The notes below the pieces were generated by a model, which saw nothing but the letters and a program-made list of their open reading frames with translations, was not told the DNA's origin and made no database searches. Below, one piece after another: positions 1 to 64,000 of a DNA stretch of 64,000 nucleotides. Within the stretch, counting starts at the first letter, position 1, and each line of letters starts with the position of its first letter. The translations under genes and the position numbers were made by a program. Source of the DNA: Acholoe squamosa (lineage: Eukaryota > Annelida > Polychaeta > Phyllodocida > Polynoidae); NCBI GenBank assembly GCA_949317995.1, contig OX439049.1, positions 186,001 through 250,000 on the forward strand, given 5' to 3'.

Positions 1-752
1 CCACTTAAATCGTGCTGATATCCACACTGAACAGTGCTGATATCTTTTTGATATCCACCACAAATAGGGCTGTTATCCACACCAAACAGCGGGCTAGTGG
101 GGGCCTGTTTTTCCCTATTTTATGGACGCCCGTATGTACATATGGACGTCCAATTTGGGACTTTGGTCACCCGGGCGTATGAAAGTTCATATGCCAAAGA
201 GGCACTTTTCATGGAACTTTCAGAAAAATTACTAGCCTAGACCTAAAGTTATGGGACATTGACTGCCAGGCCAATGTAATTGTTCACCTGTGTCCTTTAG
301 TGGTATGACAGAGGTGCAGGGGTAGCCTGTGTGTACACTGAAAACCTCGATTATCCGAAACTCGTCAGTGGGGACGACTTTAGGTCCTCAGGTTGACAAT
401 ACCTAAAACTACAACATTAGGTCGTCAAAATGACGACTTTTGGTCATCATCCTGATGTCCTAAGTCGTCAGTTTGATAATACTGACACTAGACAGTTGTT
501 ATACTGACGACTTAGGTCGTCAGGAAAGCCCCTTGTGTTTATCTGTAAGCAGTATACTTGTGGTCAGTGGACAACTTCCATACAGTGGCTATATGTGATA
601 TATTCACGGTCCTTCTTCATTGTCTTTCCACCCAAGTGTGGTATAGAGGGTTTTTCACTCAGTAGAACCCCTATGAACATTAATGAATTAGCATGTAAAA
701 TATCCTCAGTGACTCATGGTCAGAGTACATATAGAGCAGTTATCTGGTCACT
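1..752. other. No gene; inverted GTCGTCA motifs
   Basis: No convincing coding region is seen. Between about 355 and 525 the motif AGTCGTCA / TGACGACT recurs several times in both orientations, so this part could fold or may be the remnant of an inverted-repeat element. Nothing else is recognisable. Confidence 0.4.
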
Positions 753-876
753 AGCGGATACACTTATCTACACGATAAGTGGGCAATAGATGAGTGAGAC
801 GTGAGTCAATATCTACACGATAAGTGGGCAATAGATGAGTGAGACGTGAGTTAATATGTACAGTCACTGTGTGTCT
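753..876. repeat. Left fragment of 45-bp minisatellite
   Basis: There are two 45-bp units (core ATAAGTGGGCAATAGATGAG). A leader AGCGGATACACT precedes them and a trailer GTACAGTCACTGTGTGTCT follows. The same leader, units and trailer recur at 6864-7697. The array is therefore one locus split by the LINE at 877-6863. Confidence 0.85.
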
Positions 877-1167
877 TTTTTTTTTTTAGTGTTTTATTGG
901 GAAATACTGATTACAAAGTATTCGGTATTTTTTACCTAGCATCCACGTATTGTGGTACTTCCGCTAGGCCCCCTTAATCGTACTTATACATTGATAAATC
1001 AGTTCATAGTAAGGACATGGTGTCCGCATCATAATAATATACCAAGTTTCTATGATTCATATAAAAGGAGAACAATCAACAAACATATTACTTAATAATT
1101 AAAGGTGATGAGATGAGATGAGGGGTGATGGTCTAAGTACAACACAGCGGAATAAAGCAAGTTATTT

Positions 1168-4050
1168 TTAGATAAAACAGTTTGGATAGTCACTTGCTAT
1201 CTTACTCTTAAATTTTTCCAGTGTAGGTAAATGGGTGTACTGTGCTTTTAATTGATTCCATCTTACTCTGGATTTATAATAGGCACTTCTTAATACAACA
1301 GGTTTTAATGAGTGTGGAATAATCAGTCTTTTTCCTAAATGTAGTCGAGTTGGCAATTGTCTATTATCAATATATTCCATTTTTTGTGCCAAGTTAAAAG
1401 CATATGAGAGTAGATGTAAATCTCTTCTCACAAATAATTCAGTACAATTACTTGCATGTCTTATCTCTACAGTGGTCATACGAGGGTTTTCTTCAAGTTT
1501 TACCATGTGGGCTACTCTTAAAGCCCAATTTTGTAATAATTGTAGTTCTCTCGTTTCACCCCTGTAGTCTCTGTCCCATATAAAATCCCCATAATCAAAG
1601 CAAGGTAAAATCATAGATTTATAGATGTCAACAGCAGTACCAGGGTTAATATACTTCCTGATCCTGGATAATTGATATATTCTGTGTTTGATAGTTCTAA
1701 TAGTGTTATTTCTGTGCTCAATGAATTTGAAATTAGTATCTAGAGTTAAGCCAAGGTAAGGAAAACTATATACCCTTTCCAGAATAATATTATTTAGAGT
1801 AAAGATGCTATTATCGTGGTGGACATCATTATACACCATCCATTTAGTTTTCTTTTCATTAATTGTTAGAGAATTTTGTAGGCACCATTCTTTAATTTTT
1901 TCCAGCGTTATTCGCATTTCATCTGGGGATGTGACAGAGACTACAGCATCATCAGCATATAAAGTCATATTGCATTCACAAGCTTTAGATAAAGAATTGA
2001 CATGTATTGAAAAAAGGACAGGACCTAAGACGGAGCCCTGAGGCACCCCATGTGTAATAGTTTTTAAGCTTGAACAGTTGTCATTTGCTATAGTCATTTG
2101 GTTTCTATTCATTAGGTAGTTTTTGAAAAAATTACAAGTCCCTATATCCAAACCTAAAAGTGACAATTTTCCTAGTAATTTTGAATGCGATACCGTATCA
2201 AAAGCCTTTTTGTAATCAAGATATAAGCAATAAGTTGGTTTCTCATTTATAATGTTATTTATGATATTACTTAGGTGCTCAGTGACTGTGCTTAGAGTTG
2301 AACGTCCCTTTCTATATCCATGTTGCATTGGAGATAGGAGACCATTGTCTTCCATATAGTTTTGTAGTCTAGTACATACAATTTTTTCTAAGATTTTACC
2401 AGGGAGCTGTAAAAGACTAATCGGTCTTAAGTCATTAACATCCAATGAGTTCGATTTCTTATGTAGGGGGACGATTGTACCATTCTTCCAAACATTAGGA
2501 AAGATACTATGTCGTAAACATGTATTATACAAGATCAGAATAACATCAGGAATAGACATGAAGGCATCTTTTATAATAAAAGACTTACAGTGTTTTATGG
2601 CTGATGGTTTCTTGATGTTTATAGATTTTATATATTTCATTAAGTCAAGATAGGAAATATTGTACATTAAATTTGTGTTAGGTACCGGTATACCATATGG
2701 ATTTTGTTCTGGGGTGTATGTAGTAGGGGCAGGTAGTGCATCAGCTAATTTCTTTCCAATAGTGGTGAAAAAACTATTAATATACTCAGCGCATTCAGTA
2801 GGTGGAATTATTAGCCCAGTTGTATTATTTCTTAACTTAATCAGTGTGCTGCCTGTTTTATTAGGAAGCAGTTTACGGATGGCATCCCAGAATTTAGTCG
2901 GGTCAGTTTTCCTATATTTTAGTAGATTACTAATCTCTCTTTTTTGGTTTTGAAATATTGCTATTCTCACTGTTCGTTTGAAAAAATTTGCAAGTCTCCA
3001 GCTATATTCAGTGTTTGCCTTTCTTGCTTTTCTATATAACTTGTCCCTGGTACGCATTAATTCTAGAACCTCATCCGTAAGCCATGGGGGGGTATATTCT
3101 GGAATAGTGATGTATCTTACAGGGCACATACTATCAAGAGAATCAGTTATTACATTCAATATCGCTACCCACATATCATTTGGGTTTTGCATCAGTACTA
3201 TATCTTCCCAGTTGTACCTGGTTAATAGGTTTTTGAAAGTTAAGAAGTCATATCTTCTGTAAGACATTGCCATAACTCTTTTCTTCTTAAACTTTGTTCT
3301 GTCACATTTTAAAACCATATAAATGGGAGTATGATCTGATACATAATAGTCAAGTAACCCTTGAGAGGCCACATTATGTACATTTGTATAGATATGATCA
3401 AGTAAGGTGCCAGACACCGGTCTAGTTACAGAATTTATCAATTGAAAAACTTCATTTCCAGTACAAAAATCATTAACTTTCGATTCCTCTACATCTTTCT
3501 TGTTGAGGAGGTTGACATTAAAGTCACCCATGAAAATTAATTTTCTATTTCTTGTGACATTTGCCCTTATTTCGGTCAGTTTTTTATAGATAGCATTTTT
3601 ATCAATATGTGCATCGGGAGGGCGATAACATACAAAGATTTTATATTTTATAACTCCAATATCAATGTCGACACTAAGGATTTCATATTCTTCAGTTATG
3701 AAACTGTTATGTAAGTCAGGGATGGCAATAAAATGGTCCCTTAGGTACAGCATTAATCCTCCAGCTTATTTATCTCTGTTGGGGTACCTATCCAGACGCA
3801 CATATTGGTAGCCTGGGATATACATGTCAGCCTCTCTTATAGAAGGAGTCAACCAGGATTCAACTATGCCAGCAATGTCTGCTGAAGATATCATTTTAAA
3901 AACATCAGTACGTTTACCATATATTGATCTTGTATTTGAGCAAATTATTTTTAGCCCCTTAACAAGGGCTAATTCATGTATGTACATCATTTTATTAGTC
4001 ATAAGTGTCAAAAATGGGAGGGAGGTGGATGAGATGAAGAATGATTCCAA
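1168..4050 (-). pseudogene. LINE ORF2: endonuclease + reverse transcriptase, one stop
   Basis: One reading frame of about 960 codons runs from 4050 to 1168, interrupted by a single TAA at 3766-3768. The N-terminal part is an apurinic-type endonuclease. It shows a SNTRS segment and an ESWL motif bearing the metal-binding Glu before the stop, then GDFNVN (about residues 76-81 of the part after the stop) and SDHTPI (139-143). The reverse transcriptase follows with LDYKKAFD, GVPQGSVLGP and the catalytic YADD (residues 513, 569 and 599 of the same part). A C-terminal tail follows. In this superfamily ORF2 nicks the target and primes cDNA synthesis from it. Every catalytic motif I looked for is present, so the lone nonsense codon is probably recent. 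The first ATG of the frame is given as the start, though the real one is uncertain. Confidence 0.9.
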
Positions 4051-4910
4051 GTATGAGGTTGATCGCTGTACTTACATAGCCTATCAGGGTCATGGATATC
4101 ATAGCAGAAAAGGGAGGCAGCGCGCTCCGTTGTAGCCCTATAAGTTTCCCAAAATAACAATACGCATTTGCTTTGTAACAGTGCAATGGGAATGAGATGT
4201 CTAACCAAAAGTGCTTTCTACTTAGTATATATAAAGAGAAATATATAAAAAAGAAAAATAGGTCTGCGAATAGAAAAGGGATATCTATGTACATGTGAAT
4301 TAGTAATAAAAAGGAGAGGGATCAATGTTTGACAAAGAGGATCCTCTGTGTGTCACTAGGTCAGGTGTATTACCAGAAATAGGTTAGGTGTATTACCAGA
4401 AAGTTAAAGTTGTATTTAACTCATAGTAATTAGGCGCGTCAGAAGCCAGGCAGTCGCTGTAGGCTTATTATAGGAGAGGCGGATAAATGGACGCGGTAGG
4501 CACCAGTGCTAAGAGAAATGACAGTAGTAAGGGGTCGATGTATGAGAAACTTCACAACGTCACTAGGTCAAAACAGCTGGTCTAGACTATACATTTTCGT
4601 CTTAGTAATTAGGCGCGTCCAAACTCAAGTGGTCGCTATAGGCTTAAAATAGAAAAGGTGGGTCAGGTGGACGCGGTAGACTACTATGTTAAAGAGGTAA
4701 AGAAAACATACAGTATACAGTATACAGTATATTCCAACCTTTATGTAATCCATATGTGACATGTACTGGGAGAAGGGGTCTTAGAACCCCCTGCACTAAG
4801 CCCCATTTTCGCAGATCGTGTCACATATACATGCATAACTTCAATTATTATGACATGTTCTAAAATATTTAGATATGGATTTGTAGGAGTATGGGATAGT
4901 TCATATAGAG
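4051..4910 (-). other. Inter-ORF spacer of the LINE with internal duplication
   Basis: This is an 860-bp non-coding stretch between the NADAR frame and ORF2. It contains two diverged copies of an approximately 75-bp block starting near TAATTAGGCGCGTC (about 4425-4498 and 4602-4679) and ending GGACGCGGTAG, about 177 bp apart. A short TACAGTA repeat lies at 4709-4732. Its role is unknown. A duplicated spacer between cistrons could affect translation of ORF2. Confidence 0.5.
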
Positions 4911-5816
4911 TTAAGTTGATACAGTTTCAGCCATTAGACGTTGGAGTCGAGAGGAGTCTTTATTTCTCTTGGGTCTTTCAGGTTTCTGTTTACTTATAGC
5001 GGTGGCCATCCTGGGATTGTCCAATACAGATGTTGTAGTTGTGGTGGCCATAGCTTGAGTTGGAGGGGATGAATGGGCAGCTTGCAGTTGGGCTATGGTT
5101 ATGATATGACACGTAGTTCCAGGTGTTCCAGGTATGATAGAAGTTGACGTGGTTGCAGGGACCATTGTTGTTGCTGTTGTTGTTGTTGCATCAGTTTTCG
5201 TTGCAGTTAGAGTAGTGGCTGCCGTTGGTGTAGAATCTGGGGATGTAGGAGGAGCATTTGTTGGAGATGGTTGGTACTTCTCCCTAAGGATTCTCCTGGT
5301 CTCCATCAGAACCATTCCTCCTCTATTTTTGCCCTTGTAGGTGCCGTTTTTCACATGTTTGGAGTTTAATCCGGCTGCTGTACCCCAGTGTGGGCAACCA
5401 ACACATTCCAATAATTTGCGTGTACCGGTACTTAACAGGATATTGCGTAGCTGGGGATTCTGCTCGAATTTCAAAATATTCAGGGCTAGTAGCTCATTCT
5501 CATCAATATTTTTCCAACCATCACAGTCAAATTTTGCCAGCTTTTTTGCACCCAATGCCGAGTCAGTGTCCAATATTTTGGCTGCTTTTTCGGGTTTGCC
5601 AGCATAGAGAGCTTTAGTGTGAGCAAAGGCTTGTTCAACACTCCTGTATTTAATACCATTTTTTTCGATGTTACATGGATAGAGGTTAGATAAGGGGGAT
5701 AGGTCCCCATGGTACCCAACATATTCATCTGTCACAATAGTCTTTGTATTTGCAAGTTTGAGTTCAGGTGGTAGGTCATTTATAGCATCGTATGAATAGT
5801 ACTTTCCATTGTACAT
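4911..5816 (-). CDS. NADAR (YbiA-like) domain frame of the LINE
   Basis: This is a 301-residue frame. Residues about 28-180 match the NADAR/DUF1768 fold. They include PLSNLYPC (41-48; usual SNFYP), SVEQAF (59-64; the conserved Glu), an ILKFEQNPQLR helix (114-124), TGTRKLLE then HWGT (131-146), and the closing GGMVLM with ETRRIL. Residues 183-280 are a Thr/Pro-rich linker and the end is basic. NADAR proteins are N-glycosidases. Members act on riboflavin-pathway intermediates (YbiA) or remove ADP-ribose from guanine (DarT/DarG-type systems). The frame stays open upstream of this ATG and overlaps the end of ORF1 in another frame, so ORF1 and NADAR were probably one ORF1 protein joined through a single frame change near 5880-5900. 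That fusion is inference. Whether the domain is enzymatically active is unknown. Confidence 0.85.
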   Translation of the reverse strand: MYNGKYYSYDAINDLPPELKLANTKTIVTDEYVGYHGDLSPLSNLYPCNIEKNGIKYRSVEQAFAHTKALYAGKPEKAAKILDTDSALGAKKLAKFDCDGWKNIDENELLALNILKFEQNPQLRNILLSTGTRKLLECVGCPHWGTAAGLNSKHVKNGTYKGKNRGGMVLMETRRILREKYQPSPTNAPPTSPDSTPTAATTLTATKTDATTTTATTMVPATTSTSIIPGTPGTTCHIITIAQLQAAHSSPPTQAMATTTTTSVLDNPRMATAISKQKPERPKRNKDSSRLQRLMAETVST

Positions 5817-5878
5817 GACGCCCCTACCTCTGGCTTTTACATTTAGGCCTGAGTCCTGGCCCAGTTGGGCGATGGCTC

Positions 5879-6565
5879 CTACATCTGCTCGTTGTCTTTT
5901 GACATCGGGTTAATATCATCTGATAGAAAGACATTTGGATACTTATTCTTCAGTTCACCTTTTTTGGAGAGGATTGCGTCTCTGCATTCAGCTTTGACCA
6001 TTACAATAATCATGTTTCGAACCCCCTGCTTTGGAGGGCCTTGTCTGAAGGCGTAGTCAATTTCATAGTAATCAAGCTTGGGGAATATAGCCAGAAGCAA
6101 GTTGTAGGCCACATGCTTACAGTTTTCTCCTTCATTAAATACCAAGCCTTCAACTAGGATATTACGTCTTCTTATGCTGTTATCAAGAATATTAATCTGG
6201 ACATGATTCTCCTGAATACTGGCTTTATTTTGCCTGGAGGCTCTCTCTGTATGTTCTAGTCTAGCTTTTAGCAGTGTCAGCTCTTTTTCAAGTTCGACAT
6301 TCTTACCCCTTAGTGTTTCGATATCATCATGATTCGCATTGGCGCCTGCTGTCAGGGAGTCAATTTCTCTGTGTAGATATTCCAGTGTGGTGCCAATCTT
6401 CTGTTGGGCATTGAGTTCATGGTTTGTAGCATTTGCTCTAGTATTTTTAGAGGTATTTGTTATTTCAGCAATGAGATTTTTAACCTCATTAGATCCCAAG
6501 CTACTTGCCATGGTGATAATATATGTGGTGCGCACTGTGGGGTTGACAGGTATATTAAGTCTCAA
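5879..6565 (-). CDS. LINE ORF1: coiled coil + RRM-like RNA-binding protein
   Basis: This is a 228-residue frame near the 5' end of the LINE. Residues about 25-125 are rich in charged and Leu heptads (an ELEKELTLLKARLEH-type segment), as in the trimerising coiled coil of L1-like ORF1 proteins. Residues 130-220 resemble the RRM/Transposase_22 region, with the typical RRRNILVEGL strand and later an FLSDD segment. ORF1 proteins of this type coat the element RNA and act as nucleic-acid chaperones. The likely translational start is the ATG at 6511-6509, giving MASSLGSNEV; the first ATG of the frame lies further upstream. It ends at a TAG at about 5879, where the open NADAR frame overlaps it. Confidence 0.8.
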   Translation of the reverse strand: MRLNIPVNPTVRTTYIITMASSLGSNEVKNLIAEITNTSKNTRANATNHELNAQQKIGTTLEYLHREIDSLTAGANANHDDIETLRGKNVELEKELTLLKARLEHTERASRQNKASIQENHVQINILDNSIRRRNILVEGLVFNEGENCKHVAYNLLLAIFPKLDYYEIDYAFRQGPPKQGVRNMIIVMVKAECRDAILSKKGELKNKYPNVFLSDDINPMSKDNEQM

Positions 6566-6863
6566 TATGCCATGTAGGTTGACTGTAGTGACAGCAGCGT
6601 GGTGTATTTATAGTACTGTTGACAGGTAGCTACCCAGGTATGTACACCGGTGCTTCTCCTTCTGGGTCAGGCGTCGTTAAAAATCCAAGGATTCTATATC
6701 CATTATGGTGGTATGTTCCATAAAAGTTGTGCAGAGATGGTCACTGATAGTTAATAGAGGCACTAGACCAAGTTAGATAACGTAGCAGCGTGTTATACTC
6801 CATAAAAATCCATATAGCCGGGAGCGCGCTACTCGTGTGAACTCTACTCTGCAGACGCCATGA

Positions 6864-7697
6864 CACAGCGGATACACTTATCTACACGATAAGTGGGCAA
6901 TAGATGAGTGAGACGTGAGTCAATATCTACACGATAAGTGGGCAATAGATGAGTGAGACGTGAGTCAATATGTACAGTCACTGTGTGTCTACAGCGGATA
7001 CACTTATCTACACGATAAGTGGGCAATAGATGAGTGAGACGTGAGTCAATATCTACACGATAAGTGGGCAATAGATGAGTGAGACGTGAGTCAATATGTC
7101 CAGTCACTGTGTGTCTACAGCGGATACACTTATCTACACGATAAGTGGGCAATAGATGAGTGAGACGTGAGTCAATATCTACACGATAAGTGGGCAATAG
7201 ATGAGTGAGACGTGAGTCAATATCTACACGATAAGTGGGCAATAGATGAGTGAGACGTGAGTCAATATCTACACGATAAGTGGGCAATAGATGAGTGAGA
7301 CGTGAGTCAATATCTACACGATAAGTGGGCAATAGATGAGTGAGACGTGAGTCAATTATCTACACGATAAGTGGGCAATAGATGAGTGAGACGTGAGTCA
7401 ATATCTACACGATAAGTGGGCAATAGATGAGTGAGACGTGAGTTAATATCTACACGATAAGTGGGCAATAGATGAGTGAGATGTGAGTTAATATCTACAC
7501 GATAAGTGGGCAATAGATGAGTGAGACGTGAGTCAATATCTACACGATAAGTGGGCAATAGATGAGTGAGACGTGAGTTAATATCTACACGATAAGTGGG
7601 CAATAGATGAGTGAGACGTGAGTTAATATCTACACGATAAGTGGGCAATAGATGAGTGAGACGTGAGTCAATATGTACAGTCACTGTGTGTCTACAG
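6864..7697. repeat. 45-bp minisatellite, right part
   Basis: There are about 16 units of 45 bp (TATCTACACGATAAGTGGGC...), grouped in blocks. Each block opens with ACAGCGGATACACT and closes with GTACAGTCACTGTGTGTCT. The first two blocks hold two units each and the third (from about 7118) about twelve. Because 45 is divisible by three, long repetitive frames are open on the minus strand (PTYRVDIDSRLTHLL). I regard them as artefacts of the repeat. Confidence 0.92.
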
Positions 7698-10451
7698 GTG
7701 GTGTCTAGGCTGCGCAGGGAGGTAACATTAACACTACTGTAATACCCAGCCTATTCCAAGTTAGCAGGTTGTCACATGGGCGCGGCCATTGCTGCAGCTT
7801 TTTACCAGCGAGTTCTACTGATAACACCTACCAGATGGGTAACCAGATGATGTAAAAGCACTGTAGATGCCAGAACCGTGAGATAATGTGACCATATTGA
7901 AGGGTTCCCACTGCAACATGAGCTTGGTCTGTTGTAACATGTTGAGAAATGAAGCAGGAACTGTAAATGTGGTTCGCGTGTGTTTCTATACAGCCTTATC
8001 CCTGTCACATTCCGTACTCCTTGATATGCAGTCTTTGTGAAAACGTGCCGGACACCGGCTATAGCCAGCAAAAAGGCTGCAGGTCCAACAGAAATTGTCA
8101 CAGTGCCAGATTGAAATGTCTGGCTGTGATCTACAGACCTTAAGCTACATGCCACTTTTTATAGCTTTCAAATTGGACCATTATTAAGGTTTTTACAGTG
8201 TAAAACAAAAAACATAACCATTTTTTCTGAAATTTCCCTCAGTACTTTATAAATCCTAATGAATTGAATAATAACAACAATGTATAATCTGGCTGTGTAA
8301 TATACCTATTCAAACAGTAAATGCCCTGAGGTACTCCTTATGGTTCGGTCTTGCAAAAATTGAACCGGGCCTGCAGAATTTAAAATCTGCAGAACCGAAT
8401 GACCTGCATGGTGAGGAACTTTTCACAAAGACTGGATATGTAAGTTCAGCTCCAGAGAAGATAAGGTACTTCTGTCAACTCCACCATAAATCCAATGTAA
8501 ACATTTATCTTACCTCAATGCTGATGTATGTTGCTCTAAGGCTAATCAATATTTGTTTATACAATCTCCTCTCTGAATTGTTTATGTGATTTTATTGTTG
8601 GTGTATATAACAAATCTATAATCAGCCACACTTAGTAACACCTTAAAAGATGAACGACTATTATAGGGTTTGTTATATAGGGGATGCCTAGACATATAGC
8701 CATAACATAGAGGTTATATAACTACCTGGAAGTACCTTTCCCCGCTCTACCCTGAACCCCCTCCTACCTAAGGCAGTAGGTTTTTGGCCAGCCAAAGGCA
8801 ACGATAAAAGAGAGAGTTATATAGGCACTTGGAAATATTTTTCCAGATAACAAAATCTGAGAATTCCACCCTCCCATATGATAGGCCACATTGAATCATT
8901 TTCAGAACATATTTGATTATGTCTCTACCATGAGTAGAAGCAGAGAAATCAATGTGAATGTGGAGGGGTTGGACTAGTCACTGGGCGCGACTCAGTTAAG
9001 GACTGTCACTGGGACTGGCATACCTAAAACTTTCAGGTGCTCTAGAAATGGCAAGTTTCTAAGAATAACATTTGACAGAAATAAATACCCAACAATCAGC
9101 TTATGGTATTGACAAGAGTACCACCTTAGTTTTGCTGTCTGTGAGTGGGAAGAGCGTCTTTTGTTGGAAACTTTTAGATCGCAACCTTTTCCAAGATTTG
9201 CCACATGCCATGTGGGTTGCAATGGGTAACTATCAGCAGGTGCATTTTCTGCCAGACAGGAAGTCAATCTCTACTCTCCAAGCAGATTCTCATGAATAGC
9301 ATTATTTTATGAATAACACCTCTGTTGTGAGACCTGAAACCACATCCAACATGGCTGACTGTGGCAGCTAAACTTGATATGAAGACTAACAGATTTGCGA
9401 GAACCAAATAATCTGGGCCCCCGTATTAAAGGTTTCTCACAAAATGGCAACAAACATGTCTTAGGAAGCCATCTTTAAGAGGAAATAGACATAAAAAAAT
9501 TATGTCCTACAATTCCAGCCACCTGACAAATGAGCCCTATGCAGGAAGCCTGACTCTCCCGTCAGGTAAGAGTCAGCGCCCGCCGGACAAGGTTGGACCA
9601 GCAAGCACCTACTATAGATTTGTACTAGTTAGCCTGGCAGTGGGCGATTGGCACCAGTCACACTAGGCTACCTTCCCTGTTTAATTACCTCATTAACAGC
9701 AGTCACATTGACCCCAATCTTTTCAGGGAGCCTCTTGTTTGGTTTTATGTACACTCTGGAACAAAGGTGGTACCTCATGAACTATGTTAGACCTAACGTT
9801 GAGCAACTTTTTACAAACAAGTACTTGGACAGGGAGGAGATTGATGCTGTCTAGTGAGCTGCCATGGAGCTCCCATGGTATCATTTACTTCAAGGAGATG
9901 GCAGGCATTTAATTATCTGCAAAGATGTGGCACCTAGAAAACCCCATGCACCCCTTCAATCTGACTGTAATTACATATGTCCTCAAGTTCTCTTTCAAAA
10001 TAGTCTTGCTCATATGTTTATGTGGAGGGCTCAGGAATATTTAAATGAAATCTCTTTAGTGAAATTTGAACCTTATTTTTAGTAATTTACTATATCAGCT
10101 GTGCAAAGAGAATAAACTTTTTATGATAATCAGCCACTAGCCCCATTACAGACCTTTCAAATTTGATATTTATGTATTTATATGCACAATAGAACCTTAG
10201 AAAGAGTAAATACCCATAGAGTCATGTTAGTCAAGCTCCAATAGAGGCCCCAAATTTAGGGTGTCATGCTTGACTGCACTTCTGTGCCCAGTGCTGCGAG
10301 TCTTCCAAGAGCCTAATTTATAGAGAATACAAATATTTTCCTTGATGGAGGTATGCAATAGGACATGGTGATACATCAAATAACTCACTTACATATGTTG
10401 TATATATCATTCAAAGGGTTAAACATGAACCTAGTGACCCAATTAGTGAAC
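7698..10451. other. No recognisable gene; nested palindrome at 8341-8402
   Basis: Only short, unconvincing frames are seen. At about 8341-8402 a palindrome CTGCAGAATTTAAAATCTGCAG-like core sits inside an outer GGTTCGG / CCGAA inverted pair, which suggests a small foldback element. The rest is AT-rich unique-looking sequence. Confidence 0.4.
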
Positions 10452-10574
10452 AAGTAATCAATGGATAATTCATGACGAGTGTGTGATAGCAAAGGATAAT
10501 TACACAAGGGCATAGCCCGAGTGTAATTATCCTTTGCTAACACACACAAGTCATGAATTATCCATTGACTACTT
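10452..10574. repeat. Near-perfect foldback element
   Basis: Two arms of about 54 bp (start AAGTAATCAATGG, end CCATTGACTACTT) flank a loop of about 15 bp, AAGGGCATAGCCCGA. The loop itself holds a GGGC/GCCC pair. Such a stem is typical of foldback MITEs. No coding capacity is seen. Confidence 0.75.
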
Positions 10575-10639
10575 ATTTTATTCCATGATACCAATAGATA
10601 ATCAATAGAATATCAATAAATTCAAGTTGAAAACAAAAA

Positions 10640-11075
10640 TTGTTCTCCCTCCCCGGGACTCGAAGCCAGCCATAGTGTGTGTACACAATCGGTACAAACA
10701 CCTCGTCGCCCGGCAGTGGACAGCTACAGCGCCCGTCTCGGCTTGGCTTGCTTTGAATGCGTCTTGCGGTTATGGCAGGGGGCCACATGGCGAAAAAAAG
10801 ATGCGCCTGGACCATGTTTGTGTACGATCGGTACATACACCTCGTTGCCCGGCAGTGGACAGCTACAGCGCACATGGCGAAAAAAAGATGCGCCCGAACC
10901 GGGACTCGTCCTGCCTACCTCTATCAGCTAAGCGCAATGCGCTAACCACTAGACCACCGCTTCCCACCCCTCAGCGCCTGTCTCGGCTTGGCTTTCTTTG
11001 AATGCGTCCCGCGGTTATGTATACATGATCGGTACACACACCTCGGCACCTGGCTAGGCTTGCTTTGGTTTGAAT
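10640..11075. repeat. Reshuffled repeat block with tRNA-derived SINE-like part
   Basis: The phrase CGGTAC...CACCTCG...GGCAGTGGACAGCTACAGCG recurs about three times (near 10690, 10830 and 11030, the last diverged). A segment CTCGGCTTGGCTT..TTTGAATGCGT occurs twice. The block looks like rearranged copies of one composite element built around tRNA-like sequence. Confidence 0.5.
10887..10965 (-). other. tRNA-derived sequence (SINE head or pseudo-tRNA)
   Basis: On the minus strand, GGTGGTCTAGTGGTTAGCGC is a clear A-box region of tRNA type. It is followed by a degenerate B box near GGACGAGTCCCGG. The spacing fits a tRNA, but the arms pair poorly. It is more likely a tRNA-derived SINE head or pseudogene than a working tRNA gene. 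Confidence 0.5.
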
Positions 11076-11216
11076 GTGACAAAGCTGGGGGGTGCACAAC
11101 CCAGACTGCCGGGGATTTTCACACTTTGAATGTATAGAAGTTACATGTGAGTACCCTCCCCAGGCTTTGTATCATATCAAGACCTGGTTCTAGCCAACCA
11201 CTTCTCGTCATTCCCT

Positions 11217-11400
11217 GTGGCGCACTGCATAGGGAGTTGGATTAGGGATCTTAGACTGCAGGTTCAAGCCCTGCCCTGGCCATGAGATTTCGTGGGTTTT
11301 AACATGTAACATATGACATGTAAGGACATGTAAGGTGTGCAGGTTATTCATGGATAACTGCACCGGGTGCCTGTTATCCTTGGATAACCACACACCTTAC
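11217..11400 (+). repeat. tRNA-like B box plus GGATAAC hairpin (SINE-like)
   Basis: TGGCGCACTGCATAGGGAGT is followed by GGTTCAAGCCCTG, a good B-box match (11217-11280). A stem then spans 11330-11400 with arms GTAAGGTGTG...GGATAAC / GTTATCC...CACACCTTAC. The order of tRNA-like head then structured tail suggests a SINE. Confidence 0.45.
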
Positions 11401-11505
11401 AAAAGTCATGATGCAGGTATCATGGTGTGCAATATCGACAGGTATGTGCATGGGAATATCCAGGAAAAGCACTCAGAATCCCAGAAATCGTGGAATAATA
11501 AGAGG

Positions 11506-11547
11506 TAACCCTAACCCTAACCCAATTAGTAAGAGGGTTAGGGTTAG
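11506..11547. repeat. Head-to-head interstitial telomeric motif
   Basis: TAACCCTAACCCTAACCC is followed by a 12-bp spacer and then the inverse GGGTTAGGGTTAG. The short inverted arrangement could be a relic of double-strand break repair or part of a foldback. It is far too short to be a chromosome end. Confidence 0.7.
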
Positions 11548-11695
11548 TATTCAGAAGATTGAGGGATCGGTCCTCAGTGATGCCACCTTACCTTTAAATA
11601 GCCCATCACAAGGTATTAGGCAGACAAATGTGAATGTTCAGAGGTCGTGTTGTGTTTTGCATAAGAGGGAGTTGTTTTCAAAAGGTCTTTGATAT

Positions 11696-11746
11696 AAAAA
11701 CTTTTTAATCTTTAAAATAGAACTTTTTAATCTTTAAAATAGAACT
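11696..11746. repeat. Two-copy AT-rich tandem duplication
   Basis: The phrase AACTTTTTAATCTTTAAAAT is present twice in tandem, followed by AGAACTT. It is a short local duplication with no known role. Confidence 0.7.
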
Positions 11747-11875
11747 TCATTTCTTTGTCAAGTATATCTGCTGCAGATTCGAAAAACCATCCTCAGTTTG
11801 TTCATGACACATCCATAGCGGACAAGCTAGACAGGTATATAGATAGATCACATTTACACTTGTTGCTTTTCCATT

Positions 11876-12386
11876 GAAAAACGACAAGCCTTGGGGGGCA
11901 CCTTGAGTACAGCTATTGTTGCACAATGGAGTTAAAACGACAAGCCTTGGGGGGCACCTTGAGTACAGCTATTGTTGCACAATGGAGTTAAAATGACAAG
12001 CCTTGGGGGGCACCTTGAGTACAGCTATTGTTGCACAATGGAGTTAAAATGACAAGGCTTGGGGGGCACCTTGAGTACAGCTATTGTTGCACAATGGAGT
12101 TAAAACGACAAGCCTTGGGGGGCACCTTGAGTACAGCTATTGTTGCACAATGGAGTTAAAATGACAAGCCTTGGGGGGCACCTTGAGTACAGCTATTGTT
12201 GCACAATGGAGTTAAAACGACAAGGCTTGGGGGGGGGCACCTTGAGTACAGCTATTGTTGCACAATGGAGTTAAAACGACAAGCCTTGGGGGGCACCTTG
12301 AGTACAGCTATTGTTGCACAATGGAGTTAAAATGACAAGCCTTGGGGGGCACCTTGAGTACAGCTATTGTTGCACAATGGAGTTAA
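11876..12386. repeat. 56-bp minisatellite, nine homogeneous copies
   Basis: Nine copies of a 56-bp unit (GACAAGCCTTGGGGGGCACC ... GTTGCACAATGGAGTT) are present. Differences are few: C/T in AACGACA versus AATGACA, G/C in AAGGCTT versus AAGCCTT, and a longer G run in copy 7. Such low divergence points to recent expansion or conversion. Confidence 0.92.
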
Positions 12387-13626
12387 CTGGGCCATTATTA
12401 CCTGAGGTTTTACTGATAACAATAGTTTTTACTAACTTGATTATCTCTTCACTTGTTACAATTCAGCCAGGGTTATTTTAGAGCAGAAGTTGCCTGTAAC
12501 TCTGGTTTCTGTGACTATTTGCTGTAAATCTACAGGAAGCCAATCACTCTAATTTTATACAACAATCCACAGTAATCATACAGTAACAACCACTGTGATC
12601 ATGCAGGAAAATCAATTCAGATCTACAGAAACATTTGCTGTAAATTAACAGCAAAATGTGTTGTAGAATTACAGAAAAATGTCTTGTAGATAAACAGCAA
12701 TATTATCTGTGAATGAACAGAACGTTCTGCTGAACATTGACAATAGAATATACTATAAATTTACAGAAACTTTTGCAGGCAACAATGGTTCCAGCAACTA
12801 CTGCTGTAAACGTTATCCGAGTCCAGACACTTGAATTTATGATTTAGACACAGGGACGGTGCTGCCCTCCAGTGGGGGACACTAGCAGAGGGCTATTTTG
12901 GAGAACCCTTTTTACGACCATGCACTAAATGTACTCCACATTCCTATTCTGTGGCAGGGTGACTGGATGGCATTGGGCATAGCTGTATGTAACAGTAATT
13001 ATACAAGATCCCTTACTGTACACATGTATCTCCTGGTGTAAACTTGTGATTACAAAGTAACTGTATTTTGGAATACTGCACTTTCTCCAGTGGGTTTACA
13101 GAAAACGTTTCTGTCATAAGCCAGAATTTCCTAATAGTGGAGTCATTAATTGCTGAAAACCACTTTGGTTTTGTCATAATGTGGGAACACCTGATGCAGT
13201 ATATGAGTTACTCATAGAGATAAAGGCAAACTAACCTGTGCATATTAAATGGATTAAATTGGATGAAATAGGCCTTGATAGGCTTTTATTACGATGGGTA
13301 GTTTATAGGCACACAAGCACCAAGCTGTGTACACAGGCTCCAAAACAGACGACTTAGATTAATCACCAAAATGTTCGACCTAAGAACAAAAAAAAAACAC
13401 ATATTTTTTCACTTTCCTGATTGGATAGGACTGGCCAAGCCGGATATTCTACTAGAACTGGCGATAAGATAGAACTATTGAAAGTCAAATCATCAGGAAA
13501 TCCACTATGTACACCGGCCATGGTGCATATTGCTGAAAACCAGCCAGGGGACTATATTGAAATAGTCCCCTCGCTTCGTAACAAGTCAGCACATCTGTGA
13601 GTGGCTTCAGTTTTACGGCAGTTCCC
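12387..13626. other. No recognisable gene
   Basis: This is AT-rich sequence with many short CTGTAAAT/ACAG-type motifs at 12480-12790 (a loose repetition of TTACAG and CTGTAAA). No frame, RNA gene or clear element is seen. Confidence 0.4.
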
Positions 13627-15066
13627 CACAGGCAGATACTGGGTTAGGATTAAAAGTCCAGTCCTCTATAGGCAGAAACTGGGTCAGGATTAAAAGTCCA
13701 GTCCTCTATAGCCCACTGGGCACATCAACATTGATTCAGCGTTGAAACAACGTTTGCAATGTTTGCATATCAACTTTTGATATAGGCTTGAAATATAGTT
13801 GAATTTGAAAGTTGACACAACATAATCAAAATCAACTGTGATTCAACATCTAACCATCAGCGCTGATTCAACATTTGTATTTCTATGTTGATTCAACGTT
13901 GACACAACATTGACACAACATTGATATGATGTTGAAACAACGTTGATATTTGTTAGGGCATTCTTTGTTGACATGTCAATGTTGAATCAACATTGAATCA
14001 ACATTGAAATCAATATTGTTGATTCAACATTGACAAATCAATGTTGAGTCAACATTGAATTGAGAACAATATTTCAACATTGATATGTCAACTGTTGATT
14101 GGATGTTTAAATGGTGTTGGTTAACAACATTGAAATAGAATCTTTGAAAAGGTGTTGAAGACAGGTCGATCAACATCATCAACACAATATCAACGGGTTG
14201 TCAACGTTGATGCAATGTTCTGTGCCCACTGGGAGGCAGAAACTGGGTCAGGATTAAAAGTCCAGTTCTCCATAGGCAGAAACTGGGTCAGGATTAAAAG
14301 TCCAATCCTCTAGAGGCAGAAACTGGGTCAGGATTAAAAGTCCAGTCCTCTATAGGCAGAAACTGGGTCAGGATTAAAAGTCCAGTTCCCCACAGGCAGA
14401 TACTGGGTCAGGATTAAAAGTCCAGTTCTCTATAGGCAGATACTGGGTCAGGATTAAAAGTCCAGTTCCCCACAGGCAGATACTGGGTCAGGATTAAAAG
14501 TCCAGTTCTCTATAGGCAGATACTGGGTCATGATTAAAAGTCCAGTTCTCTATAGGCAGATACTGGGTCAGGATTAAAAGTCCAGTCCTCTAGAGGCAGA
14601 AACTGGGTCAGGATTAAAAGTCCAGTTCTCTATACGCAGATACTGGGTCAGGATTAAAAGTCCAGTTCTCTATAGGCAGATACTGGGTCAGGATTAAAAG
14701 TCCAGTTCCCCACAGGCAGATACTGGGTCAGGATTAAAAGTCCAGTTCCCCACAGGCAGATACTGGGTCAGGATTAAAAGTCCAGTTCTCTATAGGCAGA
14801 TACTGGGTCAGGATTAAAAGTCCAGTTCTCTATAGGCAGATACTGGGTCAGGATTGAAAGTCCAGTTCTCTATAGGCAGATACTGGGTCAGGATTAAAAG
14901 TCCAGTTCTCTATAGGCAGATACTGGGTCAGGATTGAAAGTCCAGTCCTCTATACGCAGATACTGGGTCAGGATTAAAAGTCCAGTTCCCCACAGGCAGA
15001 TACTGGGTCAGGATTAAAAGTCCAGTTCCCCATAGGCAGATACTGGGTCAGGATTAAAAGTCCAAT
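13627..15066. repeat. 40-bp minisatellite split by a DNA transposon
   Basis: Units of 40 bp (GGCAGATACTGGGTCAGGAT then TAAAAGTCCAGTTCTCTATA) are found in about two copies at 13627-13711 and about 21 copies at 14234-15066. Variants AAACTGGG/TACTGGG and CTCTATA/CCCCACA alternate along the array. Period and phase resume exactly on both sides of the inserted element at 13712-14233. Confidence 0.93.
13712..14233. mobile_element. 522-bp MITE with CCCA(C/G)TGGGCACA ends
   Basis: The left end is CCCACTGGGCACA and the right end, read inverted, is CCCAGTGGGCACA. An AG dinucleotide flanks both sides, and the host repeat reads CTATAGGCAG without the insert. The interior is built of short inverted and direct runs of TTGATTCAACATTGA and CAACGTTGA, so the whole body is self-complementary. 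It has no coding capacity, so it is a non-autonomous DNA element. The superfamily is not assigned. Confidence 0.8.
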
Positions 15067-17080
15067 CCCTTGTACTCTCCTTTTGTCTTGTTAAGCGATT
15101 GAATGAGTCTTGTCCCACTTTTCAGCTGGGGGAATAATAAAAGGCACCAAAGGTTTTTACATTGACGGTAAGAGCTGTCACACTGTTTTCTAACCACAAG
15201 CAGTGATCCTTATCCTTATACATTAATATATACCCTTCAGTGTAGGTTTACAACATACAACGTGTCAGTGTACAGGGCCGGATGTGGCCAGACACACTTC
15301 ATATTTACACAGATACATTATCTGTAACTTTATGGACCTGACTCAGCCCTCATACTCAGTCAATAAAACACAACTGGTCAATTGCAGTGAACGGGGGTCA
15401 CAAAGGATAAATTTAATGACAAAATTAAAATGCCCGAACAATTCTGAAATTTACTGTCTGAAAAAAAACTAATACCAATAATTGCTCATTTGAGGTAGAA
15501 ATCAATTATATAGCAATTTTGGCTGAAAATGGTGCTTTGGAAGACGCATCAGCTATCCATGTTCAAATAGCCAAACGCATTTCAATTTCGGTTTGTTAGA
15601 TCCTATATATCACCCCTTATACTGGCAATCTGATATAACTATTGGTTAAATAATTTGGATTTTACCTTGCATAATCCTTTGTGTGGCACGTATAGTCCGA
15701 GATTTATGTGTCTTTTATGAAAGGTGGCTGGTAGAATTTTGTGTTTATTTCTGTTATCAATACCTTATATAAGTAGAATGGTTTGGGAATAATACGGGCC
15801 CATACCAGGCAGCATTGAACATTATGAGGATATAGAATATGTGGCACGTATGGTTCCTCTAAAACTACCCCAATCCTACTTCACACCCATCAGAATAGCT
15901 GCTTACATGTTTGATACCAGGATTTATTCTATGTTCTTTATCGAACTTGATACATAAACATTATTTTCTACTCTTTTTAAACTTATCTTTATAGTGTTTT
16001 TTATCTGTTATAATCCAATAAAAGTTCAGCTACACCACAGGGTAATTAACACTAACTTCTTAAACATAAGAGAAATGGTAAATAAAGTGACTATATAGAA
16101 TCTACACATTATTGACAATTGAGAAATACAGAAATGCCTCATATTTCACAAGTATTATGCTTATCATAGAGTATTCAACATAAAAAATGATAAAAACTTG
16201 CCCCAAATCGTCAAAAATACACCATAAATTGAAAGCTGCTGCCTTAAATATTAATTTCAGACAGTAAAAGTAGGGTACACAATGAAGCTAATAAGGACCC
16301 TAATCCAATGGAAATGAGAAAAATGAGGCAAATAATCATTTGCCTTTATCCCCTTTCCATGGGGAAATGTCAGTGTGACACTGGTTCAATGCAATTGACC
16401 AAATACACTCTACAAGTCCCCTTGTTCTGAGTTTCTGCTCTTTGTAGTATCCAGGATTCTGTCTGAGGGAAAGGAATCAGTCGATTTGGATATAAATAAC
16501 GACAAATTGAGAGAGGTGCTCACTAACACTATTTGCTGAATGCCGTCTAATAGTGCACTGTCCCCTGACCATAGAGGGTTTATACATGTATACAGCAGTC
16601 ACTGCCCACGTGGCAGAAGAACGTTTTGCATCTTTTTAAGTTTCCTTTTTTCTTAACGGTGAAAATAAAAACTCAAAACATGTTCCCAATTTCTAAAAAA
16701 AAGAAAAGTTTCATTTATAGTATCGAGGTTGGGTGTGGCTCTTTATACTCCCAACTCCACCTTTCAACTGCTTTGAATTGTAGGTTAAAGAAATTACCTT
16801 AAAAGTGTAACAACGAAGGTGTTTGCAATGTCAAATAACCTAGTAAAATGTATACATAAGAAAACCTTTTTTTTCTATTCAAGCCTTTTCCAAACATTTG
16901 TCAAGTTGGTATCCTGGACATAGTTTGTGTATGGATCGCAAAGCCAAGTGGCGATAAGTACACAAGGATGCTGTTCCTAACAGGAGCAGCAAAATTTATC
17001 AGTAAGGATATTATCAGACAGAACTAAATTGGTAAGAAATCAAGTCCCAGGTGCATTCTCTAGCTTTCCCTTCAAATGAG
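15067..17080. other. No recognisable gene
   Basis: This is 2 kb of AT-rich, unique-looking sequence. No convincing frame, RNA gene, terminal repeat or splice-bounded exon is seen. Confidence 0.4.
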
Positions 17081-20000
17081 GGTGCACCTTATACACAGGG
17101 TGCACCTTATACAACAGGTGCATCTAATACACAGGGTGCACCTTATATTCAGGGTGCACCTTATACACAGGGTGCACCTTATACACAGGGTGCGCCTTAT
17201 ACACGGGGTGCACCATGCATATAAGGTGCACACCAGCATATAAGCTGCACCCTGTGTATAAGGTGCACCCTGTGTATAAGGTGCACCCTGTGTATAAGGT
17301 GCACACTGTGTATAAGGTGCACCCTGTGTTTAAGGTGCACCCTGTGTATAAGGTGCACCCTGTGTATAAGGTGCACCCCATGTATAAGGTGCACACTGTG
17401 TATAAGGTGCACCCTGTGTATAAGGTGCATCCAGTGTATTAGATGCAACTGTTGTATAAGGTGCACTCTGTGTATAAGGTGCACCCTGTGTATAAGGTGC
17501 ACCCTGTGTATAAGGTGCACCCTGTGTATAAGGTGCACCCTGTGTTTAAGGTGCACCCTGTGTATAAGGTGCACCCTGTGTATAAGGTGCACCCTGTGTG
17601 TAAGGTGCACCCTGTATATAAGGTGCACCCTGTATATAAGGTGCACCCTGTGTATAAGGTGCACCCTGTGTATAAGGTGCACCCTGTATATAAGGTGCAC
17701 CCTGTATATAAGGTGCAGCCTGTGTATAAGGTGCACCCCGTGTATAAGGCGCACCCCGTGTATAAGGCGCACCCTGTGTATAAGGTGCACCCTGTATATA
17801 AGGTGCAGCCTGTGTATAAGGTGCACCCCATGTATAAGGCGCACCCTGTGTATAAGCTGTACCCTGTGTATAAGGTGCACCCTGTGTTTCAGGTGCACCT
17901 GTGTATAAGGTGCACCTTATACACAGGGTGCACCTTATAAATGAGGTGCACCTTATACACGGGGTGCACCATGCATATAAGGTGCACACCAGCATATAAG
18001 ATGCACCCTGTGTATAAGGTGCACCCTGTGTATAAGGTGCACCCTGTGTATAAGGTGCACCCTGTGTATAAGGTGCACCCTGTGTATAAGGTGCACTCTA
18101 TGTATACGGTGCACCCTGTGTGAAAGGGGCACCCTGCATATAAGATGCACCCTGCATATAAGGTGCTCCCTGTGTATAAGGTGCACCCCGTGTATAAGGC
18201 GCACCCTGTGTATAAGCTGCACCCTGTGTATAAGCTGCACCCTGTGTTTCAGGTGCACCCTGTGTATAAGGTGCACCTTATACACAGGGTGCACCTTATA
18301 CACAGGGTGCACCCCTTGTATAAGGTGCACCCCGTGTATAAGGTGCATCCTGTGTATAAGGTTCACCCTGTGTATAAGGTTCACCCTGCATATAAGCTGC
18401 ACCCTCTGTATAAGGTGCACCTTATAAACAGGGTGCACCTTATACATGAGGTGCACCTTATACACAGGGAGCACCTTATATGCAGGGTGCATCTTATATG
18501 CAGGGTGCCCCTTTCACACGGGGTGCACCGTATACATAGAGTGCACCTTATACACAGGGTGCACCTTATACACAGGGTGCACCTTATACACAGGGTACAC
18601 CTTATACACAGGGTGCACCTTATACACAGGGTGCACTTTATACACTGGGTGCACCTTACACACAGGGTGCACCTTATACATGGGGTGCACCTTATACACA
18701 GGGTGCACCTTATACACAGGGTGCACCTTATACACAGAGTGCACCTTATACAACATTTGCATCTAATACACTGGATGCACCTTATACACAGGGTGCACCT
18801 TATACACAGTGTGCACCTTATACATGGGGTGCACCTTATACACAGGGTGCACCTTATACAACAGGTGCATCTAATACACTATATGCACCTTATATACAGA
18901 GTGCATCTTATACAACAGGTGCATCTAATACACTATATGCACCTTATATACAGGGTGCACCTTATACAACAGGTGCATCTAATACACTATATGCACCTTA
19001 TATACATGGTGCACCTTATACAACAGGTGCATCTAATACACTATATGCACCTTATATACAGGGTGCACCTTATACAACAGGTGCATCTAATACACTATAT
19101 GCACCTTATACACAGGGTGCACCTTATACAACAGGTGCATCTAATACACTGGATGCACCTTATATACAGGGTGCACCTTATACACAGGATGCACCTTATA
19201 CACAGGGTGCACCTTATACACAGGGTGCACCTTATACACAGGCTGCACCTTATACACAGGCTGCACCTTATACACAGAGTGCACCTTATACACAGGCTGC
19301 ACCTTATACACAAGGTTCACCTTATACACAGGGTGCACCTTATATACAGGGTGCACCTTATACACAGAATGCACCTTATACACAGGGTGCGCCTTATACA
19401 TGGGGTGCACCTTATACACAGGGTGCACCTTATACACAGGGTGCACCTTATACACAGGGTGCACCTTATACACAGGGTGCACCTTATACACAGGGTGCAC
19501 CTTATATACAGGGTGCACCTTATACACAGGGTGCACCTTATATATAGGCTGCACCTTATACACAGGGTGCACCTTATACACAGGGTGCACCTTATACACA
19601 GGGTGCACCTTATACACAGGATGCACCTTATACACAGGGTGCACCTTATATAAAGGCTGCACCTTATACACAGGGTGCACCTTATACACAGGGTGCACCT
19701 TATACACAGAGTGCACCTTATACAACATTTGCATCTAATACACTGGATGCACCTTATACAAAGGTGCATCTAATACACTGGATGCACCTTATACACAGGG
19801 TGCACCTTATACAACAGGTGCATCTAATACACTATATGCACCTTATATACAGGGTGCACCTTATACACAGAGTGCACCTTATACACAGGGTGCACCTTAT
19901 ACAACAGGTGCATCTAATACACTGGATGCACCTTATATACAGGGTGCACCTTATACACAGGGTGCACCTTATACACAGGCTGCACCTTATATACAGGGTG

Positions 20001-20384
20001 CACCTTATACACAGAATGCACCTTATACACAGGGTGCGCCTTATACACGGGGTGCACCTTATACACAGGGTGCACCTTATACACAGGGTGCACCTTATAC
20101 ACAGGGTTCACCTTATACACAGGGTGCACCTTATACACAGGGTGCACCTTATATACAGGGTGCACCTTATATACAGGGTGCACCTTATACACAGGGTGCA
20201 CCTTATATATAGGCTGCACCTTATACACAGGGTGCACCTTATACACAGGGTGCACCTTATATACAGGGTGCACCTTATACACAGGGTGCACCTTATACAC
20301 AGGGTGCACCTTATATACAGGGTGCACCTTATACACAGGATGCACCTTATATGCATGGTGCACCTTATACACAGGGTGCTTTTT
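17081..20384. repeat. 3.3-kb 18-bp minisatellite with orientation switches
   Basis: About 180 units of GTGTATAAGGTGCACCCT (18 bp) are present. Orientation flips several times: inverse at 17081-17215, direct to about 17900, short alternating blocks to about 18410, then inverse to the end. At the flips the palindrome TATAAGGTGCACCTTATA is formed. At 18850-19150 and 19790-19950 a higher-order 54-bp unit (three monomers including ACAACAGGTGCATCTAATAC) is repeated. Because 18 is divisible by three, long frames on both strands stay open (HLIHRV, KVHPVY, YTGCTL); these are not credible proteins. A few units keep CCCCGTGTATAAGGCGCACC, close to the MITE terminus at 54893. Confidence 0.95.
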
Positions 20385-20670
20385 AAGCATACCCAATAGG
20401 AGTTCGGGCTAATTTTAAAATATACAGAAAGTTCTGAAGGTGATTTTTTAACAGACCACAACTGCACACTTTTGCCAAATTTCCCATAGGAATAGCACAA
20501 TTACCGCTGTATAGCTTGTTGCAATCGCCGGGCCTTGACTGAGAAACGACCGGTTCACTGGCCAACACTTCCACAGTTAACCCATATATTAAACCTTAAT
20601 ACAAGTCATGTCAGGGACAATTTTAAGGCTTTGGAAATGACAATGAATCCTTCTCTGACTTTTTGAAAGA
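20385..20670. other. Unassigned sequence
   Basis: Nothing recognisable lies between the end of the 18-bp array and the 68-bp duplication. Confidence 0.4.
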
Positions 20671-20806
20671 GCAGATGTAGAGATGCACAAGAGTGTGATA
20701 TAGATGTTGAGTTCTGCCCAGCCCTGAGGGAGTCACAGGCAGATGTAGAGATGCACAAGAGTGTGATATAGATGTTATGTTCTGCCCAGCCCTGAGGGAG
20801 TCACAG
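20671..20806. repeat. 68-bp tandem duplication
   Basis: Two adjacent 68-bp copies begin GCAGATGTAGAGATGCACAA and end GGGAGTCACAG. They differ at one or two positions (TGTTGAG versus TGTTATG), so the duplication is recent. Confidence 0.9.
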
Positions 20807-21445
20807 GCAGGTACCAAGATACATGGGTGCTCAAAATTCTCAGGATGTCACACTGCTAGGTACTGCTGTCACTTTTTAGGAATGATGGCGCGTCAATCTG
20901 TCACTTTTTATGTATATGCCAATACACTAGGAAATTTTGAAATTGTTGCCGTCCCTCATTTTCTAAGACCTCTGTGTCATGAGGGTGACTTTTAACCCAT
21001 GTATAGGCACAGGTAGAATGTGCTACATGATGGTTATTTACACAGTCACACAGTCAGCACATGTTGTTGTACCATGCAGCAGTACCACTTACCTATTACT
21101 CACTATGGTACACACAGTCCTTCACAAAGCTAATGTAGCTGTAGAATTCCTACCTGTATATCTGGGTGTGCTATAGATGAAGGTAATCCCACACACAGAG
21201 TTACACCAGTCCCCCACTGTCTACAACTACAGGCGTCCTTGTACAGACCAGGGGCAGAGTACACAGCTCTATTAACGCCTTATCTCTCCTTATCTAGGTT
21301 AGGCCTTGATAAGAGACATAATGCTCCACCACTCCCGCCATTGGTCACCTACACAGCTCTGGGACACATCATTACAGGAATTTATGAAATATCCACAGGT
21401 ATTTGTACATCAGAGCAGATTGGAGACTGCAATGTTTAATAGTAT

Positions 21446-21552
21446 AGAGGTTAAGATTTGCCTACTTGTAACGTGTATGGCAACGACTAGCCTACCATTT
21501 CCTACCATTCTAGGCGTACACGTTGCCATAGACGTAGTGATCTTAACCTCTC
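21446..21552. mobile_element. Small MITE with AGAGGTTAAGAT inverted ends
   Basis: The left end AGAGGTTAAGAT (21446-21457) is matched by ATCTTAACCTCT (21540-21551). TAGTAT stands directly outside on the left (21440-21445) and, after one base, on the right (21553-21558) as a possible target duplication. The inner arms also pair partly (CGTGTATGGCAACG with CGTTGCCATAGACG). Confidence 0.55.
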
Positions 21553-21929
21553 TAGTATTGCCGCGCTTTATAATGCCTTATTAACCAAGTCACATTATTA
21601 TAAGTAGCAGACACTATGTGTGGCTGTATCAGACACTATGTGTGGCTGTATGTAGTAGGTAAATAGGGCTGTACTGCAGTTAGACAGGACAGAGACATGA
21701 TCTGTGTACCCTATCTATGTACTCTGTACACACGGTGTAGGCCTAATCGTTACATGTATGTATATTACTCTGTATATGGGGTCTGTATGGTAATGTTTAC
21801 TTATAACTGTAGCAACTTGTGGCCAACAAGTATATCACTTGTGAAAAGTAGTATATAGGGGCAAACTCAGCACATAGGAACAGCTATTGAAATCGATTTG
21901 ACCTACTTAAGACCTACTTGACCTCGACC

Positions 21930-22100
21930 TCGAGAGCTCTCGACCAATCAGAAGCCAGGATTTGACCGGAAACCACGCCCATGACCATATATGGGCATGT
22001 GACCTAGTTTTTTTGGCTAAGAGCTATGACGTCATCACATAATGATAACAGGTCATGACCTCATTGTTCAAGCTCTGATTGCCATGGCAACTGTCAAAAA
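21930..22100. promoter_or_regulatory. Cluster of promoter-type motifs (CCAAT, CArG, CRE, X-box)
   Basis: Within about 170 bp there are GACCAATCAG (NF-Y type), CCATATATGG (a perfect CArG box), TGACGTCA (a perfect CRE, near 22028), and ATTGCCATGGCAAC (close to an RFX X-box). No start site or adjacent intact gene is visible. The nearest coding remnant is the minus-strand Death-domain gene, whose end, not start, faces this cluster. Confidence 0.35.
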
Positions 22101-22675
22101 TAAACAAAATGTAATCACCTGACACCTAGTGGATACTATTGGAACTGCTTATAGCTGGGTTTAGTGGAGCCCTCTTGTGGTTCAACAAAAATAGTGGCAC
22201 CCTCACGACTGTCACCTAGTGGATATTATTGGAACTGCTTATAGCTGGAGCCTCCTGTCTCATTTTTCTATATCTTACCCCTTTGTAACATATGATTTGT
22301 AGTGCTAAAACGAATCTCATGTACCAGTACTGTATTTTGTGATTATAACTTCAACTATTGTATTGTACACCATGTAACATGTTTCTTTCCTTTGCCTCTA
22401 GCTAGAGTTTGTGAAATAAAATAAATTAAAGATAAATTGAATTGGTTAGGAAGTGACTTGTAATATCTATGTAACTTTTAAGGGTAGGGGAAAGTATAAC
22501 TTAGTTTTTTGAGCATCAAGAAATGAAATGTGTAATCAACACAACACAACGTAGGTTCATTTTTAACTTCTATTTCATTTTTTTGTGCATATGCAACAGA
22601 AAGAGGTGTTAGCTCTTGTTGATCCATGGTGAATGAAAGCTCAAACCTCAACAGTGGTGTCTTTTAAGTTAGGTG

Positions 22676-23102
22676 TGTAGGGGCACGGTTTGTGATAGCA
22701 TTAGATAGGTACGAGATTGGTCAGTTCCTGAGTGGGGCGGACACTTGGATCCGGGTCGGGTGCGCTGGGCGAGTGGTGGTAGCACTGCTCTCCGGGCTTC
22801 CCGGCTTAGACTCAAGGAGTCGCCACCCAACCCCTGTGGCTATATAAAGCCGGGTCGGTGACTGGCGAGGACAGAATCCTTAAGGACTCTGTACGAATAG
22901 GAGTGCTTTCTCTCCTCTGGCTCTGAGAACTTATATGGGTAGCTAACACTTTGGTACGATTGATTCGGAACTCGGAAACCTTTAGTTGATCTGTAATTAG
23001 GAATCCTGAATAAAACCTTGTTGCCTCTTATGTGACCGGAGACTGTCATTTGGTAGTTCTTTCCGCATAAGACATACAAACTCAGAATACTTGACCATTA
23101 CA
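22676..23102 (+). mobile_element. Solo LTR (Gypsy-type), 427 bp
   Basis: It begins TGTAGGGGCACGG and ends GACCATTACA. It is flanked by the 4-bp duplication GGTG (22672-22675 and 23103-23106). A TATATAAAG box lies at 22841-22849 and AATAAA at 23009-23014, the layout of U3 and R. The start matches the LTR of the Gypsy element at 50364 (TGTAGGGGCCGGC), and both end CCATTACA. No internal region adjoins it, so it is a solo LTR left by recombination. It interrupts the Death-domain remnant just after the domain. Confidence 0.85.
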
Positions 23103-23106
23103 GGTG

Positions 23107-23575
23107 AAACCTCCGTTAAACTTTCTACGTAAAGAGCTACGTCAGCATGACCCATGTTGTTTAACGCCACAATTAAACTGCTGGGATGAGATATCTTCTT
23201 GTATTTCCACACCTTAAGAACTTCAAGGACAGGGTTTTGTACACTTCTGTCAGAGGGAACTGGAGTAGAGCAGAGGTTAAGCTCAGGAAAACTTAACTCC
23301 AATTCCATTCCCAATTCTTTCCAATCTCATGGCAACTTCTGTGCTAGGTTAACTAACAAAGTCTCTACTCTTGCATTCCTCTGCAGGTATTTCACTATGA
23401 TCCACCATGTTGTGATATGCCATGAACCATCTGCAGTATTCCACCAAATCATAATGTCCTATCTCACTCAGTGCATGTCTTAATACCATCCACTTACAAC
23501 ACACATTTTTCCTGTACCAACAAGTTAGCATTTCTCTGGGTGAATTAGCAGTTTGTTGCTTACTTTCAATAACAA
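23107..23575 (-). pseudogene. Tandem Death-domain gene remnant
   Basis: On the minus strand two Death-domain-like segments follow each other. The upstream part (23575 to about 23440) ends with a helix pair containing REMLTCWYRKN and LRHALSEIGHYDLVEYC. The downstream domain (about 23384 to 23115) shows QKLP, stop, DWKELGMELELSFPELN, then VLEVLKVWKYKK, then LNNMGHADVALYVESL. The pattern of helices 1 to 6 is typical of the family. Death domains assemble signalling complexes in apoptosis and innate immunity, often in multi-domain invertebrate proteins. Defects: a frame change near 23375, an in-frame TGA near 23322, and the solo LTR immediately downstream. The first half of domain 1 is missing. 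A short C-terminal tail probably continues beyond the LTR (about 22671 to 22640). Read as an inactivated gene, or exons of one. Confidence 0.6.
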
Positions 23576-23606
23576 ATTATTCGGAAGGTAGTCCTTCATG
23601 ATAGTT

Positions 23607-23710
23607 GGTAGGTAGGTTGGTAGGTAGGTAGGTTATGATAGGGCAGGAAACATATAAGCGGGTTATATAGGGTAGGTAGGGCAGGGGGTAGGTGGGTTAG
23701 GTGGTGTAGC
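23607..23710. repeat. GGTA-rich microsatellite
   Basis: Runs of GTAGGTAGGTTGG and related TAGGT steps form a loose tetranucleotide repeat. Confidence 0.7.
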
Positions 23711-23999
23711 AACTTAGTGAGTGGTGGTGGTGAACCGCCTGTGTGTGAAAACAGCGTTAGTGCATCTGCTTTTCACTAGATGCCGCCACTTTGGGCTTTT
23801 TAGAAACACCAACCACCTGAGCATATAGCATCACTTTGTTTAAGTGGGGAAAAAGCGGCTTATAGTCCCTATTTTATTTCAAAAGTGAAAAGTCACAGCT
23901 TGTTGAAGGCTTGTAGAAATAGAATAAATTTGACAAGATAAAGAGATGGTTTAGATCGTTCGCTATTTCTAATTGACCTCCTCTTTTAACCAGTGGCGG

Positions 24000-24010
24000 C
24001 AGCCAGCAGC

Positions 24011-24063
<53 letters not shown>

Positions 24064-24067
24064 TAGC
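24000..24067. repeat. CAG microsatellite
   Basis: About 20 AGC/GCA triplets with occasional AGT steps. No coding frame around it is convincing. Confidence 0.85.
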
Positions 24068-24475
24068 CGGTTTTAAAACAAATTGACTACAATATCCTCC
24101 ATTCTTTTTTTCATACGTGGTCTTTTCCACCGCTTTTCAATGATTCCTCTGCGGAACAGCTTGCCTTTTTTAAGTCAAGTCCACGTAGGACATCCACTAA
24201 ATTTTCAAAAGGTTTACGAGCATTAGCTTGTTTTTTTAGATGAGTGTGTACAAAGTGGTAAGTACCACATCAAATAAAGCTGCATGAACTTTCCATAATG
24301 CTGAGCGGGATTTTCTTCAAGTATAAGATAGTGTAGGGTGTCCTTTTGAATTCCTAAAGTGACTCCTATCTTTTTCACCTATTTTTTAAACAGTGTGAAA
24401 TTTGGGGGATATTTTGCTTTTTACCATTACTTTACCCCTACCCCATCCTACTCTACCCTACCCTACACTTAACCC

Positions 24476-25055
24476 TCATGTTATGATGAGGGTTACGCGT
24501 ACCATGGTAGGGTGCAGCATGTAAAAGGTTAATTGGAACATGTTGATAGGGTCATTTATTTTTGTAACCTTGTGGTGGGAGAGTGTTATTATGGTGTAGG
24601 GGTGTGTGTAAACTTTGTCGCCTTTTCTTTTGATCCTTACACCTGAAGGCAAAATTTGTTTATTATTATACAAGTACGGAGCAGTGTCCAGTGCATGATG
24701 CTGGCAAGTTGTGGTAGGAGAATGTTATGATGAGTGGGACTGGAGGTTTCCCCTTTGATCCTAAAACATATGGCACACATGCCATGGCAGGGTGTACCAT
24801 GTAAAAGGCTAATTGGAACATGTTGATAGGTTCATTCATGGAGAATGTTATGATAAACGAACCGGGAAGTAAATTGCGACACCTTGTTTTATTATGCAAA
24901 CAGGGTGTAATCCATAAATTTGAACACGTTAATAATGAAGAGTAAGCCCGGAGGAGGTAAAAGTTACCACCCTTCGTGGTCAAATCTTACACCTGGAGCA
25001 GCAGAGAATGCTGCTTTTGCTGCTGCTGCTGCTGCATGCTCAATGGTGGTGGTGG

Positions 25056-25087
<32 letters not shown>

Positions 25088-25188
25088 CATGCTCAATGGT
25101 GGTGGTGGTGGTGGTGGCGATGCTGCTGCTGCTGTTGCTGCTGTTGCTGCTGCTGCATGCTCAATGGTGGTGGTGGTGGTGGTGGCGA

Positions 25189-25230
<42 letters not shown>

Positions 25231-25460
25231 ATGCTCAATGGGGGTGGGGGTGGTGCTGCTGCTGCTGTTGCTGCTGCTGCTGCATGCTCAATGGTGGTGG
25301 TAGCTGCTGCTGCTGTTGCTGTTGCTGCTGCTGCTGCATACTCAATGGGGGTGGTGCTGTTGCTGTTGCTGCTGCTGCTGCTGCTGCTGCATACTCAATG
25401 GGGGTGGTGCTGTTGCTGTTGCTGCTGCTGCTGCTGCTGCATGCTCAATGGTGGTGGTGG

Positions 25461-25492
<32 letters not shown>

Positions 25493-25629
25493 AATGCTCA
25501 ATGGTGGTGGTGGTGGTGGTGGCGATGCTGCTGCTGCTGCTGCTGCTGCATGCTCAATGGTGGTGGTAGCTGCTGCTGCTGTTGCTGTTGCTGCTGCTGC
25601 TGCTGCATGCTCAATGGTGGTGGTGGTGG

Positions 25630-25665
<36 letters not shown>

Positions 25666-25688
25666 ATGCTCAATGGTGGTGGTGGTGG

Positions 25689-25720
<32 letters not shown>

Positions 25721-25851
25721 CATGCTCAATGGTGGTGGTGGTGGTGGTGGCGATGCTGCTGCTGTTGCTGCTGCTGCTGCATGCTCAATGGTGGTGGTAG
25801 CTGCTGCTGCTGTTGCTGTTGCTGCTGCTGCTGCATACTCAATGGTGGTGG

Positions 25852-25882
<31 letters not shown>

Positions 25883-26990
25883 TGCTCAATGGTGGTGGTC
25901 GTGGTGCTGCTGTTGCTGCTGCTGCTGCTGCTGCATGCTCAATGGTGGTGGTGGTGGTGCTGCTGCTGCTGTTGCTGCTGCTGCATGCTCAATGGTGGTG
26001 GTGGTGGCGCTGCTGCTGCTGCTGCATGCTGGTGGTGGTAGTGGTGCTGCCGCTTTTGATCCTGGAGCATATAGCACAGATGGCATGGACAGCGTGTAAC
26101 GTGTAAACAGGGTGAAAAACTGTTAATTTGAACATGATGATATGGGGGCTTAATGGTGTGATGGTGTGGTGGGAAAATTTATGATGATGATGATGAGTGA
26201 GCCGGGAGGCAGGTGGGAAAATCCATCACTTTTTGTTATGCATCTGTCTTTTTATTGTTCTTGAAGGACAGCAGTCAAACAGGGTGAAAACTAACTACTA
26301 GTTTTCAACATGCTGATGGAAAACGTTTTTAATAACCTTACCATAACCATAGCGTGCAGTACGGAGCTGACACCATAAAGTTGACATACACAGAGGGGTC
26401 GCCATAGAGTTAACATAGAGGCAAAATATGCAGCGTCATAGACTTAACATTGCAAAGGGGTTTTGGTGGAAGAATGTTATGCTTGAGTAGGGCTAAAGGT
26501 AGGGGGTAAAATCAGACGACTGGCTTTGATCCTGGAACACAGGTACCATTGGGTGTGCAGCTGTCTTTTGATTTCCTGGAGCATGTAGCACAGATGGTCG
26601 TGAACAGCTTATAACATGTAAACAACATGTAAACTGCTAATTTGTACATGGTGATTTGCAAAATGCAGGGGTTTATTGTTTTTAACAGTACGGTAAAGAG
26701 AGTGTTATTATGAGTGAGTGAAATGATGCTGTATCACGCCTGGTTAGGCACATGTCTGCTTTTACCACCCTTCATGTTAGCTCAGACATAAAAGCAAAAA
26801 ACCTTTATTATACAAGCACGGACCAGTGTCCAGTGGTGGTTGTTATTGTGGGGGGGGGGGTTGTGGTGGGACTAGAGGTGAGTCTTTTGATCCTGGAGGA
26901 CAGGGCAATGGCAGTGATGCAGCATGCAAACAGGGTGAGGTGTAGACTACTTGTATTAAACATGCTGATTGGAACATTTTTTCAATTGTG
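24476..26990. repeat. Degenerate long-period tandem repeat (~300 bp)
   Basis: A block of the type TTTGATCCT...GCACA..TGGCATGG...GTGTAA..TGTAAA...GGTTAATTGGAACATG recurs diverged at about 24480, 24780, 26050, 26260, 26580 and 26900. Segments such as GTGTTAT(T)ATG lie between them. The units carry no gene. The CTG/GGT array at 25010-26045 lies inside one of them. Confidence 0.55.
25010..26045. repeat. Compound CTG/GTT + GGT minisatellite
   Basis: About 20 variable units alternate a (GCTGCTGTT)n block, the anchor GCATGCTCAATGG, and a (GGT)n block, sometimes with GGCGATG. Unit length varies with triplet number. All frames stay open (poly-Leu, Cys or Ala alternating with HAQWWW, MLNGGG or CSMVVV). 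There is no start context, splice-bounded exon or homologous protein to support coding. It is a likely unstable locus. Confidence 0.93.
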
Positions 26991-29040
26991 TGCCATGTAA
27001 AATGATGTTTAGAAACAAGAAGATTTTCTCTTTCAAAAAATGGCGAACTTTTTAAAAAAAGAGTCATGAAGCATGTGGAAACATAGCGTTTAGAACCCAT
27101 GAGATATTTTTGAAAATAACTGTGCTGTTAAACTTTTTTTAAACAAAAACTTAAAAAACTGTCAATAGGTCGTTTCATGTCATGAAGTGAGGTAACAGGA
27201 GTCCAGACAATTCAGTTGATGATCCAGCTTTATTGTAAGATTGGCATGAGAGTAATCAATACGGTACATAGTATAGTATTTGCCAGTCTGACCAAGCTAT
27301 ATCCTGGGGCCAAGGCACCTGAGTGTCCTAGGGTCTAGGTTGGAGAAGAATAAGATGTCCTGAGTGGGGATCTGCCTGTTTATAAAGGGTGTCCCACTCA
27401 GTGTACGCCATATGCTATTTCTGGAAGTGCTCAGTGACTCAGCCTGGGGGATGAGCAGCTCTGCCCCTATCTGATTGGATCCAGTTCAATCCAGAGTAGG
27501 AGGGAGGGAGCTGCTCTCAGGAGTGAGTCATCTGGGCAGGTGAGGCTAAGAATAGCATATGATATCATGTCCTCCAGTGGGGGATCCGCAGGTGGGACCT
27601 GGGGGTGCTCACTGGGGGAAGACGGGGGTGAGTAAGTCAGACCGGGGAGAGTGAGTCACTCACCCTGTCAGGTTAAAAATAGGTGAGCCTTCGGTTATAC
27701 AGGGGGAAGCTTGGTCAGCTTGGTTTGAATATGTCGTTGATAATTATAATACATAGAATAGTCCACTGACATATCCCCACATTTCCACTTCGTCTCTGCA
27801 TGAGGTTAAAGGGAGGATAATTATGAGGAATGATATAATCTTGGGTTTGAATCTTGAACATGTGGACTAGTTTTGTACCGTAAAATAAATGCATGCACAA
27901 AAATATTGGTCCACCCAAAAGTTTATGAAAAAGTTCCTAGAGAAAAAAAAAGGAACAAAAATGCATTCCGGGAGGGAATATGATTTTAGGCTCGAAGCAG
28001 CAGCAGCAGCAGCATTCTTTGGGACTTTTAAGTCGCTGTTTTTGTCAAGTATGGTGTTCTCTAGGGCATTTTGGCAATAGGGGCCTTTTGGGTGGTGTCT
28101 TATCCATAAAAAAAATTTTAGATTTTCACACAAAAATGTTTTCTACTATGACTAAAACCCATAAATACATGAACATGGTTGGGTTTGAATAATGGTGAAT
28201 GATGGGGGCTCTGTGGCACCTTAAAGAATTTGGGACTGGGCTGTCAGTCAGCTCAGCTCCAAATCTTTCACAGAATAATAAACGGTAGGAGGTTGTGATC
28301 AGTGTTCAAAGCAGGAGTACAGTATGTGACTTCAAGATGAAAATTAAATTGGTACCAGCTTTCCATGGGAAACTCTATGAAAATTGGGCTATCTCTTGCT
28401 TTAACCCCCTGCTTTCGCCTAAACCAGATCCAACGGCCCTTTTTCACGTGTTTTACCCATAAACTATGAAAAAGTGGAATGTAAAAGAAGTAAACGGAAT
28501 TCATAACATTATTGTGTAGGTTTCATGTACTCTCTTTTTTTATGTGGATCCCTGTTGTGTATTTCTTTATAACTAGATTATCACAAATTAAATTTCACAC
28601 TTTATTTAATATTCAAATAAATACTTTATTTTACTTCTTCATGCAACATGGTTTACATCTTATCTTAAATAAAGATGTCCAATAACTTACATGTGGACAG
28701 AAAATGACCTTTTCTGATTTAAAGTGCACAAAATATTTCGGATACACTTAATCACGCTAAGTACAGAAGGGCACACACATTATCCATATATTGTCCAGTG
28801 TCTCTGAAATAAAGTAGAAGGCACAATGGCACAATACTTGGCCCAATACTTAATACTCTGTATTCCCCCTTGCACTGACACGGCCTCTTTTATGGATGAA
28901 AGTGCAAAGAAATCTTGGCCGAAATCTTTCGGTCCGACATATCCTCTCTAGTCTAACAGAGGGCTACACATTGACCATATATAGCGTATTGCCTGAAGGC
29001 TCCATACTTAACACAGTGTATTCCGCCTTAACATAATTTT
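26991..29040. other. No gene; possible degraded LTR at 27180-27570
   Basis: No convincing frame is seen. At about 27180-27570 the sequence has, on the minus strand, an AATAAA (from CTTTATTG at 27228), a TTTATAA (about 27380) and TGA/TCA-type ends. It could be a degraded minus-strand LTR, but no target duplication is clear. Confidence 0.25.
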
Positions 29041-29480
29041 TTCCCCTAAAAAATATTCTTGAGGGTGCACAAATAATTTTTGTGGGTACACTATTAATTC
29101 TTGCAGGTACACAAATAATTCTTGCGGGTACACAAAGTACTCTTGCAGATGCAGAAGTAATTCAGTAGGAAATCTTTGTGCAACCACAAGAATTATTTTG
29201 AGTATCGGCAAAAATGTTTTGTGGACCTGCAATAATTATTTTGTGTACCCCCAAGAATGTTTTGTGCATCCGCACGAATTATTTCATGTACCCACAAGAA
29301 TTATTTTGTGTAACACAAGAATTTTGTGTGCATCCACAAGATTTATTTTTTGTACCCGCTAGAATTTTTTGTGCATCCGCAAGAATGTTTTCTGCATCTG
29401 CAAGAACTTTTGTGCATCCACAATGTTCCTGTTCCCGCAAGAATTGTCCAGTACCTGTAAGAATATTTCTTCTCCAGAAA
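29041..29480. repeat. Degenerate ~24-bp repeat in two orientations
   Basis: Units related to AATTCTTGCGGGTACACAAAT (24 bp) run in one orientation at about 29060-29165 and in the opposite orientation (CAAGAATTATTTTGTGTACC) at 29180-29470. They form a large imperfect inverted repeat. Units differ by many substitutions, so it is old. The open frames here are repeat artefacts. Confidence 0.75.
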
Positions 29481-31018
29481 ATCTTTTATTAGGAATGTCC
29501 TATTAGGGGCTCCGTACAAAGCAGACATAAGTATGCCACAAAACTTTAATTCCAACCAACTCTAATACTAATTAATGTTTTTTCACCTGTCTCTATAAAT
29601 ATCTCTGATGTAATATATTATACAGTCATGCATGAAAACAAACATCTGTACCTAAGACTTACAAGTAAAAACATGGCCCAACTCCGGCCCAACAAATTTA
29701 CTGTGTCTACTTCTAACTTAAATCAAGAGCTCTGCTCTCTGTATAATATAACTATCACTTGAAACAACGGCAATAATATTTTTACAACACAAATTCACCA
29801 AACTTATTCCTTTCAAGGTTTGATGCTAGAACAAACAATTTCTTTTTAACATATCAATCTGCATAATACAAACAAAAATAAAAAATCAGCACACTCAAAA
29901 TGTACATGTAATACTGTGTACAGGTCTTTGGCTTCTGTAAACATGCACATAAAAATATACATGTGGTACCATTTTTTATGTCTTCTTAGGAGACATATAT
30001 AAAGTATAGGATGGACTAGATCACATTATAAGCAAATCCACCCCTGTGTTTCAAGTGTATCTGTTAAGGTCCTGTTTCCTATTGAAATGAGGGCCGAAAT
30101 GAGAACACCTGTGGCCTTTTTGAACTGGCCATAGAAAGGGGGCCTGAAATATAACTGTGCTCAGCTCCCTTTATGTTATGTATATCTCATTGTGGCCCCA
30201 TAATGATACCTCTAAACAATGGCTATCACTTTGGCATCATCTTTTTGAAAGACTAGCACACCATGAACATCTTTTTTCATAAGGCTTCATGCTTTACAAA
30301 CCCCATTTATAATCATCTTACCTGTAAATGATCATTCTACACACTAAAAAAATTAGGCGCTGACAATGCGCCGAGAATCCTAATATGGCCGCTTATATAA
30401 TATTTTAGACAAGTACTTCTCTCTTGAACACATCAACATGATTGTATATACCCGGCACCCTTGGTGCCGCACCGTTTTCTATGTCCAGACACAATATATA
30501 TACACAGTATACGGGGTATACGACGGACTAGATAACCTGATAAGAAGTGCGCCATCAGAACATGGCCCCCATCTTTAAAGTGTATGTGAACAGAATTTAT
30601 TTTTTTGATGAGGAACCAGCACCCAAAAATAAACACTTTAAACATAGGGGGGCACGTTCAAATCATGTAACCTAGTTAGGGGGCGTTAGGGGCCCGGGCC
30701 CGCTCGCCACTTGTCTTCTTAAATGGAATGCACTGTTACACTCAGGCGGCTGACTTTCCTCACACATAATCTTCATAAAATATTTCCACACTTTCCTATA
30801 CATAGAAGTCTCACTAAACACTAACAGTAAATTGCACTCAATGATTGCACTTGAAATAAAAAAAAATCCTTTGGTAAATTGTTTGGCTTCAGACAAAATT
30901 AAAATGAACACATTTTTGCGGGGCCAAGGAAAAGGGCGCCTGGAAAGGTTCTTACAAGGAAAGCACCCAAAGTGCTCAAAGTCACTTAGATATCATATGT
31001 AGAAAAACTTTGCCAAGC
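29481..31018. other. No recognisable gene
   Basis: AT-rich sequence. A minus-strand frame at 30911-30672 (79 residues) has no recognised domain or clear exon borders. It could be untranslated sequence of the locus at 31-32.4 kb. Confidence 0.35.
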
Positions 31019-32350
31019 TTACTGTCCAACGAACCCATCAATTGGGCGGCTGCAACTAAAATGTGGTCGGGCACTTTTTGGTGGCAACTCTGGAAGAGAA
31101 GGTCGCCTCCTTAACAATGCACACGCACCGCCTCCTCTACCCAAGCCTTCTTCATCTCCTGTGTGTAGGCCCGTGTCTTGTTGTTCCAGTTCCTCCTGAG
31201 AAAAGAGCACCTGTTTCAGTTATATGTGACACTTAAATTCATTTCAGATGGTATTCCTTATATATGGTTATATCTTTAAATGAGGTGCACTGAAACTCTA
31301 CTTACAGGCTTTGAATAAATGATGGCCAATATTGTTATAAGTTATTTCCTTATAAGACACAAACAATAAGGGTGAAGAATATTGAAAAGAGGACAACTTA
31401 ATTTTTTTTTTGTAAGAAATTAAGATAACACAAAGAAATATCTTCTATAAGAAATAACTTGAGACTGGCCTCTCCCCTCTGTACCGTCTTCTGCTTCTGA
31501 TCCGTCAGCGGCGTCTGCACCTGAATGGGCTGTGTTCCCATCCTTTTTTTGGAGAACCCGTTCTCTCTTAAAATAAAAAATTTATTAACTTCATACACAT
31601 TTGGAGGGCCTGTACGCTTTGCCCTCTACATTCTCAGAGGGCGTCAGAGGAAGCCTGAGCCTGACTCCTACTCCTAGTTTTAAATGGTGTCTTAACTATC
31701 ATCTTCTCACTGGCCTTGTCACCTGTCGGTGTTTTCATAAGCTTACAGACTCTTTCGAGGTTGGTAGGTCTTCCCCTTCTCTTGGATGCACTTTAAGTTG
31801 TGAAGGAGACACTCTTAGACTTTGGGGTGATGGTAGGCGGGGGCGGGTGAAGGAGTGCTAGGTGCACTTAAATTAGACGAGGTGACGTCTTCCCCAGCGT
31901 AAACAAGATAAGCTGGACAAGTGTTATAATGTCTTTTGATGCTGGATTCTCAGCTGAATGTTTCGAAGCAAAAACTGCAGTGCAAGTCTTTAGACGTACT
32001 TCTGTCATCTTTACCAGTACCGGAGGTGGAGGCTATGGGGCGGGGTGGGTGAAGCAGCACTGGAACTTTTCCTGGATTTCTTGTCCCCTTTTTTTTCTAC
32101 GTTCTCAGACTTACTGTGGCTACTTTGAGATTTACAGGTGTTGTCTGGGGCTGGTTCTACCTTGGCGTCTGTGGCTTTAAGCTGGCCTGTTTTGGTGGAC
32201 TCCGCCGACGACGCCATAACGTTCCGCCCTTCCCCATCGCTGTCTTGTTGGCGGGAAGTGGAGCTCGAAGTGGTCCGCCCCCTCACCGTGTCCGGCGTCC
32301 TTTTCCTCTAGCAGCCAAGCCAAAGACTTCAGGTGCACTTCCTTGAAGTG
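31019..32350 (-). pseudogene. Decayed minus-strand gene, Ser/Lys-rich, AT-hook-like
   Basis: Read on the minus strand, several pieces look coding but are broken. 32286-32011 is Ser/Lys-rich (SSSTSRQQDSDGEG, EKKGDKKSRKSSSAAS). Around 31800-31640 a frame contains KRRGRPTN, an AT-hook-type motif, with an upstream stop. 31571-31460 follows an acceptor (TTTTTTATTTTAAG) and is Asp/Gly/Ala-rich. 31196-31021 follows a strong acceptor (GTGCTCTTTTCTCAG) and ends in a stop. The style (low complexity, Ser-rich, frame breaks at homopolymers) resembles the C-terminal part of the transposase gene at 35-40 kb. It may be an older relative. No function is assigned. Confidence 0.35.
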
Positions 32351-32982
32351 CGCCTTGCCTTCTCCCCTTGACTCAAAGTTTCAATCGCAAATTTTGCACT
32401 CAAACATGATGTTAAAATGTTATGAAGTGGCCATGTACCGGCATGTACCTATGCACTCCGACCTCCTCTCTTGGCGGCCAAAAGTTGTATGTGTGTAGCT
32501 AAACCGCAGGGAAAAAAACATGACACTGTAAAAGGAGTTCTCTGATTGGCTTATGACGAGAGTAAAAAGAGAAGCGCTCTCTTATTGGTCAAGCGGCGTA
32601 CTATGTACACAAAAAGTGTGACGTCAGAGTTCTTGTGCACATTTTACTTTCGGGTGGACTGTTAAAGAGACAATGAAATTACTAAAATAAAGGTTAGTGT
32701 CGTGTTTTATGTTTGTTCACAGAAATATGACTTTAGAAAAAGATTTTTTTTTCTTTCTAGATGTTCTTATAGGCTTAATTAACCTGTACTGAGCGTTTCT
32801 TAAGAGTGGAAGGTAACATTATTGAGGGCGCTGTAGTGAGTTAGGCTCGCGGCTGACTGATATGTTTCTGGTGCATATGCACTCACAGTCACATAAAGAG
32901 TGAGGGTTGGGTACTGAGTCGGGCCCTGAGTCATCGGGCTGAACGCCTCAATTTTTGATACAATTAATAGGCCCTATATGTT

Positions 32983-33234
32983 TGTAGAGGTCGGCGGAAA
33001 ACATCTTTGGAGAAACCGGGACTCGAACCCGGGACCCTCCAACTTCGAAGCGGAAGCTCTTCCTCTGGACTACTTCCCCAGACCTGACGTTCTCTACCTT
33101 CCACCTACATCTGGATCGGTATGACACAAGGGGGCAGTGTTCACTGGCTGACCAGCCCCTGGGGGCTGGTGCAACCGGGGAACGGGGACAGATAGCATAC
33201 CGCCATGGACTCACAGCCAGAGCTGGCCCCTACA
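32983..33234 (-). repeat. TRIM LTR, copy A (3' LTR)
   Basis: This 252-bp LTR is preceded on the minus strand by the purine-rich tract. It differs from copy B at only a few sites, several of them in the tRNA-like part (TCGAAG/TCAAAG, GGACTA/GAGCTA, CCGGG/CCAGG). Confidence 0.87.
33009..33079 (-). other. tRNA-like gene inside LTR A
   Basis: This is a 71-nt tRNA-like sequence without an encoded CCA. The acceptor stem GGGGAAG/TTTCTCC pairs over 7 bp with G-U wobbles. The A box is TAGTCCAGAGG and the B box GGTTCGAGTCC. The T arm CCGGG/CCCGG is perfect. The D stem has one mismatch here. The anticodon loop TTCGAAG would give CGA, but the last base pair of its stem is broken. A TTTT Pol III terminator lies 7 nt downstream (33001-32998). 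It can probably drive Pol III transcription. Activity as a translating tRNA is doubtful. Confidence 0.7.
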
Positions 33235-33426
33235 CTCCTCCCCACCAGCTTCAGCCAACCCTACTCCTCCAACCCAACCTCCAGCAGGTGACTAGTTTAC
33301 CCCTAGCAGGTTGAAGCGTTAACTGTGTCATACCAGTCCAGGTACCGAGTTCTCTAGTCCCCCCTCACACGGGTCAGGACCAACTCGGTTTCTCCACCAG
33401 TGTAGAGGTCAGCAGAAAACGTCTTT

Positions 33427-33452
33427 GGGTTCGAGTCCCGGTTTCTCCACCA
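33427..33452 (-). other. Primer-binding site of the TRIM
   Basis: On the minus strand the site begins TGGTGGAGAAACCGGGACTC. It is the exact complement of the T arm, acceptor strand and CCA of the same tRNA that is embedded in the LTRs. A second, partial copy of LTR tail plus primer site follows at about 33426-33383, suggesting a template switch. Confidence 0.8.
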
Positions 33453-33453
33453 G

Positions 33454-33705
33454 TGTAGAGGTCGGCGGAAAACGTCTTTGGAGAAACCGGGACTCGAACC
33501 CAGGACCCTCCAACTTCAAAGCGGAAGCTCTTCCTCTGAGCTACTTCCCCAGACCTGACGTTCTCTACCTTCCACCTACATCTGGATCGGTATGACACAA
33601 GGGGGCAGTGTTCACTGGCTGACCAGCCCCTGGGGGCTGGTGCAACCGGGGAACGGGGACAGATAGCATACCGCCATGGACTCACAGCCAGAGCTGGCCC
33701 CTACA
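33454..33705 (-). repeat. TRIM LTR, copy B (5' LTR)
   Basis: This 252-bp LTR is followed on the minus strand by one base and then the primer-binding site. It is outwardly flanked by TGTT. Confidence 0.87.
33480..33550 (-). other. tRNA-like gene inside LTR B
   Basis: Same 71-nt arrangement as in LTR A, but with an intact D stem (GCTC...GAGC). The anticodon loop TTTGAAG would give TGA. One T-stem position is G-U. TTTT follows 8 nt downstream. This copy is the better tRNA fold of the two. Confidence 0.72.
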
Positions 33706-33709
33706 TGTT

Positions 33710-35100
33710 TATAAGACACTGGGATCCGTTGAAGTATATGGAATAGAAGATGACAGTTATAGAAATTGGGGCGGGTGCTTTCTCTGGCCCTTGGTGTGAC
33801 AGTCTTGTCGCCTTTTAGCGAATATCATAAAATGGCCCGTCACAAAAAAGAAAACATGACAACGGTAACACTTTACATAGACAAAAATTACTTTTTATTG
33901 TATATCTGTCCAAAAACCAACAGAAAAATGAAGCTTTACCACATAAGTGTATCACATAACTACGATAAATACATACTTTCATTGAAAGCAATATATAATT
34001 TAATGTGATACAAAAGTGCACACTGATTTATCCCCTCTCCCGAAAAAGTGTGGAATTCGTGATTTTACGGTACCCCATAGATGCAAATTTTGTTACTGAA
34101 TAACCCAACACACTTTACATAGTTAGTTAGAGAAATAAATATGTCAGTAACGCATAAGTTACTCACCCAAAAGAAAGCCTTCACATATGATAAATTTGGC
34201 TATGCCTAATACCTATACCTTATCAGAGCATCACACATTTTACACAAAAAATATCATTTGAAATCACCTGACATCAAGCAACAATAAAGGCCCCCATAAA
34301 TGTGCTACATGATCCTCAACGTGTGACAGTAACATGCAGCACCACTTTAAATACAAAATTAACTTCTTAATACATGTGGAGCCATACATGCTTCAAAAAA
34401 CAAAGGAAAGTGGCCGGTTTCTTACTCCAAACATGTGGGTGTGTCCCATACACATACTTTATCAGTACATCAAACCTCTTTGAATAGTCTCTCCCATTTG
34501 ACTTGGCTATGTAGCATTACATTACACTACAAAACTTCGTGGTGCTGCTGAAACACAATAAACCTATTAAGGTGTACTTCATGTACACTTATAACTTTAA
34601 ACTGTAGGATAAGTGACAGAAGATCGGGCCGAAGAACGCATGCTAATAAAAACATCCGGCCATCCACCCATTTCTATAGCTTCAACTTAATTACCTTCAT
34701 TGGATTGACGATCAGCCTACTAGATTCAAAGAATGACTACTACACCTGCAAATCCACTTTCTTCATCCATATTCTAATCCTACATGAAACAAAAGGTTAG
34801 TTCTGAAAATGATGTGGTTTTCCCTGATACTTACCCTTATCACAACTGTTCTCCTAATTATGTAGGTATCATTTACATTTCTTTTCACATGTCTTTACAA
34901 GTAAAAAATTTGTGAACATTTTAATTTGTTCAGGTGCAAACTTTGCAGCGATACATTCCATAATTATGCGACACCTCATTGATATAAGTTGTTCACTATG
35001 TAGACAACACTTAAGGGCATACACTATAATGTTTTTTTGTTTTCAGACTACATGAAATCATCGTCAGGATCCATGTTTAGAGGCAGACCTGAAGGGCTAC
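33710..35100. other. No recognisable gene
   Basis: AT-rich sequence without convincing frames. It probably lies downstream of, or in the 3' untranslated region of, the minus-strand transposase gene. Confidence 0.4.
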
Positions 35101-35299
35101 ACTCTGACTGATTGCACTTACCAGAACGTCATCCTCTACCTCGACCTCTAGCTCTACATGACATAGTACCGGAAATAGAACTTTGTGTGGCCCTTTGTGT
35201 CTGTGAGGGCACTGTAATAGGTGCATCCTCTGTACCTTCTTTCCTCTTGATGTTGGTAGTGATTACTTTGGTAACTGTTTGGACTAATTTCCCGTCTTG

Positions 35300-35864
35300 T
35301 GTATTGAACGGCTAGTTTCAATGGTTTTGCTGTTTTCTTTAGATGAAACTTTTCCACACGATTTGGATTTAGTTTTGGTTATCCTGGCAGAGTTGGACTG
35401 TTTGTTTTGCTTAGAATTAGAGGACAAGGAAGAGACTTCAGTAACTTTGGTAATTTTAGCACCTGTCTCACTGATACAACAGCAAGAAGGATATGAACAC
35501 TCTTTTTTCTTGCAACTTTTTTTTTCTTGTGCTCCTTAGCTAAAGACAAACGTGAATTGTGATGAGACCTAGCAGTAACCTTTAACTTTCTTTTAACCTG
35601 AAACTCACTGTCAGAACCAATAGACAGTTCTATAGGACACTTATCAGCACCATAAACATTAAATGGAGCTCTAGCGACAGGTGTGGAAGACGCCGCGTCA
35701 TTGCTTGTTTTCTCAGTGTTGCACTTCTTGTGGTGACGCATTGACAAAGGGTGAGAAACAGGAACAAAGTTTGGTGGACAAGGTCCTTCCCCTCTTATCT
35801 TTGGTCTGAAGTGATTCATCTTACGGTACTCCTCCCTCGTGGCCTCTATGTCCTCTTCAGAAAG
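35300..35864 (-). pseudogene. Transposase gene, last exon(s)
   Basis: It follows the acceptor TATGTTTTTTCAG and opens LSEEDIEATREEYRKMN in phase 0. After an A9 run near 35515 the likely coding frame changes and a Ser/Lys-rich stretch runs to a TAG near 35301. Further on, in yet another frame, coding-like sequence ends RARGRGRG then stop at about 35124, which may be the true C terminus. Confidence 0.45.
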
Positions 35865-36095
35865 CTGAAAAAACATATTTTACCTTACTGATATTTCTTT
35901 TAAGTGCAAAGGAATAACATACATTATCCAAATTTGACACAATATCATAGAACTGATACAGGTTAGAAGCACACTTACAGTATTTTAAGTCACAATATAG
36001 GTGCAACATTTAATGTTACACATATATAACAGAATTATATGGGGTTAATCAGTGAAGCGCTTGAAGTACATACTAAGGATAAAAAATTAATTCAC

Positions 36096-37351
36096 CTCGT
36101 TGTTTGAGGCTCCTTCATGGTCGGAAGCAAGTGTTTTTTCTAACATGACACTCTGCATGGTGGGGTCTTTATGTGCACCTGTAGCCACCGCCAACGCAGT
36201 CTGCTCAGCCATTACAAGTCCATGTTTTCCGTTTTGTGATGCAGATCCCATGTATCTTGAAAAAGAGGGCAAAGAAGTAGAGGAGGAAACAGAACTGTTC
36301 TTTTTTACATGTTCACCCTGTACTACACAATCGTCTAAAGCTTCACTGAAAGCAGAAATATCCATTTGTGAGTCTTGTTTTTTTTTTGTGTGAAGATCTC
36401 CGCTTGAACTTTGGTGTGCCGTTTGGTCTTTACTAATTGTGTTAGGGCTTGAACCAAAACCTCTCAGACGAGGTGGCCTCTCCTTTTTGCTTCCTACAGG
36501 GGATGGTGACCTGGATCTGCTAGAGGCCGTACTAGAGGAAGAAGAACTTTTGGGTGCAGGGGAGGAAGGAACTTTGAAGTTGGCCCCTTTTTTGTGTGCA
36601 ATGCACGTCCACTGCTAGGAGATATAGAGGTGCTGTCACTGCCAGAAAAAAGTTCATGCATTCTTTGGCTTACGCAAGATGTGTTTAACTGAGACCATAA
36701 ACGCTTAGAACAGGGAGAAGACATTTGGGTGTTCATTTCCTCATAGGTGCTTGGTATAGGCTCGCTGTCCAGTCCATGGTCCGCATCTTCACCTGTCAAA
36801 CTTGAAACAATCTGATTCCCATCTTGTGATACAGGGGACAAAGTAGGAACAGGACTTACAAGAGTATCAAGTATATGCATTACAGAATTTAGGGTGCTCG
36901 TAGTAACAGTGTGCACATCAGCTAGCACCTCAAACATAGAAGGGCTTTGACCAGTAGTTGGTCCCATAAGAGGACCTAGAGTTGTTTTCTCTTCAAGAGT
37001 AGCACAGGGAGAACCTATAACTTGAGTAGAAGGTGTAGATTTACTTCTTATCTTAGGCACTTTATTATAATCTGATTTCTTTGAAGAAGAGGTCGATTTT
37101 ACTTTACCCTTTGAGACTGACTTTGTGACTGATCTGGTAGTAGGACCGGTAGAAGGTAGAGTTCGAGAAGGTGAACGGTTCAAGTTGTACACTACGTTGG
37201 GAGAGCCCTCATGCAAGCACTTGTCCACCACACTGTAATCGTCTTCATCTGAAGAAGAGTCTGCACGGTGAATGCGCATGGCAGGTTCAGGCGGTGGAAT
37301 ATTCAGCTTCTTGGATTTGGGATCTGGCCTCTCTGGCTTCTTCATTTCTTC
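36096..37351 (-). pseudogene. Transposase gene, Ser-rich tail exon
   Basis: Acceptor GGGTTCATTTCAG; donor GAG|GTGAAT. It opens EEMKKPERPDPKSKK and is Ser/Thr/Pro-rich, with an acidic SSSDEDDY segment and an SR-like SSRSRSPSPVGSKK segment. An A6G4 run near 36590 shifts the frame. The exon length is 1256 nt, one short of a multiple of three, which agrees with a single missing base if phase 0 is kept. No known domain. Confidence 0.55.
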
Positions 37352-37612
37352 CTGAAATGAACCCAAAAAATGTAATTACCCCATATATTACCTACATATT
37401 ATGACACAATAAAGACTACACTTGCAATAAATCATATAACTTATGTGATTTATCTATGATTGTTTTGAGGAGGTCTCTCTCTGTACCTTTTAAGTCTAAA
37501 TATTAAATTACATTGCTAGTAATTTCATTTGAAGGTATTAACCATCACATTATTGTTCTCACTTTAAATTCATTTTAGGGGGTTACAGTACAAAGGAAAA
37601 AAAATCAATCAC

Positions 37613-37810
37613 CTTTGACAAGTGTTTCCATGTCCAGAAGAGGGGATAAGGAGCATCAAAACTGGGTGGCCAATCTAAAGGATACATCTGCTTAACTAGA
37701 TTGAGGATGGCTGGAACAGGCTCTCCTCGGTTTCTGTTTCTCCACACTATTTCTGCAAGGTGCGATTTAAACGTAGATAAAGTGGTGCAGTTCATCCTTC
37801 TGAAATGTTC
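37613..37810 (-). CDS. Transposase gene exon: C-terminal end of DDE domain
   Basis: 198 nt (66 codons), acceptor TTTGTTCACTGCAG, donor AAG|GTGATT. It begins EHFRRMNCTTLSTFKSHLAE, the sequence that normally follows the IEGxWKHxK motif in ISXO2-like transposases. Residues 40-66 are aromatic and Pro-rich. Confidence 0.7.
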
Positions 37811-38003
37811 CTGCAGTGAACAAAAAATTGTTGGCCAAATTGTTTTGCATACTTTTCACATATACTATAAAGTTACATATACAAAAGGCCTTAAGACAGT
37901 ACATTTCGTCTTTTAGACAGCGGCTGTATTATAGAGCAGTAGTTTGCTGTCTGTAAAAAAAATTGTTTATTCATATAGTGCACTATAAAGTATATTGTTT
38001 TAC

Positions 38004-38946
38004 CTTTGCATGCTTCCATGCACCTTCGATTCTGTTTGTGGTACACCGCTCCGTTTCCCCCGTGATTATATTTTGATAATCACATCTGAATGAGTGTTTG
38101 TGAGCTACAGTGAAGTGGTCGTATCCTAACTCTTGGATACCTATGAACCCACTCCAGCAGTCGGTGTACACTCTCATCCCGGGGGCTACATGATTAGTTA
38201 TAATAGGGTGCAGAGTAGAAGATGATCTATTGTCTACTGGGTACAGGATCAAGTTATTTGACTTTCTCTGTACCAAACCCACAACCCATATAGGCCGGCC
38301 TTTTTTAGGATCCCCTTTGTGTGCCTTCACTTTCCTGCCAAATACACTCTCATCGATCTCTACTTCATCACTGAAAATGTCATTCTTGTACAAGTCATGT
38401 ACATATTGCACAAACATGTCTCTTATGAAACTTGCCCACTCTACCGCTGTCCTGTTATAGTTCATCCCACACCAAGAGGACAGTCGCATAAGGGTGCCAT
38501 TTCTCTCAGCATATGATATCAAGAAGAGAAACAAATCTTGTGTCAGAAGATGTGAATGAGAGAAAAGAGAATACTTTCTTATGGAGTGTTCATGTTTACC
38601 TCCTGGCCTGCACCTCCATGAGTACCCATCTAAAGCTGATTCCCTGGTGTTTACCTTGCACTCCTTTCCACATCTGTCTACGTCACACACCATGTGGGTA
38701 GCCAGGAAACCATTATGCCCTAACCATTCTAGAAAGTTGGGGTTAAGATAATCCAGAAGAGCAAATCTGTTGTGTGGATTGACCAGGTCTTCTATGGTGA
38801 TATCTGAAACATTTACAGCCTGCACCCTATTTGCCCATGTGCTTCTTGTGTACACTTTCCTCTTGTATAAGTCTATGTCTAAGTCTGGATCAGGAAAGCC
38901 GTCCTCTGAAGGAAATATATCCCGTGGCCTCCCAACCCACATAGTG
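38004..38946 (-). CDS. Transposase gene exon: ISXO2-like DDE domain
   Basis: Acceptor GTTTTTGCCGACAG, donor AAAG|GTAAAA. A Cys cluster (CDVDRCGKEC...WRC) resembles the N-terminal zinc ribbon of IS1595-type enzymes. The catalytic segments are EIDESVFGR (Asp), YTDCWSGF (Asp) and TNRIEGAW (Glu), with WVVGLVQR and GYDHFTVAHKHSF in their usual places. The frame is open throughout. In bacteria these enzymes move IS1595 elements; Merlin is the eukaryotic branch. All residues expected for catalysis appear present. Confidence 0.82.
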
Positions 38947-39635
38947 CTGTCGGCAAAAACAAAGCAAAAAGTGGTGCCAAGTTCTGACTTGTTGCACTTT
39001 ATAAACATTGAAGGTGCTGGCCCAGGGGCCGCTGCCCCCCTGACTGTCAGTCAGTTCCCGAAGCTGCTGGCGTTAATAAATACACCCTCCCAAGCAACCT
39101 CCCACCCCTAAAGTCTTACCGCCAGTCCCATCCCCCAAACCCCCTCCCTGCTCTCTTAAACTTGAAGCCTTACTGCACTTTAAATCCCCCCCCTCAATTG
39201 GCCTTTTCCTTTCAAAGCATGCATGTATAGGTAGTGGCCTAGCAGAGAGGGCCCCTTCTACAGCAATATGGTGTGCACTTTTATTTTCTTTCCTTACCCT
39301 TACATGAAAGGAGAAACAAAAAAGTTGGCCCTAAAATTCTTATACCACACTGTAAAGTACTGCACGTAGGGTCACAATAATTACCAAGGACTGGATCTTT
39401 TCCAGTCCCTGCTCTATATTGTGACCCGCTGTGCACACTCCCACAGGCAGTGAAAGAGATATATCCCTTCTGCCTCCTATATGTTTCTCATATACCCCTG
39501 GGGTCGTCTGGTACTATCCCTCTAACCAACGTTAGCCCCATACATGAAATACAGTGTGTGCGCCTATCTCTCACACCTGAAACATACACAATCTGACATA
39601 TAATAGAAGATAAAATATATGAATATTTTACTTAC

Positions 39636-40113
39636 TAATAAGGTCTTGGTGTGCCATCCAGAAACTCTCCCCTGTTATTGTGGACGTTCCAGGCCCACAA
39701 CTTGTACTTAGTGTGTCCTCCTTTGTGCTCGATGATATATACATAAGTCTTGCTGCATGTCTGTATGAGGGATCACCTACCTCTGTCCACATTTGCACCA
39801 TAATACCCCAGTGCAAGAGCATGTGAGCTGGGAGACCATTCACAATTGCAAAGGCGCACACCCTTACCCTTGGCCAATTTCTGATATTCTTTGTCCAAAA
39901 GAATCTCCTTATAGCCTTAGGCCACAACTTGGCTGGGCCTATCAGCTCCTGGATGTCTGACCACAAGGAATACAGCATATCTGCTCTGCCATTCCCATAC
40001 CTTTCTAACTTTTCGTTAGACATCATGGACTCTTGAAAATACACTTCTGGCGGCCCATTTTCCTCATCTCCAGAATCCTCCAAAATGTCCCACAGATCTC
40101 CCTGCACTGCCAT
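39636..40113 (-). CDS. Putative first exon, unknown domain
   Basis: It starts at the ATG at 40113 (MAVQGDLWDILEDSGDEENG) and ends at the donor ATTA|GTAAGT. A compact segment WPKAIRRFFWTKNIRNWPR...AFAIVNGLPAHMLLHWG looks globular and conserved in style, but I cannot name it. Its end phase (1) does not match the next recognised exon. Either another exon lies in 39000-39630 or this belongs to a separate transcript. Confidence 0.5.
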
Positions 40114-40122
40114 GTTGCTCAC

Positions 40123-41203
40123 ACAATGTATGTCCCTTAAGTGTGACAGTGCACATCATGAACTTTCCTTTTTATACTGCCATGCCTCCTTAAAATGTTT
40201 TTCACACCTCTGCTTTGCCTTAGTTCCTCGAGGATACAATAATGGGCACCCTACAATGAGATTGTCATCAGTGTTTTTTATTATAATTGCTACCTATCTG
40301 CTGAATTATCGAATGTAGCCAATGGAATATATACTGTCATTTTACACATTGATTATTCCTTGTTGCTGATAATATATATTTCTTTTAAATGTACACAAAG
40401 AAAAACACTGTTAAATAATCTTTATTCATATTCACTTTAAGTGCACTACTGGCCACCTACGTGCAAGTACACTCTAAAGTGCACCTGAACTTTTAAGGTG
40501 CACATGTAGGCGCGGGTGCCCGCCATGCCGGCCACCAAAGCTATATACATAGGAGGGCCAAGAAGGGGGCATTCATGTTCCTTGTTTAAGCCCTCATTTA
40601 TTTCAGCCTTTATTTCAAGAGGCCTGAAGGATAATATGTTTGCAATTTACTCTGCAATATTCCACTTTATTTGGGAGGCCCCCTTACTTTCTGACTATAC
40701 AAGGCCTGCATACCTGTAAACACTTGAACATAAAGGATCTGGCCCAGAGAGCTTGTCCAGGGGTCATGCAGTAAGGCCCACGAGTGTTGCACTGAAATGA
40801 AATGTACATCCTTTGTCTGTGCAGTTTCAGTAAGGCGCCAAACCGGCAAGAAAATTCCTTCCCTCCCCCTCCCACCTCCCTTTACGCCAGTACTCTAATA
40901 TATTCAGTGCCATATTTTCCATGTAACATAGGGGGAGGGAGTGCCTGGGAAGGGATGTGGGGGGAGAAGGAGTGGGGCGGGCCCTGTAGAGAAGGGGGCA
41001 AGGGCGGCAAGGAGATGTGGTACTCATGTTGTGAGTGAGCCGGTGTAGCGGCCGGTCTAGCACACATATGTACAGGCCTCTACACTGTAAGGTCATGTAA
41101 ACAAACCGGCCAACGAATCGATACTGTTAAATAATGACAGACAGCCAGGTGTAATCTACCAGTTTTCAGAGTGAGGCCGAGGCGTGCACAGCAATAAGAA
41201 ATA
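40123..41203. other. No recognisable gene
   Basis: Upstream region of the transposase gene if the model is right. At 40440-40510 the motif AAGTGCACCT/AGGTGCACAT recurs. GC-rich and purine-rich patches at 40930-41030 hold no convincing frame. Confidence 0.35.
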
Positions 41204-41409
41204 GGAGGGGGCTAAACCCATGGCGACTCTGTGACTCTATCATGTAGAAATAAAATAATTACCTCTTTCCTGTATGGAAGTACTTTTAATAATAATGTGC
41301 CAGCAGGTAAAGTGTAAACTAACATTTGATATAAAAGTAGTGGTAAAACACTGCGACACCTCAACCTAAAGAGTGACAGATATAACCGTTGAGGGGTTTA
41401 GCCCCCTCC
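41204..41409. mobile_element. 206-bp MITE with GGAGGGGGCTAAACCC ends
   Basis: GGAGGGGGCTAAACCC at the left end has its exact inverse GGGTTTAGCCCCCTCC at the right end. It has no coding capacity. It abuts the endonuclease fragment of LINE-2, so it probably inserted into that element. Confidence 0.8.
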
Positions 41410-42106
41410 GCTAGCATATTGTGAAACTTGGCTGCATGAAGACTATAATGATGATATGATACATTGGGAGGGTATGCAACTTTTTAGATTAGATCGCAGA
41501 CGCAAAAAGGGGGGTGGTATTGCTGCCTATGTTAGAGATGATATTATTGCAGATGTAATGATAGATAGGAGCCTGAGTTGCTCAAACAAAGACATTGAAT
41601 GCCTTGTTTTGGACCTGGATTTTAAAGATGGAAATAAGCTTCAAGTGATTATTGTATATCACCCACCATCTGGTAAAATGGACCCGTTTTTTGTACATAT
41701 ATTAAAATTAATGAAGCATGCCGAGCATAACAAAAAAGAACAATGGCTTATGGGAGATATAAACATCAATACTTTGAGAGAGAAGTTGCCAAGTGCTGTT
41801 AGGCTATCGGATTTGTGTCGCTTTGAGGGTTATCATAAATTGATACATCAGTGTACGAGACCCTATAAGAAAACTATATCATGTTTAGACAATATTTTGA
41901 CAAACTATAATGATGATGTTACCTCAGGGGTTTTAAATTTTATAGTTAGTGATCATCTGCCTGTGTTTACTGTCAAATGTAAAATGAAAATTACATATAC
42001 AAAGAAAATAATGTATATATACGTAGGTACAAGGATTTCAATGAGAATCTTTTTAAAGATTGGTTATGTGAACTTGATTGGGAGACTTTCATCAGTTTAC
42101 CAGTAA
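41410..42106 (+). pseudogene. LINE-2 endonuclease fragment
   Basis: The frame contains YCETWLHED (metal-binding Glu), RKKGGGIAAYVRDD, VYHPPS, GDININ, LDNILTN and VSDHLPV, the ordered motifs of the apurinic-type endonuclease of Jockey/CR1 LINEs. A frame change near 42005 precedes an FNENLFKDWL-type linker. The fragment stops at about 42106, where Gypsy protease sequence begins. The matching reverse transcriptase half is probably at 52456-54178, the two having been separated by later insertions. It differs clearly from the NADAR LINE. Confidence 0.8.
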
Positions 42107-45100
42107 CCCATCCCCACTGGGAGGGAGACAGTGGTATATACCCGTATCTGTGGAAGGCCGGGGGTAAATGCTTGCACGGCCGACGGAAGCAGTATGAGAA
42201 CTTTTAGGAGGACTTTTATGCCTATCCGGATAGGAGGCAAAGAATTTGTTCTTTCGCCGACTATAGCAGAGGTTAGTGACGATGGAATCCTCGGTCTGGA
42301 TTTTGCAAGCCTATATGGGGCCATTTTGGATCCACGGGATGGAATGATGAGTATCCGGAACCCTTATGGCTTGCATGTACAATGCGTGTTGAGACAAGTG
42401 TCTTCAGTAGCTTCGGTTATACATACGGTGAAAATCCCTCCGGGTACAACTTGTGAGGTCCTTTGCGGCCGATCAATGGCCCAGAAGGGTGAGACAGGCG
42501 TCTACGAACCCGATACGATACATTTATCAAGCATCAGGTTGGACTCAGTGGATACGTTGGTGGCGAATGCAGCATGGTCTGTATTACCCATGACTAACCG
42601 AACCGGTTCAGTGATTTATTTGAAACGTGGCAACAGTGTTGGGGTGATGAGTTTGGTAGAACACGTTGCCGAGGCCAAGTTTAATAAACCATTGAACCCC
42701 GTTAGTAAGCATCAATTGGATGAAGAATTTCAGAAACTGATTGATAAATCAGATTTACAGAATACAGAGCATAAATGGCACCTAGGGGACCTCCTGCGAA
42801 GGTATGAGGATGCTTTCGGCAGGGAGGGAGGACCCGTAGGTAGAACCGATAAGGTGTTGCACACTATCGATGTGCGTGACGAGAGACCTTTTAAAATACC
42901 GTATCATAGACTTCCTCTCAAGAAGAAGTTGATATGTGAAAAGGAAATACAAAAGCAGCTGGAGTTAGGGGTAATCATGCCGAGCTCGAGCCCCTGGTCC
43001 AGCCATGTTTGTATGACCACAAAGAAAGACGGTACATTCCGTTTCTGTGTCGACTACCGGAAACTGAACAAAGAAGAACTTGTATCCCCTACCAAGGATT
43101 GACGAGACTTTAGAGAGCTTGGGTGGGAACCAATGGTTCTGCACCCTGGATTTACAGTCCGGGTATTGGCAGATACCAATGCATCCCAAGGACATAGAGA
43201 AAACTGCGTTCTCTAGCCATTTGGGATTATTCGAGTATAATGTCTTGCCTTTCGGATTGTGTAATGCGCCCGCTACGTTTGAGGCTATGATGGAATCTCT
43301 ACTCAGCGACCTGCTGTGGAAGAAGTGTCTGGTTTACTGGGATGATGTCGTCATGTTTGGCAAGTCAATTCAGGAGTGTCACACGAACCTATAGCTGGTC
43401 CTGGATAGGATTCTAGCCAATGGCCAAAAACTCAAGCCTAAGAAATGTAATCTGTTTAAGAAAATAATTACATAACTGGGAAGGATCATTACCCCCAACG
43501 GGGTAAGTGCAGATCCGGAGAAGCTTGAGGCGGTGGAAAGTTGGGAAAGACCCCAAGTGCTAAGGAGGTTAGGTCATTTTTAGGATTTTGCTCCTATTAC
43601 CGTGATTTTATACCGAATTACTCTCGTGTAAGTTTTCCCATGCAATGCTTAGCTCATTGGACACCAGGTAGGGCTTGGGAACCCTTCTCATGGACCAGCG
43701 AGCAAGAAGAATCTTTTAATAAGATAAAAGATTGATTTAGAAACACACCTGTATTGAAATATCCCACTCCCGAAGGGCATTTCATACTAGACACCGATGC
43801 GAGCAATGATGCTATAGGGGCAGCACTCTCTCAGGTCCAGAATGGAGTTGAAGTCCCATTAGCATTCGCTAGCAACACGCTAAGCAAAACCCAGCGTAAT
43901 TATTGTACCACTAAAAGAGAACTTCTCGCTGTTGTGGTGTATATGAAGAAGTTTAAGCATTTCCTGTAGGGAACTGACTTCACTTTGCGTACTGACCATT
44001 CGTCTCTAAGGTGGCTTCTGAATCCGAGGGGATGATTGGAAGATGGTTGGCTCACTTATCCGAGTTTGGATTAGAGCATAAGCAGATCGAGCACCGTCCG
44101 GGTGCAAAGCATATAAATGCAGATGCCTTATCAGGACGGCCAGTCCGAAAGTGCCAAAATGCCACTTGTGAAGACTGCGAGGCCCATAATGCTGTGGTCG
44201 CCAGGTTGGTATATAACTATACCACCCCCCTGTAGCTATCTCAATTGGTCCCCGGAGACCATCAAGAAGTTTCAACAGTCAGATCCCACCACTGCACGCA
44301 TCTTGGAATACTTGCGGAAAGGTATTAAGCCGGTAAGGCCAATGTTATCTCTGGAAGACAGAGAAACGAGACGATTGATAGCTCAATGGACCGAGCTGGA
44401 GATCCGAGATGGCATATTGTGTAGATGGAAGACTACTTCCACCGGCAATAAGCTATTGCAAATAGTAATTCCCACCTCGATGAGAAGGGATATCATGTAT
44501 TATTGTCATGGACACCAAACAAGTGGCCATTTTGGGAAGAAAAGATCCATAGAATGTCTGCAAAGACGATATTACTGGCCAGGAATGAGGAGCGAACTAC
44601 TTCTGTGGATTGCAACTTGCCCTGATTGTTGTAAAAACAAGCCAGGACCCGGCCTAGGCAAGCTACCCTCGTCCCAGGAATTGTTTGGTGTCAGATTTGC
44701 TCGAGTAGCAATTGACATCATTAGTGGGTTTAAAACGACGCGCAGAGAGAATACTTGTATGATGGTCGTCACAGACTACTATACTAAGTACACTCGGGTG
44801 TTTCCTCTTCCAAATCACAAAGCAACTACATGTGCCGAAGCATTTGTAAAAGGCTGGGTGCTACTTTTGGGCATACCCCTCATGATGCACAGTGATCAAG
44901 GTAGAGAGTTTGAGTCAGAGTTATGGCAGGAAATGTGCCATTACTTAGCAATATGTAAGAAAAAATGGACTTTGATACAAGTACTGAAGCCCCTGGTTAA
45001 TAGCCACCAGGATGACTGGGATGAACAGTGCGAGTTTGTAGTACACGCCTACAACAACACTGTCCATTCATCCACTAATTGCACCCCAAACCTTTTGGTG

Positions 45101-45727
45101 TTCGGTGAGGTTATAATTATGCCCGCCGACTTGGTATACGGAGTGGTCAGAATAGACCCAGAGGCTCCTGCACTGGTTGTTTGTGGAGTCATAACGGGAT
45201 AGGTTCAAGCATGCATGCGAGGCCGTTGGTAAAGAGCTGCTGAAAAGTGCTAAATGGCAGAAGGTGGGGTATGATACCAATGCAAGAAGGATACCTTTTT
45301 GAAAGTAGGGGAAAAGGTACTAAGGTATTACGAGCCACTCGAACGTTTGAAGCTCGTAACACCCTGGGAGGGTCCGTTTAAGGTTGTACGCATCATCTCT
45401 GAGTCAACGGTGATGGTGGAAGACTGCTACACTGGTAGAAGGTGGACGACCAATGTAGGAAAGCTCAGGCCCTGGAAGGGACGCGAAGCGGCCGAGAGGG
45501 AGTTCGGATACCAACCCCCGAGGCCAACTATAAGTAGGCCTAGTGTTGCGGTACCCAAGAAACGCCCTAGAGGTCGGCCTAGGAAGCATCCAGAGGCGAC
45601 GGGTCGGAAATGGCCTAATCGTAAGAAATGGAAAAATGTCTTGCTGAGTGAAGTAATTACATATGGGAAGGGCCCCGCCGTGGCTACATGGGACTCGTAT
45701 GTAAAGCCGGGAGAAATAAAATGCTGA
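42107..45727 (+). pseudogene. Gypsy-1 pol (truncated protease, RT, RNase H, integrase)
   Basis: Ty3/Gypsy-type pol. It begins inside the protease, without the DSG/DTG active site but with the DGILGLDF strand. Reverse transcriptase follows with FCVDYRKLN, YPLPRIDE, LDLQSGYWQ and a YWDD site (usual YLDD/YIDD). RNase H (DTDASN, KRELLAV, RTDHSSLRW) comes next. Integrase has HGHQTSGHFG and CPDCC, core AIDIIS and HSDQGREFE. A deletion near 44970-45000 removes the segment with the catalytic Glu. The GPF module (TPWEGPFKVV) and an AT-hook-like KRPRGRPRKHP tail close it. Several stops and frame changes (about 43080, 43394, 43470, 43735, 43968, 44235, 45202). gag and the 5' LTR are missing. Inactive. 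Confidence 0.88.
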
Positions 45728-46109
45728 CCCAAGGTGTCAGACGCAGTCCTCGGTCCGCCATTACCTAACTCAGTACACAAGGAGCTACTGTGTGTAATCC
45801 GCCGTAAGCGAATAACATGGCTGGGGCGTCGAACGTATGTTCCCCGGGTAGCCATATCCCGCGAGTGGTGGTCGGATTAACCGGTACATTCGCTTTATAG
45901 CGATGTATATACCACCAAGCTCCAGATGATAGCACCCCGGTAGTAACACGCGTCTCGTATACTGAGCTGAACCTTAGTTTGATTCTAGTCTGCTAGATGG
46001 CGCCATGGGTGTGGCGGGAATGTGCGGAACTAGGTCACCGAATAGCTCGAATCGGGATCTCGTGAGACGAGAGGTCGGACACCAAATTGGTTATAACTAG
46101 GATGGAATC
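45728..46109 (+). other. Gypsy-1 spacer between pol and accessory ORF
   Basis: No frame is seen. A splice acceptor or internal promoter could lie here to express the 3' ORF, but I cannot identify one with confidence. Confidence 0.4.
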
Positions 46110-49100
46110 ATGGTGTTAAGGCGCAAAACAACTGGAGTGAAATCAGTAGCATCTTCGTCAGCTTATAGCTGTGCTCTTCTATCTTTTTTTTGTTGGACGA
46201 ATCCTTCGGGAGGAGTCCAACGCTACTTCTGCCAATTTTATATTGGAAGATCATCCGCCGTAATGGCACAAGGGACGATTGACGCTGCGCGTCAAACAGC
46301 CAACATTGAGTTGGGTGAAGACGAGGCCCCAACGGTCGCGTCTCGGGAGGAGGAAACCATAAATTCCTCTAATCCTGACCTCGGACGAGAGTCAGAAGTG
46401 CAAGAAGCCACAAACTGCCTCGCTGCCACGTCGACTGAGGTCACTGACAGGGAGCGGATGCCTCCTCCACCGAACCTGGGTCCAGTACCCCCAGCGTCGG
46501 GTTCGGAAATCCCTCCAACCCATCAGGATCAAATGCGGATGTCTTGGACATACCGTTGTACCCTACGGGGTACAAGACTACTACCCCACCCCTCGTCCAC
46601 GTAGACGAAGCCGAGGGGATAGTGTACACCAGATGGGGGATGTACATTCCCATGCATCCATCTATGTTTGGATGCGGCCCATTGGCGGAAGTGCCCGGTC
46701 AACCCGAGACTATCCCAGATGACTTCAAAGCACTGGTGATAGACTTGTGCTCCGACAAGCTGGCCGAGATTATGCCAGTATTATGGCTCCGCAACTATAA
46801 ACGTTTGGGGAGGGCCATGATGTTTGACGAGAGCTTGGCGCAAGCTGTTCTGCTGTCCGAAGGGATCACCCGGAGGGCAAATCAGCTAAGGGAGTCAAGG
46901 TCTGATATGGACACTGACTCTACCATCACTCACTCGTCAGTGGAATCTGGACGGACCAAGAAATTGGTCCATAAGCCTACACCGAAGGGGCCACTAACTG
47001 AGTCTGAACTCGAGGATGAGGACCTTCAGATCGCGATCGAAAGGTCAAAGTCCGAGAAAGAACCAGGCACCAACATACCGGAGGCGGCTGGTGGCATCTC
47101 GGATGAGGATATATCTCGTCAGCAAGCTGCTGTGGAAGCCAAGTGCCATGAGCTTGAGGCACAGCAGAAGGAGCTAGCCACTGCCCGCCGGGCCCACCGC
47201 AAGCAGCAGGCTCAGCACCAGTCGAGTGCTGCTTCGGACACTGACACACCAGTCAGCAGTAGGAGGAGCACCCGGGGCAAGGACAAGGAATCCAGTAAGA
47301 CGGATTTCAACCCCGAGCCCCCGTCACAGCCCACAAAAAGGAAGAAGAAGGGAACAAAAGGGCAGTACCCGAGCCCTCCACTACTAAGAAGGGGGACAAG
47401 GGTAAGCCAAAGGCCTCAGTCCCTTCATCCACCACAGTCACAGTAACCACTTCGGTCACTGCAGCACCCACTGTCACCACCAGCGGGTCGGCTGCAATCA
47501 CCTTAGTTGTGGCTTCGACTGGTACCACTACCACCAGCCGAACCCAGCCTAGAGGAGTGGGCATCTACTCGAGCAGTGATTCGGGAAGCGAAAACAACCC
47601 GGAACTGCCCGCGTCAGCCAAATCTGATTTGGAGTCCATGACGACGTGGGAAAAAATGACCAAGGACGTCCCAAAGGACGAAAATCAGAAATGGATGTGG
47701 AAGAATGCAGCTGAGGGATTTAAAGAACGCATCCCCCGCTGCTTCTCGGATTGTGCTTATGACACAATCCACTACATCTGCCCGGGCGCCATTAACAAAG
47801 ACGATGACAGTGACGATGAGGAGTGGATGAAGTCTGGTACTCACGACACCCCTGTTGGTAAATTTTACCTAATTTAGATTGACAAGCTCAAGTCCAAGTT
47901 GGGTATGACTTACAATTACGATTCCAGGACCAAGGTTCAATGGGCTATTACTCAATGGGGACCAAGCGGCAGCCACCATAAGTGCCCATTCGAGTCGTGC
48001 CAGCTCTCAATCACTGGGGAGAAGATCTTTGATACAAAGCCTCGTTTCGCCAGGCATATTGTGGAGCACCACATGCACCATAAGCCCTTGATGAGGTGTG
48101 TCCCTGGTGACCGCCCCAGCAAGCTGTGTGACGGCACCTTCGTGACCAACCGGCGCCGGGACCTGGCTCTGCATTTGCAGAAAGCCCATGGTACCGGCCT
48201 GGAAAAGACACGCAAGCGTGCAGTAAAGTGCTTCAACGAGCCCCTGGCGAAGTGGGCTACGTTGACCCCCAGTGAAGTACGAGAGCAGGCGTTTGAACCC
48301 GAGTTCTGCACCTGGAAGAGTGGAAATGTTACCACTTACTTTGCGGTCAACCCCACCAGTTCTAAGTTCGGAATGCCCACTGAGGTACATCTGAGAGTAA
48401 AGAAGTGGCGGGGTGAAACGAGAGAAAGGAAAGCAGGCTCGTTTGAGGGGAACCGCTGGGGCGCAGGCTCCGGCCACTGCCACCCCCAAGTGAACCCGAG
48501 CAGACCGATCCGTAAGCCCGGCTGGCAATAAGGATCAGTCCAGACCAGCCAACCCAGCTGATCGCCGCCAGTCGGGACAACAGGTCTCGGCATTGGACAT
48601 GCCTCGCAACCAGACCCATCGGGTGGTTAGCCAGGTCATACCACCACTGCCTGGCTACACGGCACAGCACCCCCAGGGTGTAGACACCAGGAGTCAGGAA
48701 GACTGGAGCACCTTCTGGAACACAGTGCTTGGTGGGCCAAAGAAGAGTCGTCCCAACAGCAGCGCCAAGCGTATGAGGAGTACATGGCGAGGTTCCCTGC
48801 CATGGGACCTGCAGGACCCGAATCACAGGTCCTGACCCCCTCGGGTCAACTGAAAGCCCGGAGTAGAGGCCGTGGTGTGTGCGAGTCCACCCGACCAGCC
48901 CCTGGCAGCAGCCGAGGACGGGGAGGTACCACGGTGGAGGGCTCTGTAGTCCCTAGCGCAGGTGCTCCGCCTGTTATTGTGCCATCTCCAGCACCAGTAC
49001 CAGCTGCTACCTTATCTGGGGACTCTTGGGTCCCCACAATGGGTTTAGTGGCCAGTACATTGGCAGGTCTTCAGGATCCGGATACGTTCGTCGACCATCG

Positions 49101-49591
49101 AGATGAACGTACTTGCCAGATCCAGAACGACCTGATGACGGAATGGCAGTCTCTGCATCGCCAGCGGTCAATCGACTACTGGCGGGACCGAAGCCACCTT
49201 CAATCTGCTAGAGATAAAGCGGGTCGAGGAGGCCTACAAATCCTGTAAAGTGAAACAGAGGGAAGCCAAGAAGCTTAAAGAGTTCCACGCCGCTGAGAAC
49301 TTAAAGTACATTAATAGGTACAAGGAGGCGGACCTGAAGTTCTTCCTCTGTTTCGGCAAGCATCTGGATGACTGGGACGGCACCCCACAGTCTCTAGTCA
49401 TCCTTTCGGATGCTACTGCTGAGGCAGCGGGGGACACCCCGTCTGAAGGTATGGGTGCTCTAAGCCTGCTTAGTGATACGAGCACTGATACCCTTAAGCT
49501 TCCCGCTGTGGAAAATAGCAGCTCGGCTCCGGAACCTAACCCGGAGCCAGCTGAGAAGATGGACACTGGAGATGAGTCTGATGACTTTTAA
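46110..49591 (+). pseudogene. Gypsy-1 accessory ORF with UIM-like motifs and paired zinc fingers
   Basis: A long coding region in env position, now broken into frames 46110-46604, 46544-47446, 47509-48531 (one stop at 47875), 48593-48835, 48784-49248 and 49250-49591. The second frame has two UIM-like motifs: FDESLAQAVLLSEG (46823-46864) and EDEDLQIAIERSKSE (47012-47056). A coiled coil follows (about 47110-47210). The fourth quarter has two C2H2-like fingers at 47983-48189: C-x4-C-x18-H-x3-H and C-x9-C-x14-H-x4-H. Later come RG-rich and Lys/Leu-rich helical parts, and an acidic end EKMDTGDESDDF. There are no transmembrane segments, so it is not an envelope protein. A homologue lies in Gypsy-2 (61912-59494). 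Confidence 0.7.
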
Positions 49592-49644
49592 GTGTCCATC
49601 TGCCGGCCTCCTCTCATCAGTACCCGAGGGTAAAGGCATACGAT

Positions 49645-49872
49645 ATGCCAGAGATTAATTTCTCGCAGGACTACCCGGATCCGACGGACTGGAATGATGA
49701 ACTGCAGCTAAGATGGACGCCACCCGAACCACTCATGGATTACCATATGAAAGGGGGCTCCATCTTCCCATCCTCACCAGGGTACTACACACAGCAACGT
49801 GGCTTGCCACCACTCGTACGTTGCCGAATGGAGCTGCAGAAACCAGTCATTCCAGGTTCGCTGGAAGTTTAG
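49645..49872 (+). CDS. Small 75-residue ORF downstream of the accessory ORF
   Basis: It starts at an ATG at 49645 and encodes an acidic, Pro/Trp-containing peptide (SQDYPDPTDWNDELQLRW). No family is recognised. It may be the tail of the accessory protein after a frame break, or chance. Confidence 0.3.
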   Translation: MPEINFSQDYPDPTDWNDELQLRWTPPEPLMDYHMKGGSIFPSSPGYYTQQRGLPPLVRCRMELQKPVIPGSLEV

Positions 49873-50363
49873 TTTTATTGTAAGGGTGATCCTACTACCC
49901 CGGTAGGACACCTCTTAAAGTCATATTCCTATGTATAGTATAATTTATTTTTTTCATAAACTATATTTTTTTATATAAACTAAACTCAAAATTGTTTTTC
50001 GGGTTACCTTACCTCTCGGGTCCTTAACATTCATATTGTATACAGTATGTTTGTACCACACCATGTTATATCCTTAATAATATATCGTTCATCATGTCTT
50101 AACTATAATAACTCTGTAACATTCTTACTTTTATATTCCACCATAGGTTGATAAGGCACCACCTCCTATTTATGTTATTATTTAGTTACTTCGGGTTATA
50201 TATGACGATGCCTATTATTATGTACATATTATTTATAATGCCCCATAATGTCATACACTTTGTATAACATTTTAATAATAGACTTACCTATGTATACTGT
50301 CATATAACTTTAAACAATAGGTAGTTGTAACACCTACCCTAGGTAAAGTCTAGGGGGGGTTGG
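49873..50363 (+). other. AT-rich 3' region and polypurine tract of Gypsy-1
   Basis: AT-rich non-coding sequence with many TATA-like steps, ending in CTAGGGGGGGTTGG directly before the LTR start. The G-run is the likely polypurine tract for plus-strand priming. Confidence 0.65.
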
Positions 50364-50716
50364 TGTAGGGGCCGGCATCGTTGTGTATATATTAGTGCGC
50401 TTCATCCGAGAGATGTGTTCGTGTGGTGCTCCTTCCTTCTATGCCAACCAGGTGTCGCTTTGCGACACCCGTTTGGTACAAGAGGGGGCAGCACCATGCC
50501 TCGCATCCAGCTCCTACTAAGGAGCCGGATGAACCGCAGAAGAGGACTGGACCTAGTCCAGTCCAGACGTGTTATACCTTCTCAAATAAAGGCCTACCCG
50601 AGCGGTAGGAAGTTCTGGGGCTTTGCCCAACCCGAAATCCTCGTGTTGTGTTGGTATCTCTAGTGTTAAGCGAGCCAAAGAGCCACCCAACATATAAGCC
50701 GAAACGAACCATTACA
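50364..50716 (+). mobile_element. Gypsy-1 3' LTR (353 bp)
   Basis: It begins TGTAGGGGCCGGC after the polypurine tract and ends AACCATTACA. It contains GTGTATATATTA (TATA-like, about 50382) and AATAAA (50585-50590), in the order expected for U3 and R. The start equals that of the TRIM and the solo LTR. No matching 5' LTR is in the window. Confidence 0.8.
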
Positions 50717-52455
50717 ATACACTATCCACTTTAAAAACAATAACCTTCATGGTGCCTCAGGGTTCAGTTTTGGGTCCTGTGCTTTTCTCAATTTATATCA
50801 AAGTAGTACAAAGCCTGATATCATGAAACAAATCATCCAAAAAATTAACAAATGGTGTAATGATAATTCCTTCACTATTAATGAACGTAAAACAAAATGG
50901 ATAGTATTCAATACTGCCCTAAATGATACAACTGAATTTGTTTTAAATAATGTAATACTAGAACGAGTGTTCACATTTCCTTATTTAGGGCTAAATATTG
51001 ACACAGAACTGAAATGAGGTCGATTCGCAATAAAAATTTTCAGATGGGTCGTGTTAGAAAATATTTAGATGTAAATGCTGCATTTAGTGTTTTTAAATCA
51101 ATGATTCTCCCAGTACTTGATTATTGTGACTACATATGGGATAGGGACTATAGGTAAGTACAGGAGAGGGCACTAGGTGGCAGGCTAACAGGTAAGGCCT
51201 CTATATTTTGTGCACAGAGGAGTTCCCACACACCCTCTGATTTTGGTCTAACAGCGACCTTAACTTACTAGATTACAGAGTGTTATCTGGCTTATTTGAA
51301 GGACAATGAACTGGATGCCAAAAACAAACCATCTGTAAAAAGATCAAGCTGAGCTATCTAATCTATTGAATGTGATTTATCAATTGGTATACCTTTCATG
51401 GTGCATACTGAACCCAATATTCACCATCCAATATTATTCGCATAACAGTGTACCTAAGTATGACCTACAACACATATCTTATGGAGAAGTTATTTGATGC
51501 AAGCCCCTACAAGCTAATGAGGATTCAATGTGCATATGTGGATCAACACCAAATAAAGGGACCTCTGTGAGGGGCCTCCCGGGGGTCCCCTTCTATGGTT
51601 TATTTTGGTACAGGCAAACTCAAACATGTGTCTTAATTGGTGCTATTTACAGTGTGACCACCCTCTGCACCTGTACGGACTGCTCTTTTAGGGCATGATC
51701 TATTTACAGACCCTAGTGTGCTAACAACCCTGCCTACTCTTAGCTGGAGTGTCCAGGCCCAGTTGTTACTCAGCCTGAACTGGCCTTGTCAGACTGCCTG
51801 CAGACACCAACTCTCAGATAACAGTTTCAGACACCATTCACACTACAAACTAGTGTTCCCAAAACACCCATATCCAATATTTCCAATTTGATTTTCTCAG
51901 CTTCTAGGTAGCTTGAGACCAAACAGATATTCTGACATCGGAATTATTAGATGGATTCTAAAATTCCTCTCCTGTTCCTACTATAGGGGGGGAAATAAGG
52001 AACTTCAAATGCTACAGAATAGAGCATTAAGGATGGTCTATGGTGTAAAACTGGAAGAAAACCCAATTATGACTACAAAGCAAATCCAAGATTGGATATA
52101 AGAAGAGACCAACATCTGTTGTTTTATAGTTTTATGATTGCTCAATGTGATGAATACATAGACAATAGAAATATCAGAACTCGTTATCACCAAGGTAAAA
52201 GGTTGTTTGTCCCACACACTCTTCTCATCTCATCTTCATTAAACGTTATTACATCTACCTAGGTATAAGTGGATTATAATGGTCCCTGTTGGATGTTATT
52301 ACAAATATGTCCTTGAGACCGCTATATAACACAGTGATATTTGTATTAATTTGGCACTTTTAGGTGGCCTTGCATAAGCACTACAATGCGTAGGAGCTAG
52401 GAAAGCATTTACATTATATTATATATTTGTAATTGTTTATACCCAATAAACTACT
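50717..52455 (+). pseudogene. Truncated copy of the NADAR-LINE family, interrupted
   Basis: It starts in the RT at a TLSTLKTITFMVPQGSVLGP segment and lacks the YADD motif through a short deletion near 50805. It continues KINKWCNDNSFTINERKTKW and VILERVFTFPYLGL, each a close match to the LINE at 877-6863. At 51154 it is split by an 825-bp insert and resumes at 51980 (NKELQMLQNRALRMVYGVKL). It ends in CCCAATAAACTACT near 52455, the same 3' end as the full-length element. Several frame breaks. Inactive. Confidence 0.85.
51155..51979. mobile_element. 825-bp hAT-like non-autonomous DNA transposon
   Basis: It is inserted in the LINE fragment with an 8-bp duplication ACTATAGG on each side (51147-51154 and 51980-51987). 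Its ends are imperfect inverted repeats: TAAGTACAGGAGAGG on the left, TAGGAACAGGAGAGG read inverted on the right. An 8-bp duplication is characteristic of hAT elements. No transposase is encoded. Confidence 0.82.
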
Positions 52456-54775
52456 TTAAAAGGCCAATCAAGTTAAGACTGCTCTTGAGGAGAATAAACA
52501 TGATCCGAAGAAGTTTTGGCTTGTGATAAATGGTATCTAAATCCGGAACTCCAAATATCACCACCTGAGTTATTAGGTGAAGATGGTTTTGTCAAAACTG
52601 AACAAGAATCTGTTGATTATTTGATGATTTTTTTTCAACTATTGGCGCTAAGCTATCTCAGCATATCATGGATAGAGGCTTCCCAGAGAGGATCCTGCTG
52701 GAGGAGCCTGCTGATTCAGTTGAGGAAATGGTGAGGGTAGATGAGGCTCAGTCGAGCTTTTGTTCAGCAAAATAAATGTTAATAAAACATCAGGTATTGA
52801 GGGTATTAGATGTGACATCCTTAAAACAGCTCTCCTGTTTTTACTGGAACCTAGGATTTGGCTGTACCAGCTTACCTTTTCCAGCAGTATCTTTCCTGAT
52901 TCATGGAAAATTGCATGTGTGAATCCCATACCAAAAAAACTGGTAACAGTAAGCTTATAACGAACTGGAGGCCAATCTTATTGCTTCCAGTTCCCTCTAA
53001 AATAGCTGAGCGATTGATGTACATACATCTGGAAGATGTTCTTAAAAAAATGAACTTTCTGTCAAAATCACAAGTTGGATATAGACCAGGTTTGGGTACT
53101 GGGGATGCTATTTTTGGATTGTTAAATGGTATTTATGAGAACAGAGATAGAGGTCACCTCACTGGTGTGTGTTGACTAGATTTGCGGAAGGCGTTTGACT
53201 CTGTCCATCACAAGTATCTAATAGAGTTGCTTGGTCGACTGGGTTTACATGATACCAGTCTAAACTGGCTTATGAGTTATTTGACAGGGCGAATGCAATA
53301 CACTAAGATAGTTACATATATATCTGGGATAAAGCCTGTACGATATGGTGTCCCTCAAGGTTCCGTGCTCGGGCCTCTTTTGTTAATTATGTATATAAAT
53401 GATGTCACCGATATGCTGGGGGATTGCCAGCATTATTTATACAAAACGGCTCTGAATCGTCTAGAGTCTTGAGTCTGATAAATCGAAGGTTGTGTGGTAT
53501 AGTTCGATCAATAAGTTGCGCAAATCAAAAGGTATCACTCTACAACTATGTAACAAGGAGCTTGAGGTGCTAGCCAATTACTGTTACCTAGGTTTGAACC
53601 TTGATATCACTCTTAGTCTTGCCCCAGCCTTAAAGGATTTGAGTGGCAAAGTACATCATAGGCTATTTAGGTTTAGTAAGTTCCGTAGCAGTCTAAGTGA
53701 AAATGTTGCTGTAACTGTTAACAAGGCGACTATTTTATCTGTCTTTGATTATGCTTGCTTTGCCCATGAGGGAGCTAATGATGGGCTCCTAAAAAAATTG
53801 GATAGACTCCAAAAAAAGGGTTTGAAAATATGTTATAGAGGTAAGCAGATGTCTGAAGATGAGATGTACGCAGCTTCTGACATTCCTAAGCTGAATAGAC
53901 GTCGCCAGGAATTACTTCTAAGCTATGTGTATAAACTGTCGAAGCGACTGGAGTGGCTGGACCAAGAAGTGCACAGACCAGGACTACGCTCTGAAGCCAA
54001 AATACATTTTTAAGTTGTTTCGTTCTTTGGTTATAATAATGTGCCCTTGATTAAGGAGTGACTCTTTGGAACAATCTTTCATTGACCATCCAGACGTCTG
54101 AAAACAAACACAAGTTCAAGACAAGTATTAGCGGGGTTGAGGATTTGACCAAAGTTCCTGACGATGATAATAATTAGATTGAATGTCGACCGAATCGCTC
54201 ATTAATATATGCTTATAATAACTGTTGCTAGGGAGCTGTTCGCTTGGGCTACACCTGTAGCAACTGGTATCTTGCAATTCTTAATATTGTTCCTTCAAGA
54301 CCAAATATGCTTGTTTAAGTTTTATCCCAGCTAAGTTGGCCACTAGGGAGCTGTTCACTTAGACTGCACCTATGGTGGCTGATAATATAACAATGAGCTA
54401 TCTTTGGTCCATACTAAGTCTCGTGTCTTGGTCTACTGCTATCTGACACAAGAAATAGTGTGCCATCAATTAATTTCAGTCCATTATGCTCCCTCTTTAT
54501 ACTAATGCCAACTAGTGTGAGTTGGAACTCTGACTAGTAACCACTGATGAGGTCAAATTTCTATTTTTGTATATAGTATATATTGTAATGTTTATTTATT
54601 TTTATTGACTGTATGCTTTCATCTCTCATTTTCATTTGATTTATCATTATATTCATTATCTGTGCAAAACAAATTTGGTTTAACAAATGACCGAGGAATT
54701 CATCTTATTGACATGCTACCACTTTTGTATGATCGTGATTTGACAATAAACACTTTTCAAACCTCAAAAAAAAAG
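52456..54775 (+). pseudogene. LINE-2 reverse transcriptase fragment and 3' end
   Basis: It opens with the pre-RT linker (ALEENKHDPKKFW) and continues through NWRPILLLPVPSKIAERL, SQVGYRPG, a stop at 53173 before LDLRKAFDSVHH, and YGVPQGSVLGPLL. Only HYLY remains of the YADD region, the rest being deleted near 53445. The C-terminal region then reaches about 54178 (GVTLWNNLSL). The 3' untranslated part ends at AATAAA (54747) and an A9 tract (about 54767-54775). It is probably the other half of the element whose endonuclease is at 41410-42106. Confidence 0.8.
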
Positions 54776-54892
54776 AAGCAGAATGTGCAGACAGTGTTAC
54801 TAAGTACAACACCTACAGTGGCAGCCACCATGGCATGCACATCAAAACATAACCAAGGGAAACAAGGACTCAGTACAAGGGGTACAGTTAGA

Positions 54893-55187
54893 TACCGTAA
54901 TCTCCCACGTATAAGGCGCAGCCCGCGTATAAGGCGCACCTAGAGATTTGGTAAAATTCTCAAAAAAAATGAAAAATTCATAACTTTGGTCCTACTGAAT
55001 GAATTTTCAAAATTCAAAGACCTATGTGTAACTTAGGCCCCCTGGACCCCCTGGGCCCCCATATATCCTATCATGGCTAAGGGGGCATGTAACATATCAA
55101 AAGAAAGGTTTTGGAGTCCCCCTTGTGGATGCAATGAGAACTAAAAAACCCGTACAAGACAAGCCTTATACGCGGGTGATTTCGGTA
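54893..55187. mobile_element. 295-bp MITE with TACCG...GTATAAGGC ends
   Basis: Left end TACCGTAATCTCCCACGTAT then AAGGC; right end, read inverted, TACCGAAATCACCCGCGTAT then AAGGC. The two match over about 25 bp. The flanking TA is the likely target duplication, as in Tc1/mariner/pogo elements. Just inside the left end an 18-bp motif GTATAAGGCGCAGCCCGC is repeated once more as GTATAAGGCGCACC. This motif, with CG to TG changes, is the unit of the minisatellite at 17081-20384. Confidence 0.82.
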
Positions 55188-56339
55188 GTTAACAATACAC
55201 ACCTGTATAGACTCAGCACACCGGGGTAGATATTGATAGTTAACAATGCACACCTGTATGGTGTCAGTCTGTCATGTCAATGGTTGTGTAATAACCATCA
55301 GTAAATCATGCCTTTATATCTCTTTATTTACTGACATTCTCCTTGTTTTATTCAGTGTTCTTTGCATACAAAGCATTACGTCGTGTTGATAATTCTCTAT
55401 GAGCTTCTTCTATTGATTATCTTTGTAAGAATGTGACAGAGAATGTGGGTATTGGGGAGTTATGACATATTACATAGGTCAGATCTGGGTACACCGTCTA
55501 CAACAGAGGTACAGGTAATGTCCGAGTAACAACTCTTAGGGCCTCTCGGTCATTAGCAAAATGTCCAAGATTTCCTGCATTATGAAGATTATATGCACAG
55601 TTTAGTTAATAGTTATTTGACATATATGCACATATTTTCCCATCATTTTTCAATATCCTATGCAGAAAATCAACGTTTCTAAAAACACCAATGAAAACCC
55701 AGCAATATATGACTCTATGAGGCCTTTGGCATAAAAAAAAAACGATCTCAACTATTTTGATCATGTTACCGGAACAGAGCTTTTTTTTTAGGCCTAATCA
55801 AATTGATACTCTCTACATTCGCGTCTTTGCAACCTTTACTGTAACAAATAATTAATATCATACCTGTCATGAACAATAATAAATGCACTGAGTTATTCCA
55901 CATAATGTACAATTATCTATGAATTCAGCCTTTACTCCCACACATCTGTGTATAAAGCACTCACAAGGCACGTTACTATCAGCCCATAATATGGTTCTAG
56001 TAAAGCATCTTGGACCCTACAAAGTGTCCATGTGCCCATAGTGGCCTCATGAGACATGCCTATGGGACAAATTACCTCCTCTTACTACCACTGGGGTAAT
56101 TCTTGATTCATGTGTGTGGAATTAAGCAGGGAAAGATCTTGTTTAGACAAAGTAACACATAAAGAGCATACACCATGTTAGTCTACAATAAAGACAGGGT
56201 TCAGCAGATGTTAATGTCTGTCTCTATGTCTGACATAAATACTAAATAAAACTGGGTTGTTGTTGGTCTCTTATCACAGTCTATGACACATACCTAAACA
56301 TATAACAGTGTGGAGGAAGTATGGAAAATGTTGTCATCT
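55188..56339. other. No recognisable gene
   Basis: A short duplication (AGTTAACAAT.CACACCTGTAT at about 55187 and 55239) is the only structure noted. No credible frame. Confidence 0.4.
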
Positions 56340-58381
56340 ACAGCAGTAGGGGCTACCAGTACAGGAATAGGCATCCACTATAGGAGCTACCAGTACAGAA
56401 ATCTACAATAGGATCTGCCAGTACAGAAACAGGCATCCACAATAGGAGCTACCAGTACAGAAATAGGAATCTACAATGGGAGCTACCAGTACAGAAATAG
56501 GAATCTACAATGGGAGCTACCAGTACAGAAAAAGGCATCCACTATAGGAGCTAGCGGTACAGAAATAGGCATCCACAATAGGAGCTACCAGTACAGAAAC
56601 AGGCATCCACAATAGGAGCTACCAGTACAGAAATAGGAATCCACAATAGGAGCTACCAGTACAGAAATAGGAATCTACAATGGGAGCTACCAGTACAGAA
56701 ATAGGCATCCACTATAGGATCTACCAGTACAGAAAAAGGCATCCACTATAGGAGCAAGCGGTACAGAAATAGGCATCCACTATAGGAGAAGGGGCTACCA
56801 GTACAGAAATAGGCATCCACTACAGGAACTACCAGTACAGAAATAGGCATTCACTATAGGAGCTACCAGTACAGAAATAGGCATCCACTATAGGAGCTAC
56901 CAGTACAGAAATAGGCATCCACTATAGGAGCTATCGGTACAGAAATAGGCATCAACTATAGGAGCTAAAAGTACAGAAATAGGCATCCACTATAGGGGCT
57001 ACCAGTACAGAAATAGGCATCCACTATAGGAGGAGGGGCTACCAGTACAGAAATAGGCATCCACTATGGGAGCTACCAGTACAGAAATAGGCAGCCACTA
57101 TAGGAGCTAACAGTACAGAAATAGGCATCCACTATAGGAGCTAACAGTACAGAAATGTGCATCAACTAAAGGAGGAGGAGCTACTAGTACAGAAATAGGC
57201 ATCCACTATAGGCGCTTCCAGTACAGAAATAGGCATCCACTATGAGAGCTACCAGTACAGAAATAGGCATCCACTATAGGGGCTACCTGTACAGAAATAG
57301 GCATCCACTATAGGAGGAGGGGCTACCAGTACAGAAATAGGCATCCACTATGGGAGCTACCAGTACAGAAATAGGCAGCCACTATAGGAGCTAACAGTAC
57401 AGAAATAGGCATCCACTATAGGAGCTAACAGTACAGAAATGTGCATCAACTAAAGGAGGAGGAGCTACCAGTACAGAAATAGGCATCCACTATAGGCGCT
57501 ACCAGTACAGAAATAGGCATCCACTATGAGAGCTACCAGTACAGAAATAGGCATCCACTATAGGAGCTACCTGTACAGAAATAGGCATCCACTATAGGTG
57601 CTACCTGTACAGAAATAGGCATCCACTATAGGGGGTACCAGTACAGAAATAGGCATCCACTATAGGGGTTACCAGTACAGAAATAGGCATCCACTATAGG
57701 GGCTACCTGTACAGAAATAGGCATCCACTATAGGGGCTACCTGTACAGAAATAGGCATCCCCCATAGGAGCTACCAGTACAGAAATAGGCATCCACTATA
57801 GGAGCTACCAGTACAGAAATAGGCATCCACTGTAGGGTAGGGGCTACCAGTACAGAAATAGGCATCCACTATAGGAGGAGGTGCTACCAGTACAGAAATG
57901 GACATCCACTATAGGGGCTACCTGTACAGAAATAGGCATCCACTATAGGGGCTACTTGTACAGAAATAAGCATCCACTATAGGAGCTACCAGTACAGAAA
58001 TAGGCATCCACTATAGGGGAGGGGCTACCGGTAAAGAAATAGGCATCCACTATAGGGGAGGGGCTACCATTACAGAAATAGGCATCCACTATAGGAGCTA
58101 CCTGTACTGAAATAGGCATCCACTATAGGGGCTACCTGTGCAGAATTAGGCATCCACTGTAGGAGCTACTAGTACAGAAATAGGCATCCACTATAGGAGC
58201 TACCAGTACAGAAATAGGCATCCACTATAGGAGCTACCAGTACAGAAATAGGCATCCACTATAGGAGGAGGGGATACCAGTACAGAAATAGGCATCCATT
58301 ATAGGAGATACCAGTACAGAAATAGGCATCCACTATGGGAGGAGGGGCTACCAGTACAGAAATAGGCATCCAGTATAGGAG
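56340..58381. repeat. 34-bp minisatellite (~58 copies)
   Basis: The unit is CTACCAGTACAGAAATAGGC then ATCCACTATAGGAG (34 bp). Variants include a GGAGGGG insertion, CTACCTG for CTACCAG, and AATCTACAATGG. A higher-order segment of about 290 bp is repeated near 57000-57290 and 57290-57580, including the unusual GTGCATCAACTAAAGG unit. The right end is cut by the Gypsy-2 LTR. Confidence 0.95.
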
Positions 58382-58907
58382 TGTAACCGTTGGGCCACCC
58401 GTTGGTAAGCCTGTCGGGTTATCTGTCTTTATGTGACTTTCGATACTTAGAGACAACAACACAAGGAACTCAGAGTTTCCAAAGCTTTATTACTTTGTTT
58501 GAACATGGGGTACTTGGTTCAAGTGACAAAGTGAGCACATGTCGATACTATAAGGGTAATAGTGTATGACTCTAGCTGCCTAGGTATCGGTAGTAGGTTT
58601 TTAACAGGTATTGGATATAGTACAGAGGTGCGAGAGGTCTTAGCGCCTAAGACACACTCACCTAGGTAGAGACATGTGGTCCTTTATATAGTAGACTCAT
58701 TAACACGTGACATAATTAACCTGTAGATTGCAATTAGCAACGGCGGGAACCGTGCGGCAGATATTAATCTTCTTACATAACGGGCTTAGCGCCGAATAGG
58801 TGAGGTAACGGTCGGTACTTATAAGTACCCGTGTTCACATTACCGGTCGATAAGATATTATCGACGTAGACATATTGTAGTCATAGGTTGTTTATAGACC
58901 CATTACA
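58382..58907 (-). mobile_element. Gypsy-2 3' LTR (526 bp)
   Basis: On the minus strand it starts TGTAATGGGTC directly after a polypurine tract (GAGGGGGGTAG) and ends AACGGTTACA. TATATAAAGG (about 58692-58681) and AATAAAG (about 58490-58484) mark U3 and R. It is inserted at the edge of the 34-bp minisatellite. The 5' LTR lies beyond the window. Confidence 0.85.
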
Positions 58908-59435
58908 CTACCCCCCTCAAGAATGAGAACAGGGTTTTCTTATATAGGAAAACATTGGTAGCATTATTAACATAGTTCTATAGACAAATTTTGTTTAAAT
59001 AGACATGTTGATGTAAGAAGTATGAGTAATATTGTAAGACCGAAAATAGGTCAATGTCATAGTACCGAACAGGTTATGATTACTCGGATCTGGCTAAGAT
59101 GGACCTACTATGTATTCAGCCCTGTATAGCAGCCGAGATGTCCAATACAGACGTACAACAATATGCTTCAATAAAACATAAGGGAAACTCCAATTGTTTT
59201 ATGTCTTTTGTTTCATAAAATAACAATATAGTCCGTAGAAGTCCAATAAGGGTAGGATATGATAGTAGTAGCTCCATAGCAAAAGTCTGTGAGCAAAATA
59301 TGGCAGGTATCCTTCTTCCACAGGCTAGTTAATAATAGTTCATAAGAGATCGTCCTTTGTAAATAAGGCACTATCATCCTTCTGTCGGTAAGGCGGCAGG
59401 GCTACCGGGGTCATCAGAATCTGTTGTTGATCGGA
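58908..59435 (-). other. Gypsy-2 3' non-coding region with polypurine tract
   Basis: Non-coding, AT-rich. The tract GAGGGGGG (minus strand, about 58918-58911) borders the LTR. Confidence 0.65.
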
Positions 59436-59493
59436 TTAGTCCATGGTCATGGCCAGGTCTGCATCCGATAGAGATGGGGAGCAGCTACCTAAG

Positions 59494-61912
59494 CTAGGTA
59501 GTGTCGCCATCTCCACGCGGCTTGTCCTCTTCCACAGGAGCTTCAGTATCCATCCGCTCCTGTGGTGCCGGAGAGACATCCTCCGTAGGAGGCTTGTACT
59601 CCTCGGCCGGTTCACTGTCACCTCCCGAAGGACGGAGGGTGAGCAACCCGGCCGGTGGCACCACAGGGAAGCCATGTGGTGGCATTCCCTGACTTTTCAG
59701 GCCGCTGGGGTCCCTCATACCCATCATGTAGAACATGTTGGTCTGGGATCCCATAGCCTGCCAGCCTGGAGGGGCAGTCATCCTCGGGTCCAATGTCAGG
59801 CTGGGCCCTAGGATGTGGCTACTCACCGGTGCGAGCGTCGGGTAGCCGTTGCTCTCCCAGACCTCCAGGGACATTCCAAACTGTCGATGGAAGTGTGAAG
59901 AGGCCTGATTCCACTTGAGAGTTATTTCCTCGTGACGTGCCTTGTCGAAGGCAGCGTCCCGGAAAACCTGTTCCCTGTACTCCTCCAGTTCTGCCTGGGC
60001 TCTTGCCTTCTCCTTAGCCCTCTTCTTCTCGTCCTCTTTGGACAACATCGAAGAGGCCATCAGTAGCGACTGTTCGAAAGTCGCCACTTGAGAGGCTAGA
60101 GTCCAGCTGAACTGATCTGTCAGCGAGTCCCGAAGCTCACGCACGGGGGCACTCATCCGCTCCGAGAACTCACTGCCTTCTTCTGGTAAGGGTCCAGGCA
60201 ACAAGGGCCTGGTCGTTCCAGCAGGAACCGACGGACCGTCGGAGTTCGAAGAGCTCCGTCGGGAACGTGGGTCCCCATGAGGCAGTCCCTCCAACCCAGG
60301 CTGTACCGAAGCAGCCGGACTGCTCCAGTTTATGCCATGGGGCGACTGGGTGGCCGTTTCGGTGATCCGGCCACCGACCTCTAGGTTAAGAGCACTGCTG
60401 ACAGTGCTCGTGGCAGAGGCCGACGATCGGGTCTGTGAGGGTTTGATCTTGATATCATCCAAGACCTTCAGGGATTGCTTTTGCCTCTCCAAGTAGGTCT
60501 GTCAGATGACGCTCGCTGCATCGGTGCCCCACACACCTTGCACGATAGAAGTCACTTTGTTGCACTCCCGCATCTTGGCTCTCGAGAGAGAGCCGGTAGC
60601 GGTGGTGCCAACCGACTTCTTAGCCGTTTCGGAACCAGAAGGTTTCAGCTTCGGCTTGGTTTCAGTCTTCTTGGCCGTGGTCTTAGCCTCCGGGGGTGGA
60701 CCCGATGACTCGTCCCTAGCACTAGAAGACTTTCTGGTGGGTGGCCGAGAGCGTTTCGAACCAGCAGAGGCGGTTTCAGAGTCCTGCTCTCTCGGCAAGA
60801 CGTCGGACCCGGACTCTCCCATTTCCTGTTGGGGTCCGTAGCCCTTGGTCTTACCGATACAACGGTCCCACTCATGGTCCACAAGTTTGAACCGGTTGAT
60901 CAGGCAGTTAGCTACTTGACGTTTCTGGAGGCGACCGGCACAGATTTCTCCGACCTTAGCCTCCCAACAAGTAGTCACCATACCGAGCGCTCTGGTGAGG
61001 GGGTGCTGATGGTAGCCATTCTTCATAAGATGGCGTACCACTATCCCTCGACGAGCATTTCGGTGGTACTCACCATCATCCCACAGCCGGCAGGCTGTCC
61101 TACCTTCGTCTGCTGGTACACAATAGACGTGGAGGTGGGTTGGTAGGTGAGTTTCACACAGAAGCCGAGCAAAGCGAGCCATGCTGGCGCATCTGATGGG
61201 GGGCCTAGCACCCGAATGTTCCTGGCACCTTTGAAAGGGACAGGGGTCGTAGTTCCTCCAGGAGTAGTTGAGCTTCATCCGAAGCTCATAACCAAGTGTC
61301 CAATTGCTGGAATCGAGGAGAGAGGTGAGTTCCTCCACATACAACTTGATCGGGTGGTCTGTGTCACTCATCCAATCCTCATCGTCCGAAAGACCGGTAT
61401 CGGGGTCAAACAGCTTAGGCACCCAGTGACGACCATTCTTGTCTTGTAGACTTTCAAGTGTCACATTCGGCCGGTTTGACAGCATTGGCCTCCTGTGCTT
61501 TCTTAGCACGGCGCCGTCTATCCTTGCGGGATTCCGAAGGGCCGTAACAAGTAGCTACTGCCACCTCATCTTCCACAATTTTCTCGGTCGGGTTGGTACC
61601 GGGATCCTCAGGGGCTTCAGATTCAGAAGAACGTTTCTTCTTCTTTTCCTTTGACCTCTTTTTGGAGTTAGTATCGGTAGTCTCAGTAGAGTTGACATCC
61701 ATGGCCTCCTCTCTGAGAACTACCGGTTTCGGTACACTCTGCCCAGGCAGCAGAGGGAGAGGCGGCGGTGTTGGTATGGTTCGAGTTGTGGTACTCTGGT
61801 CGGTAGGAAGCCGACCGGTACCCTCCTCACCATCCGATGCCAGCAACCTCCCCTTTTCTGCTGGAGTCAAGCTATCTGCGGTAGCCATACTGTTTGTATC
61901 AGAACCGGTCAA
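59494..61912 (-). pseudogene. Gypsy-2 accessory ORF with paired zinc fingers
   Basis: Three overlapping frames (61912-61454, 61509-60502, 60492-59494) form one coding region split by two frame changes. The first is Ser/Lys-rich (KKRSKEKKKKRSSE). The second has SDDEDWM, then a finger pair: CPFQRC...RFARLLCETH (first His replaced by Leu) and CVPADEGRTAC...H-x6-H. It ends in a basic, Ser/Pro-rich part. The third has a charged helix (EDEKKRAKEKARAQAELEEY) and an acidic end (ERMDTEAPVEEDKP). The DDE(D/E)WM, CPFxxCQ, RFAR and CVPxD motifs align with Gypsy-1 in the same order. No signal peptide or membrane segment. Role unknown; Gag-like or nucleic-acid-binding roles are possible. Confidence 0.7.
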
Positions 61913-62480
61913 ATCTTCTAAGAGATGTTGACTGTAGAATCTGGAATCAATTCTGAGCTCTGATGCCGTCCGCGCCTCTATTTATAGAGGGTCATCCGTT
62001 GGAACCGGACAGTGTGAACAGCCAATCAGCGTCTCGCAATATAGCACCACAGTTATCGGCGCCAAAAAAGGGTTTGACCAAATAATGAGATAATTAGGAT
62101 CGGTGACGCCCCTATCGGGTCGTCTCGGACCTTCGACTCCTTGATACTGCGCAAAGTGTTTCATTTGCCGCTTGGCATGGTACTGACAACATCTATTGGA
62201 TCCGAGTTGGTTCACATTGAAGTATAATAAAATGCACAGTGATATGTGGATCAAACATTCCCTTTGAACAGATGAATGCAGGCGACGCCTGTCCACCCAC
62301 CCTGGTCCTAGTATACTTCGCTCCCTGACTGGATATACACATGTGTAGTTACCATGAAGTAGTGTTTCTCGTTGTGTAATTTTTTCATAGGATCATTAGA
62401 TCCCGTTGCGGCCTACGGGGGATGGAAGGAGTATCTTACAACAAATAATCAAGACAATCAGGGTAATGTGGTAAACAGTC
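61913..62480 (-). other. Gypsy-2 spacer between pol and accessory ORF
   Basis: No convincing frame. It corresponds in position to the spacer of Gypsy-1. Confidence 0.4.
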
Positions 62481-63963
62481 CTAGATGAGAACTGGTATAT
62501 CACGACCACCCTTGCGTCGACTCCGCCGTAACGGCCTAGCCATATCCGAGGCGGCTGACCTAGATTTCTCTAGCTCAGCCCGCTCGATACGGGCTAATCT
62601 GGCCTTCAATCTGTCTCCGTGGTCACGAGCCGTGGGTTCGATTGATACAACAGCCGGGGCTTTGTTGATTTTAGCCTTCATTCCACGTTTGCGACTTTTC
62701 TTCCTTTGTCGTTTGATAGGGGCAGTCGGCGCCTTGACCTGCTGTGGTCTAGCGGTCGATGTTATTTCAGGAATTTTTGATTCTTCCTTATCGGTCGGTA
62801 GGTTAAACTCGTTGGCCGGTACCCCGTTCCAGGGTCGAAAACGGGCCACATGTGAGTTATATTTCCTACCACGGGCTGACTTCAGAAGAACAGTGGTTTC
62901 GTTAATCACTGCTAGAACTTCTAAGGGTCCAACCTAATCGTAATTGATCTTTTCATTGGCTTGCGGTGTGCTATACTGGACTACTAAGTCCCCGGGTGCA
63001 AACCTTCGGGTCCTTAAGTCCAGTATCGTAAGCTACCTTCTGTAATTTGGCCGATTGTTCCAAATTACTTCGTACCAATGAATAAGCTTCCCGCAACGTT
63101 TGTCTAAGTGCCTCAACAAAGGTCACGGTGCAGGGCTGCTCACCCACTAACCCTGGGACTCCGTACACCATGTCAGAAGGCATGAGGATCTCCTCTCCCA
63201 TAACCAACAGGTTAGGGGTACACCCGGTCGACGCATGCTCGGTAGCATTATAAGCGTGGGCTACATAGCGGGACTGGTCATCCCAGTCGTCCCTATGTTC
63301 ATTCACCATGGTGGTGAGGCAGCTTATGAGGGTCCCATTGAATCGTTCTACCAGACCGTCACTTTGAGGTCGGTAGGGATTCGTATGCGTCTTACAGATA
63401 TACGCCTTCTCACATAGTTCGGTCCAAAGATGAGATTCAAACTCTCGCCCTTGGTCGGAATGCAACATCAAGGGGGCTCCCCAGATGAGAATCCAGTTCT
63501 CAAAGAGTGCTGTTGCACAGGTGACAGCAGTATGGTTCGGTAGAGGATATACTTGGACGTACTTTGTATAGTAGTCCTGCACTACCATCATACATGTGTT
63601 GCCTGCCGGGGTAGTGTGGAATCCACTGATGATATCCACAGCTATACGGGCGAAACGGACACCTGGCTTAATGGAGATGCATTTATCACATTGCTTAACC
63701 CATCGACGGATGTTCTCCGTCATACCTGGCTAATAGTAACGGGATTTGATCTTTCGCTCAGTTCTCTCCCTTCCGAAGTGTGCCAAGGTCCTATGTCCGT
63801 GGCAGAAATCCAATATTTCCAGGCGGAGTTCATATGGAACTACCGCTTGTAAATTTTTTCTTCTGCCCGGTCGGGTCCTCCATTGACACAATACATTGTC
63901 TCTGACACATAGGTCATCCCACTGAGCCACTAGGGCTCGGGTCTCCTTGTGTTCTATAGACAA
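62481..63963 (-). pseudogene. Gypsy-2 integrase region of pol
   Basis: On the minus strand the zinc-binding domain (HGHRTLAHFG ... CDKC) is crossed by a TAG at about 63731 where the Gypsy-1 frame has Trp. The catalytic core is complete: VDIISGF (Asp), HSDQGREFE (Asp) and GLVERFNGT (Glu). A frame change near 63005 and a TAG near 62936 precede the C-terminal module. The protein ends in a basic tail (IKRQRKKSRKRGMKAK). Core spacing is normal and this copy shows what Gypsy-1 has lost. RT and gag lie outside the window. Confidence 0.85.
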
Positions 63964-64000
63964 TGCCGGTCTAGTTGGTTTCAGTTCACCGTTCTCGATC

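Follow-up and report, generated by a model that had tools for sequence, protein, structure and literature searches.

When a small LTR retrotransposon carries a tRNA-like sequence within its own LTRs, can this sequence provide the primer for the element's own reverse transcription? To start DNA synthesis, LTR retroelements are thought to need a tRNA supplied by the host, a few of them using the end of their own mRNA instead. The question is raised by a small LTR retrotransposon (TRIM) of 723 bp in total, found with its target site duplications (TSDs) on the minus strand at positions 32979–33709 of the window, i.e., the whole stretch of 64,000 nucleotides that was analysed. Its features, including the primer-binding site (PBS) and the polypurine tract (PPT), are the following:

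32979..32982, no strand: target site duplication copy 1, TGTT (sequence)
32983..33234, minus strand: 3' LTR, 252 bp (direct repeat, 98% identical to the 5' LTR)
33008..33079, minus strand: tRNA-like gene in the 3' LTR (Rfam RF00005, 39.1 bits; ARAGORN; boxes by eye)
33235..33246, minus strand: PPT GGTGGGGAGGAG, adjoining the 3' LTR (sequence; same tract in sister LTR-internal-LTR units)
33384..33399, minus strand: ordinary family PBS TGGTGGAGAAACCGAG (same 16-mer at 1402 genomic sites)
33401..33426, minus strand: 26-nt fragment repeating the 3' end of the LTR (AAAGACGTTTTC..CTACA), within this copy's 53-bp insertion (repeat, without counterpart in the 166/167-bp internal regions)
33427..33452, minus strand: extended PBS, 26 nt complementary to the 3' end of the LTR tRNA plus CCA (sequence comparison)
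33454..33705, minus strand: 5' LTR, 252 bp (direct repeat)
33479..33550, minus strand: tRNA-like gene in the 5' LTR, with a G3-U70 acceptor and a TTTT terminator 6 nt downstream (Rfam RF00005, 48.9 bits; ARAGORN)
33706..33709, no strand: target site duplication copy 2, TGTT (sequence)

The initial annotation had described a TRIM with two 252-bp LTRs ending in TG...CA, a TGTT duplication and a PPT, and this description is borne out by the 98% identity of the repeats, the flanking TGTT and the sequence itself. Read on the minus strand, the LTRs run TGTAGG...CTACA with five differences between them, and the TGTT duplication, AACA in the orientation of the element, is a 4-bp TSD. Each LTR contains a 72-nt tRNA-like sequence, followed by 25 nt that include TTTT and end in CTACA, the PBS being located one base further on. 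No ORF of at least 120 aa overlaps the TRIM in the window.

Elsewhere in the window, a transposase-like ORF lies at 37983–39050 on the minus strand; its 30 protein relatives carry PF12762 (IS1595/ISXO2 type), and the named ones include two bivalves (Saccostrea and Ylistrum) and a Candidatus Thiodiazotropha MAG. For a second protein of the window, the animal relatives with names are bivalves as well (Pinctada and Mytilus). Long tandem repeat arrays are present at 17197–20500 and 56347–58381, the first of which is open in several frames on both strands, and a trinucleotide-type repeat tract at 24911–26099 gives runs of Ala, Leu, Cys and Trp in several plus-strand ORFs.

The tRNA-like sequence in both LTRs, with its A and B boxes and nearby TTTT, had also been noticed from the letters alone, and was confirmed by ARAGORN and Rfam. 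Both copies align over the full length of RF00005 (48.9 and 39.1 bits, for a cut-off of 29), and in the 3' LTR the A box TAGTCCAGAGG and the B box GGTTCGAGTCC, recognized by eye, are followed by AAGATGTTTTC. ARAGORN called them, on the minus strand, Ser-CGA at 33007–33080 (3' LTR) and Ser-TGA at 33478–33551 (5' LTR). The variable region is 5 nt long and the long variable arm of canonical tRNA-Ser is missing, which speaks against a genuine tRNA-Ser identity, called from the anticodon only. Of 46 distinct tRNA-like sequences, 45 have G-U at pair 3-70 and one has A-U, and a G3-U70 pair is the recognition mark of tRNA-Ala. The LTR tRNA sequence looks Ala-like and the "Ser" call is doubtful. Two observations count against this tRNA as a primer: the anticodon-stem pair 31-39 is not formed in 45 of the 46 distinct sequences, and the folding of five single tRNA-like sequences gave no cloverleaf minimum and weak z-scores. 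In these stem-pair counts, conservation of the 3' end is partly built in, the sequences having been picked by A- and B-box patterns and many of them via the acceptor motif. As a practical consequence, tRNA predictors will report many such LTRs as tRNA genes.

A search of the 1.48-Gb assembly with the element returned 51 matches (40 of 3177 candidates scored). The first 41 loci of the score list contained 42 distinct LTR-internal-LTR units, set out in 45 rows in which the window and two units of L004/L039 are each counted twice. The internal regions measure 166–167 bp in all units except that of the window (219 bp), and sister copies total about 670 bp. The initial annotation had suggested looking for other genomic copies, and LTR-bounded copies were found, with a 4-bp TSD in 28 of the 42 distinct units, the inner junctions of tandem arrays being without TSD by construction; the TSD sequences differ between loci. 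Besides, the two LTRs are identical in 14 of the 42 distinct units, which come from loci at the top of the score list, and eight scattered copies tie at the top score after the window's own copy. Because of these identical pairs and tied copies, recent activity of the family can be concluded: the TRIM family is real and recently active.

The family is not alone. The pattern GGTTCRANNCCNGGTTTCTCCAB occurs at 1995 genomic sites (control 0), and 30 loci cut out of these sites were, by eye, LTRs or rearranged LTR pieces. At twenty further places, families with other internal regions share the PBS core TGGTGGAGAAACCGAG, followed by TTGG, TGGTCC or CATCC; some sister-family copies have point changes in this core, which occurs at 1402 sites genome-wide (control 0). 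The TRIM of the window is one of a large set of families in its genome. Three full-length elements with intact 4-bp TSDs (L037, L038 and L040) have two LTRs from different subfamilies, with 53 differences by position in L037, and became mosaic at or after insertion. LTR-internal-LTR units also form tandem arrays at L004/L039, L019, L034–L036 and L041, some of which mix LTR types.

The existence of LTR-internal-LTR-internal-LTR arrays, as in L004 and L019, is what a tandem duplication of tRNA genes, or a tRNA SINE, would offer as an account of the repeats in the absence of LTR retrotransposition. This explanation has a negligible probability in view of the PBS, the PPT, the TG..CA ends and the 4-bp TSDs that differ by locus, the arrays L004 and L019 being themselves flanked by TSDs (CACT and CTAG). 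The TSDs refute tandem tRNA duplication, and a SINE identity is ruled out by the LTRs, PBS and PPT.

The PBS was then compared with the LTR tRNA across the family. One nucleotide after the LTR, the PBS begins with TGG, the complement of a CCA that the LTR does not encode, and its next 11 nt are complementary to the end of the LTR tRNA. The match between the LTR tRNA and the element's own PBS, CCA included, had been proposed for the window copy and holds in the family, where its length is 14 nt in 40 of the 45 rows, 27 by script in two (the window, twice), 13 in one and 7 in two. The two 7-nt rows correspond to the mosaic array L004/L039, in which a TGTTTCC-type 5' LTR stands beside a GGAGAAA PBS. 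Chance gives less: shuffling the first 60 internal bases of L002, an ordinary copy, 20,000 times never produced a match longer than 11 nt, against 14 in the family. The 26-nt primer site claimed for the window is present (33452–33427) and, among the 41 top-scoring loci, is peculiar to this copy; as a family PBS it was rejected, 14 nt being the rule and the window alone among these loci having the insertion. These 53 extra bp consist of the 26-nt second PBS, the 26-nt LTR-end fragment and one spacer base, and precede the ordinary PBS.

Past position 14, the usual PBS reads ..CCGAG and not ..CCGGG. These positions lack complementarity to the LTR tRNA; at the first two of them (AG), no covariation was seen in the PBSs read. 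The mismatch is counted against the LTR tRNA as primer, and speaks for an explanation in which the element is a Helenus-type TRIM, the LTR tRNA acts only as a Pol III promoter, and each family takes as its primer a host tRNA of equal 3' end, from which the LTR tRNA once derived. In the passages considered here, Kojima (2024; PMC10886601) infers host tRNAs as primers of Helenus and proposes that the LTR tRNA came from an inserted SINE.

LTR tRNAs are not the same in all families, and PBS sequences can thus reveal where the primer came from, with no need for biochemistry. The pattern GGTTCRANNCCNGGNVNNNCCAN{2,4}ACRTTTTC identified 736 sites whose acceptor ends are different (control 0), mainly TGTCTCC, TGTTTCC and TATCTCC among the 100 sites listed. 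Twenty of these sites, mainly belonging to listed pairs, were fetched. A PBS was present at 16 of them and agreed with the LTR tRNA at all of the first 13 positions in 11 cases. In the other five, the PBS has one mismatch to its own LTR tRNA (L157, L161 and L166) or two (L156 and L171). A pattern that permitted both matched and mixed acceptor/PBS types gave 1449 LTR-PBS pairs (control 0), and the 36 with letters shown comprised 30 TTTCTCC/GGAGAAA, five TGTCTCC/GGAGACA, one TGTTTCC/GGAAACA and no mixed pair. Genome-wide, there are 181 TGTCTCC/GGAGACA pairs, and nine TTTCTCC LTRs adjoin a PBS that differs at the covarying base. Sampling of the TGTTTCC type is sparse, consisting of that one site of the 36 and of L155, and TATCTCC has one PBS example, which is damaged (L156).

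To accommodate these data, priming by the host would need several host tRNAs, with 3' ends CGGTTTCTCCA, CGGTGTCTCCA and CGGTGTTTCCA, since two well-sampled acceptor types, and a third at two sites, match their own PBS. A CTCGGTTTCTCCA end fitting the full 16-nt PBS core was found at 26 genomic sites, all of them with T-loop sequences that are seen in LTRs. Among 20 such sites fetched, 19 have the LTR-end TTTTC within 12 nt (L142 being the exception), and L139 has no tRNA body. Taken with the allele agreement reported below, these observations make a host primer unlikely. Two pattern counts carry no weight in this respect: a host-tRNA pattern with a perfect GGAGAAR/YTTCTCC acceptor gave 0 sites, as did its positive control, a conserved tRNA-Lys pattern of the same form, and a pattern for the 5' end of a host tRNA gave 524 sites against 225 in the control, the 100 listed being mostly one non-tRNA repeat.

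During plus-strand synthesis, the primer tRNA is normally copied to 18 nt, m1A58 stopping the enzyme. Copies of this kind were sought with the pattern TGGTGGAGAAACCGGGA, which detected 42 sites (control 0) with a PBS extended by antisense LTR-type tRNA sequence. All of them were read (30 loci, 11 loci and the window), the 26-nt match of the window being one of them. The antisense tRNA is complete at 20 of the 42 sites, most of which continue into antisense U3 and some into antisense PPT and internal sequence. At the other 22, the match spans 18–21 nt in 15 and at least 23 nt in seven, with the best allele taken, a base or two possibly matching by chance and a pattern floor of 17 nt; this set includes L123, a palindrome with a deletion, and among the matches of 18–21 nt are those of L106 and L128, which differ from their own LTR at the 18th base, and of L103, which stands outside an ordinary LTR context. 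In L094, L095 and L124, TGGTGGAGAAACCGGGAC is followed by TCCTAACG, whereas the sister family has TGGTGGAGAAACCGAGCA before the same TCCTAACG; this in-register replacement of the PBS fits 18 nt.

Base 59, which is G, C or T according to the LTR type, indicates which tRNA was copied. The copy has the allele of the adjoining LTR at 32 of 37 readable sites: 18 of the 20 readable among the 22 sites that lack a complete antisense tRNA, and 14 of the 17 readable among the 20 that have one. L096, L097, L108, L106 and L128 disagree, and the base was unreadable by script at L103, L104, L109, L116 and L117; extended copies of the same lineage (L114/L127/L130 and L094/L124) are not independent. It is this 32/37 agreement with the adjoining LTR that weighs against a host tRNA. 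Counted against the LTR tRNA as primer, most copies are without a fresh tRNA imprint (1402 PBS-core sites vs. 42 extended). At L116, a long open YLDD frame is joined directly to a piece of LTR with PBS and antisense tRNA, altogether 38 nt. This frame is gypsy-like pol and resembles window ORFs at 42107–45727, and the junction hints at a possible trace of a helper.

The same extensions could have another source. The PBS and the antisense LTR tRNA share 11 nt, and template switching or gene conversion between them might keep the two matched and yield the extensions as an inverted-repeat by-product unrelated to priming. Annealing to LTR RNA, followed by extension, is another route open to a plus strand whose end lies in the PBS. 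Most of the 20 sites with a complete antisense tRNA are palindromic LTR pairs. The palindromes of L108 and L115 end at an LTR terminus with 4-bp TSDs (CCTA and CATT), from which it follows that palindromic cDNA was integrated. Such switching leaves unexplained why the PBS starts with the complement of a CCA that is not encoded in the LTR, and why many copies end at 18–21 nt; we regard it as improbable.

These comparisons show, at the level of sequence, that PBS and LTR tRNA are matched, vary together between sister families and were joined in cDNA. The best reading, with a probability of about 65%, is that the LTR-encoded tRNA would prime reverse transcription and that the element would carry its own primer gene. 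The suggestion of the initial annotation that the RNA is "possibly self-priming" gains support from the covariation and from the PBSs that contain copies of LTR-type tRNA. Its proposal that primer read-through gave rise to the LTR tRNA was not upheld: the read-through-like copies lie antisense and downstream of the LTR, not sense inside it. In a further model, which we consider fairly probable, these TRIMs may carry their own primer gene, the CCA-tailed LTR tRNA priming on the PBS, and PBS and tRNA may evolve as a pair.

According to this model, the LTR tRNA, in which boxes and TTTT are present, would be transcribed by Pol III and matured by RNase P/Z and the CCA enzyme. The mature tRNA would anneal to the PBS and prime the minus strand, a Ty3/gypsy reverse transcriptase being supplied in trans. 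The plus strand would then copy the primer tRNA, over about 18 nt up to m1A58 and sometimes as a whole, which would keep PBS and LTR tRNA matched. In the boldest form of the model, the genomic RNA would itself supply the primer as its 3' end, produced by cleavage at the LTR tRNA and then given a CCA tail, and copying through such a primer would give the palindromes seen, made of antisense tRNA, then antisense U3 and, in some, PPT and internal sequence. If true, an element with its own primer tRNA would escape dependence on host tRNA, and it would account for the upkeep of a functional PBS in a Pol III TRIM.

How do these elements compare with known systems? The plant Cassandra elements are likewise TRIMs whose LTR houses a gene for a small RNA, Pol III promoter included; the gene is 5S rRNA in Cassandra and a tRNA here. 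The Cassandra 5S sequence is not known to be a tRNA-type primer. Rfam matches in 32600–34100 (E up to 1) include tRNA and no 5S rRNA, and a Cassandra identity is ruled out, the LTR having no 5S. Tf1 primes with the 5' end of its own mRNA. In such self-priming elements the primer comes from the element itself, as proposed here, where the candidate is a CCA-tailed, LTR-encoded tRNA. The bivalve biv-TRIM (PMC6934838) is likewise short, with repeats of 202–218 bp, but no canonical PBS was identifiable in it, and the passages of that paper considered here describe no tRNA gene in the repeats.

The closest relative is not Cassandra, the parallel first drawn for this locus, but Helenus. From the parts of Kojima (2024; PMC10886601) used here, Helenus elements are TRIMs with tRNA-derived LTR sequence in fungi, animals and Selaginella, and these elements, also termed TRIMp3, have two LTRs, a total length of 311–1263 bp and no proteins. 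They share with the TRIM of the window the two LTRs, the tRNA-like sequence with A and B boxes, the PBS after the 5' LTR, the PPT before the 3' LTR and, in animal Helenus, the 4-bp TSD. The likeness extends, in the same parts of that paper, to an inferred Ty3/gypsy helper in animals, tandem arrays in one family and disagreement on tRNA isotype in many families. Judged by title and abstract opening, the literature searched describes no LTR-encoded primer tRNA; the one statement found, in the passages of Kojima (2024; PMC10886601) considered, is negative, reporting no complementarity between LTR tRNA and PBS and concluding that the LTR tRNA has no part in initiation. Unlike Helenus as reported there, the present families have a 14-nt complementarity between LTR tRNA and PBS that covaries between sister families, together with tRNA-imprinted PBS copies. 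The match revises this one published statement found on LTR tRNAs as primers, which had dismissed them. On the basis of these passages (PMC10886601), the present families are an exception within Helenus/TRIMp3: the kind of element is known, and the match between PBS and LTR tRNA is its new feature.
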